Positions 1 to 64,000 of a stretch of 64,000 bases of DNA are shown piece after piece. The DNA is taken from the NCBI RefSeq assembly GCF_039851975.1, contig NZ_CP156660.1:682001-746000 (forward strand), given 5' to 3'. Source of the stretch: Desulfoscipio sp. XC116 (GTDB lineage Bacteria; Bacillota; Desulfotomaculia; Desulfotomaculales; Desulfallaceae). Every line of letters starts with the position of its first letter. The first letter of the stretch is position 1. The notes below the pieces were generated by a model that saw only the letters and a list, made by a program, of their open reading frames with translations, made no database searches and was not told the origin of the DNA. Made by a program: the position numbers and the translations under genes.

Positions 1-154
1 GGTTACCGTCATCGGCGGTGGCGACTCGGCGGCGGCGGTGGAAAAGGCCGGGGTGGCCGGGAGGATTACGCATATTTCTACCGGCGGCGGCGCGTCGCTT
101 AAATTTTTGGAAGGCAAAGAGCTGCCCGGGGTGGCGGCTTTGCAGGATAAATAG
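1..154 (+). CDS. pgk: Phosphoglycerate kinase, C-terminal end (partial)
   Basis: Only the last 50 codons are in the window; the reading frame starts at base 2 and stops with TAG at 152-154. The tail contains the family's conserved segment [15 protein letters not shown], followed by [20 protein letters not shown] and an ending LQDK, as in bacterial phosphoglycerate kinases (1,3-bisphosphoglycerate + ADP to 3-phosphoglycerate + ATP, cytosolic). The next gene is tpiA on the same strand, the usual Firmicute glycolytic order. A 250-bp gap holding a transposon-end-like repeat separates the two, which is wider than usual for this operon. Confidence 0.95.
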
Positions 155-211
155 TTTATTGCGCAGGTGAAAATTATTCCGGGTTGCGCAGCCTTTTGAA
201 GTTTCCGCTAT

Positions 212-313
212 TAGTGAATTCGTTCAGTTAAAGCTGAACATTGGGCTTCTGGTGGGGATTCCGCCCTATCTGAAGTAAAAATGGGAACTCCCACTTATAG
301 AAGTGGGAGTCTT
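212..313 (+). repeat. Transposon-end-like repeat between pgk and tpiA
   Basis: This stretch contains a palindrome TTCAGTTAAAGCTGAA (223-238), then a GGGGATTCC-type box, then a perfect 10-bp hairpin (ACTCCCACTT at 287-296, loop ATAG, AAGTGGGAGT at 301-310). The first part is present in inverted orientation at 8205-8268. The arrangement resembles the structured ends left by IS200/IS605-type (TnpB-associated) elements. No transposase is present, so this is inferred to be a relic end. The hairpin may also act in the pgk-tpiA transcript. Confidence 0.5.
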
Positions 314-405
314 GGAATTTGCTGGAGAACCAGATGTGTTGACCTTGTTCCGGGTCCAGCTCTGGAACGGGATTTCTAAGCGTGGTATAAAGAGGAGTGT
401 TGGTC

Positions 406-1194
406 GTGCGTGTACCCATCATAGCGGGTAACTGGAAAATGTACAAGACCGTCGGCGAGGCGGTCAATTTTGTGCGCGAGCTGGCCGGCCGAGTGGCCGG
501 GGTAAGCGGGGTGGAAACGGTGGTCTGCCCGCCGTTTACAGCTCTGGCGGCGGTGGCGGCGGAACTGAGCAAACAGGGAGCCGGTATAGTTTCGGGGGCT
601 CAAAATATGTACTGGGAAAACGAGGGGGCGTACACCGGAGAAATTGCCCCGGGCATGCTTAAAGAAGTGGGCTGCCGCTATGTTATCCTGGGCCACTCGG
701 AGCGCCGCCGGTATTTCGGAGAAACTGACGCGGCAGTGAATAAAAAGGTACACGCCGCACTGGCTCATGACTTGATACCCATTGTCTGCGTGGGCGAGCG
801 CCTGGAGGAGCGGGAGTCGGGTACTACGGAAGATGTTGTTCGCGGTCAGGTGGAAGGTGCCCTGGCGGGACTCACGGCCCGGCAGGCCGCCGGGTTGGTG
901 GTGGCTTATGAGCCGGTATGGGCCATTGGCACCGGGCGCACGGCTTCGGCGACGGACGCCCAGCAGGTGAACGGATTTATCCGCAAACTGCTGGTTGATT
1001 TGTTTGGTGAAACGGCGGCCGGGGCAGTGCGGATTCAATATGGGGGCAGTGTTAAACCGGGCAACACCGCCGAATTAATGGCCCAGCCCGATATTGACGG
1101 GGCCTTGGTGGGCGGCGCCGGTCTGAAGGCCGACAGCTTCGCCGGTATTATCACGAACGCTGTCGGTGCCGGGTCGGGTGTGGGGCGGCTTTAA
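406..1194 (+). CDS. tpiA: Triosephosphate isomerase
   Basis: Interconverts dihydroxyacetone phosphate and glyceraldehyde-3-phosphate in the cytosol. The protein starts RVPIIAGNWKMYK (catalytic Asn/Lys), carries ILGHSERR (catalytic His), VVAYEPVWAIGTG (catalytic Glu and flexible loop 6) and the phosphate-binding QYGGSVKPGN. About 262 residues is normal for the family. An in-frame GTG at 397 lies inside the ribosome binding site AGAGGAG (391-397); the GTG at 406 has correct spacing and aligns with the usual N terminus, so it is preferred. It lies between pgk and gpmI and is probably co-transcribed with them. Confidence 0.96.
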   Translation: MRVPIIAGNWKMYKTVGEAVNFVRELAGRVAGVSGVETVVCPPFTALAAVAAELSKQGAGIVSGAQNMYWENEGAYTGEIAPGMLKEVGCRYVILGHSERRRYFGETDAAVNKKVHAALAHDLIPIVCVGERLEERESGTTEDVVRGQVEGALAGLTARQAAGLVVAYEPVWAIGTGRTASATDAQQVNGFIRKLLVDLFGETAAGAVRIQYGGSVKPGNTAELMAQPDIDGALVGGAGLKADSFAGIITNAVGAGSGVGRL

Positions 1195-1300
1195 TATGTG
1201 TTGTTATATGTGGTAATTGTTTACCTAAAGAGAGAATGAGCGGTGGATAAAAATCTGGTTGTCATATTAAATCGAACCCATTATAGAGGAGGGAAAAGTC

Positions 1301-2842
1301 TTGGCTGCCAATAAACGGCCCTTGGCGCTCTTTATCCTGGACGGCTGGGGTCTGCGTGAAAAGAAAGAGGGCAATGCCATTGCCTTGGCCGATACGCCTA
1401 ACATGGATATGCTGCTGGCTCAATATCCTCATACCGTGCTGGGTACCTCCGGTGAAAATGTAGGTTTGCCGGAGGGGCAAATGGGCAATTCCGAGGTGGG
1501 CCATTTAAATATGGGGGCCGGGCGGGTGGTTTACCAGGAATTGACGAGGATCAGCCGGGCTATTCGGGAACGTTCCTTTTACGACAATCCGGTGCTGTTG
1601 GAGGCTATGGATAAGGTGCGGGAACGCAAATCCGCCTTGCATTTGATGGGACTGCTCTCCGACGGTGGTGTGCACAGCCATATTGAACATTTATACGCCC
1701 TTTTGGAGTTGGCCCGTGACCAGGGTCTGTCGCGGGTATATGTGCATATTTTTTTGGACGGCCGGGATGTGTCGCCCGCCAATGCCCGGGAATACATAGA
1801 GCCTCTTGTTGAACGCATGCGTAAGATGGAGACCGGACAAGCGGCTACCGTGATGGGGCGTTATTATGCTATGGATCGGGACCGTCGCTGGGAGCGCACT
1901 AAAGAGGCTTATTACGCAATGATACGGGGTGAGGGATACCGGGCTCCGTCGGCTTTGGATGCGTTGGAGCAGGCCTACGGGCGCCGGGAGACCGATGAAT
2001 TTGTCAAGCCCACCGTGGTGGTGGATGGCCGGGGCAACCCTGTGGGCAGGGTAGCCGATGGCGATACTATTATATTCTTTAATTTCCGGCCCGACCGGGC
2101 CAGACAAATCACCCGGGCTTTTGTAGACGCTGACTTTGATGGCTTCGAACGGCCCGCCGACCGGCCGCGGGTGCATTATGTTTGTATGACTCAATATGAT
2201 AAAACCATCGACGCGCCGGTGGCTTACCGTCCGCAGGTGCTGGTCAATACCCTGGGCGAGGTGCTCAGTTACTATAACCTGAGGCAGCTGCGTCTGGCTG
2301 AAACCGAAAAATATGCCCATGTGACTTTCTTTTTCAACGGTGGTGTGGAGAAACCGAACCGGGGCGAAGACCGGATATTAATCCCCTCGCCCAAAGTAGC
2401 CACCTATGACCTGCAGCCCGAGATGAGCGCGGTACAGGTCACCGATGCTCTTTTAGATAAAATAAGCGAGTGTATCTATGACGTGATTATTGTTAACTAT
2501 GCCAACCCGGATATGGTGGGGCACACCGGGGTGCTGTCCGCCGCCGTCAAGGCCGTGGAAACAGTAGACCGCTGCATCGGCAGGGCGGTACAGGCAGTGC
2601 GGCAGGCGGGGGGCCTGGCGCTGATTACCGCCGACCACGGCAATGCCGAGACGATGACCGATGAAGCCGGGAATCCGTTCACCGCTCATACCACGGCCCC
2701 CGTGCCTTTTATTCTGGTCAGCCGGGAGCACCAAAACGCCCGATTACGTCCCGGCCGCCTGGAAGACGTGGCTCCGACAGTGCTGCACCTGCTGAACATG
2801 GAAAAACCACCTGAAATGACGGGGCGCAACTTGCTGGAGTGA
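1301..2842 (+). CDS. gpmI: 2,3-bisphosphoglycerate-independent phosphoglycerate mutase
   Basis: Interconverts 3- and 2-phosphoglycerate with a phosphoserine intermediate and two Mn2+ ions. Visible motifs are the N-terminal [23 protein letters not shown] with the nucleophilic Ser, the mid-domain [10 protein letters not shown] and NFRPDRARQ, and the C-terminal metal-binding ADHGNAETM and TAHTTAPVP. Length is 513 residues, standard for GpmI. It starts with TTG, placed 7 bases after a strong AGAGGAGGG site (1285-1293). It lies 106 bp after tpiA and 125 bp before eno, in the glycolytic run. Confidence 0.97.
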
Positions 2843-2901
2843 TTGGCGCCGTTTGCTTCGGCCGCGGGTGTTGAAAGGTTGAGAGCCGTATAATGAACTA
2901 A

Positions 2902-4254
<1,353 letters not shown>

Positions 4255-4327
4255 CCTTTAGCCGAAGCATCATTGCCGGCGGTTAGTCCGTCATGGCTAT
4301 GAATAAAACCTGCGGACGCCTAGAGTG

Positions 4328-4448
4328 CGTCATTGCGAGGAGCGAAGCGACGTGGCAATCTCCGCTTTACAGTTGGCATTTCCTTGGGGGCCGGCTTCGG
4401 AGCTTCGAAGCTTGTGATTGTTTTACTGCGTTCGCAAGGACAGTCGCA
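4328..4448. repeat. Dispersed GC-rich repeat (CGTCATTGCGAGGAGCGAAG type)
   Basis: The gap between eno and secG (4255-4577) contains a stretch starting CGTCATTGCGAGGAGCGAAG and ending in GCGTTCGCAAGGACAGTCGC, with a GGAGCTTCGAAGCTTG palindrome in between. This is the widely dispersed palindromic repeat that produces spurious 'VIARSEATWQS' translations in many genomes. No gene is supported here; the short frames on both strands are translations of the repeat. Confidence 0.6.
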
Positions 4449-4577
4449 AAGGATAACAGAAAGCAGTTGATTGCTCTTTTCCGGAATAGAACGGTAAGTA
4501 CTAAACGGCAACAATAGGTGTTGCTTTATCTACCCCGGTATATTAAAATGTTTTTAAGTTAATAAGGGGGAGTAAAA

Positions 4578-4814
4578 TTGGCTGTTGGGAAAATAATTCT
4601 AACTATTTTACAGGTGATTTTTAGTTTGGGGTTAATAACCGTAATTTTGCTGCAGTCGGGTAAAAGTGCCGGTTTGTCCGGTGCCATTGCCGGCGGCGCT
4701 GAAACCTTTTTTGGCAAGAAAAAAGGTTTGGACGATTTTTTGGCTAAAATTACTGTTTTTGTGGCTGTTGGCTTTGCGGCTACCTCATTGATACTTGTAG
4801 TTTTGTCAAGATAA
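4578..4814 (+). CDS. secG: Preprotein translocase subunit SecG
   Basis: Small membrane subunit of the SecYEG channel that assists SecA-driven protein export. The 78 residues form two hydrophobic helices (about residues 3-22 and 52-75) separated by the hallmark glycine-rich loop with LQSGKSAGLSG, GGAETFFG and KKKGLDDFLAK. The TTG start at 4578 follows AAGGGGGAG (4563-4571). Its position after eno is typical for Firmicutes. A strong terminator follows the stop codon directly. Confidence 0.95.
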   Translation: MAVGKIILTILQVIFSLGLITVILLQSGKSAGLSGAIAGGAETFFGKKKGLDDFLAKITVFVAVGFAATSLILVVLSR

Positions 4815-4842
4815 AAAAATCCGGGATATGCCCGGTTTTTTT
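4813..4842 (+). terminator. Rho-independent terminator of secG
   Basis: Hairpin CCGGG (4821-4825), loop, CCCGG (4831-4835), preceded by an A-run and followed by TTTTTTT. The A-run and T-run extend the stem. It starts at the secG stop codon. Confidence 0.9.
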
Positions 4843-4907
4843 ATTCGCTTAAGTTTAATGCCAGCGAAATAGTTGTTATGCTTTTTAATAGTATTAATTA
4901 AAGGCAA

Positions 4908-4936
4908 TTGTTAAATTTTTCTCGCTATGTTATAAT
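4908..4936 (+). promoter_or_regulatory. SigmaA-type promoter of hppA
   Basis: TTGTTA (4908-4913), a 17-bp spacer and a perfect TATAAT (4931-4936), giving a leader of about 130 nt before hppA. The leader contains an extra strong ribosome binding site, AAGGAGGTGA (4981-4990), overlapping a GTG-started 12-codon frame (MNKEYLSALLVL) that ends at 5025. Whether that frame is translated cannot be told from the sequence. Confidence 0.75.
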
Positions 4937-5076
4937 TTTTGTGTGGACAATGGATTAGTTGTATCAAATATTATTATTTAAAGGAGGTGAATAAGGAATA
5001 CCTGTCGGCGCTTTTGGTATTATAGTGGTTATTGTGAAAAAATGTTTATCTTAGGGGAAGAGGAGGGTAATTAGAA

Positions 5077-7227
5077 GTGGAATTTAATTTAACTTTGGCG
5101 TATTACGCCGCTGGAGCAGGCGCCCTTGCGCTTTTGTTCGCCCTTTTCACGATGTCCCAGGTGCTCAAGGAGAGCATGGGCACACCCAAAATGAAACAGC
5201 TTTCCGAGGCTGTTCAAGAGGGTGCCATGGCGTACATGAACCGCCAGTACAAAACACTTGCTCCGTTCGCAATTGTAATTTTCATTTTATTATGGGGCGC
5301 AGGGTTTGTTATTGAGCAAAAACCCGGTTCTCACCTGCCTGTAGGTTCGGCATCCGCTATTTCATTCCTGGTGGGCGCGGTTTGCTCCGCCATTGCCGGT
5401 TATATCGGCATGAACAGTACTACCAAATCAAACGCCCGTACCGCTGAAGCTGCCCGCAGCTCCGGTCTGGGCAAAGCCCTGCAGGTTTCCTTCCGCGCCG
5501 GCGCCGTTATGGGTCTGTCCGTGGCCGGCCTGGGTCTGCTGGGTGTTTCCACACTGTATATTGTTTTCCAAAGCCCGCTGATTATTAACAGCTTTGCCTT
5601 CGGTGCTTCTGTTATAGCATTCTTCGCCAGGGTCGGCGGTGGTATCTATACCAAGGCCGCTGACGTGGGCGCCGACCTCGTGGGTAAAGTTGAAGCCGGT
5701 ATTCCGGAAGACGACCCGCGCAACCCCGCGACTATCGCCGACAACGTTGGTGACAACGTTGGTGATACCGCCGGTATGGGCGCCGACTTATTTGAATCTT
5801 ATGCCGCTACCACTATTGCCGCCATGCTGATCGGTAACACACTGTTTGGTTTCTCCGGTGTTATTTTCCCGCTGCTGGTAGGCGCTGTTGGTATTATTGC
5901 CGCTATTATCGGTACCTTTACCGTGCGCACCGGTGAAGGCGGCAACCCGCAGGCTGCTTTGAACGTAGGTCTGTGGAGCACTAACGTTTTGACCCTGATC
6001 GGTACCTGGTTTGTAGCCAAGACTGTTTTCCCGGCTGACGGTATTGCCGAATCCGGCGCGGCCTTTGGCAATGTCTCATTCGGTATTTTTATGGCTGTTG
6101 CCGCCGGTTTGATTGTTAACGTAGCCGTTGGTTGGCTTACTGAATACTATACAGCCAGCAACAAGCCTCCGGTGCTGAGAATTGCCGAAGCCTCCAAGTC
6201 CGGCCCGGCTACCAACGTAATTCACGGTCTGGCAGTGGGTATGGAATCTACCTTCATTCCCATGCTGGTATTTGCCGCTGCTATTTACTTCTCCTTCTGG
6301 GCTGTGCTGTCGAATTCTCCTGAAGGCCAAGCCGCCCTGTGGTCCATTTATGGTATCGCCATGGCTGCTATGGGTATGCTCTCCACCGCCGGTATGGTTG
6401 TGGCTATGGACTCCTTTGGTCCGGTGGCTGACAATGCCGGTGGCATCGCCGAAATGGCCGAGTTGCCTCCCGAAGTGCGTGAGAAAACTGATAAACTGGA
6501 TGCCGTGGGCAACACTACTGCTGCCATTGCCAAGGGTTTTGCCATCGGTTCCGCTGCGTTGACTGCTCTGGCTCTGTTCAGCGCCTTCGTTGACGGCGTT
6601 AAGCACAACCCCAACATGCAGGAAGGTCTGGCGCTTACCGGCGGAAAATTTATTGTTAACCTGACCGACCCCATGGTGCTGGTGGGTGTGTTTATCGGTG
6701 GCGCGGTACCCTTCCTGATTGGTGCTCGCACCATGCGTGCCGTGGGTGAAGCTGCTTTTGGAATGGTGGAAGAAGTGCGCCGCCAGTTCCGAGAGATCCC
6801 TGGCATTATGGAAGGCACCGGCAAGCCGGACTACGCCCGTTGCGTGGACATCGCTACCCGTTCCGCGATCAGCAAGATGATCTTCCCCGGCGTTGTAGCC
6901 GTTGTCGTTCCGCCTCTGGTAGGTTTTGGTCTGGGTGCTATGGCGCTGGCCGGCTTCCTGGGCGGTCTGACCACCACCGGTGTGTTGCTGGCTCTGTTCT
7001 TGGCCAATGCCGGCGGTGCTTGGGACAATGCTAAGAAATATATTGAAGGCGGCGCCTTGGGTGGCAAGAAGATTAACGGCAATCCCAACCCGGTTCACCA
7101 GGCAGCGGTTATTGGTGACACCGTGGGTGACCCTTGTAAAGATACTTCCGGTCCCGCTATGAACCCGCTGATCAAAGTGGCAGGTACCATTTCATTGATC
7201 CTTGGTCCCCTGCTTACCAGACTGTAA
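5077..7227 (+). CDS. hppA: Membrane-bound K+-dependent-type pyrophosphatase (ion pump)
   Basis: Hydrolyses pyrophosphate and pumps H+ (or Na+) across the membrane; 716 residues with about 16 hydrophobic segments. The catalytic loop is complete: [20 protein letters not shown], then [20 protein letters not shown], and a C-terminal [18 protein letters not shown]. The segment [14 protein letters not shown] has Ala where K+-independent enzymes have Lys, so this belongs to the K+-dependent class by the established family rule. The ion pumped cannot be decided by eye. The GTG start at 5077 follows AGAGGAGGG (5060-5068). It is monocistronic, between its own promoter and terminator. Confidence 0.97.
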
Positions 7228-7250
7228 GAAACAAAACGGTAATGAATGGG

Positions 7251-7277
7251 AAAACCGGGCCTTGAGCCCGGTTTTCT
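7251..7277 (+). terminator. Rho-independent terminator of hppA
   Basis: AAAACCGGGC (7251-7260), loop CTTGA, GCCCGGTTTT (7266-7275) followed by CTTTG. A perfect 10-bp stem 23 bp after the hppA stop. It may also serve the convergent gene at 7292-7474. Confidence 0.9.
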
Positions 7278-7291
7278 TTGCGTTTTGCAAG

Positions 7292-7474
7292 TTATTTACC
7301 GTTCAGCACCGGTGCAAACATGGCTAGAAAAGCTGCGGCAACCAGCAGGGCCATAGTTATGATGCGCCAGATGCGCACTCCCTTGCCGCGCATCTTCATC
7401 TTACTCATAGGTATCAGGCTGGCGGCGAAGATAAAGGCAATTAAAGCGACCAATAAAGATAGTTTATTTTCCAT
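7292..7474 (-). CDS. Small two-helix membrane protein, unknown
   Basis: A 60-residue protein with two hydrophobic segments (LSLLVALIAFIFAASLIP near the start and IITMALLVAAAFLAMFAPVL near the end) separated by a short basic loop, MKMRGKGVRIWR. I do not recognise a family. The ATG at 7474 is preceded on the minus strand by GGGGAGGAG (7482-7490) at good spacing, better than the upstream in-frame start at 7492. It is convergent to hppA. The upstream gap 7475-7750 shows no other gene. Confidence 0.65.
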   Translation of the reverse strand: MENKLSLLVALIAFIFAASLIPMSKMKMRGKGVRIWRIITMALLVAAAFLAMFAPVLNGK

Positions 7475-7750
7475 GCAAATACTCCTCCCCAAATTGTAAA
7501 GAAAAAGGTATGAGCGCTGTAATAGCCCGTTCAGCTCTTTTATAAGAAATGTCCGGTATGATGGATTACATTTTTTTCAAAGTTAAGTCTCCGTTTAATG
7601 TCATTGGCAGGGTTTAGTTAAGGTTGATTATAAATCTTTTTATCTTTAAGTGCCAGTCTTTGTTAATAGATGCTAATAATTGCATTGTGGTTGTATATAT
7701 ATTGATATTCCGGGCACAATAGCTGTTAAAACAGGAGCGGAGGGGTATTA

Positions 7751-7975
7751 TTGGATTACAGCGATCCTGGACAGCGTTATCGAAAAGGCATGAACTATGA
7801 TGAGATGATTAATTTTTCATACGAACTGGAACAGGAAATTGTAGAAAATAAAGATGAACTGGCTGAGTTGAAAGAACGTGGTGAAGATGACACGCGCATC
7901 GAAGATATGGAAGAGCGTATAAGAAAGAGTGAGATATTGCTGCAAAATGTACAAAACGATATTCACAGGCTGTAG
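7751..7975 (+). CDS. Small acidic coiled-coil protein, unknown
   Basis: A 74-residue, highly charged protein. After a YSDPGQRYRKGMNYDEM start it is almost entirely predicted helix with heptad-like spacing (ELEQEIVENKDELAELKERG and then MEERIRKSEILLQNV), suggesting a short coiled coil. There is no signal peptide or membrane segment and no recognised family. The TTG start follows GGAGCGGAGGGG (7735-7746). It stands alone. Confidence 0.6.
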   Translation: MDYSDPGQRYRKGMNYDEMINFSYELEQEIVENKDELAELKERGEDDTRIEDMEERIRKSEILLQNVQNDIHRL

Positions 7976-8050
7976 CGCCCAATTATTCGTTGCGTAAAAA
8001 TCTGTAATTTGTTAAATGTTAAAATAAATAACTTTTTATAAAATTTCGGA

Positions 8051-8196
8051 GGAGAGTGTCACAAAACTACTTTCTTAGAGTAGTGAGCGACGCTCCCTTT
8101 CCCACATTTAGCCAACCATTCCGATAATAATCCGGTATCTTTGCAAAAAACTGCCGCACTATAAACTATTTAGCCTGTTATGCAACAGCCCTTTCC
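8051..8196. repeat. MITE-like element, copy 1
   Basis: Starts AGAGTGTCACAAAACTACTT with an internal inverted CGACGCTCCC (8088-8097) and ends GTTATGCAACAGCCC near 8190. The same outer ends, with a different interior, recur at 50500-50607, and the two ends form an imperfect terminal inverted repeat. No coding capacity. It fills most of the 7976-8401 gap together with the next repeat. Confidence 0.6.
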
Positions 8197-8204
8197 TATT
8201 TTTA

Positions 8205-8268
8205 GTTCGGGTGGGGTAGAATCCCCATCTGAAGTCCCGATGTTCAGCTTTAGCTGAAAGAGTTCACT
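8205..8268 (-). repeat. Transposon-end-like repeat, inverted copy of 212-275
   Basis: The reverse complement reads GTGAACTCTTTCAGCTAAAG, continues through a CTGAACATCGGGACTTC box and then GGGGATTC. This matches 213-262 in order with few differences. The long hairpin found at 287-310 is not obvious in this copy, so it may be a shorter relic. Confidence 0.5.
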
Positions 8269-8401
8269 GTATACCGGCTTTGGCCCGCTTTCTGCCTTTT
8301 TTGCCTTGTTGCGAAGTTGGTTTTCGGCTTTCCCCTGTCAGGTAACTATTGCCACAATGGGTTATAATATGTAATGATATTGTCCGGGGGGTGAAATTTT
8401 T

Positions 8402-8818
8402 TTGCAGAGTAGGATTAAGGGCGGCGATCATATGTGCTTTGGCTGCAGCCCGGCCAATCCCATCGGCTTGAAACTTAAATTTGAAATGGATGGCGATCTA
8501 TGTCGCACCGAGTTTGAGGCCAGGGAAGAGCACCAGGGCTGGACAGGCTATATGCATGGCGGTTTAATTGCAGCCTTGCTTGATGAAACGATGGCCTGGT
8601 GGCTGTGGCTGAAGGATATTTCCATTATGACGGTTGAGATGAGTACCCGGTATAGCCTTGGGGTGCCGGTAAAAACCAAACTGGTGGTAGAATCATGGTG
8701 CGAAGATGAAAAAAAAGGCCGGCTTTTTATGATGGGCGGGCGGATAGTGCTGCCCGGCGGTAAAGTGGCCGTTAAAGCCAGTGCCAAGTTTATGAGAATT
8801 GACCCGAAGCAAATATAA
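8402..8818 (+). CDS. PaaI-family hotdog thioesterase
   Basis: A 138-residue single hotdog-fold protein. It has CFGCSPANPIGLKLKF near the start, then GWTGYMHGGLIAALLDETMA, the HGG-containing helix that forms the acyl-CoA thioesterase active site, then the central strands MTVEMSTRYSLGVPVKTKLV and EKKGRLFMMGGRIV. The family hydrolyses acyl-CoA thioesters in the cytosol; the substrate cannot be read from sequence. The TTG start lies 9 bases after GGGGGGTG. A TATAAT at 8363-8368 could be the -10 of its promoter. An alternative start at ATG 8432 would remove 10 residues. Confidence 0.85.
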   Translation: MQSRIKGGDHMCFGCSPANPIGLKLKFEMDGDLCRTEFEAREEHQGWTGYMHGGLIAALLDETMAWWLWLKDISIMTVEMSTRYSLGVPVKTKLVVESWCEDEKKGRLFMMGGRIVLPGGKVAVKASAKFMRIDPKQI

Positions 8819-8871
8819 ATATGACTTGGAGGTGGTCAATATAACCAGAGGAAAGGCATATGCGCAGTTGG

Positions 8872-8899
8872 TTGACAAATAAACAGATAATGATATAAT
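8872..8899 (+). promoter_or_regulatory. SigmaA promoter of smpB
   Basis: Perfect TTGACA (8872-8877), 16-bp spacer, perfect TATAAT (8894-8899). It is the strongest consensus promoter in the window and gives a leader of about 110 nt before smpB. Confidence 0.85.
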
Positions 8900-8966
8900 T
8901 AATAATTACCTGATGTTATTGGATGATACAAATTTAAGGTATTATTGATACATTAGCGGATTATTA

Positions 8967-9002
8967 AGCCCTCGCCTTCAAATAACGGCAGGGCTTTGAT
9001 TA
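8967..9002 (+). terminator. Leader hairpin (possible attenuator) before smpB
   Basis: AGCCCT (8967-8972) with GCC (8974-8976) pairs with GGCAGGGCT (8987-8995), followed by TTTGATTAT. It sits between the consensus promoter and the smpB ribosome binding site (GAGGTG, 9005-9010), so it could attenuate smpB. The T-run is weak. Confidence 0.45.
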
Positions 9003-9016
9003 TCGAGGTGATTATC

Positions 9017-9475
9017 ATGTCGGCCAAAACCATAGTTAACCGCAAGGCGCGCCATGAATATCATATTGATGAAACCTATGAGGCCGGTATTGCCCTGTTT
9101 GGTACGGAAATTAAGTCCATTCGGGCCGGCAAGGCTAATCTGCAGGATAGTTATGCCCGGATTGAAAATGGTGAGCTGGTACTGTATAATATGCATATCA
9201 GCCCTTACGAACAGGGCAACCGGTTTAACCATGAGCCCAAGCGACCGCGCAAGCTGTTGATGCATAGGCGGGAAATCATGCGGCTCTACGGCCAAACCAG
9301 GGAAAAAGGTTTGTCTTTAATCCCCCTTAAAATGTACTTCAAAAATGGTAAATGGGCTAAAATTGAACTGGCTCTGGCCCGGGGCAAAAAGAAGTATGAC
9401 AAACGGGAAGATATTGCCGCGCGGGATGCCAAAAGGGAAATGGACCGGGCCATGAAGGATAGGCAGAGGCAGTAA
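9017..9475 (+). CDS. smpB: SsrA-binding protein SmpB
   Basis: Binds tmRNA and brings it to stalled ribosomes for trans-translation. The 152 residues include the family signatures [30 protein letters not shown] and [20 protein letters not shown], and the basic C-terminal tail [19 protein letters not shown], which inserts into the mRNA channel. An in-frame start exists at 8996, but ATG 9017 has the GAGGTG site at 9005-9010 and matches family length. It stands 185 bp before its RNA partner ssrA. Confidence 0.97.
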
Positions 9476-9637
9476 TGTGACGAAGCTTTTTTGTGGTAGG
9501 CTTATGTCATATATAGTGTTGATCAATTTACGTTTATGTTTACGCTTATGTTAGATATGGCGCCATTTGTTTAATTATTTGAGGGTTGTTATTATGTCTG
9601 TCGTTGCTATATTTTTAAGGCAATATGGCAATTAATA

Positions 9638-9643
9638 TATAAT
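9638..9643 (+). promoter_or_regulatory. -10 element of ssrA
   Basis: TATAAT 18 bp before the mature 5' end of tmRNA, with a weak -35 (TTAAGG at 9615-9620, 17-bp spacer). The 9476-9660 gap shows nothing else. Confidence 0.5.
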
Positions 9644-9660
9644 GTAAATGTTAAATATTT

Positions 9661-10020
9661 GGGGGCGAAATGGTTTCGACGGGGGAAGTTGTGGCAGGAT
9701 AAGCGAGCCGGGGTCCCATCAGCCCGTAAAACGGTGGAACAGTTAATATAACTGCCAATAACGAAAATTACGCTCTAGCTGCTTAATTGCAGCTAGCATC
9801 CCACCCGCACTCGCCTGTGGAGCGGATCATGGGGTGTCATATTAGCAGGCTTACTCTTTAGCCAATTCTCGGAGGTTAAACGGGGACATTCATCGAGATA
9901 GCTCCGGCGAAGCCTGGTTGTGGGCGCCAACGGAGCGAATTCTAAAACACAGCCTACGCTCGTAGAAGGTCTTGTGGCTCTTCTTTCGGACGGCGGGTTC
10001 AACTCCCCCCGCCTCCACCA
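9661..10020 (+). ncRNA. ssrA: tmRNA (SsrA)
   Basis: One-piece tmRNA. The 5' end GGGGGCGAAATGGTTTCGAC pairs with the 3' CGCCTCC before an encoded ACCA: a complete 7-bp acceptor stem with one G-U. The tag frame at 9754-9786 encodes ANNENYALAA and then TAA, differing from the common ANDENYALAA at one position. A T-arm with TTCAACT loop precedes the 3' end; its 5-bp stem has one C-C mismatch (GCGGG against CCCCC). It rescues stalled ribosomes with SmpB and tags the nascent chain for proteolysis. Confidence 0.97.
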
Positions 10021-10037
10021 CCCTTATAAGCATATTA

Positions 10038-10057
10038 CCGCCGATAGGCGGTTTTTT
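10038..10057 (+). terminator. Rho-independent terminator of ssrA
   Basis: CCGCC (10038-10042), loop GATA, GGCGG (10047-10051), then TTTTTT. It marks the end of the conserved core. 10058-10479 holds no gene I can support; an antisense frame at 10184-10399 has no recognisable family. Confidence 0.85.
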
Positions 10058-10479
10058 GCTAACAAGAAGAAATGCGGTCTTTGACGTGGTTGCCGGGGAC
10101 CGCTTATTTATTGGGTTTTGCATATTGGGACTATGAAACCTGCGTTTTCGTGGTGAATATCAATTAGCTGATCGTGTCGATCCTCATGAGCTCGGGCATT
10201 CTACGTAGCACACTTTCTCCAGGACAGGATCAGCATCAGGATCCGTATGAGGGATTGTAATGTCAATCTTGAACATGTTATTAGACCGGTCGTATTTAAT
10301 TTCCTTAATATACTTGCGCAGAACTCGGGTCGCACTATCGCCCGCCGCGACTGCACTGTATTCCGTTTCCGCTGCACTATTTTCGCGGCGCGGCCGCACT
10401 AACTTTCCGATTTAGTCGCACTCAAGAGGTGTTGTAATCAGCTATGCAGCATTAAAAATCCGTTATATCCCGCATTTCG

Positions 10480-10508
10480 TTGCATTATGCGGTGCTTTGT
10501 GATATAAT
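10480..10508 (+). promoter_or_regulatory. SigmaA promoter of the small HTH gene
   Basis: TTGCAT (10480-10485), 17-bp spacer, perfect TATAAT (10503-10508), about 22 bp before the AAGGAGA ribosome binding site. Confidence 0.7.
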
Positions 10509-10536
10509 ACAAAAAATGGTATTAAGGAGATGCGCT

Positions 10537-10725
10537 ATGGATTATCTAACCATTAAAGAAATAAGTGCAAAATGGGGTGTTGGTACCCGGATCGTGACTC
10601 AGTATTGTAACGAAGGCAGGATTAAAGGTGCAGAGAAAAAAGGCGATCTCTGGTTGATTCCGAAAGACGCTCCGAAGCCTCCTGACAAACGGCGCAGAGA
10701 AAATAAATCTTCCGGCAGCTACTGA
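10537..10725 (+). CDS. Small helix-turn-helix (excisionase/MerR-type) DNA-binding protein
   Basis: A 62-residue protein, MDYLTIKEISAKWGVGTRIV followed by a recognition helix, the wing-like KGAEKKGDLWLIPKDA and a basic tail PDKRRRENK. This is the single winged-helix fold seen in MerR N-termini and phage excisionases. The ATG at 10537 follows AAGGAGA (10524-10530); an upstream in-frame start at 10480 lies on the -35 box and is rejected. It precedes a large LuxR-type regulator. The downstream target is unknown; it may regulate that gene or be an excisionase-like remnant of the island next to ssrA. Confidence 0.75.
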   Translation: MDYLTIKEISAKWGVGTRIVTQYCNEGRIKGAEKKGDLWLIPKDAPKPPDKRRRENKSSGSY

Positions 10726-10827
10726 CACCGGAAAACCCATAAAGAGCAAAAAATATGGTGCTGTTGCGCAAAGCATGGCAATATATGATATCTCACCGGT
10801 AAATTTAAGCGTATGGAGGGTCATCAC

Positions 10828-13287
10828 ATGAAAAAGAACAAAACGCTCAAAAGAGAGCGCGTCAACCGCGCGCTGGTGAGCATATTTGAATATCCGCTGA
10901 CCATCGTGGAGGCCCCTATGGGCTACGGCAAGACCACGGCGGTGCGGGAGTTCCTCGCAACAAGCGGCGTGCGGGTCATGTGGACATCCTTTTATTCGGA
11001 CAGCGATACACGGGAGGCATTTTGGGACAGGGTAGCGCTGGCGGCCGGCAGCCTGGACGAAATAGCGGGCAGGCGGCTGAAAGGCTTCGGCGTTCCCTCC
11101 GACACATTACATCTCAGGGCTTTCCTTTCCCTGATGAACGATCTTGATTACGTGCCGGATACGACCCTTGTCATAGACGACATTCATTACGCGAAAAATA
11201 TCCTGCGCCCTGAACTTTTCGGGCAGTTTATAGCGGAGTTGGCCGATGATTTTCATATTGTTCTTATCACGCGCGACACCTCCTTCCTCGACCTCGCGGA
11301 GCTGAATGCCAAGGGGCTGTGCAACATCGTGTCCCAACAAACCTTACGTTTTACTGATGAGGAGCTTCGCGCCTACTGTACCCTGATGGATTTCCGTCAG
11401 GGAGAGGACGCTCTGGAAAAGGTCAGCAAGTACACGGGCGGCTGGATATCCCTCGCCTACTTGATTCTGCTGGGGCTGGAACAGGGGATACCCATCGGCC
11501 AAAGCAGCGCTATCAACGATTTGATCGAGAAGATTCTTTACAACGCTTACGATGATACGGTCCGTACATTTCTTTTGCGTCTCTCTGTGATGGACGTCTT
11601 TACGGAGAAACAGGCCCGATATGTGACGGAGGAAAAACATGCCGGCGAGATCTTAAAAAAGCTCCGTCAGGAAAACGCCTTTGTTTATTACGACGAAGCA
11701 AAGGGCGTTTACCGCATCCACTATGTGCTGCTGGCATTTCTGCGCGCCAGGCAGACCGATCATGCGGAGGTATCCTTGCTCTATCGGCGGGTGGGCGAAT
11801 GGTTCCTTGAGATAAAAGCGTTCAAGTCGGCCTATGCCTATCTCTGTCGCGCCGGGGAGACCGAGCGCATCCTTGCTCTGCTGGATAACGAGGATACCAT
11901 TACCAACGACTCCTCCGAGTTTGAGGGCGCGCCGGAGATGTTCGCCGGGGCGCCCCGCGAGCTGCTGTTCCGTTACCCGCTGGCCTATCTGCAATACATC
12001 GCCGCGCTGCTTTTAAGCGGCGAGTCGGAATCGGCGCAGGACGCCGCCAGGCGGCTCTCCGAACTCTACGCGGTCTATGAGCGGAGCGAGGGAATTCCCC
12101 TCGCCCGCCGCAACCGCGTTCTCGCGGAGATCAGCACCGTGCGCATTTTTGTCGTGTTTAACAACGCCGAGGAGATGGTGGCCTGCACCAAAGAGGCGCT
12201 CCGGCTGCTGGAAGGCGGCGTCTCTTGCCTGATGAAGCGGGAAAGCGAATTCACCTTCGGCTGTCCGCATTTCCTGTACACCTATTATCGGGAGCCGGGA
12301 AAGCTCAAGGAGACGGCGGACTACATGGCGCGTGAATTTCCCTCCTTTCCCGCGCTGGCAAGCGGCTGCGGCGCGGGCTGCGACAGCGTGACCTTAGCCG
12401 AATACGCGCTGGAAACCGGCGACTGGCAGGCGGCGGAGCTGAACGCTTTCAGGGCCATGTATAAGGCAAAGGCCAAGGGACAGACCGGCATCGCCCTGTG
12501 CGCCGGGCTGACCCTGATCCGGCTCTATCTCTTTCAGGGCAGAACCCAAGAGAGCATGGAGCATTTGCGGCAGCTCCGCGAGGATGTGGGAAACGAAAAC
12601 AGCATCCTCTACAACACCACGCTGGAGCTTACGGAGGGGTATGTTTACGGTTGTCTCGCGCGGCCGGACCGCATCCCCCGCTGGCTGCAAAGCGGCGATA
12701 TGTCCCTTGCCCGATTTATGTACCAGGGCATGGCCTTTACCTATATCGTCTACGGCAAGGCGGTCTTGCTCTCTAAAAATTACGTACAGCTTGAGGTGCT
12801 CACCGAGGAATTCGCGGCGTATTTCTCCATCCTGCAAAACCAGCTCGGCTTTCTGCACAACCAAATCCTTGAGGCGGCGGCAAAATACCGGCTGTACGGC
12901 ATGGCGGCGGGCAGCGCATCGCTCGATAAGGCCCTCGATATGGCACGGGAGGATCATATCCTCCTGCCCTTCGCGGAGTACGCCCCCGCCATTATCGACA
13001 TGCTGCGGCAGATGACCGCAAGCGCACCGCGAGACACCTATCGTAACGAAGTGCTTGCGGCCTGTGAGCAGTATCTGGAGAACCTGAAGAGCGCGGCCTC
13101 CCTGACCGGGCGGGAAAAGGAAGTTTTGATGCTTGCCGCCGACGGCTTAAAGCGAAACGAAATTGCCGACAGGCTGGGCGTGTCGGATGGAACGGTAAAA
13201 ACCCATTTGCAGAACGTCTATCAAAAACTGAAGGCGAACGGCAAGACAGCGGCGATCAAGAAGGCCAAAGCACTGAACCTTTTTTGA
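10828..13287 (+). CDS. MalT/LuxR-family STAND-ATPase transcriptional regulator
   Basis: An 819-residue regulator. An N-terminal P-loop ATPase module has the Walker A APMGYGKTTAV and a Walker B TTLVIDDIH (residues about 30-150). A long helical middle region of TPR-like repeats follows. The C-terminal LuxR helix-turn-helix reads LTGREKEVLMLAADG, then RNEIADRLGVSDGTVKTHLQ (about residues 755-815). Members bind an inducer in the helical region, oligomerise with ATP and activate nearby operons. ATG 10828 follows GGAGGG (10815-10820); ATG 10813 overlaps that site. The likely targets are the secreted giant and peptide cassette downstream, but no operator is visible. Confidence 0.88.
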   Translation: MKKNKTLKRERVNRALVSIFEYPLTIVEAPMGYGKTTAVREFLATSGVRVMWTSFYSDSDTREAFWDRVALAAGSLDEIAGRRLKGFGVPSDTLHLRAFLSLMNDLDYVPDTTLVIDDIHYAKNILRPELFGQFIAELADDFHIVLITRDTSFLDLAELNAKGLCNIVSQQTLRFTDEELRAYCTLMDFRQGEDALEKVSKYTGGWISLAYLILLGLEQGIPIGQSSAINDLIEKILYNAYDDTVRTFLLRLSVMDVFTEKQARYVTEEKHAGEILKKLRQENAFVYYDEAKGVYRIHYVLLAFLRARQTDHAEVSLLYRRVGEWFLEIKAFKSAYAYLCRAGETERILALLDNEDTITNDSSEFEGAPEMFAGAPRELLFRYPLAYLQYIAALLLSGESESAQDAARRLSELYAVYERSEGIPLARRNRVLAEISTVRIFVVFNNAEEMVACTKEALRLLEGGVSCLMKRESEFTFGCPHFLYTYYREPGKLKETADYMAREFPSFPALASGCGAGCDSVTLAEYALETGDWQAAELNAFRAMYKAKAKGQTGIALCAGLTLIRLYLFQGRTQESMEHLRQLREDVGNENSILYNTTLELTEGYVYGCLARPDRIPRWLQSGDMSLARFMYQGMAFTYIVYGKAVLLSKNYVQLEVLTEEFAAYFSILQNQLGFLHNQILEAAAKYRLYGMAAGSASLDKALDMAREDHILLPFAEYAPAIIDMLRQMTASAPRDTYRNEVLAACEQYLENLKSAASLTGREKEVLMLAADGLKRNEIADRLGVSDGTVKTHLQNVYQKLKANGKTAAIKKAKALNLF

Positions 13288-13330
13288 TTTTCACATGTAA
13301 AATACGCCATTTGGCAGATACCAATTTCAA

Positions 13331-13371
13331 AAAAAATCCCCTACACTTTATAGCGTGGGGGATTTTTTTAT
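13331..13371 (+). terminator. Terminator of the LuxR-type regulator
   Basis: AAAAAATCCCCTAC (13332-13345) pairs across a short loop with GTGGGGGATTTTTTT. A strong stem with a T-tail, 45 bp after the stop. Confidence 0.85.
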
Positions 13372-13405
13372 TGCCTTCCCCCTGAGAAGAAGGGAGGCGC
13401 GCTTT

Positions 13406-13663
13406 ATGAGTAAAATGCTCAAGGTCACACCGAATGACGATTACACCCTGCTGGTGGAGTTCGAGCACGGCAACAAAATCATTTTCAATATGCGCAAGCT
13501 GATCGAAACCATGCCTTACACTAGCTTGAGGGATTTGAGCCGCTTCAAGGACATCACATTGGAGGAAAAGGCCATCCGCTGGCCCGACCCGACGCCGGGG
13601 GTGCCGACGATGTATCCTGTCCGGCTGACGGTGGACAACATGCTGTTTACCATAAGGGAATGA
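13406..13663 (+). CDS. DUF2442-family protein
   Basis: An 85-residue protein with the DUF2442 layout: a KVTPNDDYTLLVEFEHGNKI strand pair, NMRKLIETMPYTSL, a DLSRFKDITLEEK helix and IRWPDPTPGV near the end. The family has no firmly assigned biochemical role and often sits beside DUF4160 in mobile DNA; no such partner is visible here. The ATG is preceded by GGGAGG (13392-13397). It sits 42 bp upstream of the ribosome binding site of the giant secreted protein and may share its transcript. Confidence 0.7.
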   Translation: MSKMLKVTPNDDYTLLVEFEHGNKIIFNMRKLIETMPYTSLRDLSRFKDITLEEKAIRWPDPTPGVPTMYPVRLTVDNMLFTIRE

Positions 13664-13711
13664 AGGGGAGAAGCTGTACGAATCAATTTTGAGAAGTAAA
13701 GGGGAATGAAC

Positions 13712-16700
13712 ATGAAAAAAGCAAAAAGACTATTGACGTTTTTACTGACCGCTTTCATGATATTTGCCCTGCTGCCGCGGCCGGCGCTGGCGGCAGCGGT
13801 GACAAGGCTTGAGGCGGAGGACGCGATCATGTCCGGCAGTGCCAGAGTTGCCACCGGACAGGCGGGCGCGTCGGACGGCAGCGTGGTAGGATATTTCAAT
13901 TCCGACACGGCCGCTTCCGTTACCTTCGCCGACTTACAGGAAGCTGCGGGCGTTGTGATTGGTTATTCCAGCGTCTATACGGGGACGATCAGTGTCTACG
14001 TAAACAATACGCACATCCGGGACGCGGCGGTTACTTCTACCGGCGGCTGGACGGGTGCGGAGCAATTTAAAACGATTGCTCTTGATATCGGCATAAAGAG
14101 CGGCGATGACCTGAAGCTTCAATGTGACCCGGGCGATGTGGCTTTGAATGTGGATTACCTTGACTATTCGCCCTTCACGCCTATACCGGCGGACGGCGCC
14201 ATCACGGCGGACGGCACATATAAGCTGTCCGCTTACGGCGGCGACAAGGCCATTACGATTATGGCGGGTCGTACCGTCACCTTGACGGGCGGCGGCACGA
14301 CCTTCACCAAGTCCGGAATCAACTGCGGAACGGGCGTTAACCTGACGCTGAACAACGTGACCATAAATCATAATAGCTGCGCCCTCTCCTTCACCGGCGC
14401 GGGCAATACGCTGACGCTTGTGGGCGCAAGCAGCCTGCAAAGCGGATATGAGCAGCCCGGGGTTAAGGTGGAAGGTGCCACCGAACTAACCATCCGGGGC
14501 AACGGTTCGCTCTCGGCATACGGCGGCAAATACAGTGCGGGCATCGGCAGCCTTGGCAGCGGCGGAGTAATCACCATCGACGGCGGCACGGTAACGGCCA
14601 CTGGCGGCGAATACGGCGCGGGCATCGGCGGCGGTTCCCTTGGCAGCGGCGGAGTAATCACCATCGACGGCGGCACGGTAACGGCCACCGGCGGCGAAAA
14701 CGGCGCGGGCATCGGCGGCGGCTACCGTGGCAGCGGCGGCAAAATCACCATTAAAAAAGGCAAGGTAACGGCGAATGACGGCTCCTTTGCCGCGGGCATT
14801 GGCGGCGGCGGCAGCGGCGGCGGCGGGACCATCACCATCACGGGCGGTGAGGTGACGGCAACCAGCGGCAGCAACAGCGGCGGCGCGGGGATCGGCGGCG
14901 GAGGCGGCTCAGTCGGAGGCAACGGCGGCACCATCACCATCAGCGGCGGCAAGGTAACGGCCACCGGCGGCGGATACGGCGGCGCGGGGATCGGCGGCGG
15001 CCGGGGCAGAGGCGGCGGCACCATCACCATCAGCGGCGGTACGGTAAAAGCAACCAGCATCGCCCAAGGCTCGGGCATCGGCGGGGGCGGAGGCGGCGCC
15101 ACCGCTGTCGCCGGTGACGGCAACATCATAAAGATCAGCGGCGGTTCGGTAAACGCGATCGCCGGCAGCGGTATCGATAAGATCGGCGGGGGCGGAGGCG
15201 CAGGGGCTACCCCCTCCGACGCGTTGAAAAACGGGGACGGCGTTGAGGTGTACCTCACCGCCGTACGGCTTGTGGGCGGCGACACGGGAAACACGGCGAT
15301 AGCGTCGCTGGTCCCCGGTTTGGACGGTTATGACCTGAAGGATGTTTTCAGCGACAGCTCCGGCAAGCTGTACCTTTATCTGCCGCAGGGAACGCAGATC
15401 ACGGAGGTGAACGCCGCCGGCATACTATTTGCGGGTAATGCGGTCACGGCGAGCCCGCCCACGGAGCATATTTTCGAGTGCGATCGCTCGCCTGACGAGC
15501 GGATTACAAACGACTTTAACCACCTTGTCTGGGAGGCCATAAAAGGCAGTAACAGCGAGCAGGCTGATGTGAAGGTCGCCTTAAACCTGCCCAAGGCAGG
15601 GGAAAACGGGACGACCATAGCATGGAGCGCATCTCCCGCGGGAATTATTAACACCGATACGGGTACGATAACCAGGCCGCTTGACAGTGCCCAAGGGGTG
15701 AGTTTGTCGGCAACGGTTTCCTATGCGGGCGGGACGGCAAAAACAAAGACCTTTAACCTGACGGTTCCCAAACATACGGGAAGATTTGAGGCGGAGGACG
15801 CGGTCATCGTCAGCGGGAGTATTTTCAGCGGCGCGGAGGCTGCGGGAGCTTCGGAAGGGAAGCAGGTCGGAAATCTTAGCGTAAAGGGAAGCAGCAGCGT
15901 CGAATGGAGCAGCCTGCCCGCGTCGTCTTCGGTCGAAATCCGCTACGCAAGCCAAAACAACGGAACGATCAGCATCTATAAAAACGGCACGCACGTCACG
16001 GACGCCTCGTTCACCGCCAGCGGCGGATGGTACGGCGAGGGGCGCTTCGCCAGCTTATGGCTCTCTTTGGAAATCGCTGCCGGTGACAGCATAACAGTAC
16101 GGTATGACGACGGCGACGCGGTTTTGAATCTGGATTATATGGAGTGCTACATAAGCTCATTTGAAAACGCCTCCATCAGCCCGGCAAGCGGGACCTTTGA
16201 CAAAACCCATCCGGCGGATGTGACCACGACCATCCAGTGGAACGACGCAGCCGCCGTGAAGGATGTAAAGGCGGGCACAGCCTCCATCGGCGCCGCGAAT
16301 TACAACGTGAGCGGAAACACGCTGACCGTCAATAAGGGCTATCTTGCGACCCTGCCCATGGGCGAAAAGGTTCTGACCGTCGAGTTTCAGCGCGGGGCCT
16401 CGGCGACGCTGGCCGTCAACATCACAAAATCGTGGGGTACGACCATTGCGGCGGACGGCACATATAACCTGTCCGATTACGGCAGCAATAGCACCACTAA
16501 GATCAATACCGGACTGACCGTCACATTGGAGGGCGCCGCCGCGACTTACACCAATGTCACATTCTACTGCGAAGCGGGCGTCAAGCTGACGATTAACAAC
16601 GTGAACATCGACAACAGCGCCTGTCATCAAGTCTACGCCCTCTCTTTCACCGGCGAAGGCAGCACGCTGACGCTCGTCGGAACGAATACGCTCAAGGGCG

Positions 16701-19700
16701 GTGCAAGAGAGCCCGGCTTAAAGGTGGAAGGCACCACACAGCTCACCATCCGGGGCAGCGGTTCGCTTACGTCAAGCGGAGGCGAATTCAGCGCGGGCAT
16801 CGGCGGAGCCATCAACTGCGCCGGCGGCATCCTCACTATCGACGGCGGAACGGTAACGGCCATCGGCGGCAGCAGCGCCTCAGGCATCGGCGGCGGCCAT
16901 AACTGCGGCGGCGGCACCACGACCATAAACGGCGGCACGGTAACGGCCAGCGGCGGCCAGTACGGCGCGGGCATCGGCGGCGGTAATACCGGCGCTGGCG
17001 GCAATACTATTATAAACGGCGGAACGGTAACGGCCGCCGGCGGCCTCGGCAGCGCGGGCATCGGCGGCGGTTACAATGCCGTCGGCGGCAGCACTGTCAC
17101 CATAAACGGCGGTACGGTAAAAGCCACCGGCGGCAGCCTCGGCGCCGGGATTGGCGGCGGCGGCTCTAATGTTGTGGGTAATGTGCCCGGAACAGGTACC
17201 GTCACCATCTCCGGCGGCACGATAGATGCAAAAGGCGGCGGCAGCGGCGCGGGCATTGGCGGCGGCGGAGCTAACGGGACTTCCGCCGGAGGAGAAGGCG
17301 TCGTGACCATCAACGGCGGTACGATAACGGCCATCGGCGGCGGCGCGGGTATCGGCGGCGGCAACACTTTGGGGTCTGCCTTTTATAGCGGAGGAGCGGG
17401 CGTCGTTACTATCACCGGCGGCTCGGTAAACGCAGCCAGCACCGGCGGCGCCGCGAACATAGGCGGCGGCAAGGGCTCCAGCGGCAGCACGTTAAAGAAC
17501 TCCACAGGCGCTGATGTGTACCTTACCTCCATACAGCTTTCGGACAGCGGCGCGAATAACGCGGCGGTATCGTGGCTGACCACTGATTTGGCGGATTATG
17601 AGTATGGCTTGAACGATGTATCCAGCGACAGCCTCGGCAAACTGTACCTTTATCTGCCGCAGGGAACGGTAACCACGAAGGTAGGCATTTCCAACGGAAA
17701 TACATTTTCCGGAAACGCAACCACGACAGCCACGTCCGCGACGTTTGAGTTTCTACTTTCCGTCCTCACGCCCGACGTGCGAATCGAAGCCGACCTTGCC
17801 CTCCTTGACTGGAACGCCATAAAGGGCGGCAACAGCGCGGAGAATGATGTAAAAACGGCTCTTAACTTACCCAAAACAGGGGCGAATAGCACGGACATAT
17901 CATGGAGCGCCTCCCCCGCAGGGATTATTAACGCCGATACCGGTGCGGTAACAAGGCAGCTTGCCGATAAAACGGTTGCTTTAACGGCGACGGTTTCCTA
18001 TACGGGCGCGGCGGCAAAGACAAAGACCTTTAACCTGACGGTTCCCGCAACTACGGGAAAGTTTGAAGCGGAGGACGCGGTTACTAACGCGAGGATCTAC
18101 GGCGATGTTCAGGCTGTGGGCGCTTCGGGAGGAAAACAGGTTGGTAGCATCAGTACAGTGGGCAGATACGTCCAATGGAACAACCTGCCCGCGTCGCCTA
18201 TGCTTGAAATCCGCTATGCAAGCCCAAACGACGGAACGATCAGCATTTACAAAAATGGCGCGCATATTCAAGACGTTACATTCGCCTCTACGGGTGATTG
18301 GTACGGCGAGGGGTGCTTTGGCAGCCTATGGCTTCCTTTGGAAATTGCCAGCGGAAACAGCCTGAAAGTTCAGTATGACACGGGTGACGCGATATTGAAT
18401 CTGGATTATCTCGCGTGTTACGCAAGCCTGATCAAGGGCGCCGTCATCAGCCCCGCCAGCGGGACGTTTGATCTGAACCCGGCTCATCAGGTGGACGTGG
18501 CCACGACTGTCCAGTGGAACGACGCAACCTCTGTGACCGATGTAAAGCTGAGCGGAACCACCATCGGGGCTGAAAACTACAGCGTAAACGAGAACACGCT
18601 GTCCATTAAAAAGGAGTATCTTGCGGCAAAATCCATCGGTCCCCTCGCTTTGACCATCATATTCGACAAGGGCGCATCGGTGACGTTGACCATCACGGTA
18701 ACCGACACAACACCGAAACCAACAGTGAGCGCAAGTTTAAGCCCTGCAGAGGCAGTCTTTGATTTGGATGATCCGGGAGATGTGGCCACGGCGATTACCT
18801 GGAACGACGCAAAGACAGTCACAGGGGTGGTCTACGGTTCGGACTCTCTGGTGGAATCAACAGACTTTACCGTAGACGAAGCTACCCTAACCATTACAGA
18901 AGAATTTTTATCAGGCTTGAGCCTGTCAGACGGTGATACGGTCGAGCTTGTCATTTCCTTTGATAAGGGAGAAAGCGCAACGCTGACCGTCGAAGCACAG
19001 CAAGACTACGTTCCCGGAACCGATGCCACTTTGAGCGGCCTAACCGTGGGTGGAAGCACAGTCAGCGGTTTTGCGGCGGATACCTACAGTTATAACGTGG
19101 AACTGCCCCATGGCACTCTGCCCGAAAGCGTAGCAGCCACGGTTGGCGCTACAGTCAACGATCCGAAGGCTGCCGTCAGCATCACCCAGGCTGTAGAGCT
19201 GCCCGGCAGCGCCACAGTGGTGGTAACAGCCGAGGATGGTGAGACGAAACTGACCTATACCGTCAACTTTACGTTGGGAGAAGCGCCTGCCGGTACCTAC
19301 AGTGTCACCTACGACGCCAACGGCGGCTCGGGCGGCGCACCGGCAGAGAGCGACAAAGCCGCAGGCGCAACCTTCGCGGCGGCAGACAATACCTTTACCC
19401 CGCCAAGCGGCAAGAAGTTCAAGTACTGGTATACCAATCCCCTCGGCACGGGAGGCGCCGCTTACGCCAAGGACACGCCGGACGCGACGGTGACCATGCC
19501 GGCCCACGACCTGATCCTCTACGCCATTTGGGAGGATGAAAGCACAGAGGTAAAAAGATGCTACCTGGAAGTCAAGACCCTGGCCGGAGGGACAGTGAAG
19601 CTGAACGACGATCCGACGCCCCTTTTGGCAGTATACAGTGAGCAGTATCGGATGGGCACGTCCATTCGGCTGGAAGCTGCGGCAAGCTCGGGATATACCT

Positions 19701-20587
19701 TTGCTTATTGGCTGAACGTTGAAAACTCAAGCATCATTTCCACTAGCCCGGTTTATGAAATCATTATGGGTTCGGGGATCAACGTAACGGCGGTGTTCAG
19801 CAAAGTTCCCGCTGCGGAGGATACCTGGTACACCGTTACATTTAAAGACAAGAGCGGAAAAATCCTGCAATCAACGAATGTAGCGAAGAACGAATCGGTA
19901 ACTCCTCCCTCTGCTCCCCCGCTGTTCGGGTACAGCTTCTCCCATTGGAGCCATCCGTCAGGGAACGTTACCTCCAATATGGTTATCACCGCTGTCTATG
20001 TAAGAGAAGCGGGCACCTATACGGTAACCGTGACAGACGGAACCCTGTCCACAGGCGGTACAGAAGGTAGCTACAAATTTGACATGCCTGTAAGGGTGGT
20101 GGCGGGTGTCGCACCGGATGGACAAAAGTTCAGTCATTGGGAGCAGGACGGCAAAAAGGTAAGCACGAAACCTGAGTTTACATTCTTTGCCCCCATGAAG
20201 AACACCTCCTTTGCCGCCGTGTTTGTTGACAATGGCACAGTGCTTGACAATAAACCATTTATCACATTATCTAATGATGTGATGGTAAACGGGACAAACG
20301 GAACCATCATGTTCACGGCAATCAAAGACCTCCCGGTCGGCTACACCCTGGTGGAAAGCGGCGTGTTGCTGCTGATATCAACGACACCGGTGACCGAGTT
20401 GACGGTGGATACTCCGAACGTCATCCTTGGAAAGATACTGGATACCTCCACCGGCCAATTCTATATCATGAAGTCGAATGTCGGAGCCGGCGGCACCTGG
20501 TACGGAAGAGCTTACCTGATCTGCAAGGACAGCGAAGGCAATACGCTAACGGTATACAGCGATAATATTGAGAACGGAACGAGGTGA
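13712..20587 (+). CDS. Giant secreted multidomain carbohydrate-binding/adhesin-like protein
   Basis: A 2291-residue exported protein. Signal peptide: KKAKRLLTFLLTAFMIFALL, then PALA. Domain order by eye: CBM6-like module opening RLEAEDA (about 30-151); glycine-rich beta-helix block of GGTVTATGG...GAGIGGG units (159-507); atypical Ig domain (595-685); second CBM6-like (690-815); X2-type ISPASGTFD domain (819-908); second beta-helix block (910-1267); atypical Ig (1354-1445); third CBM6-like (1449-1570); two X2-type domains (1576-1762); cadherin-like (1770-1855); InlB-like YDANGG repeat (1862-1943); three bacterial surface repeats (1950-2175). There is no LPXTG or SLH anchor at the C terminus. 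ATG 13712 follows AAAGGGG; ATG 13706 is too close. The ribosome binding site of the next peptide gene overlaps its stop codon. Confidence 0.85.
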   Translation: MKKAKRLLTFLLTAFMIFALLPRPALAAAVTRLEAEDAIMSGSARVATGQAGASDGSVVGYFNSDTAASVTFADLQEAAGVVIGYSSVYTGTISVYVNNTHIRDAAVTSTGGWTGAEQFKTIALDIGIKSGDDLKLQCDPGDVALNVDYLDYSPFTPIPADGAITADGTYKLSAYGGDKAITIMAGRTVTLTGGGTTFTKSGINCGTGVNLTLNNVTINHNSCALSFTGAGNTLTLVGASSLQSGYEQPGVKVEGATELTIRGNGSLSAYGGKYSAGIGSLGSGGVITIDGGTVTATGGEYGAGIGGGSLGSGGVITIDGGTVTATGGENGAGIGGGYRGSGGKITIKKGKVTANDGSFAAGIGGGGSGGGGTITITGGEVTATSGSNSGGAGIGGGGGSVGGNGGTITISGGKVTATGGGYGGAGIGGGRGRGGGTITISGGTVKATSIAQGSGIGGGGGGATAVAGDGNIIKISGGSVNAIAGSGIDKIGGGGGAGATPSDALKNGDGVEVYLTAVRLVGGDTGNTAIASLVPGLDGYDLKDVFSDSSGKLYLYLPQGTQITEVNAAGILFAGNAVTASPPTEHIFECDRSPDERITNDFNHLVWEAIKGSNSEQADVKVALNLPKAGENGTTIAWSASPAGIINTDTGTITRPLDSAQGVSLSATVSYAGGTAKTKTFNLTVPKHTGRFEAEDAVIVSGSIFSGAEAAGASEGKQVGNLSVKGSSSVEWSSLPASSSVEIRYASQNNGTISIYKNGTHVTDASFTASGGWYGEGRFASLWLSLEIAAGDSITVRYDDGDAVLNLDYMECYISSFENASISPASGTFDKTHPADVTTTIQWNDAAAVKDVKAGTASIGAANYNVSGNTLTVNKGYLATLPMGEKVLTVEFQRGASATLAVNITKSWGTTIAADGTYNLSDYGSNSTTKINTGLTVTLEGAAATYTNVTFYCEAGVKLTINNVNIDNSACHQVYALSFTGEGSTLTLVGTNTLKGGAREPGLKVEGTTQLTIRGSGSLTSSGGEFSAGIGGAINCAGGILTIDGGTVTAIGGSSASGIGGGHNCGGGTTTINGGTVTASGGQYGAGIGGGNTGAGGNTIINGGTVTAAGGLGSAGIGGGYNAVGGSTVTINGGTVKATGGSLGAGIGGGGSNVVGNVPGTGTVTISGGTIDAKGGGSGAGIGGGGANGTSAGGEGVVTINGGTITAIGGGAGIGGGNTLGSAFYSGGAGVVTITGGSVNAASTGGAANIGGGKGSSGSTLKNSTGADVYLTSIQLSDSGANNAAVSWLTTDLADYEYGLNDVSSDSLGKLYLYLPQGTVTTKVGISNGNTFSGNATTTATSATFEFLLSVLTPDVRIEADLALLDWNAIKGGNSAENDVKTALNLPKTGANSTDISWSASPAGIINADTGAVTRQLADKTVALTATVSYTGAAAKTKTFNLTVPATTGKFEAEDAVTNARIYGDVQAVGASGGKQVGSISTVGRYVQWNNLPASPMLEIRYASPNDGTISIYKNGAHIQDVTFASTGDWYGEGCFGSLWLPLEIASGNSLKVQYDTGDAILNLDYLACYASLIKGAVISPASGTFDLNPAHQVDVATTVQWNDATSVTDVKLSGTTIGAENYSVNENTLSIKKEYLAAKSIGPLALTIIFDKGASVTLTITVTDTTPKPTVSASLSPAEAVFDLDDPGDVATAITWNDAKTVTGVVYGSDSLVESTDFTVDEATLTITEEFLSGLSLSDGDTVELVISFDKGESATLTVEAQQDYVPGTDATLSGLTVGGSTVSGFAADTYSYNVELPHGTLPESVAATVGATVNDPKAAVSITQAVELPGSATVVVTAEDGETKLTYTVNFTLGEAPAGTYSVTYDANGGSGGAPAESDKAAGATFAAADNTFTPPSGKKFKYWYTNPLGTGGAAYAKDTPDATVTMPAHDLILYAIWEDESTEVKRCYLEVKTLAGGTVKLNDDPTPLLAVYSEQYRMGTSIRLEAAASSGYTFAYWLNVENSSIISTSPVYEIIMGSGINVTAVFSKVPAAEDTWYTVTFKDKSGKILQSTNVAKNESVTPPSAPPLFGYSFSHWSHPSGNVTSNMVITAVYVREAGTYTVTVTDGTLSTGGTEGSYKFDMPVRVVAGVAPDGQKFSHWEQDGKKVSTKPEFTFFAPMKNTSFAAVFVDNGTVLDNKPFITLSNDVMVNGTNGTIMFTAIKDLPVGYTLVESGVLLLISTTPVTELTVDTPNVILGKILDTSTGQFYIMKSNVGAGGTWYGRAYLICKDSEGNTLTVYSDNIENGTR

Positions 20588-20592
20588 ATGTC

Positions 20593-20703
20593 ATGAAAAA
20601 GCCATACGAAAGCCCGGAAATCGAAATCACCGAATTTGAGATCACCGAAAACATCACCGCAAGCGGCGACGAGCCGCCCGGAGGGCCTATCGGCGGGTAT
20701 TGA
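20593..20703 (+). CDS. 36-residue RiPP-like precursor peptide
   Basis: A short gene starting 5 bp after the giant's stop; its ribosome binding site GAGGTG (20581-20586) overlaps that stop, implying translational coupling. The N-terminal half is an acidic leader, KKPYESPEIEITEFEITENI. It contains Y5-x-x-P8-x-I10, the YxxP-type motif recognised by RRE/PqqD-like proteins in lasso-peptide leaders. The C-terminal half after Thr22 is a glycine/proline-rich candidate core, ASGDEPPGGPIGGY. A PqqD/RRE protein, an HPr-kinase-like protein, a peptidase and an ABC exporter are encoded just downstream. There is no Asp/Glu at core position 7-9 and no asparagine-synthetase-like cyclase, so a standard lasso is unlikely. 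The modification is unknown. Confidence 0.7.
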   Translation: MKKPYESPEIEITEFEITENITASGDEPPGGPIGGY

Positions 20704-20721
20704 CGGCCGCACAAAAACAGG

Positions 20722-20750
20722 CAGGCGGACATAATCTGCCCGCCTGTTTT
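20722..20750 (+). terminator. Terminator after the peptide gene
   Basis: CAGGCGG (20722-20728), loop, CCGCCTG (20740-20746), TTTT. It separates the peptide from its presumed processing genes, a common way to give the precursor more transcript than its enzymes. Confidence 0.8.
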
Positions 20751-20809
20751 GTCAGGGCCAAGCTGTTCATCTGTGCAGGAATAACGATTTATATAAAAGA
20801 AGGTATGAT

Positions 20810-21120
20810 ATGAGAAAGCAACTGCAAAACCGTCCAATCTGATTTGTTTTATCTATAGCGGTACTTTTTGTCATGACGGGCGCGGTATTTGCCGCAGACC
20901 AGGCAAGCGGCCCGCCTGCCACCGCGTTTGCCGATGTGCCGGACAGCTTTTGGGGTAAGCAGGCAATCGACACATGGAGCGCTCATGGGGCATTATTCGG
21001 GGTGATGGCGTAAACTTCTATCCCAACGGGAAAATCAGTTCCCTTATAGAAATGAAACCGCTGATTGGTGCCGTAGAGCATCCGATTGACCTTAATGGCG
21101 GAAACATAACCACATACTAA
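20810..21120 (+). pseudogene. Truncated S-layer-homology (SLH) protein relic
   Basis: ATG 20810 begins MRKQLQNRPI and hits TGA at codon 11. The same frame continues as a signal-peptide-like FVLSIAVLFVMTGAVFAADQ and the start of an SLH domain, TAFADVPDSFWGKQAIDTW. Near 20990 a frameshift is needed to reach the rest of the SLH repeat, RGDGVNFYPNGKISS, and the frame ends TTY with TAA at 21120. One nonsense change and one frameshift mark it as dead, and it would be far shorter than a functional SLH protein. Confidence 0.7.
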
Positions 21121-21163
21121 AGCGTAAAAATTTAGTGGCTGCGGAAAGGAGTACCCATCATTG

Positions 21164-21871
21164 ATGTATAAAATAGCTGGTCTGAATGTAAAGATGGAAT
21201 GCTCGGGAGAAACACTGCTTACACAGGGAGAACCCTACCGGACCGTTGCCGGCCGACCGCACATTATAATAGATATCAGCGATGAAACGCTGGTAAAGAC
21301 AAAAAAGAGTTACCCTCAGTTTTGCTTTGACGAATGGGAGCATATCCATAAGGGCTTTGCCTTTTCATACAAGCTGCTGGAGCACTCCGGCTTCTGTCTT
21401 CATGCTTCGGCGGTGGCAATGGACAATAAGACCGTGCTGTTTTCTGCTCCCTGCGGGACGGGAAAATCAACCCACGCAGGATTATGGCAGCAGTATTTCG
21501 GCAAAGATAAGGCGGTTATTATCAATGACGACAGGCCCGCATTGCGCCTGATCGAAGATGAAATCTATGTATACGGTACGCCATGGAGCGGAAAAACCAA
21601 TCTGAACGCCAATATTAAAGTACCTTTGCAGGCGGTTGTCTTTTTATCTCAGGCCAAGGAAAACCATATTGAAAGGCTTACCAATAAGGAGGCTTTAAAG
21701 CTCCTGCTTCGCCAAAGTATACGCCCCAACCACGACAACGGCAGAATGGACGTCCTTTTAACTCTGTTGGACGCCCTGCTGCAAAAAATAGCTGTATACC
21801 ATTTAAGCTGCAACATCAGCATGGACGCTGTAAAGCTTGCTTATGACACCATAAATAAAAGGATGGGATGA
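21164..21871 (+). CDS. HPr-kinase-like (HprK-related) protein of a RiPP cassette
   Basis: A 235-residue P-loop protein related to the kinase domain of HPr(Ser) kinase. Visible are HASAVAMDNKTVLFSAPCGTGKSTHAG (shown as HASAVAMDNK then SAPCGTGKSTHAG; Walker A), VIINDDRPALR and YVYGTPWSGKTNLN. The N-terminal HPrK domain is absent, as in the stand-alone kinases of RiPP and HPr-rel cassettes. Lasso-cluster homologues phosphorylate a Ser of the precursor (established for paeninodin-type clusters); the substrate here is inferred to be the 36-residue peptide, which has Ser7 and Ser24. ATG 21164 follows GAAAGGAG (21144-21151). It overlaps the next gene by 4 bp. Confidence 0.8.
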   Translation: MYKIAGLNVKMECSGETLLTQGEPYRTVAGRPHIIIDISDETLVKTKKSYPQFCFDEWEHIHKGFAFSYKLLEHSGFCLHASAVAMDNKTVLFSAPCGTGKSTHAGLWQQYFGKDKAVIINDDRPALRLIEDEIYVYGTPWSGKTNLNANIKVPLQAVVFLSQAKENHIERLTNKEALKLLLRQSIRPNHDNGRMDVLLTLLDALLQKIAVYHLSCNISMDAVKLAYDTINKRMG

Positions 21872-22137
21872 TTATGAGAATAAAAGAAGGATATCTCCTG
21901 CGGGAGGTTGCGGGAAGCTATGTGGTAGTGCCTACCGGCAGAGCAGCCCTGGACTTTACCGGAGTGATCACTTTAAACGAAACAGGCGCGTTTCTGTGGA
22001 AGCTGCTTGCCGGTGACAAAACCGAGCAGGAATTGCTGGGTGCCCTGCTGGAAGAATACGATACCACCGAGGCAAAGGCAAAAGAGGATATTAATATATT
22101 CATTGCCAAACTTAAGGCGGCTGATTTGATTGAGTAA
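21868..22137 (+). CDS. PqqD-family peptide chaperone (RRE)
   Basis: An 89-residue PqqD-like winged-helix protein. It has RIKEGYLLREVAGSYVVVPT, the LNETGAFLWKLLAGDKTEQE helix typical of the family, and a C-terminal EDINIFIAKLKAADLI helix. Such proteins bind the leader of a RiPP precursor and present it to the modifying enzymes. Its start overlaps the kinase stop (ATGA) and its stop overlaps the start of the peptidase gene, so the three are translationally coupled. Confidence 0.85.
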   Translation: MIMRIKEGYLLREVAGSYVVVPTGRAALDFTGVITLNETGAFLWKLLAGDKTEQELLGALLEEYDTTEAKAKEDINIFIAKLKAADLIE

Positions 22138-22624
22138 AATAGTGACTATTTCAGAGCTTCACCCATTGATGGCGGAAACGCTGCAAAACGATGGAAAAGT
22201 AATTCTTACCATAACGGGAACCAGTATGCTGCCCCTTCTACGCCACAGAAAAGACCGGGTATGCCTGATGAAGCCGCAGGAGCAGCCCTTAAAAAAGTAT
22301 GACCTTCCCCTGTTTGTACGGGAGGACGGCAAATACATATTGCACAGGATCGTTAAGGTTACACCGGATGGGTATGAAGTAACCGGTGACAATCAATGCT
22401 TTATTGAATATCCGGTACGGCATTCGCAGGTGATATGCGTAGTACAAGGTATTTTTCGGGGTGACAGATATATCTCCTGCGACGGCTTTTTATATTGGGG
22501 ATATTGCAGGTTTTGGGTATTCGCATATCCCTTTCGGCGGCTGTATTTAATGGGAAAACAGTTTTTGTACCGGACCATCAGGCATTTAAAATACCGCAAT
22601 GGGGATTGGAAAAATGAAGGATAA
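22130..22624 (+). CDS. S24/S26-type (signal-peptidase-like) serine peptidase
   Basis: A 164-residue protein with the S26 fold elements: ITGTSMLPLLRHRKDRV carries the catalytic Ser in the SMLP box. YILHRIVKV supplies the general base position as His, as in SipW/ER-type signal peptidases that use a Ser-His dyad instead of Ser-Lys. YEVTGDNQ is the GDN box. A C-terminal aromatic segment, DGFLYWGYCRFWVFAYPFRR, may associate with the membrane. In this cassette it could remove the peptide leader, a role often played by C39 or transglutaminase-like proteases elsewhere. The start codon is TTG, overlapping pqqD. Confidence 0.75.
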   Translation: MSKIVTISELHPLMAETLQNDGKVILTITGTSMLPLLRHRKDRVCLMKPQEQPLKKYDLPLFVREDGKYILHRIVKVTPDGYEVTGDNQCFIEYPVRHSQVICVVQGIFRGDRYISCDGFLYWGYCRFWVFAYPFRRLYLMGKQFLYRTIRHLKYRNGDWKNEG

Positions 22625-24311
22625 GCAAACGCTCCTTTGGCTTTATCAAAATTCAAAATCGCAGCTTTTTCCTATGCTGGCGATGATATTAAGCAACGGG
22701 CTGTTTGCGGCGTGCTCAATACTCTTTGCCCTTGCCAGCCGCGGCATAATTGACGGTGCTGCCGCAGGGGATAAAAATGCCCTGATAAGACAGAGCCTGT
22801 GGTTGCTGGCCGTAATTATGCTGCAATTTATGATGCGTATCCTCTCCCGCAGCCTGGAAATCCGTATCCAAGGCAAGCTGGAATTGAATTATAGACGTAA
22901 CATCATAGGGAAACTTTTAACCAAAGACTACGCGCACACCATAAAACACCACAGTGGTGAACTGATGAACAGGCTTACCGGTGATGTTTCGATAGTCACC
23001 GAAGGGAGCGCAACCATTCTGCCTGAGCTTACGGCATTATTCACAAGACTGTTTGGCGCTATTTCAGTGTTGTATGTGTTTGATCCTGCCTTTACCCTTG
23101 TCTTTATCGCCAGTGGTGTGCTGCTGCTCCTGACCACGAAATTATTCCGTGGGAGGCTGAAACACCTACACAAAAGCATGCAGGAAAAGGACGGCGTGGT
23201 CCGTTCCTTCATGCAGGAGCTTCTGGAAAACCTGGTAGTCATTAAGACCTTCGGCGCAGAGCGTGAAATGGAATCGAAAACAGCGGGACTCGGGCAGGAG
23301 CATTATAAGGCGAAGATCAGGAAAAACACTGTCACCATTTTGGCAAATTCAGGTTTTTACTTTGTCTTTTCCATAGGTTATCTGTATGCTCTGATATGGG
23401 GAGCTTTCGGTTTGATGGCGGCGACCGTCAGCTTTGGAACTCTGACTGCCGTCTTGCAGCTTGTCGGGCAGGTACAGATACCTTTTGCCGGTTTATCCGG
23501 ATTTATCCCGAAGCTATATGGCGTTATCGCCTCGGCAGAAAGGCTGATAGAGCTTGAAAATCTGCCCGATGAAACGGATAGGAACAAAGGGGAACTTCAT
23601 GCGGCGGCTGTCTATTCCGCTATGCAAAGGATACGGCTGGAGGATGTTTCCTTCCGGTATGACAGGGAGCTTGTATTACACCATACCGAATTAACCATAG
23701 AAAAAGGTGATTTTGCCGTGATAGCCGGACGTTCCGGCATTGGTAAAAGCACTTTGATTATGCTGATGCTCGGAATATTCACACCCGTAAACGGGAACAT
23801 CGGTATTGAGCTTGACACCGATGAAAGGATTCCGGTGGATAAACATACAAGAAAGCTCTTTGCCTATGTCCCGCAAAACAATTTATTGCTGTCGGGAAGC
23901 ATCCGGGAGAATATCGCTTTTATAAATGCAAACGCCAGCGATGAACGGATCATGGCGGCCGCAGATATAAGCTGTGCTGCAGAATTTATTTGTGCTCTGC
24001 CTCACGGTCTGGATACGGTCATTGGTGAAAAGGGGCTGGGCTTATCCCAGGGACAGGCGCAGCGGTTAGCCATTGCCAGGGCGATTGCGTGTGACGCACC
24101 CATATTGCTGCTTGACGAGGCGACCTCGGCCCTCGATGAAGCCACAGAGAAAAAACTTTTACACAACATACGGCAGATGACGGATAAAACCTGCATCATT
24201 ATCAGCCACAAAAAGGCCGCCTTTGATCTGTGCAACAAAGAAATCCGCATAGAAAACGGCAGACTGAAAACTAGAGAAAGGGATGGTTCCTTCGCCTATG
24301 ATACTGCCTGA
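22614..24311 (+). CDS. ABC exporter (fused membrane and ATPase domains)
   Basis: A 565-residue half-transporter. An N-terminal six-helix ABC membrane domain (about residues 15-310) has the coupling region TKDYAHTIKHHSGELMNRLT. The C-terminal ATPase has Walker A AGRSGIGKSTL, a variant signature LSQGQAQRLAIARA (Gln for the first Gly after LS), Walker B ILLLDEATSALD and the H-loop ISHKKAA. There is no C39 peptidase domain at the N terminus, consistent with a separate protease in the operon. It probably exports the modified peptide as a homodimer. The ATG at 22614 overlaps the peptidase gene; an in-frame ATG at 22599 is the alternative. Confidence 0.88.
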   Translation: MKDKQTLLWLYQNSKSQLFPMLAMILSNGLFAACSILFALASRGIIDGAAAGDKNALIRQSLWLLAVIMLQFMMRILSRSLEIRIQGKLELNYRRNIIGKLLTKDYAHTIKHHSGELMNRLTGDVSIVTEGSATILPELTALFTRLFGAISVLYVFDPAFTLVFIASGVLLLLTTKLFRGRLKHLHKSMQEKDGVVRSFMQELLENLVVIKTFGAEREMESKTAGLGQEHYKAKIRKNTVTILANSGFYFVFSIGYLYALIWGAFGLMAATVSFGTLTAVLQLVGQVQIPFAGLSGFIPKLYGVIASAERLIELENLPDETDRNKGELHAAAVYSAMQRIRLEDVSFRYDRELVLHHTELTIEKGDFAVIAGRSGIGKSTLIMLMLGIFTPVNGNIGIELDTDERIPVDKHTRKLFAYVPQNNLLLSGSIRENIAFINANASDERIMAAADISCAAEFICALPHGLDTVIGEKGLGLSQGQAQRLAIARAIACDAPILLLDEATSALDEATEKKLLHNIRQMTDKTCIIISHKKAAFDLCNKEIRIENGRLKTRERDGSFAYDTA

Positions 24312-25512
24312 ACATGACTATTTGATCCGCTTGTTATCCGCTGTCATTGATGGTATACAGCCACAGAACCCACCGGAAACACTGGATTGGGAAAAGCTGT
24401 ATCAGCTTTCAATCTGGCACGGCATATCCAATATGGCCTGGTACGGCATCATGAAACTGATCCCTGAACACAGGTCGCCCCAGCATATTTTGATGAAATT
24501 CAAAAATGAATATAAGCTCGGTGTTGCAAAGGAAGCCACACAACACATAGCGGTGGAGCAAATCATAAAAGTCTTTGAAGAACACCGTATCTCCTGTCTG
24601 CCACTAAAGGGCTGCCTTGTGAAATACCTGTATCCACGGCCGGATATGCGGCAAATGGCCGACATTGATATTTTGATAAAGGACGAACAAGCGGAACAAA
24701 TAAAAGAATTGTTACTGGATATGGGCTTCACCGTCAAGCATCAGGGAGGTAACCATGATATCTATCACCGGAAGCCATATATGAACCTGGAAATGCACCG
24801 CAAATTGATATCCGATGGTTCCCCCTACAGCGCCTATTTAAGCAAAACATGGGACAGAGCCGGATTAAAACCGGATTGCCAATATACATACAGGCTTTCA
24901 GACGAGGATTTATATATTTACCTGATTATCCACCTTACAAAGCATTACATAGGCGGAGGCACCGGCATCCGGTCTTTCATGGATATTTGCTTATATAACC
25001 GTTGGTATAAACAAACGATGGATTGGAATTACATATGGACGGAGCTTGAAAAAATCGGCCTCCGGGAGTTTGCGGAAAACATTATAGGGCTGTGCGGCGT
25101 ATGGTTTGAAGGTGCTGAGAGTAAAGGGCTATATCATGAAATGGCTGACTATATCCTCTACAGCGGAGTTTACGGCACAAAAAAACATGCTGTAATAGCC
25201 TCTATGAATATAAAGACAAACAATAAGTATTCTATCAGGATCGCAAAAATCCTGTATGTCTTAAAGCTGTTTTTTCCCCCGCTTAATACGATGAAAATAT
25301 TATATCCGTTCCTTGAAACGGTGCCGTTTTTATTGCCGGTCAGTTGGGTGCTGCGGGGTATCAGATGCTTATTATTTAAGCGTAAACATACGCTGCAAAT
25401 GATACACGAAGTACATTCTGTATCGGAGAAAGACATGATAAAAATAGGGAGCCTGCATGAAAAAGCCGGGCTTAGCATGGTATCCCTATATAACCATGCT
25501 ACGATACCCTGA
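24283..25512 (+). CDS. Nucleotidyltransferase-family protein (NTP_transf_5-like)
   Basis: Up to 409 residues. The signature is LPLKGCLVKYLYPRPDMRQM followed directly by ADIDILI, the G-x-x-L...R-x-x-x-DIDIL nucleotidyltransferase active site of the uncharacterised NTP_transf_5 family. A later NHDIYHRKPYMNLEMHRKL completes the fold. Related proteins recur with HPr-kinase-like and PqqD proteins in RiPP and HPr-rel cassettes, but their substrate is not established. It overlaps the ABC gene by 29 bp if ATG 24283 is used; ATG 24298 is an equally plausible start. It is the last gene of the cassette. Confidence 0.75.
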   Translation: MVPSPMILPEHDYLIRLLSAVIDGIQPQNPPETLDWEKLYQLSIWHGISNMAWYGIMKLIPEHRSPQHILMKFKNEYKLGVAKEATQHIAVEQIIKVFEEHRISCLPLKGCLVKYLYPRPDMRQMADIDILIKDEQAEQIKELLLDMGFTVKHQGGNHDIYHRKPYMNLEMHRKLISDGSPYSAYLSKTWDRAGLKPDCQYTYRLSDEDLYIYLIIHLTKHYIGGGTGIRSFMDICLYNRWYKQTMDWNYIWTELEKIGLREFAENIIGLCGVWFEGAESKGLYHEMADYILYSGVYGTKKHAVIASMNIKTNNKYSIRIAKILYVLKLFFPPLNTMKILYPFLETVPFLLPVSWVLRGIRCLLFKRKHTLQMIHEVHSVSEKDMIKIGSLHEKAGLSMVSLYNHATIP

Positions 25513-25637
25513 ATAATGCAGCATGAGTGTATAGGTATGAATGAATTTTTAAGGAGAGATGTAAACTATGAACATTGGAGAGTGATCCATTTTGAGCGGG
25601 TGGATGAAGCATGGTTGAAGTTTTATTTGCGCCTGCC

Positions 25638-25743
25638 GGAGTGGAAGAAGTATTACGGAGGAAAATAACTAAGGACACTGCCATGTGGTACAATCTCCAT
25701 AAAAAGGGGAGTGGAAGAAGTATTACGGAGGAAAATAACTAAG
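25638..25743. repeat. 36-bp direct repeat pair
   Basis: An identical 36-bp stretch beginning GGAGTGGAAGAAGTATTACG occurs at 25638-25673 and again at 25708-25743, 34 bp apart. The first copy ends a short frame (...WLKFYLRLPEWKKYYGGK and stop); the second is free-standing. No gene I can support lies between the nucleotidyltransferase and the PEP-synthase relic. Confidence 0.85.
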
Positions 25744-25787
25744 TGAATGTCATACCTATCTTGAATATGATGTGGGTAGTAAAAAAG

Positions 25788-25828
25788 TTGTAGTTTCTTG
25801 TAGATAAGGAACTACAATTTTGTTTTTT
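25788..25828 (+). terminator. Probable terminator at the end of the RiPP-like operon
   Basis: TTGTAGTTTC (25788-25797) pairs with GGAACTACAA (25808-25817), followed by TTTTGTTTTTT. It is the first good terminator after the nucleotidyltransferase gene. Confidence 0.8.
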
Positions 25829-25860
25829 ATGTCGTAAGTGTTTATCATCTTTAATAGAAA

Positions 25861-26998
<1,138 letters not shown>

Positions 26999-27153
26999 GT
27001 AGTTTAAACGCATCCATCTCATGGGAATATGAGGTGATTTCCATAATAACTTTTTCGGGTATAATTTGAGGCATGTTTGCCGTCAGCGTAATGCAATTAG
27101 TACTTGCCACCGCACTGTCTCACATTTGTGGGTGAAATCGGTGGGAGTAATTT

Positions 27154-27303
27154 ATGGTAAGAATAATTCAAGGTCTCAGGCTGACTGCTTTAGATTTTAC
27201 TTTGTATGGTGGAGCTTTTTTTTGGAATTTTGCTCCTTTGATTCTAATGGTAGGTGCAGGGATTGGTTCCGAAGTTTTGAAAGAAAAATATAAAGAAGAT
27301 TAA
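27154..27303 (+). CDS. Possible 49-residue membrane peptide
   Basis: ATG 27154 opens a 49-codon frame, MVRIIQGLRL..., with one hydrophobic stretch (YGGAFFWNFAPLILMVGAGI) and a charged tail KEKYKED. A GGGAG site lies 7-11 bases upstream. I do not recognise a family, and the surrounding DNA is decayed, so it may be chance. Confidence 0.35.
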   Translation: MVRIIQGLRLTALDFTLYGGAFFWNFAPLILMVGAGIGSEVLKEKYKED

Positions 27304-27480
27304 ATGGTATAAAAATAATTGAAGTGATTAGGACAACATAACGCAATGTATGTTCCAAAATCATTGATAACAGATGAAATTAGTAAAAAGAGGTTGAATT
27401 CCACTTTGTCGGTAAGATTTTGAACATAGCGGGAAGTTCGATGGCATCTATATTTACCTAACTTCTCATCAATTTGAAAG

Positions 27481-27515
27481 AAGCCTGCTGTTACGCAGTC
27501 GGCTTTTAATTTTTA
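27481..27515 (+). terminator. Intrinsic terminator upstream of relB
   Basis: AAGCC-TG-CTG (27481-27490), loop TTACG, CAG-TC-GGCTT, then TTAATTTTT. It isolates the relB promoter from upstream reading. The rest of 27304-27581 shows no gene. Confidence 0.7.
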
Positions 27516-27581
27516 TATGGTAACATTTGATAATTTATTCAATGAACAGCATTATCTGCTGCAAAATATAGTGCATATTAC

Positions 27582-27610
27582 TTGAAACGCACGATATATT
27601 ATGGCATAAT
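27582..27610 (+). promoter_or_regulatory. SigmaA promoter of relB
   Basis: TTGAAA (27582-27587), 17-bp spacer, CATAAT (27605-27610), about 20 bp before the GGAGGT ribosome binding site. Confidence 0.6.
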
Positions 27611-27640
27611 TAATTTATAGTTAAAGATGGAGGTAGTTCT

Positions 27641-27895
27641 ATGGCTAAAACAATTAATGTAACAATACGACTTGACCGGGAAGTAAAAGAAAATGCTGAA
27701 AAGCTGTTTAGCGATTTGGGTATGAATCTTTCCACAGCATTCAATATATTTGTACGCCAAGCTCTGCGTCAGGGCAAAATTCCATTTGAAATTTACGATC
27801 CTTTCTACGGTGAAAAAAATCAAGCAAGGCTTGAGCATTCGATTAAGCATGCTGAGGCAGGTCAGATAACAGTACGCGAGCTGATAGAGGATTGA
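27641..27895 (+). CDS. relB: RelB/DinJ-family antitoxin
   Basis: An 84-residue type II antitoxin. The N-terminal ribbon-helix-helix TINVTIRLDREVKENAEKLF is followed by LGMNLSTAFNIFVRQALRQG, the RelB/DinJ signature that dimerises and binds the promoter, and a C-terminal toxin-binding tail. RBS GGAGGT precedes ATG. The toxin gene that should follow is truncated (27898-28041), so this is an orphan antitoxin. It may still autoregulate its promoter or act on toxins encoded elsewhere. Confidence 0.88.
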   Translation: MAKTINVTIRLDREVKENAEKLFSDLGMNLSTAFNIFVRQALRQGKIPFEIYDPFYGEKNQARLEHSIKHAEAGQITVRELIED

Positions 27896-27897
27896 TT

Positions 27898-28100
27898 ATG
27901 CAAAAGGCATGGACGGGTGAAGCTTGGGAAAATTATATTTACTGGCAGACGCAGGGTGGAAAAATTTTGAAGCTTATCGATGAAATTTTAAAGGATATTA
28001 GCCGTGATCCTTTTTCTGGTATAGGAAAACCGGAGCAATGATAAATTAAAAAGAATTATTGGCGAAAAACAATTGGAGATTGAAATTTCCTGCATTCAAG
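27898..28100 (+). pseudogene. YoeB-family toxin, truncated
   Basis: ATG 27898, two bases after the antitoxin stop, gives MQKAWTGEAWENYIYWQ, then DEILKDISRDPFSGIGKPEQ and tandem stops TGA TAA (28039-28044). YoeB proteins are about 85 residues; the residue corresponding to catalytic Glu46 (GKPE) is kept, but the region carrying Arg65 and His83 is lost. Shortly downstream, in another frame, LEIEISC resembles the family's C-terminal strand, so a deletion with frameshift is likely. The RNase should be inactive. Confidence 0.7.
28087..28100 (+). promoter_or_regulatory. Candidate Cascade target upstream of cas3
   Basis: TTC (28087-28089, the type I-C PAM) is followed by CTGCATTCAAG (28090-28100), which matches CCGCATTCAAG (31038-31048), the spacer-like DNA just after the degenerate repeat in the cas5c leader, with one mismatch. 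The site lies 48-61 bp before the cas3 start. The bases before the PAM (GATTGAAAT, 28078-28086) also resemble a repeat end. Confidence 0.45.
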
Positions 28101-28147
28101 ACAAAGTAGTATGTTCTTGTGGTAGACAGTTTACGAGGAGGATGTTG

Positions 28148-30574
28148 ATGTATATTGCTCGTATCCGGGAAGGAGACAAAAGGAGGCAAGCGTTAAAAGA
28201 GCATTTGCTCGAAGCCAAACGATTAGCAGAATTTTATGGTGCTAAGCTTGGGTTAAAACACGTAGCCGGTTTGGCGGGGATGCTCCATGATCTGGGGAAA
28301 TACAGCGACGAATTCCAAGATTATATTAGGCAAGCGGCGTTTTATCCTGAAGCAGCCGGAGCAAGAAAGGGCCGGGTGGACCATTCCACCGCCGGAGGGA
28401 AACTGTTGTTTGCGATGCTACATAATAACTCCTGCCACGAGAAACTGCTGACCGAAATTATCGGCAATGCAATTATTTCTCACCATGCCAATTTGCATGA
28501 CTATATTTCTCCTTCCAGTGAATCGGGCTATTTAAAACGTGTCCAGGACAAGGACCTTCCCCAGTATGAATCAATTGTTGACCATTTTTTCCAAGAGGTC
28601 ATTACGAAAACAGAATTTAGCGAATATGTTGCAGCTGCTTTGGAGGAGTTAAGGCGATTTATCGACAAAAGCCCGGCACAAAGTTTTTTCTTAACAAAAT
28701 TTATTTTCAGTTGTCTGATTGATGCCGATCGGACTGATGCGAGAAGGTTCGATGAGCAGACTTCGGAATCAGAACTGGAATTAGAAGTAGAGCCCTATCA
28801 GCCCCGGTCGTTGTTTAATAGCTATTACCAAAAACTCATCCGGCATCTGGCTGTGCTGAAAGAAAAAAAAGAAGCCGCCGAGCCCATCAACCTGCTGCGG
28901 GCTGCCATGTCCGAACAGTGTGAACGATTTTCGGAAAAACCCTCCGGCATCTATACGTTATCTATTCCCACAGGGGGCGGCAAAACATTGGCCAGCCTCC
29001 GCTATGCGCTGAAGCATGCGCAAGAACATGGAAAGCAGCGCATTGTTTATGTCGTCCCATTTACCACCATTATTGAACAAAACGCCCGGGAAGTCAGAGA
29101 TATTTTGCATGATAACGAGAACATTTTGGAGCATCATTCCAATGTTTTCGAAGAGGAGCAAGGAAGCGGCGCAGAGGCTGATGAACAGTATGATTTGCTT
29201 ACAAAGAAGGAAAGGCTGAAGCTTGCCCGTGATAGCTGGGACAGCCCGGTCATTTTTACAACCCTTGTTCAGTTTCTCAATGTTTTTTATGCGAAAGGCA
29301 ACCGCAACACACGGCGTTTGCATAACCTAATTCATTCCGTTATCATCTTTGATGAGGTGCAAAAGGTCCCGACCAAATGCGTTTCGCTCTTTAACGAAGC
29401 CTTGAATTTTTTAAAGGAAAAGGCACACTGCAGTATTCTCCTTTGTACGGCGACACAGCCCACCCTTGAGTATGTTAAAAAACACCGCCTTTTAAAAGCG
29501 TTGGACGGAGAAATTGTCCCGGATCTTATTAGTGTTGGCAAAGCTTTTAAACGGGTAGAAATTATTGATAAAACGGACAAGCCAATGACGAATGAACAGT
29601 TGGCGGCCTGGCTTAGGGCTGATGCTCAGGCATGGGGCAGTACCCTTGTGGTACTGAATACTAAAACTGTAGTAAAAAATTTATACAAAAAACTCAAAGG
29701 CGGCCCCTTGCCGGTCTATCATCTAAGTACATCCATGTGTGCGGAGCATCGCCAGACCCGGTTAACGGAAATACGGGAACTGCTTAAAAAAGGCATCCCT
29801 TTTATTTGCGTAACCACCCAGTTGATTGAAGCCGGCGTGGACATCAGCTTCAAATGTGTCGTACGCTCCCTGGCCGGGCTGGATTCCATTGCCCAAGCTG
29901 CTGGGCGGTGCAATCGGCACGGGGAAGACGAGTTGCGGTATGTGTATGTCGTCGATCATGCGGAAGAGAAGTTGTCTAACTTGCCGGAAATTGAGACAGG
30001 CAAAGGAATTGCGGCCAATATTTTTGCAAGATTTAAAAAGAAGGCGGACAAATATGAAGGAAACCTGCTTTCCGAAAAAGCGATGCATGAATATTTTCAG
30101 GTTTTCTATCATAAAGCGGAAGCTGATTTAAACTACTATATTCCCGCAGTGGATAAGGATATGACAAAGCTTTTATTCGCCCAGGCTGCGGAAAACAGTT
30201 ATATCACCTATTATCAAAAGAAAACAGGCAGGCGGTTTCCTTTGTTGCTGAATGGGAGTTATAAAACGGCCGCGGATTACTTTCATGTCATTGAGCAGAA
30301 AACAACCTCCGTCATCGTGCCTTATTGCGCGGGCAAGGAGCTTATTGTTGCGCTTAACAGCAGTGAACGAATCGAAGATTTAACTAAATTTTTCAGGAAA
30401 GCCCAGCACTATACAGTGGATCTTTATTCCCAAGGATTTAATCAATTAAAAAGGCAAGGCGCCATAATAGAGCATCTGGATGGAATGATTTATGAATTAA
30501 AAGAGAATTGGTATAGCAATGAATACGGGGTTGATTTACAAGGGGAAGGCGGGATGGAGTTTGCTTTAATGTAG
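28148..30574 (+). CDS. cas3: CRISPR-associated helicase/nuclease Cas3 (type I-C)
   Basis: An 808-residue fused HD nuclease and superfamily 2 helicase that is recruited by Cascade and degrades the target. N-terminal HD domain: His19, then LHDLGKYSDEF with His47-Asp48, and IISHHANLHDY. Helicase: Walker A IPTGGGKTLAS, the DEVQ box in VIIFDEVQKVP, TATQPT (motif III), TTQLIEAGVDISF (motif V) and QAAGRCNRHGE (motif VI). ATG 28148 lies 6 bases after GAGGAGG (28135-28141) and gives the usual MYIARIRE start. The frame is open upstream to 28073, but there is no ribosome binding site there. It is 540 bp from the next cas gene; that gap contains regulatory-looking repeats. Confidence 0.95.
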   Translation: MYIARIREGDKRRQALKEHLLEAKRLAEFYGAKLGLKHVAGLAGMLHDLGKYSDEFQDYIRQAAFYPEAAGARKGRVDHSTAGGKLLFAMLHNNSCHEKLLTEIIGNAIISHHANLHDYISPSSESGYLKRVQDKDLPQYESIVDHFFQEVITKTEFSEYVAAALEELRRFIDKSPAQSFFLTKFIFSCLIDADRTDARRFDEQTSESELELEVEPYQPRSLFNSYYQKLIRHLAVLKEKKEAAEPINLLRAAMSEQCERFSEKPSGIYTLSIPTGGGKTLASLRYALKHAQEHGKQRIVYVVPFTTIIEQNAREVRDILHDNENILEHHSNVFEEEQGSGAEADEQYDLLTKKERLKLARDSWDSPVIFTTLVQFLNVFYAKGNRNTRRLHNLIHSVIIFDEVQKVPTKCVSLFNEALNFLKEKAHCSILLCTATQPTLEYVKKHRLLKALDGEIVPDLISVGKAFKRVEIIDKTDKPMTNEQLAAWLRADAQAWGSTLVVLNTKTVVKNLYKKLKGGPLPVYHLSTSMCAEHRQTRLTEIRELLKKGIPFICVTTQLIEAGVDISFKCVVRSLAGLDSIAQAAGRCNRHGEDELRYVYVVDHAEEKLSNLPEIETGKGIAANIFARFKKKADKYEGNLLSEKAMHEYFQVFYHKAEADLNYYIPAVDKDMTKLLFAQAAENSYITYYQKKTGRRFPLLLNGSYKTAADYFHVIEQKTTSVIVPYCAGKELIVALNSSERIEDLTKFFRKAQHYTVDLYSQGFNQLKRQGAIIEHLDGMIYELKENWYSNEYGVDLQGEGGMEFALM

Positions 30575-30680
30575 AAAAGCCTCATAGGTGATCGGTTAAG
30601 GGAGTCCTGATACTAAATGCATGGCAATTATGCTTGTTTTTCCACAACATGCGGTAGATAAATTTCTTAACCGAACACTT

Positions 30681-30711
30681 AAGAAAAGCCTATCCATTGT
30701 TGAACAGGCTT
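30681..30711 (-). terminator. Minus-strand intrinsic terminator of the crRNA-like RNA
   Basis: On the minus strand AAGCCTGTTCA (30711 down to 30701), loop ACAA, TGGATAGGCTT (30696 to 30686), then TTCTT. It is an 11-bp stem with two G-U pairs. It lies 25 nt after the end of the degenerate repeat at 30737-30760. Confidence 0.6.
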
Positions 30712-30769
30712 CTCTTACTTGTACATACTTATTATTATTTCAATCCGCGCATTAAGCGATTTATTTTAA
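30681..30769 (-). ncRNA. Candidate CreR/CreA-type crRNA-like regulatory RNA
   Basis: A short predicted minus-strand transcript of about 90 nt. A TATAAT (-10) lies at 30781-30776. Next comes a degenerate CRISPR repeat at 30760-30737: ATCGC is kept, the hairpin loop is shortened by 8 nt, and the last 17 nt match the array repeat at 15 positions, ending GGATTGAAAT. A spacer-like AATAATAAGTATGTAC follows, then an intrinsic terminator. Its first 16 spacer bases match the minus strand at 30959-30944, next to a TTC PAM, with mismatches only at positions 6 and 12. Known CreR/CreA RNAs use such short, PAM-adjacent matches to guide Cascade to regulate without cleavage. Function here is inferred. Confidence 0.65.
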
Positions 30770-30775
30770 AATATG

Positions 30776-30781
30776 ATTATA
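30776..30781 (-). promoter_or_regulatory. -10 element of the crRNA-like RNA
   Basis: Minus-strand TATAAT placed to start transcription about 10 nt before the degenerate repeat. The -35 region is poor (TCCAAG at a 17-bp spacing), so another factor or an extended -10 may be needed. Confidence 0.4.
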
Positions 30782-30833
30782 AAACATGAATTAGAACTCT
30801 TGGATGATTTTTATAACTATACAAACTAATATT

Positions 30834-30862
30834 TTGATGTAGGTTATCTCCAGCTGTATACT
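30834..30862 (+). promoter_or_regulatory. Promoter of the cas5c operon
   Basis: TTGATG (30834-30839), 17-bp spacer, TATACT (30857-30862). It is divergent from the crRNA-like RNA promoter, with about 50 bp between them. It gives a leader of about 245 nt that contains the candidate Cascade target and a near-complete CRISPR repeat. Confidence 0.55.
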
Positions 30863-30943
30863 TATTTGTTTCGTTTTAGAGGTTTTCATATTCTTCTCCC
30901 TTCATCCTTTTTTATATATACATATTCAAGGGAGGTAAAAAGG

Positions 30944-30962
30944 GTACTTACTTCTTATTGAA
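30944..30962 (-). promoter_or_regulatory. Candidate Cascade operator in the cas5c leader
   Basis: Read on the minus strand: TTC (30962-30960) then AATAAGAAGTAAGTAC. It matches the spacer of the crRNA-like RNA at 14 of 16 positions with exact PAM placement. A bound Cascade would cover roughly 30962-30925, 60-95 nt downstream of the predicted cas5c operon start site, where it could block elongation. Confidence 0.6.
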
Positions 30963-31005
30963 AATTTTTAAATTGAAACTACTTTTCACACTAACCTCCA
31001 TTTAA
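30958..31005 (+). CDS. Possible 15-codon minigene overlapping the Cascade operator
   Basis: TTG 30958 opens MKIFKLKLLFTLTSI and stops with TAA at 31003-31005, touching the degenerate repeat. The peptide is basic and hydrophobic, like toxic minigene products. The nearest Shine-Dalgarno-like sequence (AAGGG, 30940-30944 region) is 13 nt away and GGAGG (30931-30935) is 22 nt away, so initiation would be poor. Confidence 0.2.
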   Translation: MKIFKLKLLFTLTSI

Positions 31006-31036
31006 TCGCACTCCGCAGTAGTGCGTGGATTGAAAT
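31005..31036 (+). repeat. Degenerate solo CRISPR repeat in the cas5c leader
   Basis: A 32-nt sequence identical to the array repeat at 29 of 32 positions. The three changes fall in the loop and top of the stem (ACTGG becomes GCAGT); the lower stem GCACT/AGTGC and the whole 3' handle GTGGATTGAAAT are intact. Being in the predicted 5' leader of the cas5c operon, it could be cut by the operon's own Cas5c. The DNA after it (CCGCATTCAAG) resembles a target upstream of cas3. Confidence 0.85.
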
Positions 31037-31113
31037 TCCGCATTCAAGGTATTTAGGCAAGTTCAGATTATATTCATAGGTTAATCCCATTTTAAAGGAG
31101 GTGAATCCATAAC

Positions 31114-31824
31114 ATGAAAAATGAAATTCAATTTGAGCTGTACGGTGACTATGCATTGTTTACCGATCCGTTAACAAAGATCGGTGGTGAGAAACTCTCC
31201 TACAGTGTACCAACCTACCAGGCGCTAAAGGGCATCGTAGAATCTATTTATTGGAAGCCAACCATTATTTTCGTCATCGACGAATTGCGTGTCATGAAGC
31301 CGATTCAAATGGAGTCCAAAGGGGTGCGTCCCGTTGAGTATGGAGGCGGGAATACACTTGCCAATTACACATACCTAAAAGATGTCCATTATCAAGTGCG
31401 CGCGCATTTTGATTTTAACCTCAACCGCCCAGACCTGGCCTTTGACCGAATTGAAGGGAAACATTACAGCATCCTGCAACGAGCCCTCCAAGTAGGAGGG
31501 CGGAGAGATATTTTTCTTGGAGCCAGGGAATGCCAGGGATATGTGGAACCGTGTGAGTTTGGCAGCAGCACAGGATGTTATGATGAAGAGGGTATACATC
31601 ACCTGGGGACAATGGTCCACGGCTTCAACTATCCCGATGAAACGGGGCAAAACCGTCTGGAGGTAAGGTTGTGGTCTGTGAAGATGGACAAAGGATATAT
31701 CAAGTTTATAAAGCCGGAAGAGTGTAAAATTGTTCGTCCGGTGAAAGAGATGGAAGCGAAAGGGTTCAGTCCATACAATGTGCAGTCGGCGGAGCAGTTA
31801 CTCCAAGAATTAGGTGGTGAGTAG
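31114..31824 (+). CDS. cas5c: Cas5c (Cas5d), type I-C crRNA endonuclease and Cascade subunit
   Basis: In type I-C systems, which lack Cas6, Cas5c cuts the repeat hairpin and holds the 5' handle of the crRNA. The 236-residue protein opens [20 protein letters not shown] (the Cas5 RAMP start), has [15 protein letters not shown], the conserved [10 protein letters not shown] and [20 protein letters not shown], and the C-terminal [10 protein letters not shown]. The ATG has a near-perfect AAAGGAGGTGA site (31094-31104). It is separated by one base from cas8c and leads a six-gene operon. Confidence 0.95.
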
Positions 31825-31825
31825 T

Positions 31826-33727
31826 ATGAGCTGGTTGTTTCACTTAAGTCAAACGTATGAAGCAAATCTTGATCAGGTGGGAAAAACGTTCAAGAAGGGA
31901 GGAAACCGGGAATACACGCTGCTGCCGGTATCCCATACCACGCAAAATGCGCATATTGAGGTAGCGGTGGATGAGGATGGGGATTTCCTGACGGCAAAAC
32001 CATTAGAGAAAAAAAACACGGTAATCCCCTGTACGGAAGAGGCTGCCAGTCGTTCCGGATCGAAGGTGGCACCATACCCGCTCCACGATAAGCTCAGTTA
32101 TGTCGCCGGTGATTTTGTCAAATATGGCGGCAAAATCAAAGATTCGGATGATACCCCTTTTGATGTGTATATACGAAATTTAGAGGCATGGGCCAATTCG
32201 CCGCATGCTACCGAGAAAGTGAAGGCTATTTACACGTACCTGCGCAAAGGCCGCTTGATCGAGGATCTAGTAAACGTGCAAGTACTCCATCTTGATGAAA
32301 CGGGACAATTGATTGAAAAGTGGGACAAAAAATATGAAGAGCGGTTCGGAGGAAAACCGGCTATTTTTTCCAGCGGTGCCGCCGAGCAATCCAGCGCTTT
32401 CGTTAGGTTTAACGTTTATTCTCCCGAATCGATGGATGAAGTTTGGAAAGATAGAAAGATGTATGCGTCATTCATTGCTTTCTATAATGAAAAATTAAGC
32501 GGTGAGGATGTTTGCTTTGTTACCGGAGAGCGGCTGCCGGCCACCGAACGGCATGCCAACAAAATCCGCCATGCGGCGGACAAGGCAAAGTTGATCTCTG
32601 CCAACGACACTTCCGGCTTTACCTTCCGGGGGCGCTTTAAGACAAGCCGGGAAGCGGCAAGCATCAGCTATGATATTTCACAGAAGGCGCACAACGCGCT
32701 GAAATGGCTGATTCATCGCCAGGGTAAGACCATCGATAACCGTGTTTTTCTTGTTTGGGGCAATGACCCTGTTTCCGTGCCCAATCCTAATGATGATGCA
32801 CTGGACACCATCAGGCACAGCAATAGGGAGACGGAACGGGAACCGGACACGGATAAGCACTATGCCGATGAAGTGCGTAAAGCCATTGACGGCTACCGGA
32901 ATGATCTGACATATAAGTCACAGGTCAATATCCTCGTGCTTGACTCGGCGACCACCGGCAGAATGGCGGTACTTTACTATCGGAATATGGATAAGGAGCT
33001 TTATTTGGATCGACTGACACAATGGCATGAGACCTGCGCCTGGGAACATCGCTACCGGAAAGACCAGGATAAGGTTATCTCTTTTTACGGGGCGCCGGCC
33101 ACAAGGGATATCGCGATTGCCGCTTACGGGCCAAGGGCAAGCGATAAAGTGGTGAAGGGACTGATGGAACGGATGCTTCCTTGTATTGTTGATGAACGTG
33201 CGGTTCCCAGGGACATTGTCAAAAGTGCTTTTCAGCGTGCATCCAATCCCGTTTCAATGAAACGGGAGGAATGGGAAAAAACAGTAAGCATTGCCTGCGC
33301 ACTCATCAAAAAAATGTTCATCGGTGGTAACAGTGATAATAAGAAGGAAGGGGAATGGAATGTGCCGTTAGATAGGGATTCAGATGATCGCAGCTATTTG
33401 TTTGGCCGTTTGCTGGCTGTGGCGGATGTCTTGGAGAGGAGGGCTCTTGGAAAAGAAGAAACAAGAGCAACCAATGCCATCCGTTACATGAATTCTTTTT
33501 CAAAAAATCCGGGACGTACTTGGAAAACGATTCAGGAAAGCTTGCAGCCCTATCAGGCTAAGCTTGGTACAAAGGCAACATATTTATCGAAATTGATAGA
33601 TGAGATTGGCGATCAATTCCGGAAAGGTGATTTTAATAACACCCCGTTGTCGGAACAATATTTGCTGGGGTTTTACAGCCAGCGCCGGGAGCTTTATGCC
33701 AAAAAAGAGGAGGAGGCTAAAGAATGA
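31826..33727 (+). CDS. cas8c: Cas8c (Csd1), large subunit of type I-C Cascade
   Basis: A 633-residue large subunit, responsible for PAM reading and Cas3 recruitment. It starts SWLFHLSQTYEANLDQVG and contains the family segments RKGRLIEDLVNV, CFVTGERLPATERHANKIR (zinc-finger-like region), FTFRGRFKTSREAASISYDI, FLVWGNDPVSVPNP and the C-terminal FFNNTPLSEQYLLGFYSQR-type ending. Length is normal for Csd1. ATG 31826 follows the cas5c stop by one base; a GTG at 31814 inside cas5c is the alternative. The last four bases overlap cas7c. Confidence 0.95.
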   Translation: MSWLFHLSQTYEANLDQVGKTFKKGGNREYTLLPVSHTTQNAHIEVAVDEDGDFLTAKPLEKKNTVIPCTEEAASRSGSKVAPYPLHDKLSYVAGDFVKYGGKIKDSDDTPFDVYIRNLEAWANSPHATEKVKAIYTYLRKGRLIEDLVNVQVLHLDETGQLIEKWDKKYEERFGGKPAIFSSGAAEQSSAFVRFNVYSPESMDEVWKDRKMYASFIAFYNEKLSGEDVCFVTGERLPATERHANKIRHAADKAKLISANDTSGFTFRGRFKTSREAASISYDISQKAHNALKWLIHRQGKTIDNRVFLVWGNDPVSVPNPNDDALDTIRHSNRETEREPDTDKHYADEVRKAIDGYRNDLTYKSQVNILVLDSATTGRMAVLYYRNMDKELYLDRLTQWHETCAWEHRYRKDQDKVISFYGAPATRDIAIAAYGPRASDKVVKGLMERMLPCIVDERAVPRDIVKSAFQRASNPVSMKREEWEKTVSIACALIKKMFIGGNSDNKKEGEWNVPLDRDSDDRSYLFGRLLAVADVLERRALGKEETRATNAIRYMNSFSKNPGRTWKTIQESLQPYQAKLGTKATYLSKLIDEIGDQFRKGDFNNTPLSEQYLLGFYSQRRELYAKKEEEAKE

Positions 33728-34575
33728 GCACACTTGATCACAAGATTGATTTTGCCGTTGTTTTGTCCGTGTCAAAAGCAAATCCAAACGGAGATCCGTT
33801 AAACGGAAACCGGCCGCGTCAAAATTACGACGGGTATGGGGAAATCTCCGATGTCGCCATTAAACGGAAAATACGCAATCGTCTGCAGGACATGGGGGAA
33901 GCGGTTTTTGTCCAATCGGACGACAGGAAAATCGATGGTTATAGAAGTCTGCGGGAGCGGGCTGATGCCAATCCGGAGTTGGCAAAGATGCTGAAGGCGA
34001 AAAATCCGTCTGCGGATGAATTTGCCCAAATTGCCTGCCGGGAGTGGATTGATGTGCGCAGCTTCGGGCAAGTGTTTGCCTTTAAAGGCTCTGATCTATC
34101 TGTAGGGGTGCGGGGGCCGGTGTCTGTTCATGTAGCGACCAGCATTGATCCCATTGATATTGTCAGTACCCAAATTACCAAAAGCGTCAACTCTGTCACC
34201 GGTGAAAAGCGCAGCTCGGATACAATGGGCATGAAGCACCGTGTGGATTTCGGGGTTTATGTGTTTAAGGGCAGCATCAATACTCAGCTTGCAGAGAAAA
34301 CAGGCTTTACCAATGACGATGCGGAAAAAATCAAACAGGTTTTGGCCACGCTTTTTATGAATGACAGCTCGTCGGCTCGTCCTGATGGCAGTATGGAAGT
34401 TCATAAGGTGTATTGGTGGAAGCATTCGTCAAAAATTGGGCAATATTCATCCGCCAAAGTACACCGCTTGTTAACTGTCAAATCCAAAGCAGAGGAGCCC
34501 AAAAGCTTTGCTGATTATGAAATTGAGTTGCGTGAACTAGAGGGCTTGGATGTTGAAGTGATCGATGGTCAGTAA
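33724..34575 (+). CDS. cas7c: Cas7c (Csd2), backbone subunit of type I-C Cascade
   Basis: A 283-residue subunit that polymerises along the crRNA spacer. Hallmarks: IDFAVVLSVSKANPNGDPLN near the start, a VAIKRKIRNRLQDMG helix, EWIDVRSFGQVFAFKG, GVRGPVSVHVATSIDPIDIV, and MGMKHRVDFGVYVFKGSIN. Overlaps cas8c by ATGA and cas4 by 11 bp, so the subunits are translationally coupled. Confidence 0.96.
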   Translation: MSTLDHKIDFAVVLSVSKANPNGDPLNGNRPRQNYDGYGEISDVAIKRKIRNRLQDMGEAVFVQSDDRKIDGYRSLRERADANPELAKMLKAKNPSADEFAQIACREWIDVRSFGQVFAFKGSDLSVGVRGPVSVHVATSIDPIDIVSTQITKSVNSVTGEKRSSDTMGMKHRVDFGVYVFKGSINTQLAEKTGFTNDDAEKIKQVLATLFMNDSSSARPDGSMEVHKVYWWKHSSKIGQYSSAKVHRLLTVKSKAEEPKSFADYEIELRELEGLDVEVIDGQ

Positions 34576-35224
34576 TGAAGAAGATCGTTATTTGATGCTG
34601 TCGGGGTTGCAGCATTTCCAGTTTTGCAAACGACAGTGGGCATTGATCCACATTGAACAGCAGTGGGAAGAAAATGTAAAGACCATTGAAGGGCAGCATT
34701 TGCATGAGAAAGCCGACCAACCGTTTATGAAGGAAAAACGTGGCAACAAGCTTGTTGTCCGGGCCATGCCGGTCCAGTCGAGGAGATTGCGGGTAAGCGG
34801 TATCTGCGATGTTGTGGAGTTTATCAAAGATCCGGATGGGGTGGAATTGTTCGGGGTGGACGGGACTTACAGGGCGTATCCGGTGGAGTACAAGCGCGGA
34901 AAACCGAAGAAAGGCGATGAAGATATTATTCAATTGATCGCCCAGGCGATGTGTTTGGAGGAGATGCTTGTTTGCCATATTGACAGGGGCTACCTGTTTT
35001 ATAATGAGATCAAGCGCCGTGTGGAAGTGCCGATTACCGACGAGTTAAAAGATCAAGTTATAAGAATGGCGGAGGAAATGCACCAGTACTATGAAAGGCG
35101 CCATACGCCCAAGGTGAAAACCGGACCTTTTTGCAGAAACTGCTCTTTGCAGCATATCTGCCTGCCGCAGCTTATGAAAAAACGCTCCGTAAAAAGCTAC
35201 ATTGAGGGGAGGTTGGGCGAATGA
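34565..35224 (+). CDS. cas4: Cas4 nuclease (adaptation)
   Basis: A 219-residue RecB-like nuclease with an Fe-S cluster, which trims prespacers and helps select the PAM. One Cys is in FQFCKRQWALIHIE near the N terminus and three are in FCRNCSLQHICLP near the C terminus. The nuclease core carries HEKAD, SGICDVVEF (metal-binding Asp) and YPVEYKRGKPKKGDE (Glu and Lys). It overlaps cas7c by 11 bp and cas1 by 4 bp. Confidence 0.95.
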   Translation: MVSNEEDRYLMLSGLQHFQFCKRQWALIHIEQQWEENVKTIEGQHLHEKADQPFMKEKRGNKLVVRAMPVQSRRLRVSGICDVVEFIKDPDGVELFGVDGTYRAYPVEYKRGKPKKGDEDIIQLIAQAMCLEEMLVCHIDRGYLFYNEIKRRVEVPITDELKDQVIRMAEEMHQYYERRHTPKVKTGPFCRNCSLQHICLPQLMKKRSVKSYIEGRLGE

Positions 35225-36252
35225 AGAAGTTGTTGAATACTTTGTATGTCACTCAGCCCGATGCCTACTTATCCCTCGACGGCGATAACATTTTATTATT
35301 AAAGGAGCAAGAAAAGCTTGGCCGATTACCCCTCCATAACCTGGAATCCATTATCAGTTTCGGATATACAGGCGCCAGTCCGGCACTAATGGGTTACTGT
35401 GCCGAGCGCAATATTTCCATTTGTTTTCTGACGCAAAGCGGGCGCTTTTTAGCTAGAGTTATCGGACAAAGTAGAGGAAATGTAGTTCTAAGAAAAACAC
35501 AATACCGTATTTCTGAAAATGAAAAAGAGTCGATGCAGGTTGCCCGGAATTTTATTATTGGGAAGATCTACAACAATAAATGGATGCTTGAACGAATCAC
35601 TCGAGAACATCCCCTAAGAGTGAATGTGGAGCAGTTTAAATCGGTCTCACGTCTTTTTTCGAATATCTTGCAAGAGGTGCGTGGTTGTGACAATTTAGAA
35701 AGCTTGCGGGGCTGGGAAGGGCAGGCGGCCACCAACTATAATAAAGTATTTAACCAGATGATCTTGCAGCAGAAAGACAGCTTTGCTTTTCATGGCCGTT
35801 CGAGAAGACCTCCCAAAGATAATGTGAATGCCATGCTGTCTTTTGCCTACACGCTGCTTGCAAACGATGCAGCGAGTGCGTTGGAAACGGTTGGTCTTGA
35901 TGCTTATGTCGGTTTCATGCATCAGGACCGTCCCGGCCGTGCATCCCTTGCCCTGGATCTGATGGAAGAATTAAGGGGGATTTATGCGGATCGGCTTGTT
36001 CTTTCACTTATTAATCGAAAAGAAGTGGCTGCTGCTGATTTTTATCAGAAGGAAAATGGAGCGGTGCTTATGACAGAAGACTCGCGTAAATCATTTTTGA
36101 AAGCATGGCAGACAAAAAAGCAGGAAAAAATCACCCATCCTTATCTCGGAGAAAAAATTTCCTGGGGATTAGTCCCTTACGCTCAAGCTTTACTATTGGC
36201 GCGTTTTTTGCGTGGAGATTTAGACGAATACCCGCCATTTTTATGGAAGTAG
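35221..36252 (+). CDS. cas1: Cas1 integrase (type I-C)
   Basis: A 343-residue integrase that, with Cas2, inserts new spacers at the leader end. The N-terminal beta domain (TLYVTQPDAYLSLDGDNILL) is followed by the helical catalytic domain with GWEGQAATNYNKVF (metal-binding Glu), AYVGFMHQDRPGRASLALDL (His and Asp) and LMEELRGIYADRL. Motifs and length fit type I-C Cas1. The start overlaps the cas4 stop. Confidence 0.96.
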   Translation: MKKLLNTLYVTQPDAYLSLDGDNILLLKEQEKLGRLPLHNLESIISFGYTGASPALMGYCAERNISICFLTQSGRFLARVIGQSRGNVVLRKTQYRISENEKESMQVARNFIIGKIYNNKWMLERITREHPLRVNVEQFKSVSRLFSNILQEVRGCDNLESLRGWEGQAATNYNKVFNQMILQQKDSFAFHGRSRRPPKDNVNAMLSFAYTLLANDAASALETVGLDAYVGFMHQDRPGRASLALDLMEELRGIYADRLVLSLINRKEVAAADFYQKENGAVLMTEDSRKSFLKAWQTKKQEKITHPYLGEKISWGLVPYAQALLLARFLRGDLDEYPPFLWK

Positions 36253-36260
36253 GTGAAGAT

Positions 36261-36551
36261 ATGCTTGTTTTAATCACGTATGATGTTCAAACATCCAGTA
36301 CAGGAGGTTCCAAAAGGCTTAGTAAAGTAGCGAGAGCATGTCAAAATTATGGTCAGCGGGTGCAAAATTCCGTTTTTGAGTGTATTATCGATGCAGCTCA
36401 ATTGACAGCTTTGAAAATAGAACTTTGCAGCTTAATTGACGAAGGAAAGGATAGCTTGCGTTTCTATCGTTTAGGCAATAAATATAAAACCAAAGTCGAG
36501 CACTTTGGTGCCAAACCGTCATTGGATTTAGAGGAGCCACTGATTTTTTAA
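36261..36551 (+). CDS. cas2: Cas2 (type I-C)
   Basis: A 96-residue dimeric ferredoxin-fold protein that bridges two Cas1 dimers. It starts MLVLITYDVQTSSTGGSKRL, with the conserved Asp, and continues RACQNYGQRVQNSVFEC and SLRFYRLGNKYKTKVEHFG. ATG 36261 follows AGGTGA (36250-36255), 8 bp after the cas1 stop; longer in-frame starts inside cas1 lack support. Confidence 0.96.
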   Translation: MLVLITYDVQTSSTGGSKRLSKVARACQNYGQRVQNSVFECIIDAAQLTALKIELCSLIDEGKDSLRFYRLGNKYKTKVEHFGAKPSLDLEEPLIF

Positions 36552-36722
36552 TGGTGCGGATCCCAAGTGCACATAGAATCTCTGGGAGGATCGCACCCAA
36601 AACAGGGTGAGATATGTGAAAATATGTAATTAAATATAGCAAATATGTGGAAATATATAAAGAAAAAGCAATAAATTGCCTATTTCTAGGCTGTCATTCT
36701 CCTTTTTATAGGGATTTTCGCG
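36552..36722 (+). promoter_or_regulatory. CRISPR leader
   Basis: A 171-bp A/T-rich segment between cas2 and the first repeat. It contains a small hairpin, CACCC (36594-36598) / GGGTG (36605-36609), just after an ATCGCAC that mimics the repeat start (36590-36596), and an AT-rich tract with TATATAAAG (36653-36661). It should hold the array promoter and the Cas1-Cas2 docking site; neither can be placed exactly by eye. Confidence 0.75.
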
Positions 36723-39700
36723 ATCGCACTCCACTGGAGTGCGTGGATTGAAATACTGTGGACACTTCCAGGCCCCACGCCTCCGCCGATCGCACTCCAC
36801 TGGAGTGCGTGGATTGAAATGACTATGTCTTTGGGCTTTATCCCCAAAATGTTACATCGCACTCCACTGGAGTGCGTGGATTGAAATGACGAAGGCAGCC
36901 TACAGGCTACCGGCGACGTACCATCGCACTCCACTGGAGTGCGTGGATTGAAATTTAAGATTATCAGGAGAGGCAATTATCCATAAAAAATCGCACTCCA
37001 CTGGAGTGCGTGGATTGAAATAAGAATTATATAGTGCTGACATAATTGAGTATAAAATCGCACTCCACTGGAGTGCGTGGATTGAAATTAATCTGAATGA
37101 TACGTCTCCGGTTGCGCTATGATCGCACTCCACTGGAGTGCGTGGATTGAAATAACACCTGTCATAACAACAGGGGTAACTTCTTGACATCGCACTCCAC
37201 TGGAGTGCGTGGATTGAAATCAATGCCCCCGTTTATAATCTCTACGCAGGCGCTTATCGCACTCCACTGGAGTGCGTGGATTGAAATCCAAATCTGTGAA
37301 AGAAGGTCTTGCCCAAGTGCAAATCGCACTCCACTGGAGTGCGTGGATTGAAATTCTTTACGTCGTTTACGAACCCTTTCACCAAATGATCGCACTCCAC
37401 TGGAGTGCGTGGATTGAAATGCTTCATCTGCGCCACCCCGGAACGCTCCTGCCAGATCGCACTCCACTGGAGTGCGTGGATTGAAATAATCTCTTTCCCG
37501 CACTTATCACAAACAACAATATCGCACTCCACTGGAGTGCGTGGATTGAAATTAATCTAAATGATACGTCTCCGGTTGCGCTATGATATCGCACTCCACT
37601 GGAGTGCGTGGATTGAAATCACTTCCCAGGCCCGGCATTCTCGGGCGTATCCCATCGCACTCCACTGGAGTGCGTGGATTGAAATTCAATTGTGACAGTA
37701 TTCGAACCATTAACAACATATCGCACTCCACTGGAGTGCGTGGATTGAAATTAAGTTATATGGGGCCGATGATGATTCCTTGGTTATCGCACTCCACTGG
37801 AGTGCGTGGATTGAAATCGTATACGGAATCAATACCAATCCAGACCGTACCATCGCACTCCACTGGAGTGCGTGGATTGAAATTCTAGGATGAATTGCTG
37901 CCGCTCTAAGCTTATCATCGCACTCCACTGGAGTGCGTGGATTGAAATTCGGGCAGCAAAATACAGTTATTGGCGGGTTGCAAATCGCACTCCACTGGAG
38001 TGCGTGGATTGAAATCGACTTGGCTGCCCAAAGCCATCACAACGGCCCGATCGCACTCCACTGGAGTGCGTGGATTGAAATATTTGGGATTTTATACAAA
38101 CCAGAAATAAGGTTAATCGCACTCCACTGGAGTGCGTGGATTGAAATACTGCCTGTGACGGGCAATGTTGCTATTACTAATAATCGCACTCCACTGGAGT
38201 GCGTGGATTGAAATCTTGGTGCGGCAGCCAGTGCCGGGGAGGTTTTTACATCGCACTCCACTGGAGTGCGTGGATTGAAATATAACCCTGTCAGCGTGCC
38301 GGCAAATATGATACAATCGCACTCCACTGGAGTGCGTGGATTGAAATAAATTTGTCCCGGCTTACAAAACCAAGTTAAACATCGCACTCCACTGGAGTGC
38401 GTGGATTGAAATTGATTTAACCCTCGGCACACCCATAAAGCCAGCCGATCGCACTCCACTGGAGTGCGTGGATTGAAATTTCGTTACCTGGTCTTCGGGC
38501 TTCCCGGTAGCGACGATCGCACTCCACTGGAGTGCGTGGATTGAAATAATGAGGGTATATCAATTTTAGAAAACTTATCTAATCGCACTCCACTGGAGTG
38601 CGTGGATTGAAATTATTTCTAATGTTCGACATGAAAATATTATTACAATCGCACTCCACTGGAGTGCGTGGATTGAAATTTACAGACGAGACTAAAGTAG
38701 TGGAAGGTAAAACTATCGCACTCCACTGGAGTGCGTGGATTGAAATCATCAAAGGATCTGCATCCTTGGAGCAGCTCGGCAGATCGCACTCCACTGGAGT
38801 GCGTGGATTGAAATAATGCTACAAACTTATCTCCGCACACTTCACACGATCGCACTCCACTGGAGTGCGTGGATTGAAATTCCTGTCGGGGGTGACTTTT
38901 GGTATGAGGTTGTAATCGCACTCCACTGGAGTGCGTGGATTGAAATCAGAATAAATACAGCCTGACGGTGGACGGCATCGCATCGCACTCCACTGGAGTG
39001 CGTGGATTGAAATCTGCTGACAGGCTTGGAGACCAAGAGAAGTTGAATCGCACTCCACTGGAGTGCGTGGATTGAAATATCGTTTGTTTTGTACAGGTAA
39101 ACGAGGCCGGCAAATCGCACTCCACTGGAGTGCGTGGATTGAAATCGGTGATAGGTATTGCTAAAGGAGGTGTAAAAATTGTTAAATCGCACTCCACTGG
39201 AGTGCGTGGATTGAAATCGGTGATAGCCAGCTATTACGGCGGTCGCATAGATCGCACTCCACTGGAGTGCGTGGATTGAAATAAATTCGAAACAGTGATA
39301 TCGTACTGGCCGAGCTAATCGCACTCCACTGGAGTGCGTGGATTGAAATACTTCCCTGCCGCTGCACGGGTCACTCTCGTGGTGATCGCACTCCACTGGA
39401 GTGCGTGGATTGAAATGGCAAGTTTACGCGGATCAGTGCGAAAAAAAGCAGATCGCACTCCACTGGAGTGCGTGGATTGAAATGGTATCCCCGTCATGCA
39501 GGGGTAGCTCCAGCTTAATCGCACTCCACTGGAGTGCGTGGATTGAAATATCCCGAATCCCGCAATGCTCGGCTTGGTGACCAGATCGCACTCCACTGGA
39601 GTGCGTGGATTGAAATAAACCGGTGCCCCTCATTTGGCTGGTCAGTAGGGATCGCACTCCACTGGAGTGCGTGGATTGAAATATCCCGGGTCTCAAAGTT

Positions 39701-42700
39701 TACATCAAACGCTCGAGCATCGCACTCCACTGGAGTGCGTGGATTGAAATCAGTAGTTGTTCGCGGGTTGACATAAATTTGAACATCGCACTCCACTGGA
39801 GTGCGTGGATTGAAATGTTTTCGTAGTAGTCTTTGGAGATGTGCGAGTGACCATCGCACTCCACTGGAGTGCGTGGATTGAAATCGGCATACTATCCGGA
39901 GATTTTTCGGTGGTATGGATCGCACTCCACTGGAGTGCGTGGATTGAAATTGACAAAGTATTCTTGCTATCGCGTGTCGAGGCATCGCACTCCACTGGAG
40001 TGCGTGGATTGAAATTAGTGAGCTTGTGCCTGCCCAACTTATGGCCGTATCGCACTCCACTGGAGTGCGTGGATTGAAATAATTTCCGGTGACGATACCG
40101 GTGGTGATGAGCAAATCGCACTCCACTGGAGTGCGTGGATTGAAATAAAGGTGGATGGCATATACAAGATTATGTTAGGGAATCGCACTCCACTGGAGTG
40201 CGTGGATTGAAATAATCAGGTGAAGGCACTTACCATCTTGGATCAAAGATCGCACTCCACTGGAGTGCGTGGATTGAAATATCCTGGGTGTGTGTCCGAC
40301 CTGCGGGTCAGAAATTATCGCACTCCACTGGAGTGCGTGGATTGAAATATCCCTTTTGCAGACTAGTTTGATGCTTTTATTTAATCGCACTCCACTGGAG
40401 TGCGTGGATTGAAATATTGGAGTATAGCACGTGACGTACGTACTGTAAAATCGCACTCCACTGGAGTGCGTGGATTGAAATTGTGGCCTTTGCGTCCGAT
40501 ATCGCCAATACTGTAGCATCGCACTCCACTGGAGTGCGTGGATTGAAATTCTGCCGGCATTTGTCAATGTTGCAGTCCACTTAATCGCACTCCACTGGAG
40601 TGCGTGGATTGAAATTTCTGAACACGTCAGATTTATTGATGACCAGACAATCGCACTCCACTGGAGTGCGTGGATTGAAATTACAACTACATCTAGAGTA
40701 TATTTTAGTTGGACATCGCACTCCACTGGAGTGCGTGGATTGAAATACTTTCAGCGTTTAAATCACACCAAATGAGCCAGGATCGCACTCCACTGGAGTG
40801 CGTGGATTGAAATATCCGCCAGCCAGGCGATAATACGAGCTTCGATTATCGCACTCCACTGGAGTGCGTGGATTGAAATAGACGGTGGGACTATAACAAC
40901 GTTATACGTAAAAAATCGCACTCCACTGGAGTGCGTGGATTGAAATACTGAATGGATGGCGGCATATAACAGTGATAACAAATCGCACTCCACTGGAGTG
41001 CGTGGATTGAAATAACGGTATGGGAAGGTATAAAGCAGATATTTACAATCGCACTCCACTGGAGTGCGTGGATTGAAATGGCCTCTTTGTTGCTTTTAAA
41101 CGGCGATTTACCAAATCGCACTCCACTGGAGTGCGTGGATTGAAATCTGCATAATTGCCTCTTTCCACGCAGCCGTTCCATCGCACTCCACTGGAGTGCG
41201 TGGATTGAAATCCCTACTCGGAGAAGTAGATCTTGTCTGTCACCATCGCACTCCACTGGAGTGCGTGGATTGAAATGGATTATCCTTATTCCCTTGATCC
41301 GCTAGATTCTATCGCACTCCACTGGAGTGCGTGGATTGAAATATTCCTTTACCTGAAAAATACTCCATATAAGGAAAATCGCACTCCACTGGAGTGCGTG
41401 GATTGAAATGTCCTACCGGGTGATCCATAGTGCCCCCGCATTGGATCGCACTCCACTGGAGTGCGTGGATTGAAATCGTTAGTTAACCAGAAATTACGAA
41501 AGGAGGTGCCGATCGCACTCCACTGGAGTGCGTGGATTGAAATCGTAATTACGAAGAAAGCTTTGATGGTTACGCAATCGCACTCCACTGGAGTGCGTGG
41601 ATTGAAATCACCAACCACATGATTTTCCGCCCTCGGGGCATCATCGCACTCCACTGGAGTGCGTGGATTGAAATGGTAATATACACATTACTAGACCGAT
41701 GGCAAAAATCGCACTCCACTGGAGTGCGTGGATTGAAATCTCTGGATCATCAATGCTTACAATACCGGTAACATCGCACTCCACTGGAGTGCGTGGATTG
41801 AAATCTCGACGCTATGTTGCAGGCGCTCTTGGATGTCGGATCGCACTCCACTGGAGTGCGTGGATTGAAATACCAACTAAAACACCGAAACAGGATCCGG
41901 AACCGGTTATCGCACTCCACTGGAGTGCGTGGATTGAAATACCAACTTCAAGCCCGTTTCGGTAGGGAATAAAATCGCACTCCACTGGAGTGCGTGGATT
42001 GAAATTACGAATTTTACCTTCGGAAACCGCCACCATTGCTATCGCACTCCACTGGAGTGCGTGGATTGAAATGTAGATATTACCGATAACCTCAATAGCG
42101 TGGTTGATCGCACTCCACTGGAGTGCGTGGATTGAAATTCAGATGGGCCTGGCCATTGCTAACGGCGGTGCTGATCGCACTCCACTGGAGTGCGTGGATT
42201 GAAATCAGACTTGCCTACTCCAATTGTACCATATCATGCCCATCGCACTCCACTGGAGTGCGTGGATTGAAATATCGTAGTACACATGTAGCCAAGCAAT
42301 GCCCTTGATCGCACTCCACTGGAGTGCGTGGATTGAAATAACATGCCAATCCTTTAACCGCACCGCTTCTAACATCGCACTCCACTGGAGTGCGTGGATT
42401 GAAATTTTTGTTTCCGGCTCAATGCCGAATAGCGAAGCCCATCGCACTCCACTGGAGTGCGTGGATTGAAATAACTCCACCCCGATGAACCGACGCCCCA
42501 TTTTGAATCGCACTCCACTGGAGTGCGTGGATTGAAATGCTCCGTTAAGGTTTTAGCTGGCAAGCCATCAGAATCGCACTCCACTGGAGTGCGTGGATTG
42601 AAATACCTCCTACCTTACTGTCCATCCCAGCAGCCAAAATCGCACTCCACTGGAGTGCGTGGATTGAAATAATCGTTCGTTTTGTCTGTCGGCGGCGGTG

Positions 42701-45700
42701 TGTTTGATCGCACTCCACTGGAGTGCGTGGATTGAAATTTTCGGGATAAAACTATCCTTCGGAAGCGTAACATCGCACTCCACTGGAGTGCGTGGATTGA
42801 AATCGGGTGGAAATTTTGACTAGCGACGGGGACTGCATCGCACTCCACTGGAGTGCGTGGATTGAAATACCCTGTAAGATAAAATTTACGCCGTTATAGC
42901 GTAATCGCACTCTACTGGAGTGCGTGGATTGAAATCACGATGTCCTCCAGCGCGTCCAATTTTCCCCCATCGCACTCTACTGGAGTGCGTGGATTGAAAT
43001 CCACAGTTGTTGTTTGGTCAGGGACTCAAGCTTTATCGCACTCTACTGGAGTGCGTGGATTGAAATATTTAAGCTAATAGACGCCCGGCCTTGGGTTTTC
43101 ATCGCACTCTACTGGAGTGCGTGGATTGAAATATCCCTACGGGTAAATATAAAAGCCTCTCCTGCAGATCGCACTCTACTGGAGTGCGTGGATTGAAATA
43201 AGATATACTACAGGTGACATAGCCCCCAAACTACATCGCACTCTACTGGAGTGCGTGGATTGAAATACTGTTGGTCACCTCCGGTCGTGTCCGCCTCAAT
43301 ATCGCACTCTACTGGAGTGCGTGGATTGAAATCTCAACGATCCCATCACGCTGCTTCTCCAGGCTCATCGCACTCTACTGGAGTGCGTGGATTGAAATAT
43401 GACGTACGGTTATCACGAGGGGTATTCCTTCGATCGCACTCTACTGGAGTGCGTGGATTGAAATACTAACTCCACCGGCACCTGATACCTTTCTGCAAAT
43501 CGCACTCTACTGGAGTGCGTGGATTGAAATACATATCGAGAGCGGCCACCGGCACCGAGGCGTGAGGATCGCACTCTACTGGAGTGCGTGGATTGAAATC
43601 AGTAAGGATTGAGGCAAGGGCGTATTTCAGAAATAATGCATCGCACTCTACTGGAGTGCGTGGATTGAAATCAGTACCGGGAGGCGCTGAAGGAGCATCT
43701 GGAAAATCGCACTCTACTGGAGTGCGTGGATTGAAATAGAAAGAGGTAATATTGATGGCCAGGAATATGTTTATCGCACTCTACTGGAGTGCGTGGATTG
43801 AAATCTTACATCCTTATTAAACTTGTATAATCCCGGAGATCGCACTCTACTGGAGTGCGTGGATTGAAATAAAATAAAGGTTGTCCCATAAAACTTGTAC
43901 CAATAATCGCACTCTACTGGAGTGCGTGGATTGAAATAATTACTTCCCAATCTATATGCACAGCTGAGTCATATCGCACTCTACTGGAGTGCGTGGATTG
44001 AAATGGCCATAACGTCGGTGTTAACGATTACGTCTGATAATCGCACTCTACTGGAGTGCGTGGATTGAAATAAAAGTGCGCCTGGGAGCGATTTGGCAAG
44101 GCAGAATCGCACTCTACTGGAGTGCGTGGATTGAAATTATGTCAGGGGTACCAATGTTGCCAAGCTTATTACATCGCACTCTACTGGAGTGCGTGGATTG
44201 AAATCATAATATTATACTCAGCCATTAATTCAATTAACGGATCGCACTCTACTGGAGTGCGTGGATTGAAATGTCACTGAACGCTGCAGTATAGTCGCTG
44301 TTTAAAATCGCACTCTACTGGAGTGCGTGGATTGAAATAGATATTACCGAATAATGACGCCGCCGATAACACATCGCACTCTACTGGAGTGCGTGGATTG
44401 AAATCGAAGTTAGCTCAAGCACCCACTCATTTTGGGACATCGCACTCTACTGGAGTGCGTGGATTGAAATACTTACACCCGCCAGGCCCTGGGCCTTGGC
44501 TCTGATCGCACTCTACTGGAGTGCGTGGATTGAAATCTTCTAGGATACGAACTTTTGTCCTTGTCATCCCAATCTCATTCTACTGGAGTGCGTGGATTGA
44601 AATTGCTGGGTGACGTCGTTCGGATTGCAGCCGAGTCCATCGCACTCTACTGGAGTGCGTTGATTGAAATCATCCCGGTATGTCGTTACCAGCCAAACAC
44701 TCAGTCATCGCACTCTACTGGAGTGCGTGGATTGAAATTTCTAACATCTAATAGAGCGGGCCTTATTCCTTATCGCACTCTACTGGAGTGCGTGGATTGA
44801 AATAGCAATGTCGATAAGAAGTAAGATGAGCAATAGCAATCGCACTCTACTGGAGTGCGTGGATTGAAATAGATTGACAGAGATTTGATCAGGCCGGAGA
44901 ATACGATCGCACTCTACTGGAGTGCGTGGATTGAAATACCTAGTCCTGATATAACGCAGCCAGCAGAAAAACCATCGCACTCTACTGGAGTGCGTGGATT
45001 GAAATCCCGCCTCTATCGAACCCTTCTCATAAGACCACCATCGCACTCTACTGGAGTGCGTGGATTGAAATCTGAAGGTGGATCCACCTCCCTGGGAGCA
45101 TTTGACATCGCACTCTACTGGAGTGCGTGGATTGAAATCTGAAGGTGGATCCACCTCCCTGGGAGCATTTGACATCGCACTCTACTGGAGTGCGTGGATT
45201 GAAATTCCAAAACAAGCCGATCCGCCTGGATATGAACCCATCGCACTCTACTGGAGTGCGTGGATTGAAATACCTATAAAGACGGCAAAATACGCGATGA
45301 ATTTAATCGCACTCTACTGGAGTGCGTGGATTGAAATTCTTATATGACGAGGAAAACGATCGGGAAATTATCATCGCACTCTACTGGAGTGCGTGGATTG
45401 AAATACCCCCTGCAGGCATTATAAAACCCCTGGCGAATTATCGCACTCTACTGGAGTGCGTGGATTGAAATAAATAGACCGCCTGTTTGGGTGGTAAAAA
45501 ATATAGATCGCACTCTACTGGAGTGCGTGGATTGAAATTATGACAAGGGCTAATAGTGAGAAATACAAGGAAATCGCACTCTACTGGAGTGCGTGGATTG
45601 AAATCCTGACTTCTTGCCGCATATTTGGCACTTCAAGGATCGCACTCTACTGGAGTGCGTGGATTGAAATGTCCTGACTCTCAGTGAGAATATGTTCAGC

Positions 45701-47269
45701 AGCATCATCGCACTCTACTGGAGTGCGTGGATTGAAATGGCAATCGCACCATGTATTTTTGCCACTGTTTCCATCGCACTCTACTGGAGTGCGTGGATTG
45801 AAATCAGCAGAGGAAAGAAACGCTGGCAAGGTATTACATCGCACTCTACTGGAGTGCGTGGATTGAAATCAAATAAGCAGGTGATTATTTGGCAGTAAAT
45901 GTAAATCGCACTCTACTGGAGTGCGTGGATTGAAATCATGAGTACCACGGAGATACGAAAGAGTTAAGCCGATCGCACTCTACTGGAGTGCGTGGATTGA
46001 AATTGGTTATGGTGGCCTGGCCTTCGCTGCCGTCCTCATCGCACTCTACTGGAGTGCGTGGATTGAAATCCGCCAGGGGAATTGCCAGCAATCTATCCGA
46101 ACTATCGCACTCTACTGGAGTGCGTGGATTGAAATTGTGTGGTGGTGGGGGGCTTTGGTGGCTTTATATTATCGCACTCTACTGGAGTGCGTGGATTGAA
46201 ATTTAAAGGCGGCTTGGGGCTAAACCCTGTAAAGCCCATCGCACTCTACTGGAGTGCGTGGATTGAAATAACAGGATATGGTTGAGGCTGGTGTACAAGC
46301 TCTATCGCACTCTACTGGAGTGCGTGGATTGAAATTACTATTTGGAGGGATGCCAAGTGAAAGTTAAAGATCGCACTCTACTGGAGTGCGTGGATTGAAA
46401 TTAATCGAGGTATTCAATGGCGATGCTACCCCTATAAATCGCACTCCACTGGAGTGCGTGGATTGAAATTTGAAAAGGGCTGGCACAAGCTGAAGGTAGC
46501 TGGCAGGATCGCACTCCACTGGAGTGCGTGGATTGAAATAAAGCTGGCGGCAACACCCTGGGCGTTATTATTCATCGCACTCCACTGGAGTGCGTGGATT
46601 GAAATCGATTCTTGCAGCAGCTCATCCAGCTCCGCATCAATCGCACTCCACTGGAGTGCGTGGATTGAAATTGGGCAACGCCAGCAGTGGAAGCGGGGGA
46701 GACCATCGCACTCCACTGGAGTGCGTGGATTGAAATATCATAATCAAATATTTCCTCTAAAGTCATTACATCGCACTCCACTGGAGTGCGTGGATTGAAA
46801 TAAATCCAGCCAAGCTAATTGCGCTATCTCCTGATCATCGCACTCCACTGGAGTGCGTGGATTGAAATCTCCATTTTTTGGCTCACCTCGCTAATGTGAT
46901 TGATTATCGCACTCCACTGGAGTGCGTGGATTGAAATCATCATCGTCGGGACTAAGCCGACGTCCCGAACCGATCGCACTCCACTGGAGTGCGTGGATTG
47001 AAATTTTAATCCGTACCTGTAGCTTTTAGATTAGAAGGATCGCACTCCACTGGAGTGCGTGGATTGAAATAGTTCAGCCAGGTCAAATTTCTCTGTATTA
47101 TTAAATCGCACTCCACTGGAGTGCGTGGATTGAAATCATCCGAACCAAGCTGGAGTTGCTTGTTGAAAAAATCGCACTCCACTGGAGTGCGTGGATTGAA
47201 ATTAAAAGTACGGGTGACGGTCATATTGTAAACACCAATCGCACTCCACTGGAGTGCGTGGATTGAAAT
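36723..47269 (+). CRISPR. Type I-C CRISPR array, 159 repeats by manual count
   Basis: The 32-nt repeat starts ATCGCACTCC and ends GTGCGTGGATTGAAAT, with a GCACTCC / GGAGTGC stem and an ACT loop. Spacers are mostly 33-36 nt, up to 40 nt (39146-39185). My hand count gives 159 repeats and 158 spacers. There are three blocks by base 10 of the repeat: C at repeats 1-93 (36723-42868), T at 94-146 (42904-46401), C again at 147-159 (46438-47269). The T keeps the stem as a G-U pair. Repeats at 44572 and 44639 are degenerate. Two spacers are near-identical and one is tandemly duplicated. All long frames inside the array are repeat translations. Confidence 0.99.
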
Positions 47270-47588
47270 TCAACCCCTGATAGAACCTTTACACTGGGAC
47301 GTTATATCTCTGGACAACTGTCGTTAAAGATGAATGCTGCCAAAAGCTATATTAATATCCGAGTGGCCGGGTTCTGGCTGGTTAGAAAGCTGGAGGCAAT
47401 AAAATTTATGCGTGTTTGAAATTGCTTATATATGAAGTTTTACAACAGGAATTCAATAATGAAATCGCGAATGCTTTAAATATGAAAAATGCCAATAAAA
47501 TGCCAAACTACAAGATCTTGCAGTTTAAGTAAAGTTTGCTGCGGGAGTCTTAAAGGCGGCAAGCGAGATAAAGCAGGTGGATTTTAAA
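47270..47588. other. Array trailer, decayed DNA
   Basis: No supported gene. A 38-codon frame ending LNMKNANKMPNYKILQFK and stop (near 47532) has no start with a ribosome binding site and no recognised family; it may be the end of a lost gene. Confidence 0.5.
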
Positions 47589-49607
47589 ATGAACCGATTT
47601 AAAGAACTAAATGTCATATGGTTAATCCTCTTAATCCTCTTAACTGTTACAAGCCCATCCTATGGCTATAATAATGATACAGAAATTCAAGCGGCTTTAC
47701 TTGCAGAGAGTTTAAACGGCGAACCCTTTGCACAAGGGGGAAATACACCGGAGGAAGGATTTAATAGCACCGGGTTTATTCAGTATATATTTAGGGAGGA
47801 AGAGAATATAGTCCTCCCCGGATCGCCTTCACAGTTATGGAAACTGGGTAAACCTATAGAACGCAGTGAAATACAGTCTGGAGATGTTCTCTTCTTTACC
47901 GGAAGCGAAAACCTAATACCGGCAATATACAAAGGCGATGATATCATTATTGTTGTAGCGACTAATGAAGGCGTAGTAAAACGGAATATAGTAGAAGATT
48001 CCTATTGGAGGGATCGGTATAAAGGTGCAAGGCGTTACACAAATATAGCTGATGAATTAAATCCCATAGCCGTAAAAGCCCTTGAATTAGTAGGATCTCC
48101 TTATAAACTTGGAAGTAATGACCCAAATGGCTTCGATCATTCAGGCTTTGTGCAATACGTTTTTAGTGAAGTAAACAAACTGGATTTTCCCAGAACATCG
48201 AACGAACAATGGCGAGTAGGTATGGAAATAGATAAGGCTGATATTAAATCTGGTGATGTGTTATTCTTTCAAGGCAGCGGTGTACGACTACCGGGAATTT
48301 ATATCGATAATGATATTTTTGTTATTGTTACAACTAATGGGGTTGCTGCAGTGGATCTCGAAACAAGTGATTATTGGAAATCCAGGTTGCTGGGAGCAAG
48401 ACGGTTTACTAACAATATTATTGAAAAAGGCATCGTAAGCAATCCAATTGTAGAAAAGGCTGTGGATTTGCTTGGAACATCCTATAACCCGGAAGGGAAT
48501 TCACCATTCGAAGGCTTTAATACGACTAATTTTGTACGTCATGTCTTTAAAGATACTCTCGGCATACAGCTACCTGTCTTTTCCAATAGGATCTATGAAA
48601 TAGGCGAATCAATTTCTAAAGAGGACCTTCAACCGGGAGACTTGGTGTTTTTCCGGGGAAGCAGCCTTATACCCGGTATTTATAAAGGAAATGGTATGTT
48701 TATAGTTCAGACTACGGAAGGAGTTGCGGAAAGGGATATTGAGAGTGAGTATTGGTCGGATATATATGCAGGTGCAAAACGACTAACGGCGGCCGATATA
48801 TATTATTCCCGGCCTGAGAATTATAGGGAAAATGGTAATTCAGTTATTCGAGAAGCAATGAAATATATAGGAACTCCTTATTTGTTAGGTGGCGAGACAA
48901 CCGACGGTTTTGACTGTTCTTATTTAGTTCAGACAGTCTTTAGAGATGCTAAAAAAGTTTACTTGCCTCGCATAACCTATAAACAATGTGAAGTAGGCGA
49001 GACTACCGATTTCGAAAACATGCGCCCGGGCGACGTGATTTATTTTAAAGGAAAATTGCAGGAAGGAGTATCACAGGAAGGAATATCACATGCCGCTATT
49101 TATCTGGGAAATAATTATATAATTCATGCCTCTGGCGACGAAGGTATGACTACAATCAGCTATTTAGGACCATATTGGTTGGGCCGCCTTGCGGTAGTAA
49201 AGCGCTTTGACTCGCTTAGTTTGAGGCTGGACTCTAAAGTCGTTGAAGAGGCATATAAAACCCTGGGTGTGCCTTACTTAGCGGGAGGAGATACCAAAGA
49301 AGGCTTTGATTACTCCGGGTTTATACAATACGTTATGAAAGCAGGTTTAGATATTGATCTACCAAGATACTCATCCCAGCAATGGGCTTTAGGAACTGAA
49401 ATAAAAAGGGAAGATATAAATATTGGAGATGTTTTATTCTTCGAAGGCTCCAGCAAGGTACTGCTGCCGGGGTTGTATATTGGAAATGGGCAGTTTATCA
49501 TCGTAACAGAATCTGAAGGTGCAGCAATTCGTGATCTTAATATCTCGGATAGTTATTGGACTTCACGCTATGTCGGAGCAAGACGATATGAAAAAATCAA
49601 TGAGTAG
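47589..49607 (+). CDS. Secreted protein with five NlpC/P60 domains, one catalytically intact
   Basis: A 672-residue exported protein: signal peptide KELNVIWLILLILLTVTSPS, then five tandem NlpC/P60-like domains (about 30-150, 160-285, 290-410, 425-550, 555-672). Only domain 4 keeps the papain-like triad: GFDCSYLVQ with Cys443, GISHAAIYLG with His501, and His513 in IIHASGDEG. At the Cys position the others read GFNSTGF, GFDHSGF, GFNTTNF and GFDYSGF, and their His is replaced in PAIYKG, PGIYID, PGIYKG and PGLYIG. The family cleaves peptide stems of peptidoglycan or poly-gamma-glutamate. ATG 47589 has AGGTGG upstream; GTG 47577 overlaps that site. Confidence 0.88.
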   Translation: MNRFKELNVIWLILLILLTVTSPSYGYNNDTEIQAALLAESLNGEPFAQGGNTPEEGFNSTGFIQYIFREEENIVLPGSPSQLWKLGKPIERSEIQSGDVLFFTGSENLIPAIYKGDDIIIVVATNEGVVKRNIVEDSYWRDRYKGARRYTNIADELNPIAVKALELVGSPYKLGSNDPNGFDHSGFVQYVFSEVNKLDFPRTSNEQWRVGMEIDKADIKSGDVLFFQGSGVRLPGIYIDNDIFVIVTTNGVAAVDLETSDYWKSRLLGARRFTNNIIEKGIVSNPIVEKAVDLLGTSYNPEGNSPFEGFNTTNFVRHVFKDTLGIQLPVFSNRIYEIGESISKEDLQPGDLVFFRGSSLIPGIYKGNGMFIVQTTEGVAERDIESEYWSDIYAGAKRLTAADIYYSRPENYRENGNSVIREAMKYIGTPYLLGGETTDGFDCSYLVQTVFRDAKKVYLPRITYKQCEVGETTDFENMRPGDVIYFKGKLQEGVSQEGISHAAIYLGNNYIIHASGDEGMTTISYLGPYWLGRLAVVKRFDSLSLRLDSKVVEEAYKTLGVPYLAGGDTKEGFDYSGFIQYVMKAGLDIDLPRYSSQQWALGTEIKREDINIGDVLFFEGSSKVLLPGLYIGNGQFIIVTESEGAAIRDLNISDSYWTSRYVGARRYEKINE

Positions 49608-49621
49608 TCGGATTGACAAGT

Positions 49622-49650
49622 AAGGCTCTCAAACGAGGGCCTTCTTTTTC
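49622..49650 (+). terminator. Terminator of the NlpC/P60 gene
   Basis: AAGGCTCTC (49622-49630), loop AAAC, GAGGGCCTT, then CTTTTT. It is 15 bp after the stop. Confidence 0.8.
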
Positions 49651-49734
49651 CCCTATTTGCTGTGGTACAATTAAAAAAAATTTCGAGTCTCAGGTACCTG
49701 TAATTGTTAAGGCACTACCAGAAGGAGGAAAGAG

Positions 49735-50478
49735 ATGAACATAAGAGGACACGCCACAGCAATTAAGGTGTTCGCTTTATTATTCTTTTTATCGATAGGC
49801 TATTCAAGTTATATAAAATACGAAGGCGCAAAACTGGAAGATGAGAATAAAACACTAAAAAAACAATTAAATATTGCAAATGAAAATATAAAAGAACAAA
49901 AAAATGAACTTGATGAATTAAGAAGCTTATTGGATTCTCAAAAAGATATTGATTATGAAATTGAAGTTAAAGAAACAGATTCTAATGTTACAGTTGTGGC
50001 AATTCATGGAGGTAAAATTGAAAAAGGTACTACTGAATTAGCTTATGCTTTAGCTTCCCATAATAATTACAACTATTATTCATTTCAGGGTTTAAAAAAC
50101 ACAGATAATTTTGCCCTACATGTTCCTTCAGATAAATTCGCTGAAACATACGCACTGGAAATGGTTGCTAAATCCAAAAGGACATTATCAATCCACGGGT
50201 GTAACGGTGCAGAGGAATTTACATATATAGGAGGCCGGGACACGGAATTGGGAAACAGAATAAAAGAATCTCTGACTAAGTATGGTTTTACTGTAAAAAA
50301 AGATACTCCGAAGGATCTGGCCGGCAAATCGCCAGATAACATAGTGAATAGAGATATAGACGAACGGGGAGTGCAGCTGGAAATATCAGAGGGCTTAAGG
50401 ACAAAGTTTTTGTCGGCTAATGAGGATAGCTTGAAAAGCTATGTTCTTGCAATAAGTGAGGCAGTCAACAATGTGTAA
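49735..50478 (+). CDS. PghP-type poly-gamma-glutamate hydrolase, membrane-anchored
   Basis: A 247-residue protein: one N-terminal hydrophobic anchor (VFALLFFLSIGYSSYI), a coiled-coil stretch (EDENKTLKKQLNIANENIKE), then a phage-type gamma-PGA hydrolase domain. The zinc-binding motifs are visible: VVAIHGGKIEKGTTELA (His and Glu) and LSIHGCNGAEEFTYIGGRD (second His). The end QLEISEGLRTKFLS is typical. The family cuts poly-gamma-glutamate chains outside the cell. RBS AGGAGG (49723-49728 region) precedes ATG. It lies near pgsB/pgsC. Confidence 0.85.
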   Translation: MNIRGHATAIKVFALLFFLSIGYSSYIKYEGAKLEDENKTLKKQLNIANENIKEQKNELDELRSLLDSQKDIDYEIEVKETDSNVTVVAIHGGKIEKGTTELAYALASHNNYNYYSFQGLKNTDNFALHVPSDKFAETYALEMVAKSKRTLSIHGCNGAEEFTYIGGRDTELGNRIKESLTKYGFTVKKDTPKDLAGKSPDNIVNRDIDERGVQLEISEGLRTKFLSANEDSLKSYVLAISEAVNNV

Positions 50479-50499
50479 ATGACATAGTAAAGGTAAAAA

Positions 50500-50607
50500 G
50501 GGAGTGTCGCAAAACTACTTTCTTAGAATAGCGAACGACGCTCCCTCTGCGTTTTAGAACAAAAAAATATTGCACAACGAACTAAATAATTCGTTGTGCA
50601 ACAGCCC
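50500..50607. repeat. MITE-like element, copy 2
   Basis: Starts GGGAGTGTCGCAAAACTACT, has an internal ACGACGCTCCC (50536-50546), then a perfect 11-bp hairpin TGCACAACGAA / TTCGTTGTGCA (50571-50600), and ends ACAGCCC. Its outer ends match those of 8051-8196. About 108 bp, non-coding. Confidence 0.65.
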
Positions 50608-50679
50608 ATTTTATTTTAATAAACGGAGACTGGAGACTGAGACTGAATAAACACCCGTGTAAACGGTATTCTTTCAGGT

Positions 50680-51525
50680 TTACTCTTCTGATACTACCTT
50701 AACATCTTGAATTAATTCCTTGGGGTTCTTTGCTCCTTTTTCCAATACTTTCTGGATTTTCTTATCGAAGTTGTGCTTTTCAGGGTTAAGCTTATTTAAA
50801 AACCCTTCAGAGTTATTATTAATCTTCTTCATGAGCTCAACTACTGTCGGCCAGCTTTCGCCTAGCGCTTGATTGATGGAGCTTGAATAATTGTTTAAAG
50901 TACCGGAATCAGTTGCGAGCTTATCTCTTAAACCTTTGGAAATAGCGATCTGAACGCCGCCAAGCTGATAATTGTCCTTAAACAATTGATTCTTATTCAC
51001 TATATTGTTGTCCATAACTCCGGCAATGCGATCAGGAATACTTAAAGTTTTTACATTATATCCTTGGGCGGTAAGATGTAATCTAATCAATTCCGCCAAC
51101 AACTTATTCTGACCGCCAATATAAGTAACCTCGTCATCGCCGGCAGCTCCGATAACAGAAACAGTGTAATCTGATCTATTAACTAAACTGACAGCTGTTG
51201 GTTCGTCAAAATTGATAGCCTTCATAAAAAGGCTCCCATTATCAGCCGCTTTAAGCCCTTCAAATGAATAAGTGTTATATTTACCGTATTCGTTCAATGC
51301 CCCGACTAATTCTGAAGTGCCTCTTTCAATACCGCCTCCGTGTATAGCTAAAATTGTTGTATCGCTTCCGATATCATCAGCTTTAATGGTATAGTCCGAA
51401 GGGTCTTCAGCTGCAGCTAGTTCAGAAAAACTACGATAGCCTGTTGTGAAGGCATATGCGCTTACACCCATTCCAAATGTAAGCAACATAACTAACGCCA
51501 GAATCTTGAGAGATTGTTTTTTCAT
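50680..51525 (-). CDS. PghP-like poly-gamma-glutamate hydrolase family protein, altered active site
   Basis: A 281-residue exported protein: signal peptide LKILALVMLLTFGMGVSAYA, then the gamma-PGA hydrolase fold with ILAIHGGGIERGTSELVGAL (first His and Glu kept) and VTYIGGQNKLLAELIRLHL. At the second metal-binding motif, where the relative at 49735 has SIHG, this protein has SVIGAAG, so a His ligand is missing. A basic/charged C-terminal extension of about 60 residues, EKHNFDKKIQKVLEKGAK, is added. It is the last gene of the pgsB-pgsC cassette. It may bind rather than cut the polymer. Confidence 0.8.
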   Translation of the reverse strand: MKKQSLKILALVMLLTFGMGVSAYAFTTGYRSFSELAAAEDPSDYTIKADDIGSDTTILAIHGGGIERGTSELVGALNEYGKYNTYSFEGLKAADNGSLFMKAINFDEPTAVSLVNRSDYTVSVIGAAGDDEVTYIGGQNKLLAELIRLHLTAQGYNVKTLSIPDRIAGVMDNNIVNKNQLFKDNYQLGGVQIAISKGLRDKLATDSGTLNNYSSSINQALGESWPTVVELMKKINNNSEGFLNKLNPEKHNFDKKIQKVLEKGAKNPKELIQDVKVVSEE

Positions 51526-51551
51526 ACTTATCTTGCTCCTTTCTTAAAAAA

Positions 51552-51776
51552 TCATAGTAACAGATAATCTGTAGCAATAATCAGCAGAGTTAATCCCATT
51601 AGCCCAATTACTTGAAAACCGGTATTTCTCTTGCTGACCTTAACGAGATACAGGCATTTTTCTTTCAATGTTAGTGTATTAAAAACCGCAACAGTTTCAT
51701 GCCGACTTTTTTCTCCGATAGGTTCTGATGTGCTCATGTATTGTTTGTTATTTATTTGCCCGTATAAAGTGTCCAT
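51552..51776 (-). CDS. Small single-helix membrane protein in the pgs cassette
   Basis: A 74-residue protein, mostly polar, with one C-terminal membrane helix (VIGLMGLTLLIIATDYLLL). It lies 15 bp after pgsC and 26 bp before the hydrolase-like gene on the minus strand, with GGAGG upstream of its start. In known capsule operons a small membrane protein (PgsE/CapE) sits after pgsBCA; this one occupies a similar place but has no clear sequence signature, so equivalence is only suggested. Confidence 0.6.
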   Translation of the reverse strand: MDTLYGQINNKQYMSTSEPIGEKSRHETVAVFNTLTLKEKCLYLVKVSKRNTGFQVIGLMGLTLLIIATDYLLL

Positions 51777-51791
51777 TTTACACCTCCTTTC

Positions 51792-52244
51792 TCATATACT
51801 GACATTTAACAGTAATGTGCAACCATAAGTCATTGCACACAGTAATCCGGTGCTTAGAAATGTTGTTGCTATACCTTGGCGCTGAATTGTGTTTGCTAAT
51901 AATCCGGGCACAACAATACCAACTGCTGCCAGTCCGGAGATATAACGATAATCAAGGGGCAATATTGCATAGGTAATAAGCTGCAACACCACTGCCACTG
52001 CTATCATAGCTACAAATTTTCTTTTGCCGTATAGAATTGTAACTTTGCTCATTCCGAAATTAACTATTAAATAAGTCAAGAGGCTAATAAAGAATGTCAA
52101 AAATATAGCCTGGGGTAGATCTATAAGTAAAACTAAATATCCCGGGACAATCAGACCGGCAGGTAAGATTCCGGTAACTTCCGTAAATAACAAGCTCAAA
52201 ATTACACCCAAAATTATAACTGTGCCAATAGCCGTAAAAAGCAA
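51792..52244 (-). CDS. pgsC: PgsC/CapC, poly-gamma-glutamate synthase membrane subunit
   Basis: A 150-residue, very hydrophobic protein with four to five helices. The family features are LLFTEVTGILPAGLIVPGYL near the start, the Y-R-Y region LDYRYISGLAAVGIVVPGLL, and NTIQRQGIATT. PgsC forms the membrane complex with the ligase PgsB that makes and passes the polymer. It lies 26 bp after pgsB on the same strand. Confidence 0.88.
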   Translation of the reverse strand: MLFTAIGTVIILGVILSLLFTEVTGILPAGLIVPGYLVLLIDLPQAIFLTFFISLLTYLIVNFGMSKVTILYGKRKFVAMIAVAVVLQLITYAILPLDYRYISGLAAVGIVVPGLLANTIQRQGIATTFLSTGLLCAMTYGCTLLLNVSI

Positions 52245-52270
52245 CCGTTTACCCTCCCTTAATAGCTAAA

Positions 52271-53488
52271 TTAAATAACTTGTGGTATTGATTCGTTTCC
52301 GGATTGAAGCAAGTTTTTTAATTCGGCGGGAAAGTCGTGAATTATCAATTCAACTAATTCATCGCCGCCGCCGTGAATGTTTCCAATGCCAAAAATTACT
52401 CTGTTTTTAAAATAATCCTTAATTGTTTTATAAACCTCATGAGGAGACAAACCTTCAACATTTATGTATTTCTGAGGAGATATTTTTTTACTGTTAACTC
52501 TTTCGGTAACTGGACTTACTGTCTGACCCATTGCAACAAGAATATCAATATCCATATTTGGCAACACCTCTTCTGCCAGCTGCAGTGTCCTGTCAACCCT
52601 ATCAGGTCTGCAATTAACAATTACCATCGGATTTTGGGTTGGATAACCAAGAGCTGTTATATGCTCCCAGATCATTCGTGTAGAATTTGGATCATTGGCG
52701 GCAAAGCCATTGACAAAATATGTGGGGCTTTTGTTGTCTAAGGAATGGATCATTAATGCTCCCGGATCAGGATTAGCGTTTAACATTCCCCTTAAGGCAG
52801 TACTTTTGTCAATGTTTAGCGCTTTAGCCACAGCCAGCGCAAGAGCAACATTTTCCGGGAAAATCACATATTCAAATTTTTCCAGATAACCTTTCGGGAT
52901 TTCTTTTTCATTGGCAATTAATATCCGGCAGTTTCTTTTCTCTGCTTCCTGAGTAAAATAGTCATTATATCTGCTGTCATCAATAATAAGGGTTCCGTTT
53001 TTGGGTATTGTAGCCGTAAAGGACTCTGCAATAAAATCCAAGGTTGGGCCGCACACATCCATATGGTCTTCACGAACATTAACGATAACCCCTATATTTG
53101 CTTTAACAAGCTTTTCCTGAAAAATGATCTGGTAATCGGGATTTACAGCCATACACTCTGTTACAAATGCAGATGCGCCAAGCTTGACTGCTTTCTTAAC
53201 AACAGCTTTTTGTTCTATAATATTTGGACCTAAAGGGCCTCGTATGATTGGTTCTTCTTCCTCCTTGTTCCAATAAATAATTCTCGCACTGGTTCCCGTC
53301 GTTTTTCCAACAACCTTGACTCCTGCTTCCTTTAAAATACCGGTAATTAATCTGGTTGCGGTCGATTTACCTCTTGTGCCGTTTATATTAATTCTAAGCT
53401 TGATCTGGTTTAAGTTTTTATTGTGTTTTATCTGTTCATAAACACCTAAGATAAAAACAAAAATAATAAGCGCTATAGCAAACTGCAC
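52271..53488 (-). CDS. pgsB: PgsB/CapB, poly-gamma-glutamate ligase
   Basis: A 405-residue Mur-ligase-like ATP-dependent amide ligase. An N-terminal membrane helix (FAIALIIFVFILGVYEQI) precedes the P-loop RININGTRGKSTATRLITGI. Further motifs: ASAFVTECMAVNPDYQ, VIVNVREDHMDVCGPTL and NGFAANDPNSTRMIWE. It polymerises glutamate through the gamma carboxyl. The start is GTG at 53488, preceded by AGGATAGGA. First gene of a minus-strand operon, pgsB-pgsC-small protein-hydrolase-like. No pgsA/capA gene is visible in the window. Confidence 0.92.
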   Translation of the reverse strand: MQFAIALIIFVFILGVYEQIKHNKNLNQIKLRININGTRGKSTATRLITGILKEAGVKVVGKTTGTSARIIYWNKEEEEPIIRGPLGPNIIEQKAVVKKAVKLGASAFVTECMAVNPDYQIIFQEKLVKANIGVIVNVREDHMDVCGPTLDFIAESFTATIPKNGTLIIDDSRYNDYFTQEAEKRNCRILIANEKEIPKGYLEKFEYVIFPENVALALAVAKALNIDKSTALRGMLNANPDPGALMIHSLDNKSPTYFVNGFAANDPNSTRMIWEHITALGYPTQNPMVIVNCRPDRVDRTLQLAEEVLPNMDIDILVAMGQTVSPVTERVNSKKISPQKYINVEGLSPHEVYKTIKDYFKNRVIFGIGNIHGGGDELVELIIHDFPAELKNLLQSGNESIPQVI

Positions 53489-53707
53489 ATTTATCCTATC
53501 CTTTCTTTAAAAAGAAAAGCTTGTCTGCTTTTGTGCTAAATGAAATATGTTTAATCTATGCTCCTCCTTTCAAGCCAATTATACTGAAAAAATATGAACC
53601 AATGTTTGCTGAAAGATAAACATGTTTTACGAAACTATGAACAATTGTTACAAGACAGGAATTTTTATCTCGTTAACCGCCGCGGGGACTACCGCCGTAT
53701 AAGGAAA

Positions 53708-53760
53708 GGGGACATACCTGCTTGAAGCTTGGATATTCCTCTGGGGACAGGAATGTCCCC
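53708..53760. repeat. REP-like inverted pair
   Basis: GGGGACATACCTG (53709-53721) and CAGGAATGTCCCC (53748-53760) form an inverted pair with one mismatch. The second arm also contains a tight GGGGACA / TGTCCCC hairpin. Such GGGGACA elements are commonly mobilised by REP-associated transposases. The whole 53491-54010 gap has no other supported feature. Confidence 0.5.
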
Positions 53761-54010
53761 AACGTATGGGTCAAAACCCTACCTGAAAACGCTTTAATCA
53801 TCTAACAATTCAACATTTATAATTAACATTAGATTTTATAGTTGGATGCTGCTTTCATTTTATTTATGTATTGAAAAATATTCTGACAGGGGATATCATG
53901 TACGGTAATAATTCAACCTGTTTATATTCCAAAAAGAAAAACCTGATCGATCTATTCAAGGATTCTTTGAAAAATGAAATAAAATTTATTGAGATGAGGA
54001 AGGGAAAATA

Positions 54011-55273
54011 ATGGGGTCCGTGAAAAAAACGTTCGTAAGTTTCGAGCAACTGCAGGAGATTACCAAAAAATATCCCACACCGTTTCATTTGTATAATGAA
54101 AAAGGGATCAGGGAAAATGCGCGCAGATTAAAGCAGGTATTTGAGTGGAATAAAGGCTTTAAGGAGTATTTTGCGGTCAAAGCTACGCCAAACCCTGCCA
54201 TCCTTAAAATTCTAGGAGAAGAGGGCTGCGGAGTGGATTGCTCTTCGCTTACCGAGTTAATGCTGGCCGAGGCTGTAGGTTTTGAGGGCAATGAAATAAT
54301 GTTCTCCTCAAATATGACGCCGCCTGAGGATTTCATGCTGGCGCATAGGTTAAACGCCATTGTTAACTTTGACGATATCTCCCACATAGACTGCTTTAAC
54401 AAGGTTGCGGACATACCGGAGACTATCTGCTGCCGTTATAATCCTGGCGGTAGGTTCCTGATCAGTAACGATATTATGGACGCCCCTGGCGAGGCCAAAT
54501 ACGGTTTCACCCACAGGCAGTTAATTGAGGGATTTAACACACTGCAAAAATTGGGTGTTAAACATTTTGGCCTGCACGCATTTTTAGCCAGCAACACCAC
54601 CTCGCAAGAATATTACCCGGTGCTGGCAAAGCTTTTGTTTAAAACTGCGGTAGAATTAAACCAGGCGACGGGTGCACATATCTCGTTTATCAATCTATCA
54701 GGCGGCATCGGCATACCTTATCATCCCGAGCAGGAACCCGTTGATATAGTGGCCATCGGTGCGGGCGTAAGACGGGCATATGATGAGGTACTTGTCCCCG
54801 CGGGTATGGATGACATTGCGATATACACCGAGTTGGGCAGATTTATGTTAGGTCCGTACGGTTGCCTTGTTGCCACTGCCATCCATGAGAAGCATATCTA
54901 CAAGGATTATATCGGCCTTGACGCCTGTGCTGCAAATCTGATGCGCCCCGCGATATACGGCGCATATCATCACATTACAGTTATGGGCAAGGAAAATAAT
55001 CCTTGTGAGCATAAATATGATATTACAGGTGGACTGTGCGAAAACAATGATAAATTCGCCATCGACCGTTTGCTGCCCCAAATCCAAATCGGCGATTTAC
55101 TGGTCATACACGACACCGGCGCGCATGGCTTTTCCATGGGATACAACTACAATGGGAAGCTGCGCTCCGCTGAAGTTCTGCTTAAAGAGGACGGCAGCAC
55201 CGAGTTGATCCGCCGGGCAGAAACGCCCGCAGATTATTTTGCAACCCTTGATTTTACCGGATTGTTCAAATAA
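54011..55273 (+). CDS. PLP-dependent decarboxylase, diaminopimelate/ornithine decarboxylase fold (LysA-like)
   Basis: A 420-residue fold-type III PLP enzyme. The PLP lysine is Lys57 in KEYFAVKATPNP. Further motifs: CGVDCSSLTELMLA, the glycine loop FINLSGGIGIPYHPEQ, YTELGRFMLGPYG (family usually EPGR; Pro is Leu here) and the substrate-binding GGLCENNDKFA near the C terminus. Closest in layout to diaminopimelate decarboxylase, which makes L-lysine, but the ELGR and CENN variants leave the substrate open. ATG follows GAGGAAGGG. It stands alone, divergent from the pgs operon. Confidence 0.8.
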   Translation: MGSVKKTFVSFEQLQEITKKYPTPFHLYNEKGIRENARRLKQVFEWNKGFKEYFAVKATPNPAILKILGEEGCGVDCSSLTELMLAEAVGFEGNEIMFSSNMTPPEDFMLAHRLNAIVNFDDISHIDCFNKVADIPETICCRYNPGGRFLISNDIMDAPGEAKYGFTHRQLIEGFNTLQKLGVKHFGLHAFLASNTTSQEYYPVLAKLLFKTAVELNQATGAHISFINLSGGIGIPYHPEQEPVDIVAIGAGVRRAYDEVLVPAGMDDIAIYTELGRFMLGPYGCLVATAIHEKHIYKDYIGLDACAANLMRPAIYGAYHHITVMGKENNPCEHKYDITGGLCENNDKFAIDRLLPQIQIGDLLVIHDTGAHGFSMGYNYNGKLRSAEVLLKEDGSTELIRRAETPADYFATLDFTGLFK

Positions 55274-55554
55274 GTCAATGACTATAATGAATGCATGTCT
55301 ATAATCGTCGAAATTAAAATCTACTTATTCAAAGAGAAACTCATCTCTTAATAATGAACTTATTGCAAGCGTAACCGAACTAACCGGCGAAGTATCGACA
55401 AAATTATTGTCATCAGCCACCTGGGCACTTGATTTTCTGCTCGATATCGCCAATGCCTCGTAGCAGACCTGATCGGGGGTAATAAGGGTACCTTCGCTGA
55501 GGAGAAGGGTGATGTTTTCTGCTAGGAATGAATATACCGGCGGGAAAAAACACC

Positions 55555-55860
55555 TTGGCCGCTGAAATTGAACAGTTTGACCGCCTAAGTTGAACACCTT
55601 CACCGCAAAGACTGTACATCTAATATTCAGGTGTAGAAAGCCAGGAGGGGCATTAACTAGATTTACTAATATCAATCATTTATCACTCTCTTTGGAAAAC
55701 CAAAGCGATAAACCTCGGGAGTTTGAGGGCAGAGCCCTCAATTGCCATTAAACAAATTATTGAAAATGGTGTTAAATTTTGCCGGTAAGGGTGTTCAGTT
55801 TCAAACGGTCACACTATTCAATCTCGCCGGTCAAAGTGTTCAATCTTACCCGGCATACTC
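55555..55860. repeat. Relic insertion-sequence ends (GTGTTCA / GCCGG repeats)
   Basis: The left part has AATTGAACAGTTTGACCGCC and TTGAACACCTTCACCGC; the right part has the inverted GCCGGTAAGGGTGTTCAGTT and GCCGGTCAAAGTGTTCAATC. The repeated, inverted, multi-copy layout resembles ends of IS21-like elements whose transposase is gone. The 55274-56080 gap has no coding region I can support. Confidence 0.4.
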
Positions 55861-55948
55861 AAGGAAGTGCTTGTCCTTCTTTATTTTTGCATCAATATTC
55901 TGCTATGGGTTTGATTACTTGCCTTTGAATATTAAAGAATGGCATAAA

Positions 55949-55981
55949 AAAACACCTTTTTAAAGACGCTGGTGTTTTGTT
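55949..55981 (-). terminator. Bidirectional-looking terminator
   Basis: AAAACACC (55949-55956), loop, GGTGTTTT (55971-55978), with A-run before and T-run after. It lies about 100 bp past the end of the minus-strand gene at 56081. Confidence 0.6.
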
Positions 55982-56080
55982 TATACTGATTTTCTTTTCC
56001 CTTCTATTAATCTGGCTTTATTTCTTACTGACACGCATTCCCAGATTATCACTTCCTATTGGTGGCAATTTAAGATTAGA

Positions 56081-56683
56081 TTAAACATCCGAATCAATAA
56101 TTGAATAAAAATTATAAGGATCGGATAAGTGATATTCAATTTCTTTAACAATGAATCTATCATCGATATTTATATACTCAACTCGTACAACTTCTTCATT
56201 AGTCACTCTATGCTCGCTAAAAATCATGGTATTCTTTTTAAATGGTTTCCATAAAAATGAATAAGGATCTATTTTGAGAACTTCATTATAGTCACTTTTG
56301 TTTACGGTTAAATCTTCAAACATTTTATTTGTAGGAATATTTTTAAATTGCCAACTATCTTTAAATATCGATTCATGATAAATAGCAAATACCTTACTTC
56401 CATCTTTCATATTCCACATATCATAAGTATATTCATCTATTTTTTTTGTTTCTTGTGGTTCTCCATACTGTTCAATTACTTTTGTTCGTGGAATTGCAAA
56501 TGATATTCTAGTTCTTATGGAAGGCGGGAAATTAGGCTTAATCATAATATCGATCTCCTCAGACTTCTCTGTGTAACTAGTCTTGCTACCTTTAGAATTG
56601 TCTATATAATTACTATTTATACCTCCTGTACTGTTAATTGCTATAAATGAAAACATTGTAAAAAATACTATATTCTTTATCAT
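56081..56683 (-). CDS. Secreted hypothetical protein
   Basis: A 200-residue protein with a signal-like start (IKNIVFFTMFSFIAINSTGG) and a mature part of mixed strands. The segment PRTKVIEQYGEPQETKKIDE, then YTYDMWNMKDGSKVFAIY, resembles the SmpA/OmlA-type fold in layout, but I would not assign it. ATG 56683 is preceded by GGGGAG (56691-56696). It is A/T-rich compared with the core genes. It lies just upstream of, and divergent from, an IS4-type element. Confidence 0.6.
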   Translation of the reverse strand: MIKNIVFFTMFSFIAINSTGGINSNYIDNSKGSKTSYTEKSEEIDIMIKPNFPPSIRTRISFAIPRTKVIEQYGEPQETKKIDEYTYDMWNMKDGSKVFAIYHESIFKDSWQFKNIPTNKMFEDLTVNKSDYNEVLKIDPYSFLWKPFKKNTMIFSEHRVTNEEVVRVEYINIDDRFIVKEIEYHLSDPYNFYSIIDSDV

Positions 56684-56739
56684 TAATTTCTCCCCTTGCG
56701 TTAACATTTATTGTTCAATTAAATTATAAAAGTTATATA

Positions 56740-58371
56740 CTCAACTTTCCCACTTGCAAAACGACCTGTATCCCAATAATTAAGCGGCCTTGCTGGTAAA
56801 TAAAATAACCCTTGAAATTTTTGAAAAGATACAGAAAGACACCAATCCTTTTGGTAAAATGGAATTGCCTAAAACCAAAATTACCAGACCAAGGAAAGTG
56901 TCCATGATCATGATAATAAAAAACTCAGGAGTTAAGCAACTACCAAAAAGACTTCAATCTTCGTTTTCAGAGTTAAAAATAGCAAATTACCTACGCAAAG
57001 CTGGCATCGTTAAAGGATTGGGATTCTCTTGTTTAACAGTTTTTTGTTTGATCTTCTCTATGGTTTTTGAAAATAAAAATTGGTTTAGATTGCTTCAGAG
57101 CTCTAAAAAAGAGGATCTGCCTAGTAAAAATGTAGTGTATCGGTTTTTGAACAATCCACATTATGGCTGGAGGAACTTTTTATTGGCTGTTAGCCAGAAT
57201 GTAATATCCAAAATGGCCCGGCTCACATCTTCCAAAAGAAAACGTGTGCTAATCATTGACGATTCTCTTTATAGCCGTGGAAGAAGTAAAAGTGTAGAGT
57301 TACTTGCCAACGTCTTTGACCACACCAGCAGTAAATTTGTTAAAGGGTTTCGAATGTTAGCCTTAGGTTGGTCGGACGGGCACTCTTTTGTCCCAATTGA
57401 TTTTTCCTTGCTCAGTTCAAGTAAACCCAAAAATCGCTACTGTGAAACATCTTCATCTATAGATAAACGTACACATGGTTATAAACGCCGCCAAGAAGCG
57501 ATTCAAAGTACTCTGGAGGTTGTATTGTCCCTTGTTAGCCATGCATTAAAAGCTGGCGTTCAGGCGGATACAATATTGATGGATAGCTGGTTTATGTTAA
57601 CACCCTTGATTAAATCCCTGCATAACGAAGGTCTTACTGTCATTGGGATGGTAAAGGATCTTAATCAAAAGTATATTTATGGCAGCAAATGGTTAACCTT
57701 GGTGACCTTAAAAGAAATCTATAAAAAATCGACTCCTGTTGCTGATTCCTCCGATAAACGCATATTATCTTCGGTTATCGTTGAAATCGAAATGGGTATT
57801 AGAGCTAAAATAGTATTTGTAAGAAATATACATCAAAAGCGTCAGTGGTTAGCTTTAGTCAGTACCGACTGTACTTTATCTAATGAAGAAATTGTTCGTA
57901 CTTACGGCATGCGCTGGGATATTGAGACCTTTTTTAAGGTTGCTAAGTCCTACTTGCAGTTGGCTAAAGAATTTCAAGGACGTTCCTATGATATGATGGT
58001 AGCCCATACCAGTATTATTTTTACTCGATACATTGTATTATCCTGGGAGTCACGGTTAAATACTGACCCTAAGTCATTAGGGGAGCTGTTCTTCATGATG
58101 TGTGATGAGGTAAGGGAACTTGACTATCAAACAGCCCTTACCCAATTGTTATCGATAATGAATTCCATCTTGACTGCTAATACGGTAGAACCTCAAGCAT
58201 TATCTGTTGCCGAAAAAGTTAAAACATGGTTGCAGCAATTGCCAATATATATAAGGGAAAAGATATTACCTGCTGTTGTTAATCCGTTCTGAATGTCAAC
58301 ATAAGCAATTAATTCCCCTGGCTCCAGGCTGGGCTTGGCTTAAAGTGCCTTTTTGTTATGGGAAAGTTGAG
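56740..58371 (+). mobile_element. IS4-family-like insertion sequence, intact
   Basis: About 1.63 kb, bounded by a 13-bp perfect inverted repeat: CTCAACTTTCCCA (56740-56752) and TGGGAAAGTTGAG (58359-58371). Similarity extends inward as C-A-A-A-A. One full transposase gene lies inside. The right end cuts into a CARDB-like coding fragment on the minus strand. I see no clear target duplication. Confidence 0.8.
56790..58292 (+). CDS. IS4-family-like transposase
   Basis: A 500-residue DDE transposase. The first catalytic Asp is in RVLIIDDSLYSRGRSK, the second in DTILMDSWFMLTPL, and the Glu in the IS4 signature YGMRWDIETFFKVAK (Y-2-R-3-E-6-K). The reading frame is complete and lies between intact terminal repeats, so the element may be active. 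A TTG start at 56790 is used by default; ATG at 56862 is a possible alternative. Confidence 0.9.
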   Translation: MLVNKITLEIFEKIQKDTNPFGKMELPKTKITRPRKVSMIMIIKNSGVKQLPKRLQSSFSELKIANYLRKAGIVKGLGFSCLTVFCLIFSMVFENKNWFRLLQSSKKEDLPSKNVVYRFLNNPHYGWRNFLLAVSQNVISKMARLTSSKRKRVLIIDDSLYSRGRSKSVELLANVFDHTSSKFVKGFRMLALGWSDGHSFVPIDFSLLSSSKPKNRYCETSSSIDKRTHGYKRRQEAIQSTLEVVLSLVSHALKAGVQADTILMDSWFMLTPLIKSLHNEGLTVIGMVKDLNQKYIYGSKWLTLVTLKEIYKKSTPVADSSDKRILSSVIVEIEMGIRAKIVFVRNIHQKRQWLALVSTDCTLSNEEIVRTYGMRWDIETFFKVAKSYLQLAKEFQGRSYDMMVAHTSIIFTRYIVLSWESRLNTDPKSLGELFFMMCDEVRELDYQTALTQLLSIMNSILTANTVEPQALSVAEKVKTWLQQLPIYIREKILPAVVNPF

Positions 58372-58676
58372 CCATTTAAAAGAAGACAAACAGGCACATC
58401 CCAAGCCGTTCCTGTACCCTCATTTTTTACCTTAAATTCACATGCTATTAATTCATCTATGTCGACTGAATCTGGAGAGACCGTAAAAGAGCCAGCAACA
58501 AGGTCCCGATATCCTTTCCATGTAAATGATTTTGTTTTTTCGTTATTATAAGGATTACTATCCGTGTCTGTTAAGCTAAAAACATTAAAAGTAATGTCAT
58601 GCTCACCCTCTGGGACATCACTCCAAGTCATGTAACATGTGTAATGAAAGTATTGATGTATAAAATCTATTATCAA
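58372..58676 (-). pseudogene. CARDB-like adhesion-domain fragment cut by the IS
   Basis: Minus-strand frame with VPEGEHDITFNVFSLTDTDS (end of one domain) and FTVSPDSVDIDELIACEFKV followed by KNEGTGTAWDVPVCLLLNG, the CARDB-type beta-sandwich seen in surface proteins. The frame runs into the IS end, and the upstream part abuts a transposase relic, so both ends are lost. Confidence 0.65.
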
Positions 58677-58680
58677 AAAG

Positions 58681-59667
58681 TTTCATCGGAAATCTGAAAA
58701 TTCGTCTAAGGGCGAGTATATCTTCGGTCATCTGTTCGGCGCTATTGGCATTTTAGCAGGAACGCCTCAGAAATGGTTTTGTTTACCCTCGTTTATGAAT
58801 CTGCAAGACGCTGTGAAGACGATCTTTGGTTGGGGCGAGCAATCTGGAGAGCGACAGAACTTCCATGTGATGCAAGTAATTGATCAGGCTTTTGAGGCTA
58901 CTAAGGTATTTGGCAACGTCTTGCCTCTACTGGATCGCTATTTTTTTACCATTTCTGCTTTGTAGCGGTTAAAGGCTCTCAATCAATCCGGAACTGCCCA
59001 CATGTATATCGTTACCAAGGCCAAAGCTAATGCCGTGGCGTACGAGCGACCCGCTACCAAGGAAAAAGGGGTGAAGTCGTCGTCGAAAAAGAGGGCAACC
59101 GTGAAGTTGAAGGAGTTGTTTAATACACGCGCAACGGAGTTTCAAACCGCTACCGTGACGATGTAGGGTAAGGAAGATGCGGTGCAATTTTTGTGTCTGG
59201 ATCTTTTGTGAGGGCAGGGATTGTATCAGAAACTGTGCTTTGTTCTGGTCAGGATGGGCAACAAGCTTTCTATTTTAATGAGCACCGACCTGGCGCTTGC
59301 AGCGGTGAACATCATTTGCTTGTACAGCTATCGGTTCAAGATCGAATGCACGTTTCGGGAAATGAAGCAAGTGATTGGTGTATTCGGCTACAGCTTCTGG
59401 AGCAAATCAATGCCGAAGCTGTAGCGGCATCTCTGGAAAGGAGAACCTCATCCCCTGGAGCAAGTGCCTAAGGAAATGGACAGACAGCGTATTCGATTGG
59501 CTATTCAGGCTATCGAAGGATTTGTAATGTATAGCTGTATCGCGACGGGACTGGTGCAGCTGATCGCCTTGTGTTTTTCTCAGCGAACTCCTGCCTTGTT
59601 CTTTCGTTATTTGAGAACCCCGTCCAAAACTATCGTTTTGGAGGCAACTGTGACGGAGTATTTGTGA
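58681..59667 (+). pseudogene. Transposase relic with four in-frame stops and no frameshift
   Basis: One frame stays transposase-like for 329 codons: GEYIFGHLFGAIGILAGTPQ, NFHVMQVIDQAFEATKVFGN, LLDRYFFTISAL, AHMYIVTKAKANAVAYERPA, YSYRFKIECTFREMKQVIGV. TAG interrupts at 58963, 59164 and 59422 and TGA at 59209. Each looks like a single-base change (for example TGG to TGA in LL-stop-GQGLYQ). The DDE motifs point to an IS4-like superfamily transposase. The N-terminal part is missing. Confidence 0.8.
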
Positions 59668-59969
59668 AAGTCCATTTTTCGCCTGTTAGCCCAAAACTCA
59701 CATTTGCTCATAACCCAAATAATTCGTTCCAGACAAGATACTTCTGATGTTAGCGACGATTATTTGGCTTCTTAAGACTGGAGAACTTTTGACTGCCCAG
59801 AGTACTTACTTAATATTTTTTAAGACTAATATCCGCCTATACTGTAACATATGCAAAATTAGCCAGCAACCATGAAAATACATCATATTTTTCCTTTGGA
59901 GCTTATTAGGTTAATATTGCGCCTTTTTTCCGCAACTGTAGCATTTCCCCTATGGAGGCAATTATTTTT

Positions 59970-60586
59970 TTGCTTTTGGTTAAAAAAGCCAAACCGGTGG
60001 AAGTGAAAATCGGGGCAGTACAGCTGTTGATTCCGCAGACGTAATCAAAGCGGCGGCAGTCCTGGGAGACGGAGCCGGCCAACTGGAAGTCCGGGCCAGA
60101 CCGGTGACTCAGAACCCAAACCCCACCACTTTCAGCGCGCCGGTAAATAATCGTGCTGCAGGTGCCGGTGGAAAAACGGGCGCATGCTGCGGATCTGATC
60201 ATAGGGTACTATAACGAAGCGGCAAAAACCTGGAAAACCCTGCCCACCACCTATGACGCAGCAACCGGCACGGCAGCGGCCGAAATGAACCACTTCACCA
60301 AATACGCGTTGCTGGAGCGGTAAACCAAACCTTTGCCGACATCCAAGGCCGCTGGGCGCAAAAAGACATTGAACTCATGGTGCAAAAAAATGTGGTTCAC
60401 GGTGTAACAGTGGACAAATTTGCGTCCAACGCCCCGGTCATCCGGGCCGAATTTGCGAGCATGCTGGTCAATAGCCTTAATCTAACAGATCCCGGGATTA
60501 TCCCACGGGGCGATGTTAAAAAGAAAGTTTACTCCGCAGATAATTATACCAGTGAAATATTAGCCAACTTTTGTGAGATACCTTAA
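59970..60586 (+). pseudogene. S-layer protein relic with a C-terminal SLH repeat
   Basis: Broken frames encode VKKAKPVEVKIGAVQLLIPQ, then YNEAAKTWKTLPTTYDAATG and MNHFTKYALLER. After a frame change there is one SLH repeat, QTFADIQGRWAQKDIELMVQ, with PVIRAEFASMLVNSLNL, ending at 60586. At least two frameshifts. The intact form would be a surface protein attached through SLH domains. Confidence 0.7.
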
Positions 60587-60665
60587 AATATTTTTTGAGA
60601 ATATTAATAAATGTTACAAAAATTTAAATTTTCCAGAGTACCCATTAATAATTAGTGATATTTTC

Positions 60666-60718
60666 GTAACATATTGTAAAGGTTTGTTAAAAACTAGTTA
60701 ACATTTCTCCGGTATAAT
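60666..60718 (+). promoter_or_regulatory. Candidate Pho box and promoter upstream of the two-component operon
   Basis: Four TTAACA-like units with about 11-bp spacing: GTAACA (60666), TGTAAA (60675), TTAAAA (60687) and TTAACA (60698). A TATAAT follows at 60713-60718 and a second at 60723-60728. Spaced TTAACA-type repeats are the known PhoP-binding pattern in Firmicutes. No good -35 is present, which fits an activated promoter. Confidence 0.5.
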
Positions 60719-60917
60719 TGCCTATAATAAGGAAGGTTTTTTGAAATTTCCGGGCCTGAGTAAGAAACCTGAAGCTCAAAGAAGTAACAGTTGCTCTTGA
60801 CAATTTGGCATGATATATCCATTACAACCATCAATTTTATATGTTAAATTAAGTTGCTAGATGATATGCTCAATATAACTCATCCATCAATTGTTTAACC
60901 GGCTGCTATCCAACATA

Positions 60918-60942
60918 CCCGCTTTTCCGGCGGGTTGTTTGT
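60918..60942 (+). terminator. Leader hairpin before the response regulator
   Basis: CCCGC (60918-60922), loop TTTTCCG, GCGGG (60930-60934), then TTGTTTGTT. It lies between the candidate promoter and the start codon, so it may attenuate. The rest of 60587-60972 shows no gene. Confidence 0.5.
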
Positions 60943-60972
60943 TGTCTAGACCACTCGCTGAGGGGGGAAATA

Positions 60973-61683
60973 ATGCCGTATTTGGGCAAGGTTTTGGTAG
61001 TTGATGACGACCAAACCGTACTGGAACTTATCAAGTTGTACGGTGAAAGGGAAGGTTTTGAAATCATTGGGATAAACAACGGTGATCTGGTCTTGCCCGC
61101 ATTCGACCGGGAGAACCCTGATGTGGTAATACTGGATATCATGCTTCCGGGTAAGGACGGGCTTATGCTATGTCGCAATTTAAGGGAGATCCGCATGATT
61201 CCCATTATCATGCTTACAGCCAAAGGAGAAGAAGCGGACCGTGTTCTGGGGCTGGAAATGGGAGCTGATGACTATGTTGCCAAGCCTTTCAGCCCCAGGG
61301 AGCTGGTAGCCAGAATAAAAGCGGTACTACGCCGTACCCAACCGCTTGATACGTTAATGAACTGGAAAATGAAATACCCGGGGCTGGAAATTCAGGCCGA
61401 TATCAGGAGTGTTTTGGTTGACGGTAAAGAAACGGAAGTTACTCCCAGAGAATTCGATTTGCTCTATTATCTAGCTCAGAATCCCCGGCGGGTTTTCACC
61501 AGGCAAGAACTGTTAACAGCTGTCTGGGGGTATGATTACTTTGGTGATCAGCGTACAGTGGATGTACATATTCGCAGGTTGAGGACAAAGCTGGCACCCT
61601 TGCCCCATGAATACCTGACAACTGTCTGGGGTGTGGGATACCAGTTTACACCTCCTGTTAAGGAGGGAGAGAGCACATTGTGA
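60973..61683 (+). CDS. OmpR/PhoB-type response regulator (PhoP-like)
   Basis: A 236-residue DNA-binding regulator. The receiver domain has the acidic pocket VVDDDQ, the phospho-acceptor Asp55 in VVILDIMLPG, Thr82 and Lys104 (VAKPFSPREL). The C-terminal winged helix has VTPREFDLLYYLAQNPRRVF and RTVDVHIRRLRTKL. ATG follows GAGGGGGG. It overlaps the kinase gene by 4 bp (GTGA). The gene itself does not show what it senses; the upstream Pho-box-like repeats make phosphate control a reasonable guess. Confidence 0.93.
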   Translation: MPYLGKVLVVDDDQTVLELIKLYGEREGFEIIGINNGDLVLPAFDRENPDVVILDIMLPGKDGLMLCRNLREIRMIPIIMLTAKGEEADRVLGLEMGADDYVAKPFSPRELVARIKAVLRRTQPLDTLMNWKMKYPGLEIQADIRSVLVDGKETEVTPREFDLLYYLAQNPRRVFTRQELLTAVWGYDYFGDQRTVDVHIRRLRTKLAPLPHEYLTTVWGVGYQFTPPVKEGESTL

Positions 61684-63257
61684 ATTCTTATCTCCAACAG
61701 GGCAAAGAAAGACTTCATTTGGTAATCCACGCTGCAGGCAGGCTATTCCTTATGCTCAGGCACTTGCTGCGGGAGCAATTCAATAAAAATATTCACACCA
61801 GGATACTGTTTACCAATATGATAACCTTTGTTTTCGGTCTGATTGTCCTGACGATGTTTTCCGGCTATGTAGTGAAGCAAATAGCCTATGATCAGGTCCA
61901 ACAGGAGTTGTTACGCGAGGCCAAACGGGTAAACTTTGCCTTGCTCCAGCAAAAGGGCCAGGCATGGGTGGTGCCGCCTGCCGGACAAACAAATGATCAG
62001 GCTCAGGGTAGACAGCAAATGTTGCAATTCTTGGCCGATATCTTCGAAACCAGGATTACTGTCTTTGACAGGCAAGGAAATATTATGGGCACCTCAGCGG
62101 AGCAGGAAGTGGTGCCCGGCAGCCAGGTGGATGCGAAATTTGTCAACTTGTTCAGCAAGGGTGAAACTGCGATTACCCGGGCGGCTGATCAGGAAACGGG
62201 TCAGCTAATTTTTGCCGCCGTTGTCCCCATGGGTAACAACGATAATAAAGACGTTATTGAAAACGGTATCCTGCTGGAAACGAATCCGGTTAATCTTGAC
62301 CATGCTTTAAACAGAATGCGTTTGTATCTGCTTATCGGAGGCATGACCATACTGGTGATTTTTATGTTTATTTCCGCTTACCTGGCCCTATCCATATCCA
62401 GGCCGATTTCCCGTTTGGCTGTCACCGTGGCGGAGCTTAACCGGGGGAATTATGTTCTAAGTGTTGAGGAGCGGCCTTTGGAGGAAATTAAAGACCTTGC
62501 CGGTCAGCTTAGCCACTTGGCGGTGAGGCTGCGGGAGATGCAAACCGAAAGCCGCAGGATGGAAGAAGAAAGAGCCCAGTTGTTTGCGGAGATATCACAT
62601 GAGTTACGTACCCCCCTGACTGCTGTTCAGGGATTTGTTGAGGCTATTCGCGACGGTATGGTGCAGGATGAAGCTTTGCTGAACAGGTACTTGGACACGA
62701 TTTACACTCAAACGATTCATATCACCAGGCTGGTAGATGATATATTGGCGTTAAGCCGCCTGGAAAGCGGCAATATCACCGTGGAAAAACTGCCGATGGA
62801 CTTGATTGCCCTGGCCCAGGGTGTGGTCATATCCATGGAGGCAATGGCCGGCAGCAAGAATACCTCAATTCTGTTCGAGAAGAAAGCAGAAAACGCGGTC
62901 GTGCTCGGTGATGTTGACCGAATGGAACAGATTATCAGGAATTTGCTGAGGAACGCTGTCCGGGCCACCGAGAACGGTACCGTCGGGGTTGGGGTGGAGG
63001 TCCGTCAGGGTGAAGTTGTACTGACCATTGAGGATGACGGTATTGGTATAGCCCCCGAAGACCTGCCGCACATTTGGGACAGGTTTTACCAGGTGAAGAA
63101 CCAGCGCGGCGGTTACCCGCAGGAAAAAGGGAGCGGCCTGGGGCTGGTGATTGTGAAAAAGCTGGTTCAGTTACAAGGCGGCAGCATAGATGTCACGAGT
63201 CAATTGGGGAAGGGGACGACTTTTAACATAAATTTCCCATCTTATAACCCGGAATAA
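61680..63257 (+). CDS. Membrane sensor histidine kinase (PhoR/ResE-like)
   Basis: A 525-residue kinase. Two membrane helices (about residues 40-65 and 220-245) flank an extracytoplasmic domain of about 150 residues. A HAMP domain (SISRPISRLAVTVAEL) follows, then HisKA with the phospho-acceptor His in FAEISHELRTPLTAVQGF. The ATPase has N box RNLLRNAVRATENG, G1 EDDGIGIAPEDLPHIWDRF and G2 KGSGLGLVIVKKL. No PAS domain is obvious. Start GTG with GGAGGGAGAG upstream, overlapping the regulator's stop. Confidence 0.93.
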   Translation: MNSYLQQGKERLHLVIHAAGRLFLMLRHLLREQFNKNIHTRILFTNMITFVFGLIVLTMFSGYVVKQIAYDQVQQELLREAKRVNFALLQQKGQAWVVPPAGQTNDQAQGRQQMLQFLADIFETRITVFDRQGNIMGTSAEQEVVPGSQVDAKFVNLFSKGETAITRAADQETGQLIFAAVVPMGNNDNKDVIENGILLETNPVNLDHALNRMRLYLLIGGMTILVIFMFISAYLALSISRPISRLAVTVAELNRGNYVLSVEERPLEEIKDLAGQLSHLAVRLREMQTESRRMEEERAQLFAEISHELRTPLTAVQGFVEAIRDGMVQDEALLNRYLDTIYTQTIHITRLVDDILALSRLESGNITVEKLPMDLIALAQGVVISMEAMAGSKNTSILFEKKAENAVVLGDVDRMEQIIRNLLRNAVRATENGTVGVGVEVRQGEVVLTIEDDGIGIAPEDLPHIWDRFYQVKNQRGGYPQEKGSGLGLVIVKKLVQLQGGSIDVTSQLGKGTTFNINFPSYNPE

Positions 63258-63490
63258 CTGATCAGGTGGGGTCGGACCCTTTTAGTTATTAAAAATCATT
63301 AGCTCAAATTTATTTACATGGATATAAGCTGATCCGGCTATATAAGCATAAATGGCATACTGATCATGAAAAACACAATGAGTAGTGACGTAAAACCCGG
63401 ATTTTTTAATACTACTCCAATGCGGGCCAATGTTTGCGGTACTGTTCCGTTATATGGAAGATTGAATGTGAAATTGAATAGATTACTATG

Positions 63491-63530
63491 CCGGTTGGGG
63501 TGAAGAATCGCCTTAACCGGTGTTTTTATT
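63491..63530 (+). terminator. Intrinsic terminator after the two-component operon
   Basis: CCGGTTGGGG (63491-63500) pairs with CCTTAACCGG (63511-63520; two G-U pairs), then TGTTTTTATTTTT. Confidence 0.75.
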
Positions 63531-63577
63531 TTTCAATTAAGAAGCATTATCAATAAAAACTTAATAAAAATTGATAA

Positions 63578-63602
63578 TAATTTATTGTAAAACAATAAAT
63601 TA
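63578..63602. promoter_or_regulatory. Perfect inverted repeat, likely operator
   Basis: TAATTTATTGT (63578-63588), centre AAA, ACAATAAATTA (63592-63602). An 11-bp perfect dyad 44 bp before the last gene, the usual place for an operator bound by a small HTH repressor. Confidence 0.55.
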
Positions 63603-63645
63603 CGTGTTAAGATCAAATTAACAATAAATAAGTGAGGTGCTTTTT

Positions 63646-64000
63646 ATGGAACGAGAAACGCTCTTTTTAAAGGTGGTTGTTATTCTTATCGGAATTCCGA
63701 TTCTTGGTTTATGTATATTTGGAGTGCCTTCGATAGCTAATGAAGCAGCGGAACATTATCCAGCTTATTTGCTATATCCCGTTTTAATCGGTATGTATGC
63801 AGCGGCGGTCCCATTTCTTTTTGCTCTGTATCGGACTTTAAAACTTTTAATCTATATTGACAAGAACAAAGCTTTCTCGGAAGTATCTATAAAGGCTTTA
63901 AAAGATATAAAATACTGTGCAGTTACAATCAGTATTTTATATGCAGGACTCATACCACTCTTATTTCCCATGGCGCAGGCAGACGATGCTCCAGGTATCG
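63646..64000 (+). CDS. DUF2975-like membrane protein (partial, runs off the window)
   Basis: The first 118 codons are visible. Hydrophobic segments include LFLKVVVILIGIPILGLCIF, AYLLYPVLIGMYAAAVPFLF and AVTISILYAGLIPLLF, with the linking FALYRTLKLLIYIDKNKAFS and VSIKALKDIKYCA. This is the four-helix DUF2975 layout, in which KNKAFSEVSIKALKDIK is characteristic. Such proteins usually precede a small Cro/CI-type regulator gene, which would lie beyond the window. ATG follows GAGGTG (63634-63639). Confidence 0.8.
   Translation, partial: MERETLFLKVVVILIGIPILGLCIFGVPSIANEAAEHYPAYLLYPVLIGMYAAAVPFLFALYRTLKLLIYIDKNKAFSEVSIKALKDIKYCAVTISILYAGLIPLLFPMAQADDAPGI

Follow-up and report, generated by a model that had tools for sequence, protein, structure and literature searches.

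A small CRISPR-like RNA probably steers type I-C Cascade to the switch of a 32-amino acid gene that immune damage would turn on

CRISPR-regulated toxin-antitoxins (CreTA, type VIII) are described, in the available text of the papers cited here, from type I-B systems of haloarchaea and type I-F systems of Acinetobacter (PMC8501985, PMC10097628, PMC9458426, PMC8730458). The H. hispanica CreTA contains a single repeat and is closed by a terminator, and that of the Acinetobacter I-F system is located between cas3 and csy1 and has a conserved 33-bp mini-ORF (PMC8501985, PMC10097628). As far as the accessible parts of the sources go, CreR has been named for types I-B, I-E, and V-A (PMC13131331), is assigned to type I and V-A in general (PMC12737573), and is further treated in PMC12948488. 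In the portions available, the CreP of CrePA is typically a KilA-N protein (PMC12737573), Racrs are encoded by viral genomes and inhibit the CRISPR system (PMC10651486), and type I-C is one of the commonest subtypes (PMC7684278). Among the matches listed, which were mostly outside subscription journals, none dealt with CreR or CreTA in a type I-C system.

The window analyzed here, a 64,000-nucleotide stretch of the Desulfoscipio sp. XC116 genome, contains a type I-C locus in the order cas3 (28073–30574, + strand; the ORF as listed, whose true start may be further in), a 539-bp gap, cas5c (31114–31824, + strand; TIGR01876, E 1.1e-90), cas8c, cas7c, cas4, and cas1c. The CRISPR array (36723–47269, + strand) has the repeat ATCGCACTCCACTGGAGTGCGTGGATTGAAAT and 158 exact matches to the handle GGATTGAAAT, the first at 36745 and the last at 47260. 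Across the whole window, tmRNA was the sole match to Rfam at gathering scores. The reading we favor, with moderate confidence, is that the cas3–cas5c gap holds a CreTA-like addiction module that relies on type I-C Cascade and has a candidate 32-codon toxin. In such a module, a tiny CRISPR-like RNA probably steers Cascade to the switch of the 32-amino acid gene, and damage to the immune system would turn the gene on.

Several other features were observed around cas3. The sequence GATTGAAATTTCCTGCATTCAAG at 28078–28100, upstream of cas3, resembles the cas5c-leader sequence GATTGAAATTCCGCATTCAAG at 31028–31048 when the two are aligned by eye with two 1-nt gaps. The region just upstream of cas3 (27641–28100) holds what we take, by eye, to be a RelB/DinJ-like ORF followed by an apparent truncated YoeB-like frame. 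Further upstream, two ORFs at 26137–26998 match separate parts of phosphoenolpyruvate-synthase profiles and are probably a broken gene.

Guide element, target site, and microgene in the cas3–cas5c gap

The minus strand of the gap carries a −10-like TATAAT (30776–30781) for which no −35 of at least three matches was found at 16–18 nt, a 24-nt shortened ectopic CRISPR repeat (ATCGCTTAATGCGCGGATTGAAAT, 30737–30760) with its 3′ handle GGATTGAAAT intact, a 16-nt guide (AATAATAAGTATGTAC, 30721–30736), and a terminator hairpin (30681–30716) that starts four bases past the guide. All of these parts are located where an earlier note on this DNA had placed them. Compared with the array repeat, the ectopic repeat is missing 8 nt from the stem-loop. 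The 89-nt RNA from 30769 to 30681 has a predicted fold of −23.5 kcal/mol (z −4.4), which none of 200 shuffles equaled; the degenerate repeat outside the array and this predicted fold bear out the suggestion that the element encodes a crRNA-like RNA. The element consists of one shortened repeat and a 16-nt guide that leads into the terminator, unlike an array-type unit, in which full repeats flank an array-length spacer.

The guide matches a target site (AATAAGAAGTAAGTAC, 30944–30959, minus strand) adjacent to a TTC protospacer-adjacent motif (30960–30962, minus strand), with mismatches at positions 6 and 12 alone, as previously noted. TTC is given as the type I-C motif in the text available from PMC8406640. 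In the 4.26-Mb genome, TTC with the 14 other positions occurs once with no mismatch, making the full match unique, and once more with one mismatch.

A second, nearly complete ectopic repeat with the spacer-like sequence TCCGCATTCAAGGTAT is located in the cas5c leader (31004–31036, + strand). It was dropped as a candidate second guide because the spacer-like sequence has no TTC match with two or fewer mismatches in the genome; at three mismatches there are 11 places, one of which is the sequence itself, and the reversed control has 1. This repeat is perhaps a Cas5c cleavage site in the enzyme's own mRNA.

Behind the target site on the minus strand, a −35-like TTTACC (30934–30939) begins 23 nt after the PAM start and is followed 17 nt behind by a −10-like TATAAA (30911–30916), with 9/12 consensus matches overall. 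The promoter-like sequence (TTTACC-17-TATAAA) faces away from cas5c and into a 32-codon ORF (MKTSKTKQISIQLEITYIKILVCIVIKIIQEF, 30791–30889, minus strand), which is preceded by a Shine-Dalgarno-like GGGAG (30896–30900) and is the toxin candidate; its predicted product has no Pfam match at E ≤ 1. Read along the minus strand, the gap is arranged as site, promoter, ORF, TATAAT, and crRNA-like gene, which is the creT-creA order. The earlier note had correctly recognized the guide unit, and it overlooked the minus-strand promoter, the 32-codon ORF, and the second repeat.

In the proposed mechanism, the minus-strand element would encode a short, CreA-type crRNA-like RNA, the degenerate repeat would be cleaved by Cas5c, and Cascade would form on the 5′ handle and the 16-nt guide. 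The complex would then occupy the TTC site just upstream of the minus-strand promoter and block transcription of the 32-codon microgene, and pairing over about 16 nt should not license cleavage. Since Cascade would be the repressor, its loss or inhibition would release the microgene. We infer transcription of the module, binding of Cascade, and toxicity of the peptide or its RNA.

Covariation of guide and site among type I-C relatives

Relatives were gathered by Cas5c, and removal of 20 near-copies from 167 left 147 non-redundant loci, a count that never included L010, L011, L193–L196, and L198–L202. The weakest Cas5c matches (L020–L038) may not be type I-C. In relatives, the closest long reading frame upstream was used to mark the end of cas3, and some loci extend only 1.5 kb upstream, so that pairs upstream of cas3 are missed there. 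Ectopic handles, the counterparts of the window's shortened repeat, were accepted outside the array with at most one mismatch, and a site within 700 nt was scored over 14 positions (the first 16 minus 6 and 12).

An ectopic handle with its own guide and a TTC site at ≥13/14 was present in 53 of the 147 loci, and in 56 at ≥12; the 91 loci with no pair at ≥12 are explained in part by short gaps or cut flanks. Among the 53 pairs there are 45 distinct 16-nt guides, and guide and site must therefore have changed together many times. When no triplet was required, TTC was found at 55/55 matches of ≥13/14 near isolated handles. An earlier count of 81 loci, with arrays included, gave TTC 41 times, AAT 11, CAA 7, CGT 1, and AAC 1, and the AAT rows shown were duplicate array spacers. 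In a cross-pairing control of 44 loci, the locus's own guide reached 13–14 next to TTC in 36/44 cases, compared with 77/1892 for foreign guides, homologous guides included.

In type I Cascade, every sixth base of the guide stays unpaired. This rule was not found in the available text of a type I-C structure paper (PMC11417383). Across the 53 pairs, position 6 matches in 8 and position 12 in 18, in line with the free sixth positions that had been pointed out in the window. Matches number 52 at position 1, 53 at each of positions 2–5, 7–8, 10–11, and 15, 52 at positions 9 and 13, 51 at 14, 43 at 16, 29 at 17, and 18 at 18, where the threshold itself accounts for part of the high values and positions 6, 12, 17, and 18 are unscored. 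Positions 6 and 12 are thus free, and pairing fades past position 16, near the start of the terminator.

The covariation that the earlier note had proposed to look for in the cas3–cas5c gaps of relatives is strongly evident from these 53 loci and 45 guides, and the pairs also support its view of a TTC motif with guidance by short pairing. Loci that keep the repeat and lose the match, which it had named as counterevidence, do exist and are rare: of the 44 loci whose gap contains a handle, 6 (L042, L046, L048, L104, L110, and L112) have no TTC match of ≥12/14. The handles of L110 and L112 are unlike repeats, and in L112 a match of 12/14 lies beside CTC. No plasmid DNA matched the gap at E ≤ 1e-5, and the plasmid records L190–L192 (3 of 35) contained no pair.

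The placement of sites varies in some relatives. L047, L050, and L074 have a second TTC match to their own guide 20–33 nt from the first, forming tandem sites. In L114 and L116, minus-strand sites are located 12–32 nt before cas5c, with the PAM abutting the cas5c ribosome-binding region. In L094, cas5c is 19 nt from a long upstream ORF, and the guide and a 13/14 site are located about 2.8 kb upstream of cas5c, probably before cas3. Copies upstream of cas3 are few (L094 at 13/14 and L115 at 12/14).

Promoters and reading frames at the paired sites

The Cas5c of relative L161 is 83% identical to that of the window, and the first 16 guide bases are identical. In L161, the site (TTC AATAAAAAGTAAGTAC) and the ORF (MITVLISVKIEILYPKILLRIVKAI) are on the + strand, opposite to the window, and the site and ORF DNA of both L161 and a further relative, L162, aligns with the window's minus strand. 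Across the three loci the site is invariant save for position 6 (G, A, and C), and the ORF cores, over a stretch chosen by eye, have 11/21 identical residues between the window and L161, 7/21 between L161 and L162, and 3/21 between the window and L162. The L161 promoter is poor by consensus (7/12) and off the usual place. As read from these alignments, the unit of site and ORF is turned round relative to cas5c with guide pairing kept, which would be hard to explain were cas5c the purpose of the guide. L162 retains the target site; a search of its gap that allowed two mismatches in the handle and four in the guide found no creA, and no Shine-Dalgarno was seen ahead of the ORF. This state, a single case, fits the expectation that a toxin must fall silent once its antidote is gone. 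In the genome G667 (L200 and L201), cas3 is cut down, cas5c is split, and the short gap contains no module, a state consistent with the entire system decaying and of little weight as proof.

A sigma-A-like promoter of ≥9/12 with its −35 located 16–31 nt past the PAM start was found at 37/53 sites, where shuffles expect 5.8; the offset was searched from 14 to 32, and this range was set after examples were known. The parts of the module, the unique pairing, the covariation with free positions 6 and 12, this geometry of site and promoter-like sequence, and the inverted relative that is still paired are all read directly from sequence.

In an alternative reading, Cascade bound at the site would act as CreR, blocking upstream + strand transcription or shutting a nearby + strand promoter and thereby repressing the cas5c operon. 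In 31 of 135 tree rows, fewer than 140 nt and no ORF separate the site from the downstream cas5c, and these rows look like CreR autorepression of the cas5c promoter. Within the window, a + strand promoter (TTGATG-17-TATACT, 30834–30862) scores 9/12, equal to the minus-strand promoter, and would place the site inside the cas5c leader, where Cascade could hinder + strand transcription toward cas5c. On the other hand, the strand of the site faces away from cas5c, the best + strand promoter at the site itself reaches 8/12 compared with 9/12 for the minus-strand promoter at the family's usual offset, and the L161 unit is reversed relative to cas5c with its pairing kept. We therefore consider this reading unlikely for the window. 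The repression of cas5c that the earlier note had inferred fits the arrangement in those 31 rows and is not supported for the window locus. Its view of the target as the cas5c operon's leader likewise lacks support in the window: the site occupies the minus strand, ahead of the 32-codon ORF and 23 nt before the minus-strand −35, and the unit is inverted in L161.

Of the 49 loci in which reading frames behind the sites were examined, 22 carry the site on the minus strand or at a distance of ≥140 nt from cas5c, and in 11 of these 22 a Shine-Dalgarno-led ORF of ≥18 codons follows the site. Shuffles expect 1.03 (0.017 for the window alone), and the test was devised after such ORFs were known. The strict ORFs have 24–35 codons in the window (32), L041, L043, L044, L047, L050, L051, and L161, and are longer in L072 (142 aa), L074 (140 aa), and L142 (93 aa). 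The L142 ORF was dropped as a toxin candidate because it looks, by eye, like transposase OrfA. Further ORFs outside the strict test are present in L040, L090, and L197, and a 10-codon ORF in L049; all four loci were assigned to the ORF type manually when the tree was annotated. In a quick Cas5c tree of 135 rows, 11 of the 16 ORF-type rows fall in a clade of 16 that surrounds the window, with a support of 89, under the mark of 95. L039, which the tree places nearest to the window (86% identity), carries a 14/14 guide–site pair, and none of its ORFs satisfies the strict test.

Comparison of the ORFs provides modest evidence that the window's 32-codon frame is coding. In-frame similarity was the best of six frames in 5/7 ORF comparisons and tied for L197–L043, and for window–L162 the reverse frame scored 18 compared with 17 in frame. 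The number of random placements reaching the similarity, out of 5000, was 0 for L041–L197, 74 for L041–L043, 137 for window–L161, 212 for L197–L043, 378 for L047–L050, 541 for L161–L162, and 792 for window–L162.

Some sites are followed by larger genes. In L087 (Paenibacillus alvei), a 218-aa DUF4062 protein (L087:2953–3609; Pfam E 1.3e-20) is encoded behind a 14/14 site, between the long ORF taken as cas3 and cas5c. The L074 protein has a weak match to Nuc_deoxyrib_tr (E 0.0008, below the family cut-off), and the 142-aa ORF of L072 has no Pfam match. These larger proteins argue against a reading in which the small ORFs specify leader peptides, or harmless peptides of another kind, that the guide regulates along with cas5c. 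In the + strand loci inspected, an ORF does lie between promoter and cas5c, and by eye most of them have a hairpin between ORF and cas5c in an attenuator-like arrangement; however, the ORF of the window lies on the opposite strand to cas5c and could not serve as its leader, and we regard this reading as improbable. A decayed array remnant with a chance match, suggested by the shortened repeat and by the 6/44 loci whose handle has no ≥12/14 TTC match, is ruled out in practice by the covariation across 45 distinct guides, the TTC at 55/55 matches, the free positions 6 and 12, the guide kept in L161, and the window's unique genome site, all of which also uphold the earlier opinion that the unit is hard to explain by chance.

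Beyond the favored addiction module, these loci allow a broader and more tentative idea, in which the type I-C Cascade of Bacillota may be a general RNA-guided repressor whose lone guide has repeatedly been re-aimed at the cas5c promoter, at micropeptide toxins, and at larger effector-like genes (the DUF4062 gene of L087 and the Nuc_deoxyrib_tr-like gene of L074), and an anti-CRISPR disabling Cascade would trigger a stored suicide gene. The two arrangements, autorepression and addiction, appear to be adjoining forms of a single module, and the question of how CRISPR-linked toxin-antitoxins arose thereby becomes testable. The microgenes, for their part, are candidates for sensing an attack by anti-CRISPRs. 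That positions 6 and 12 are free in 45 distinct guides would be natural evidence that the type I-C complex skips every sixth base, and pairing over about 16 nt would appear to suffice for regulation.

Comparison with described systems

A lone CRISPR-like repeat is shared with Racrs, which belong to viral or mobile genomes, whereas the window's element is located between cas3 and cas5c and its guide has a matched site. The restraint of a protein gene by a CreA-type RNA recalls CrePA, but in place of a KilA-N toxin the window has a 32-aa ORF with no Pfam match at E ≤ 1. With CreR, the window shares a putative crRNA-like RNA with partial, PAM-flanked complementarity to a promoter in the cas locus; however, the target of CreR is the promoter of the cas operon, and the window's site and promoter face away from cas5c, on which Cascade may have an indirect effect.

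The likeness to CreTA is closer. The window has a degenerate ectopic repeat outside the array that is crRNA-like by sequence and predicted fold, and TTC-flanked seed pairing at positions 1–5 and 7–11 at the promoter (by consensus match) of a putative neighboring small gene within the cas locus. It differs from described CreTA in belonging to type I-C, in which, in the text available, crRNA is processed by Cas5 and not Cas6 (PMC10651486), in the longer ORFs of the type I-C loci (24–39 codons, weaker cases included), and in a toxin-side unit that is inverted relative to that of L161. The best reading is that the window's module works like CreTA, with the toxin as a candidate; CreTA and CreR are known kinds, and the type I-C form appears to be new.
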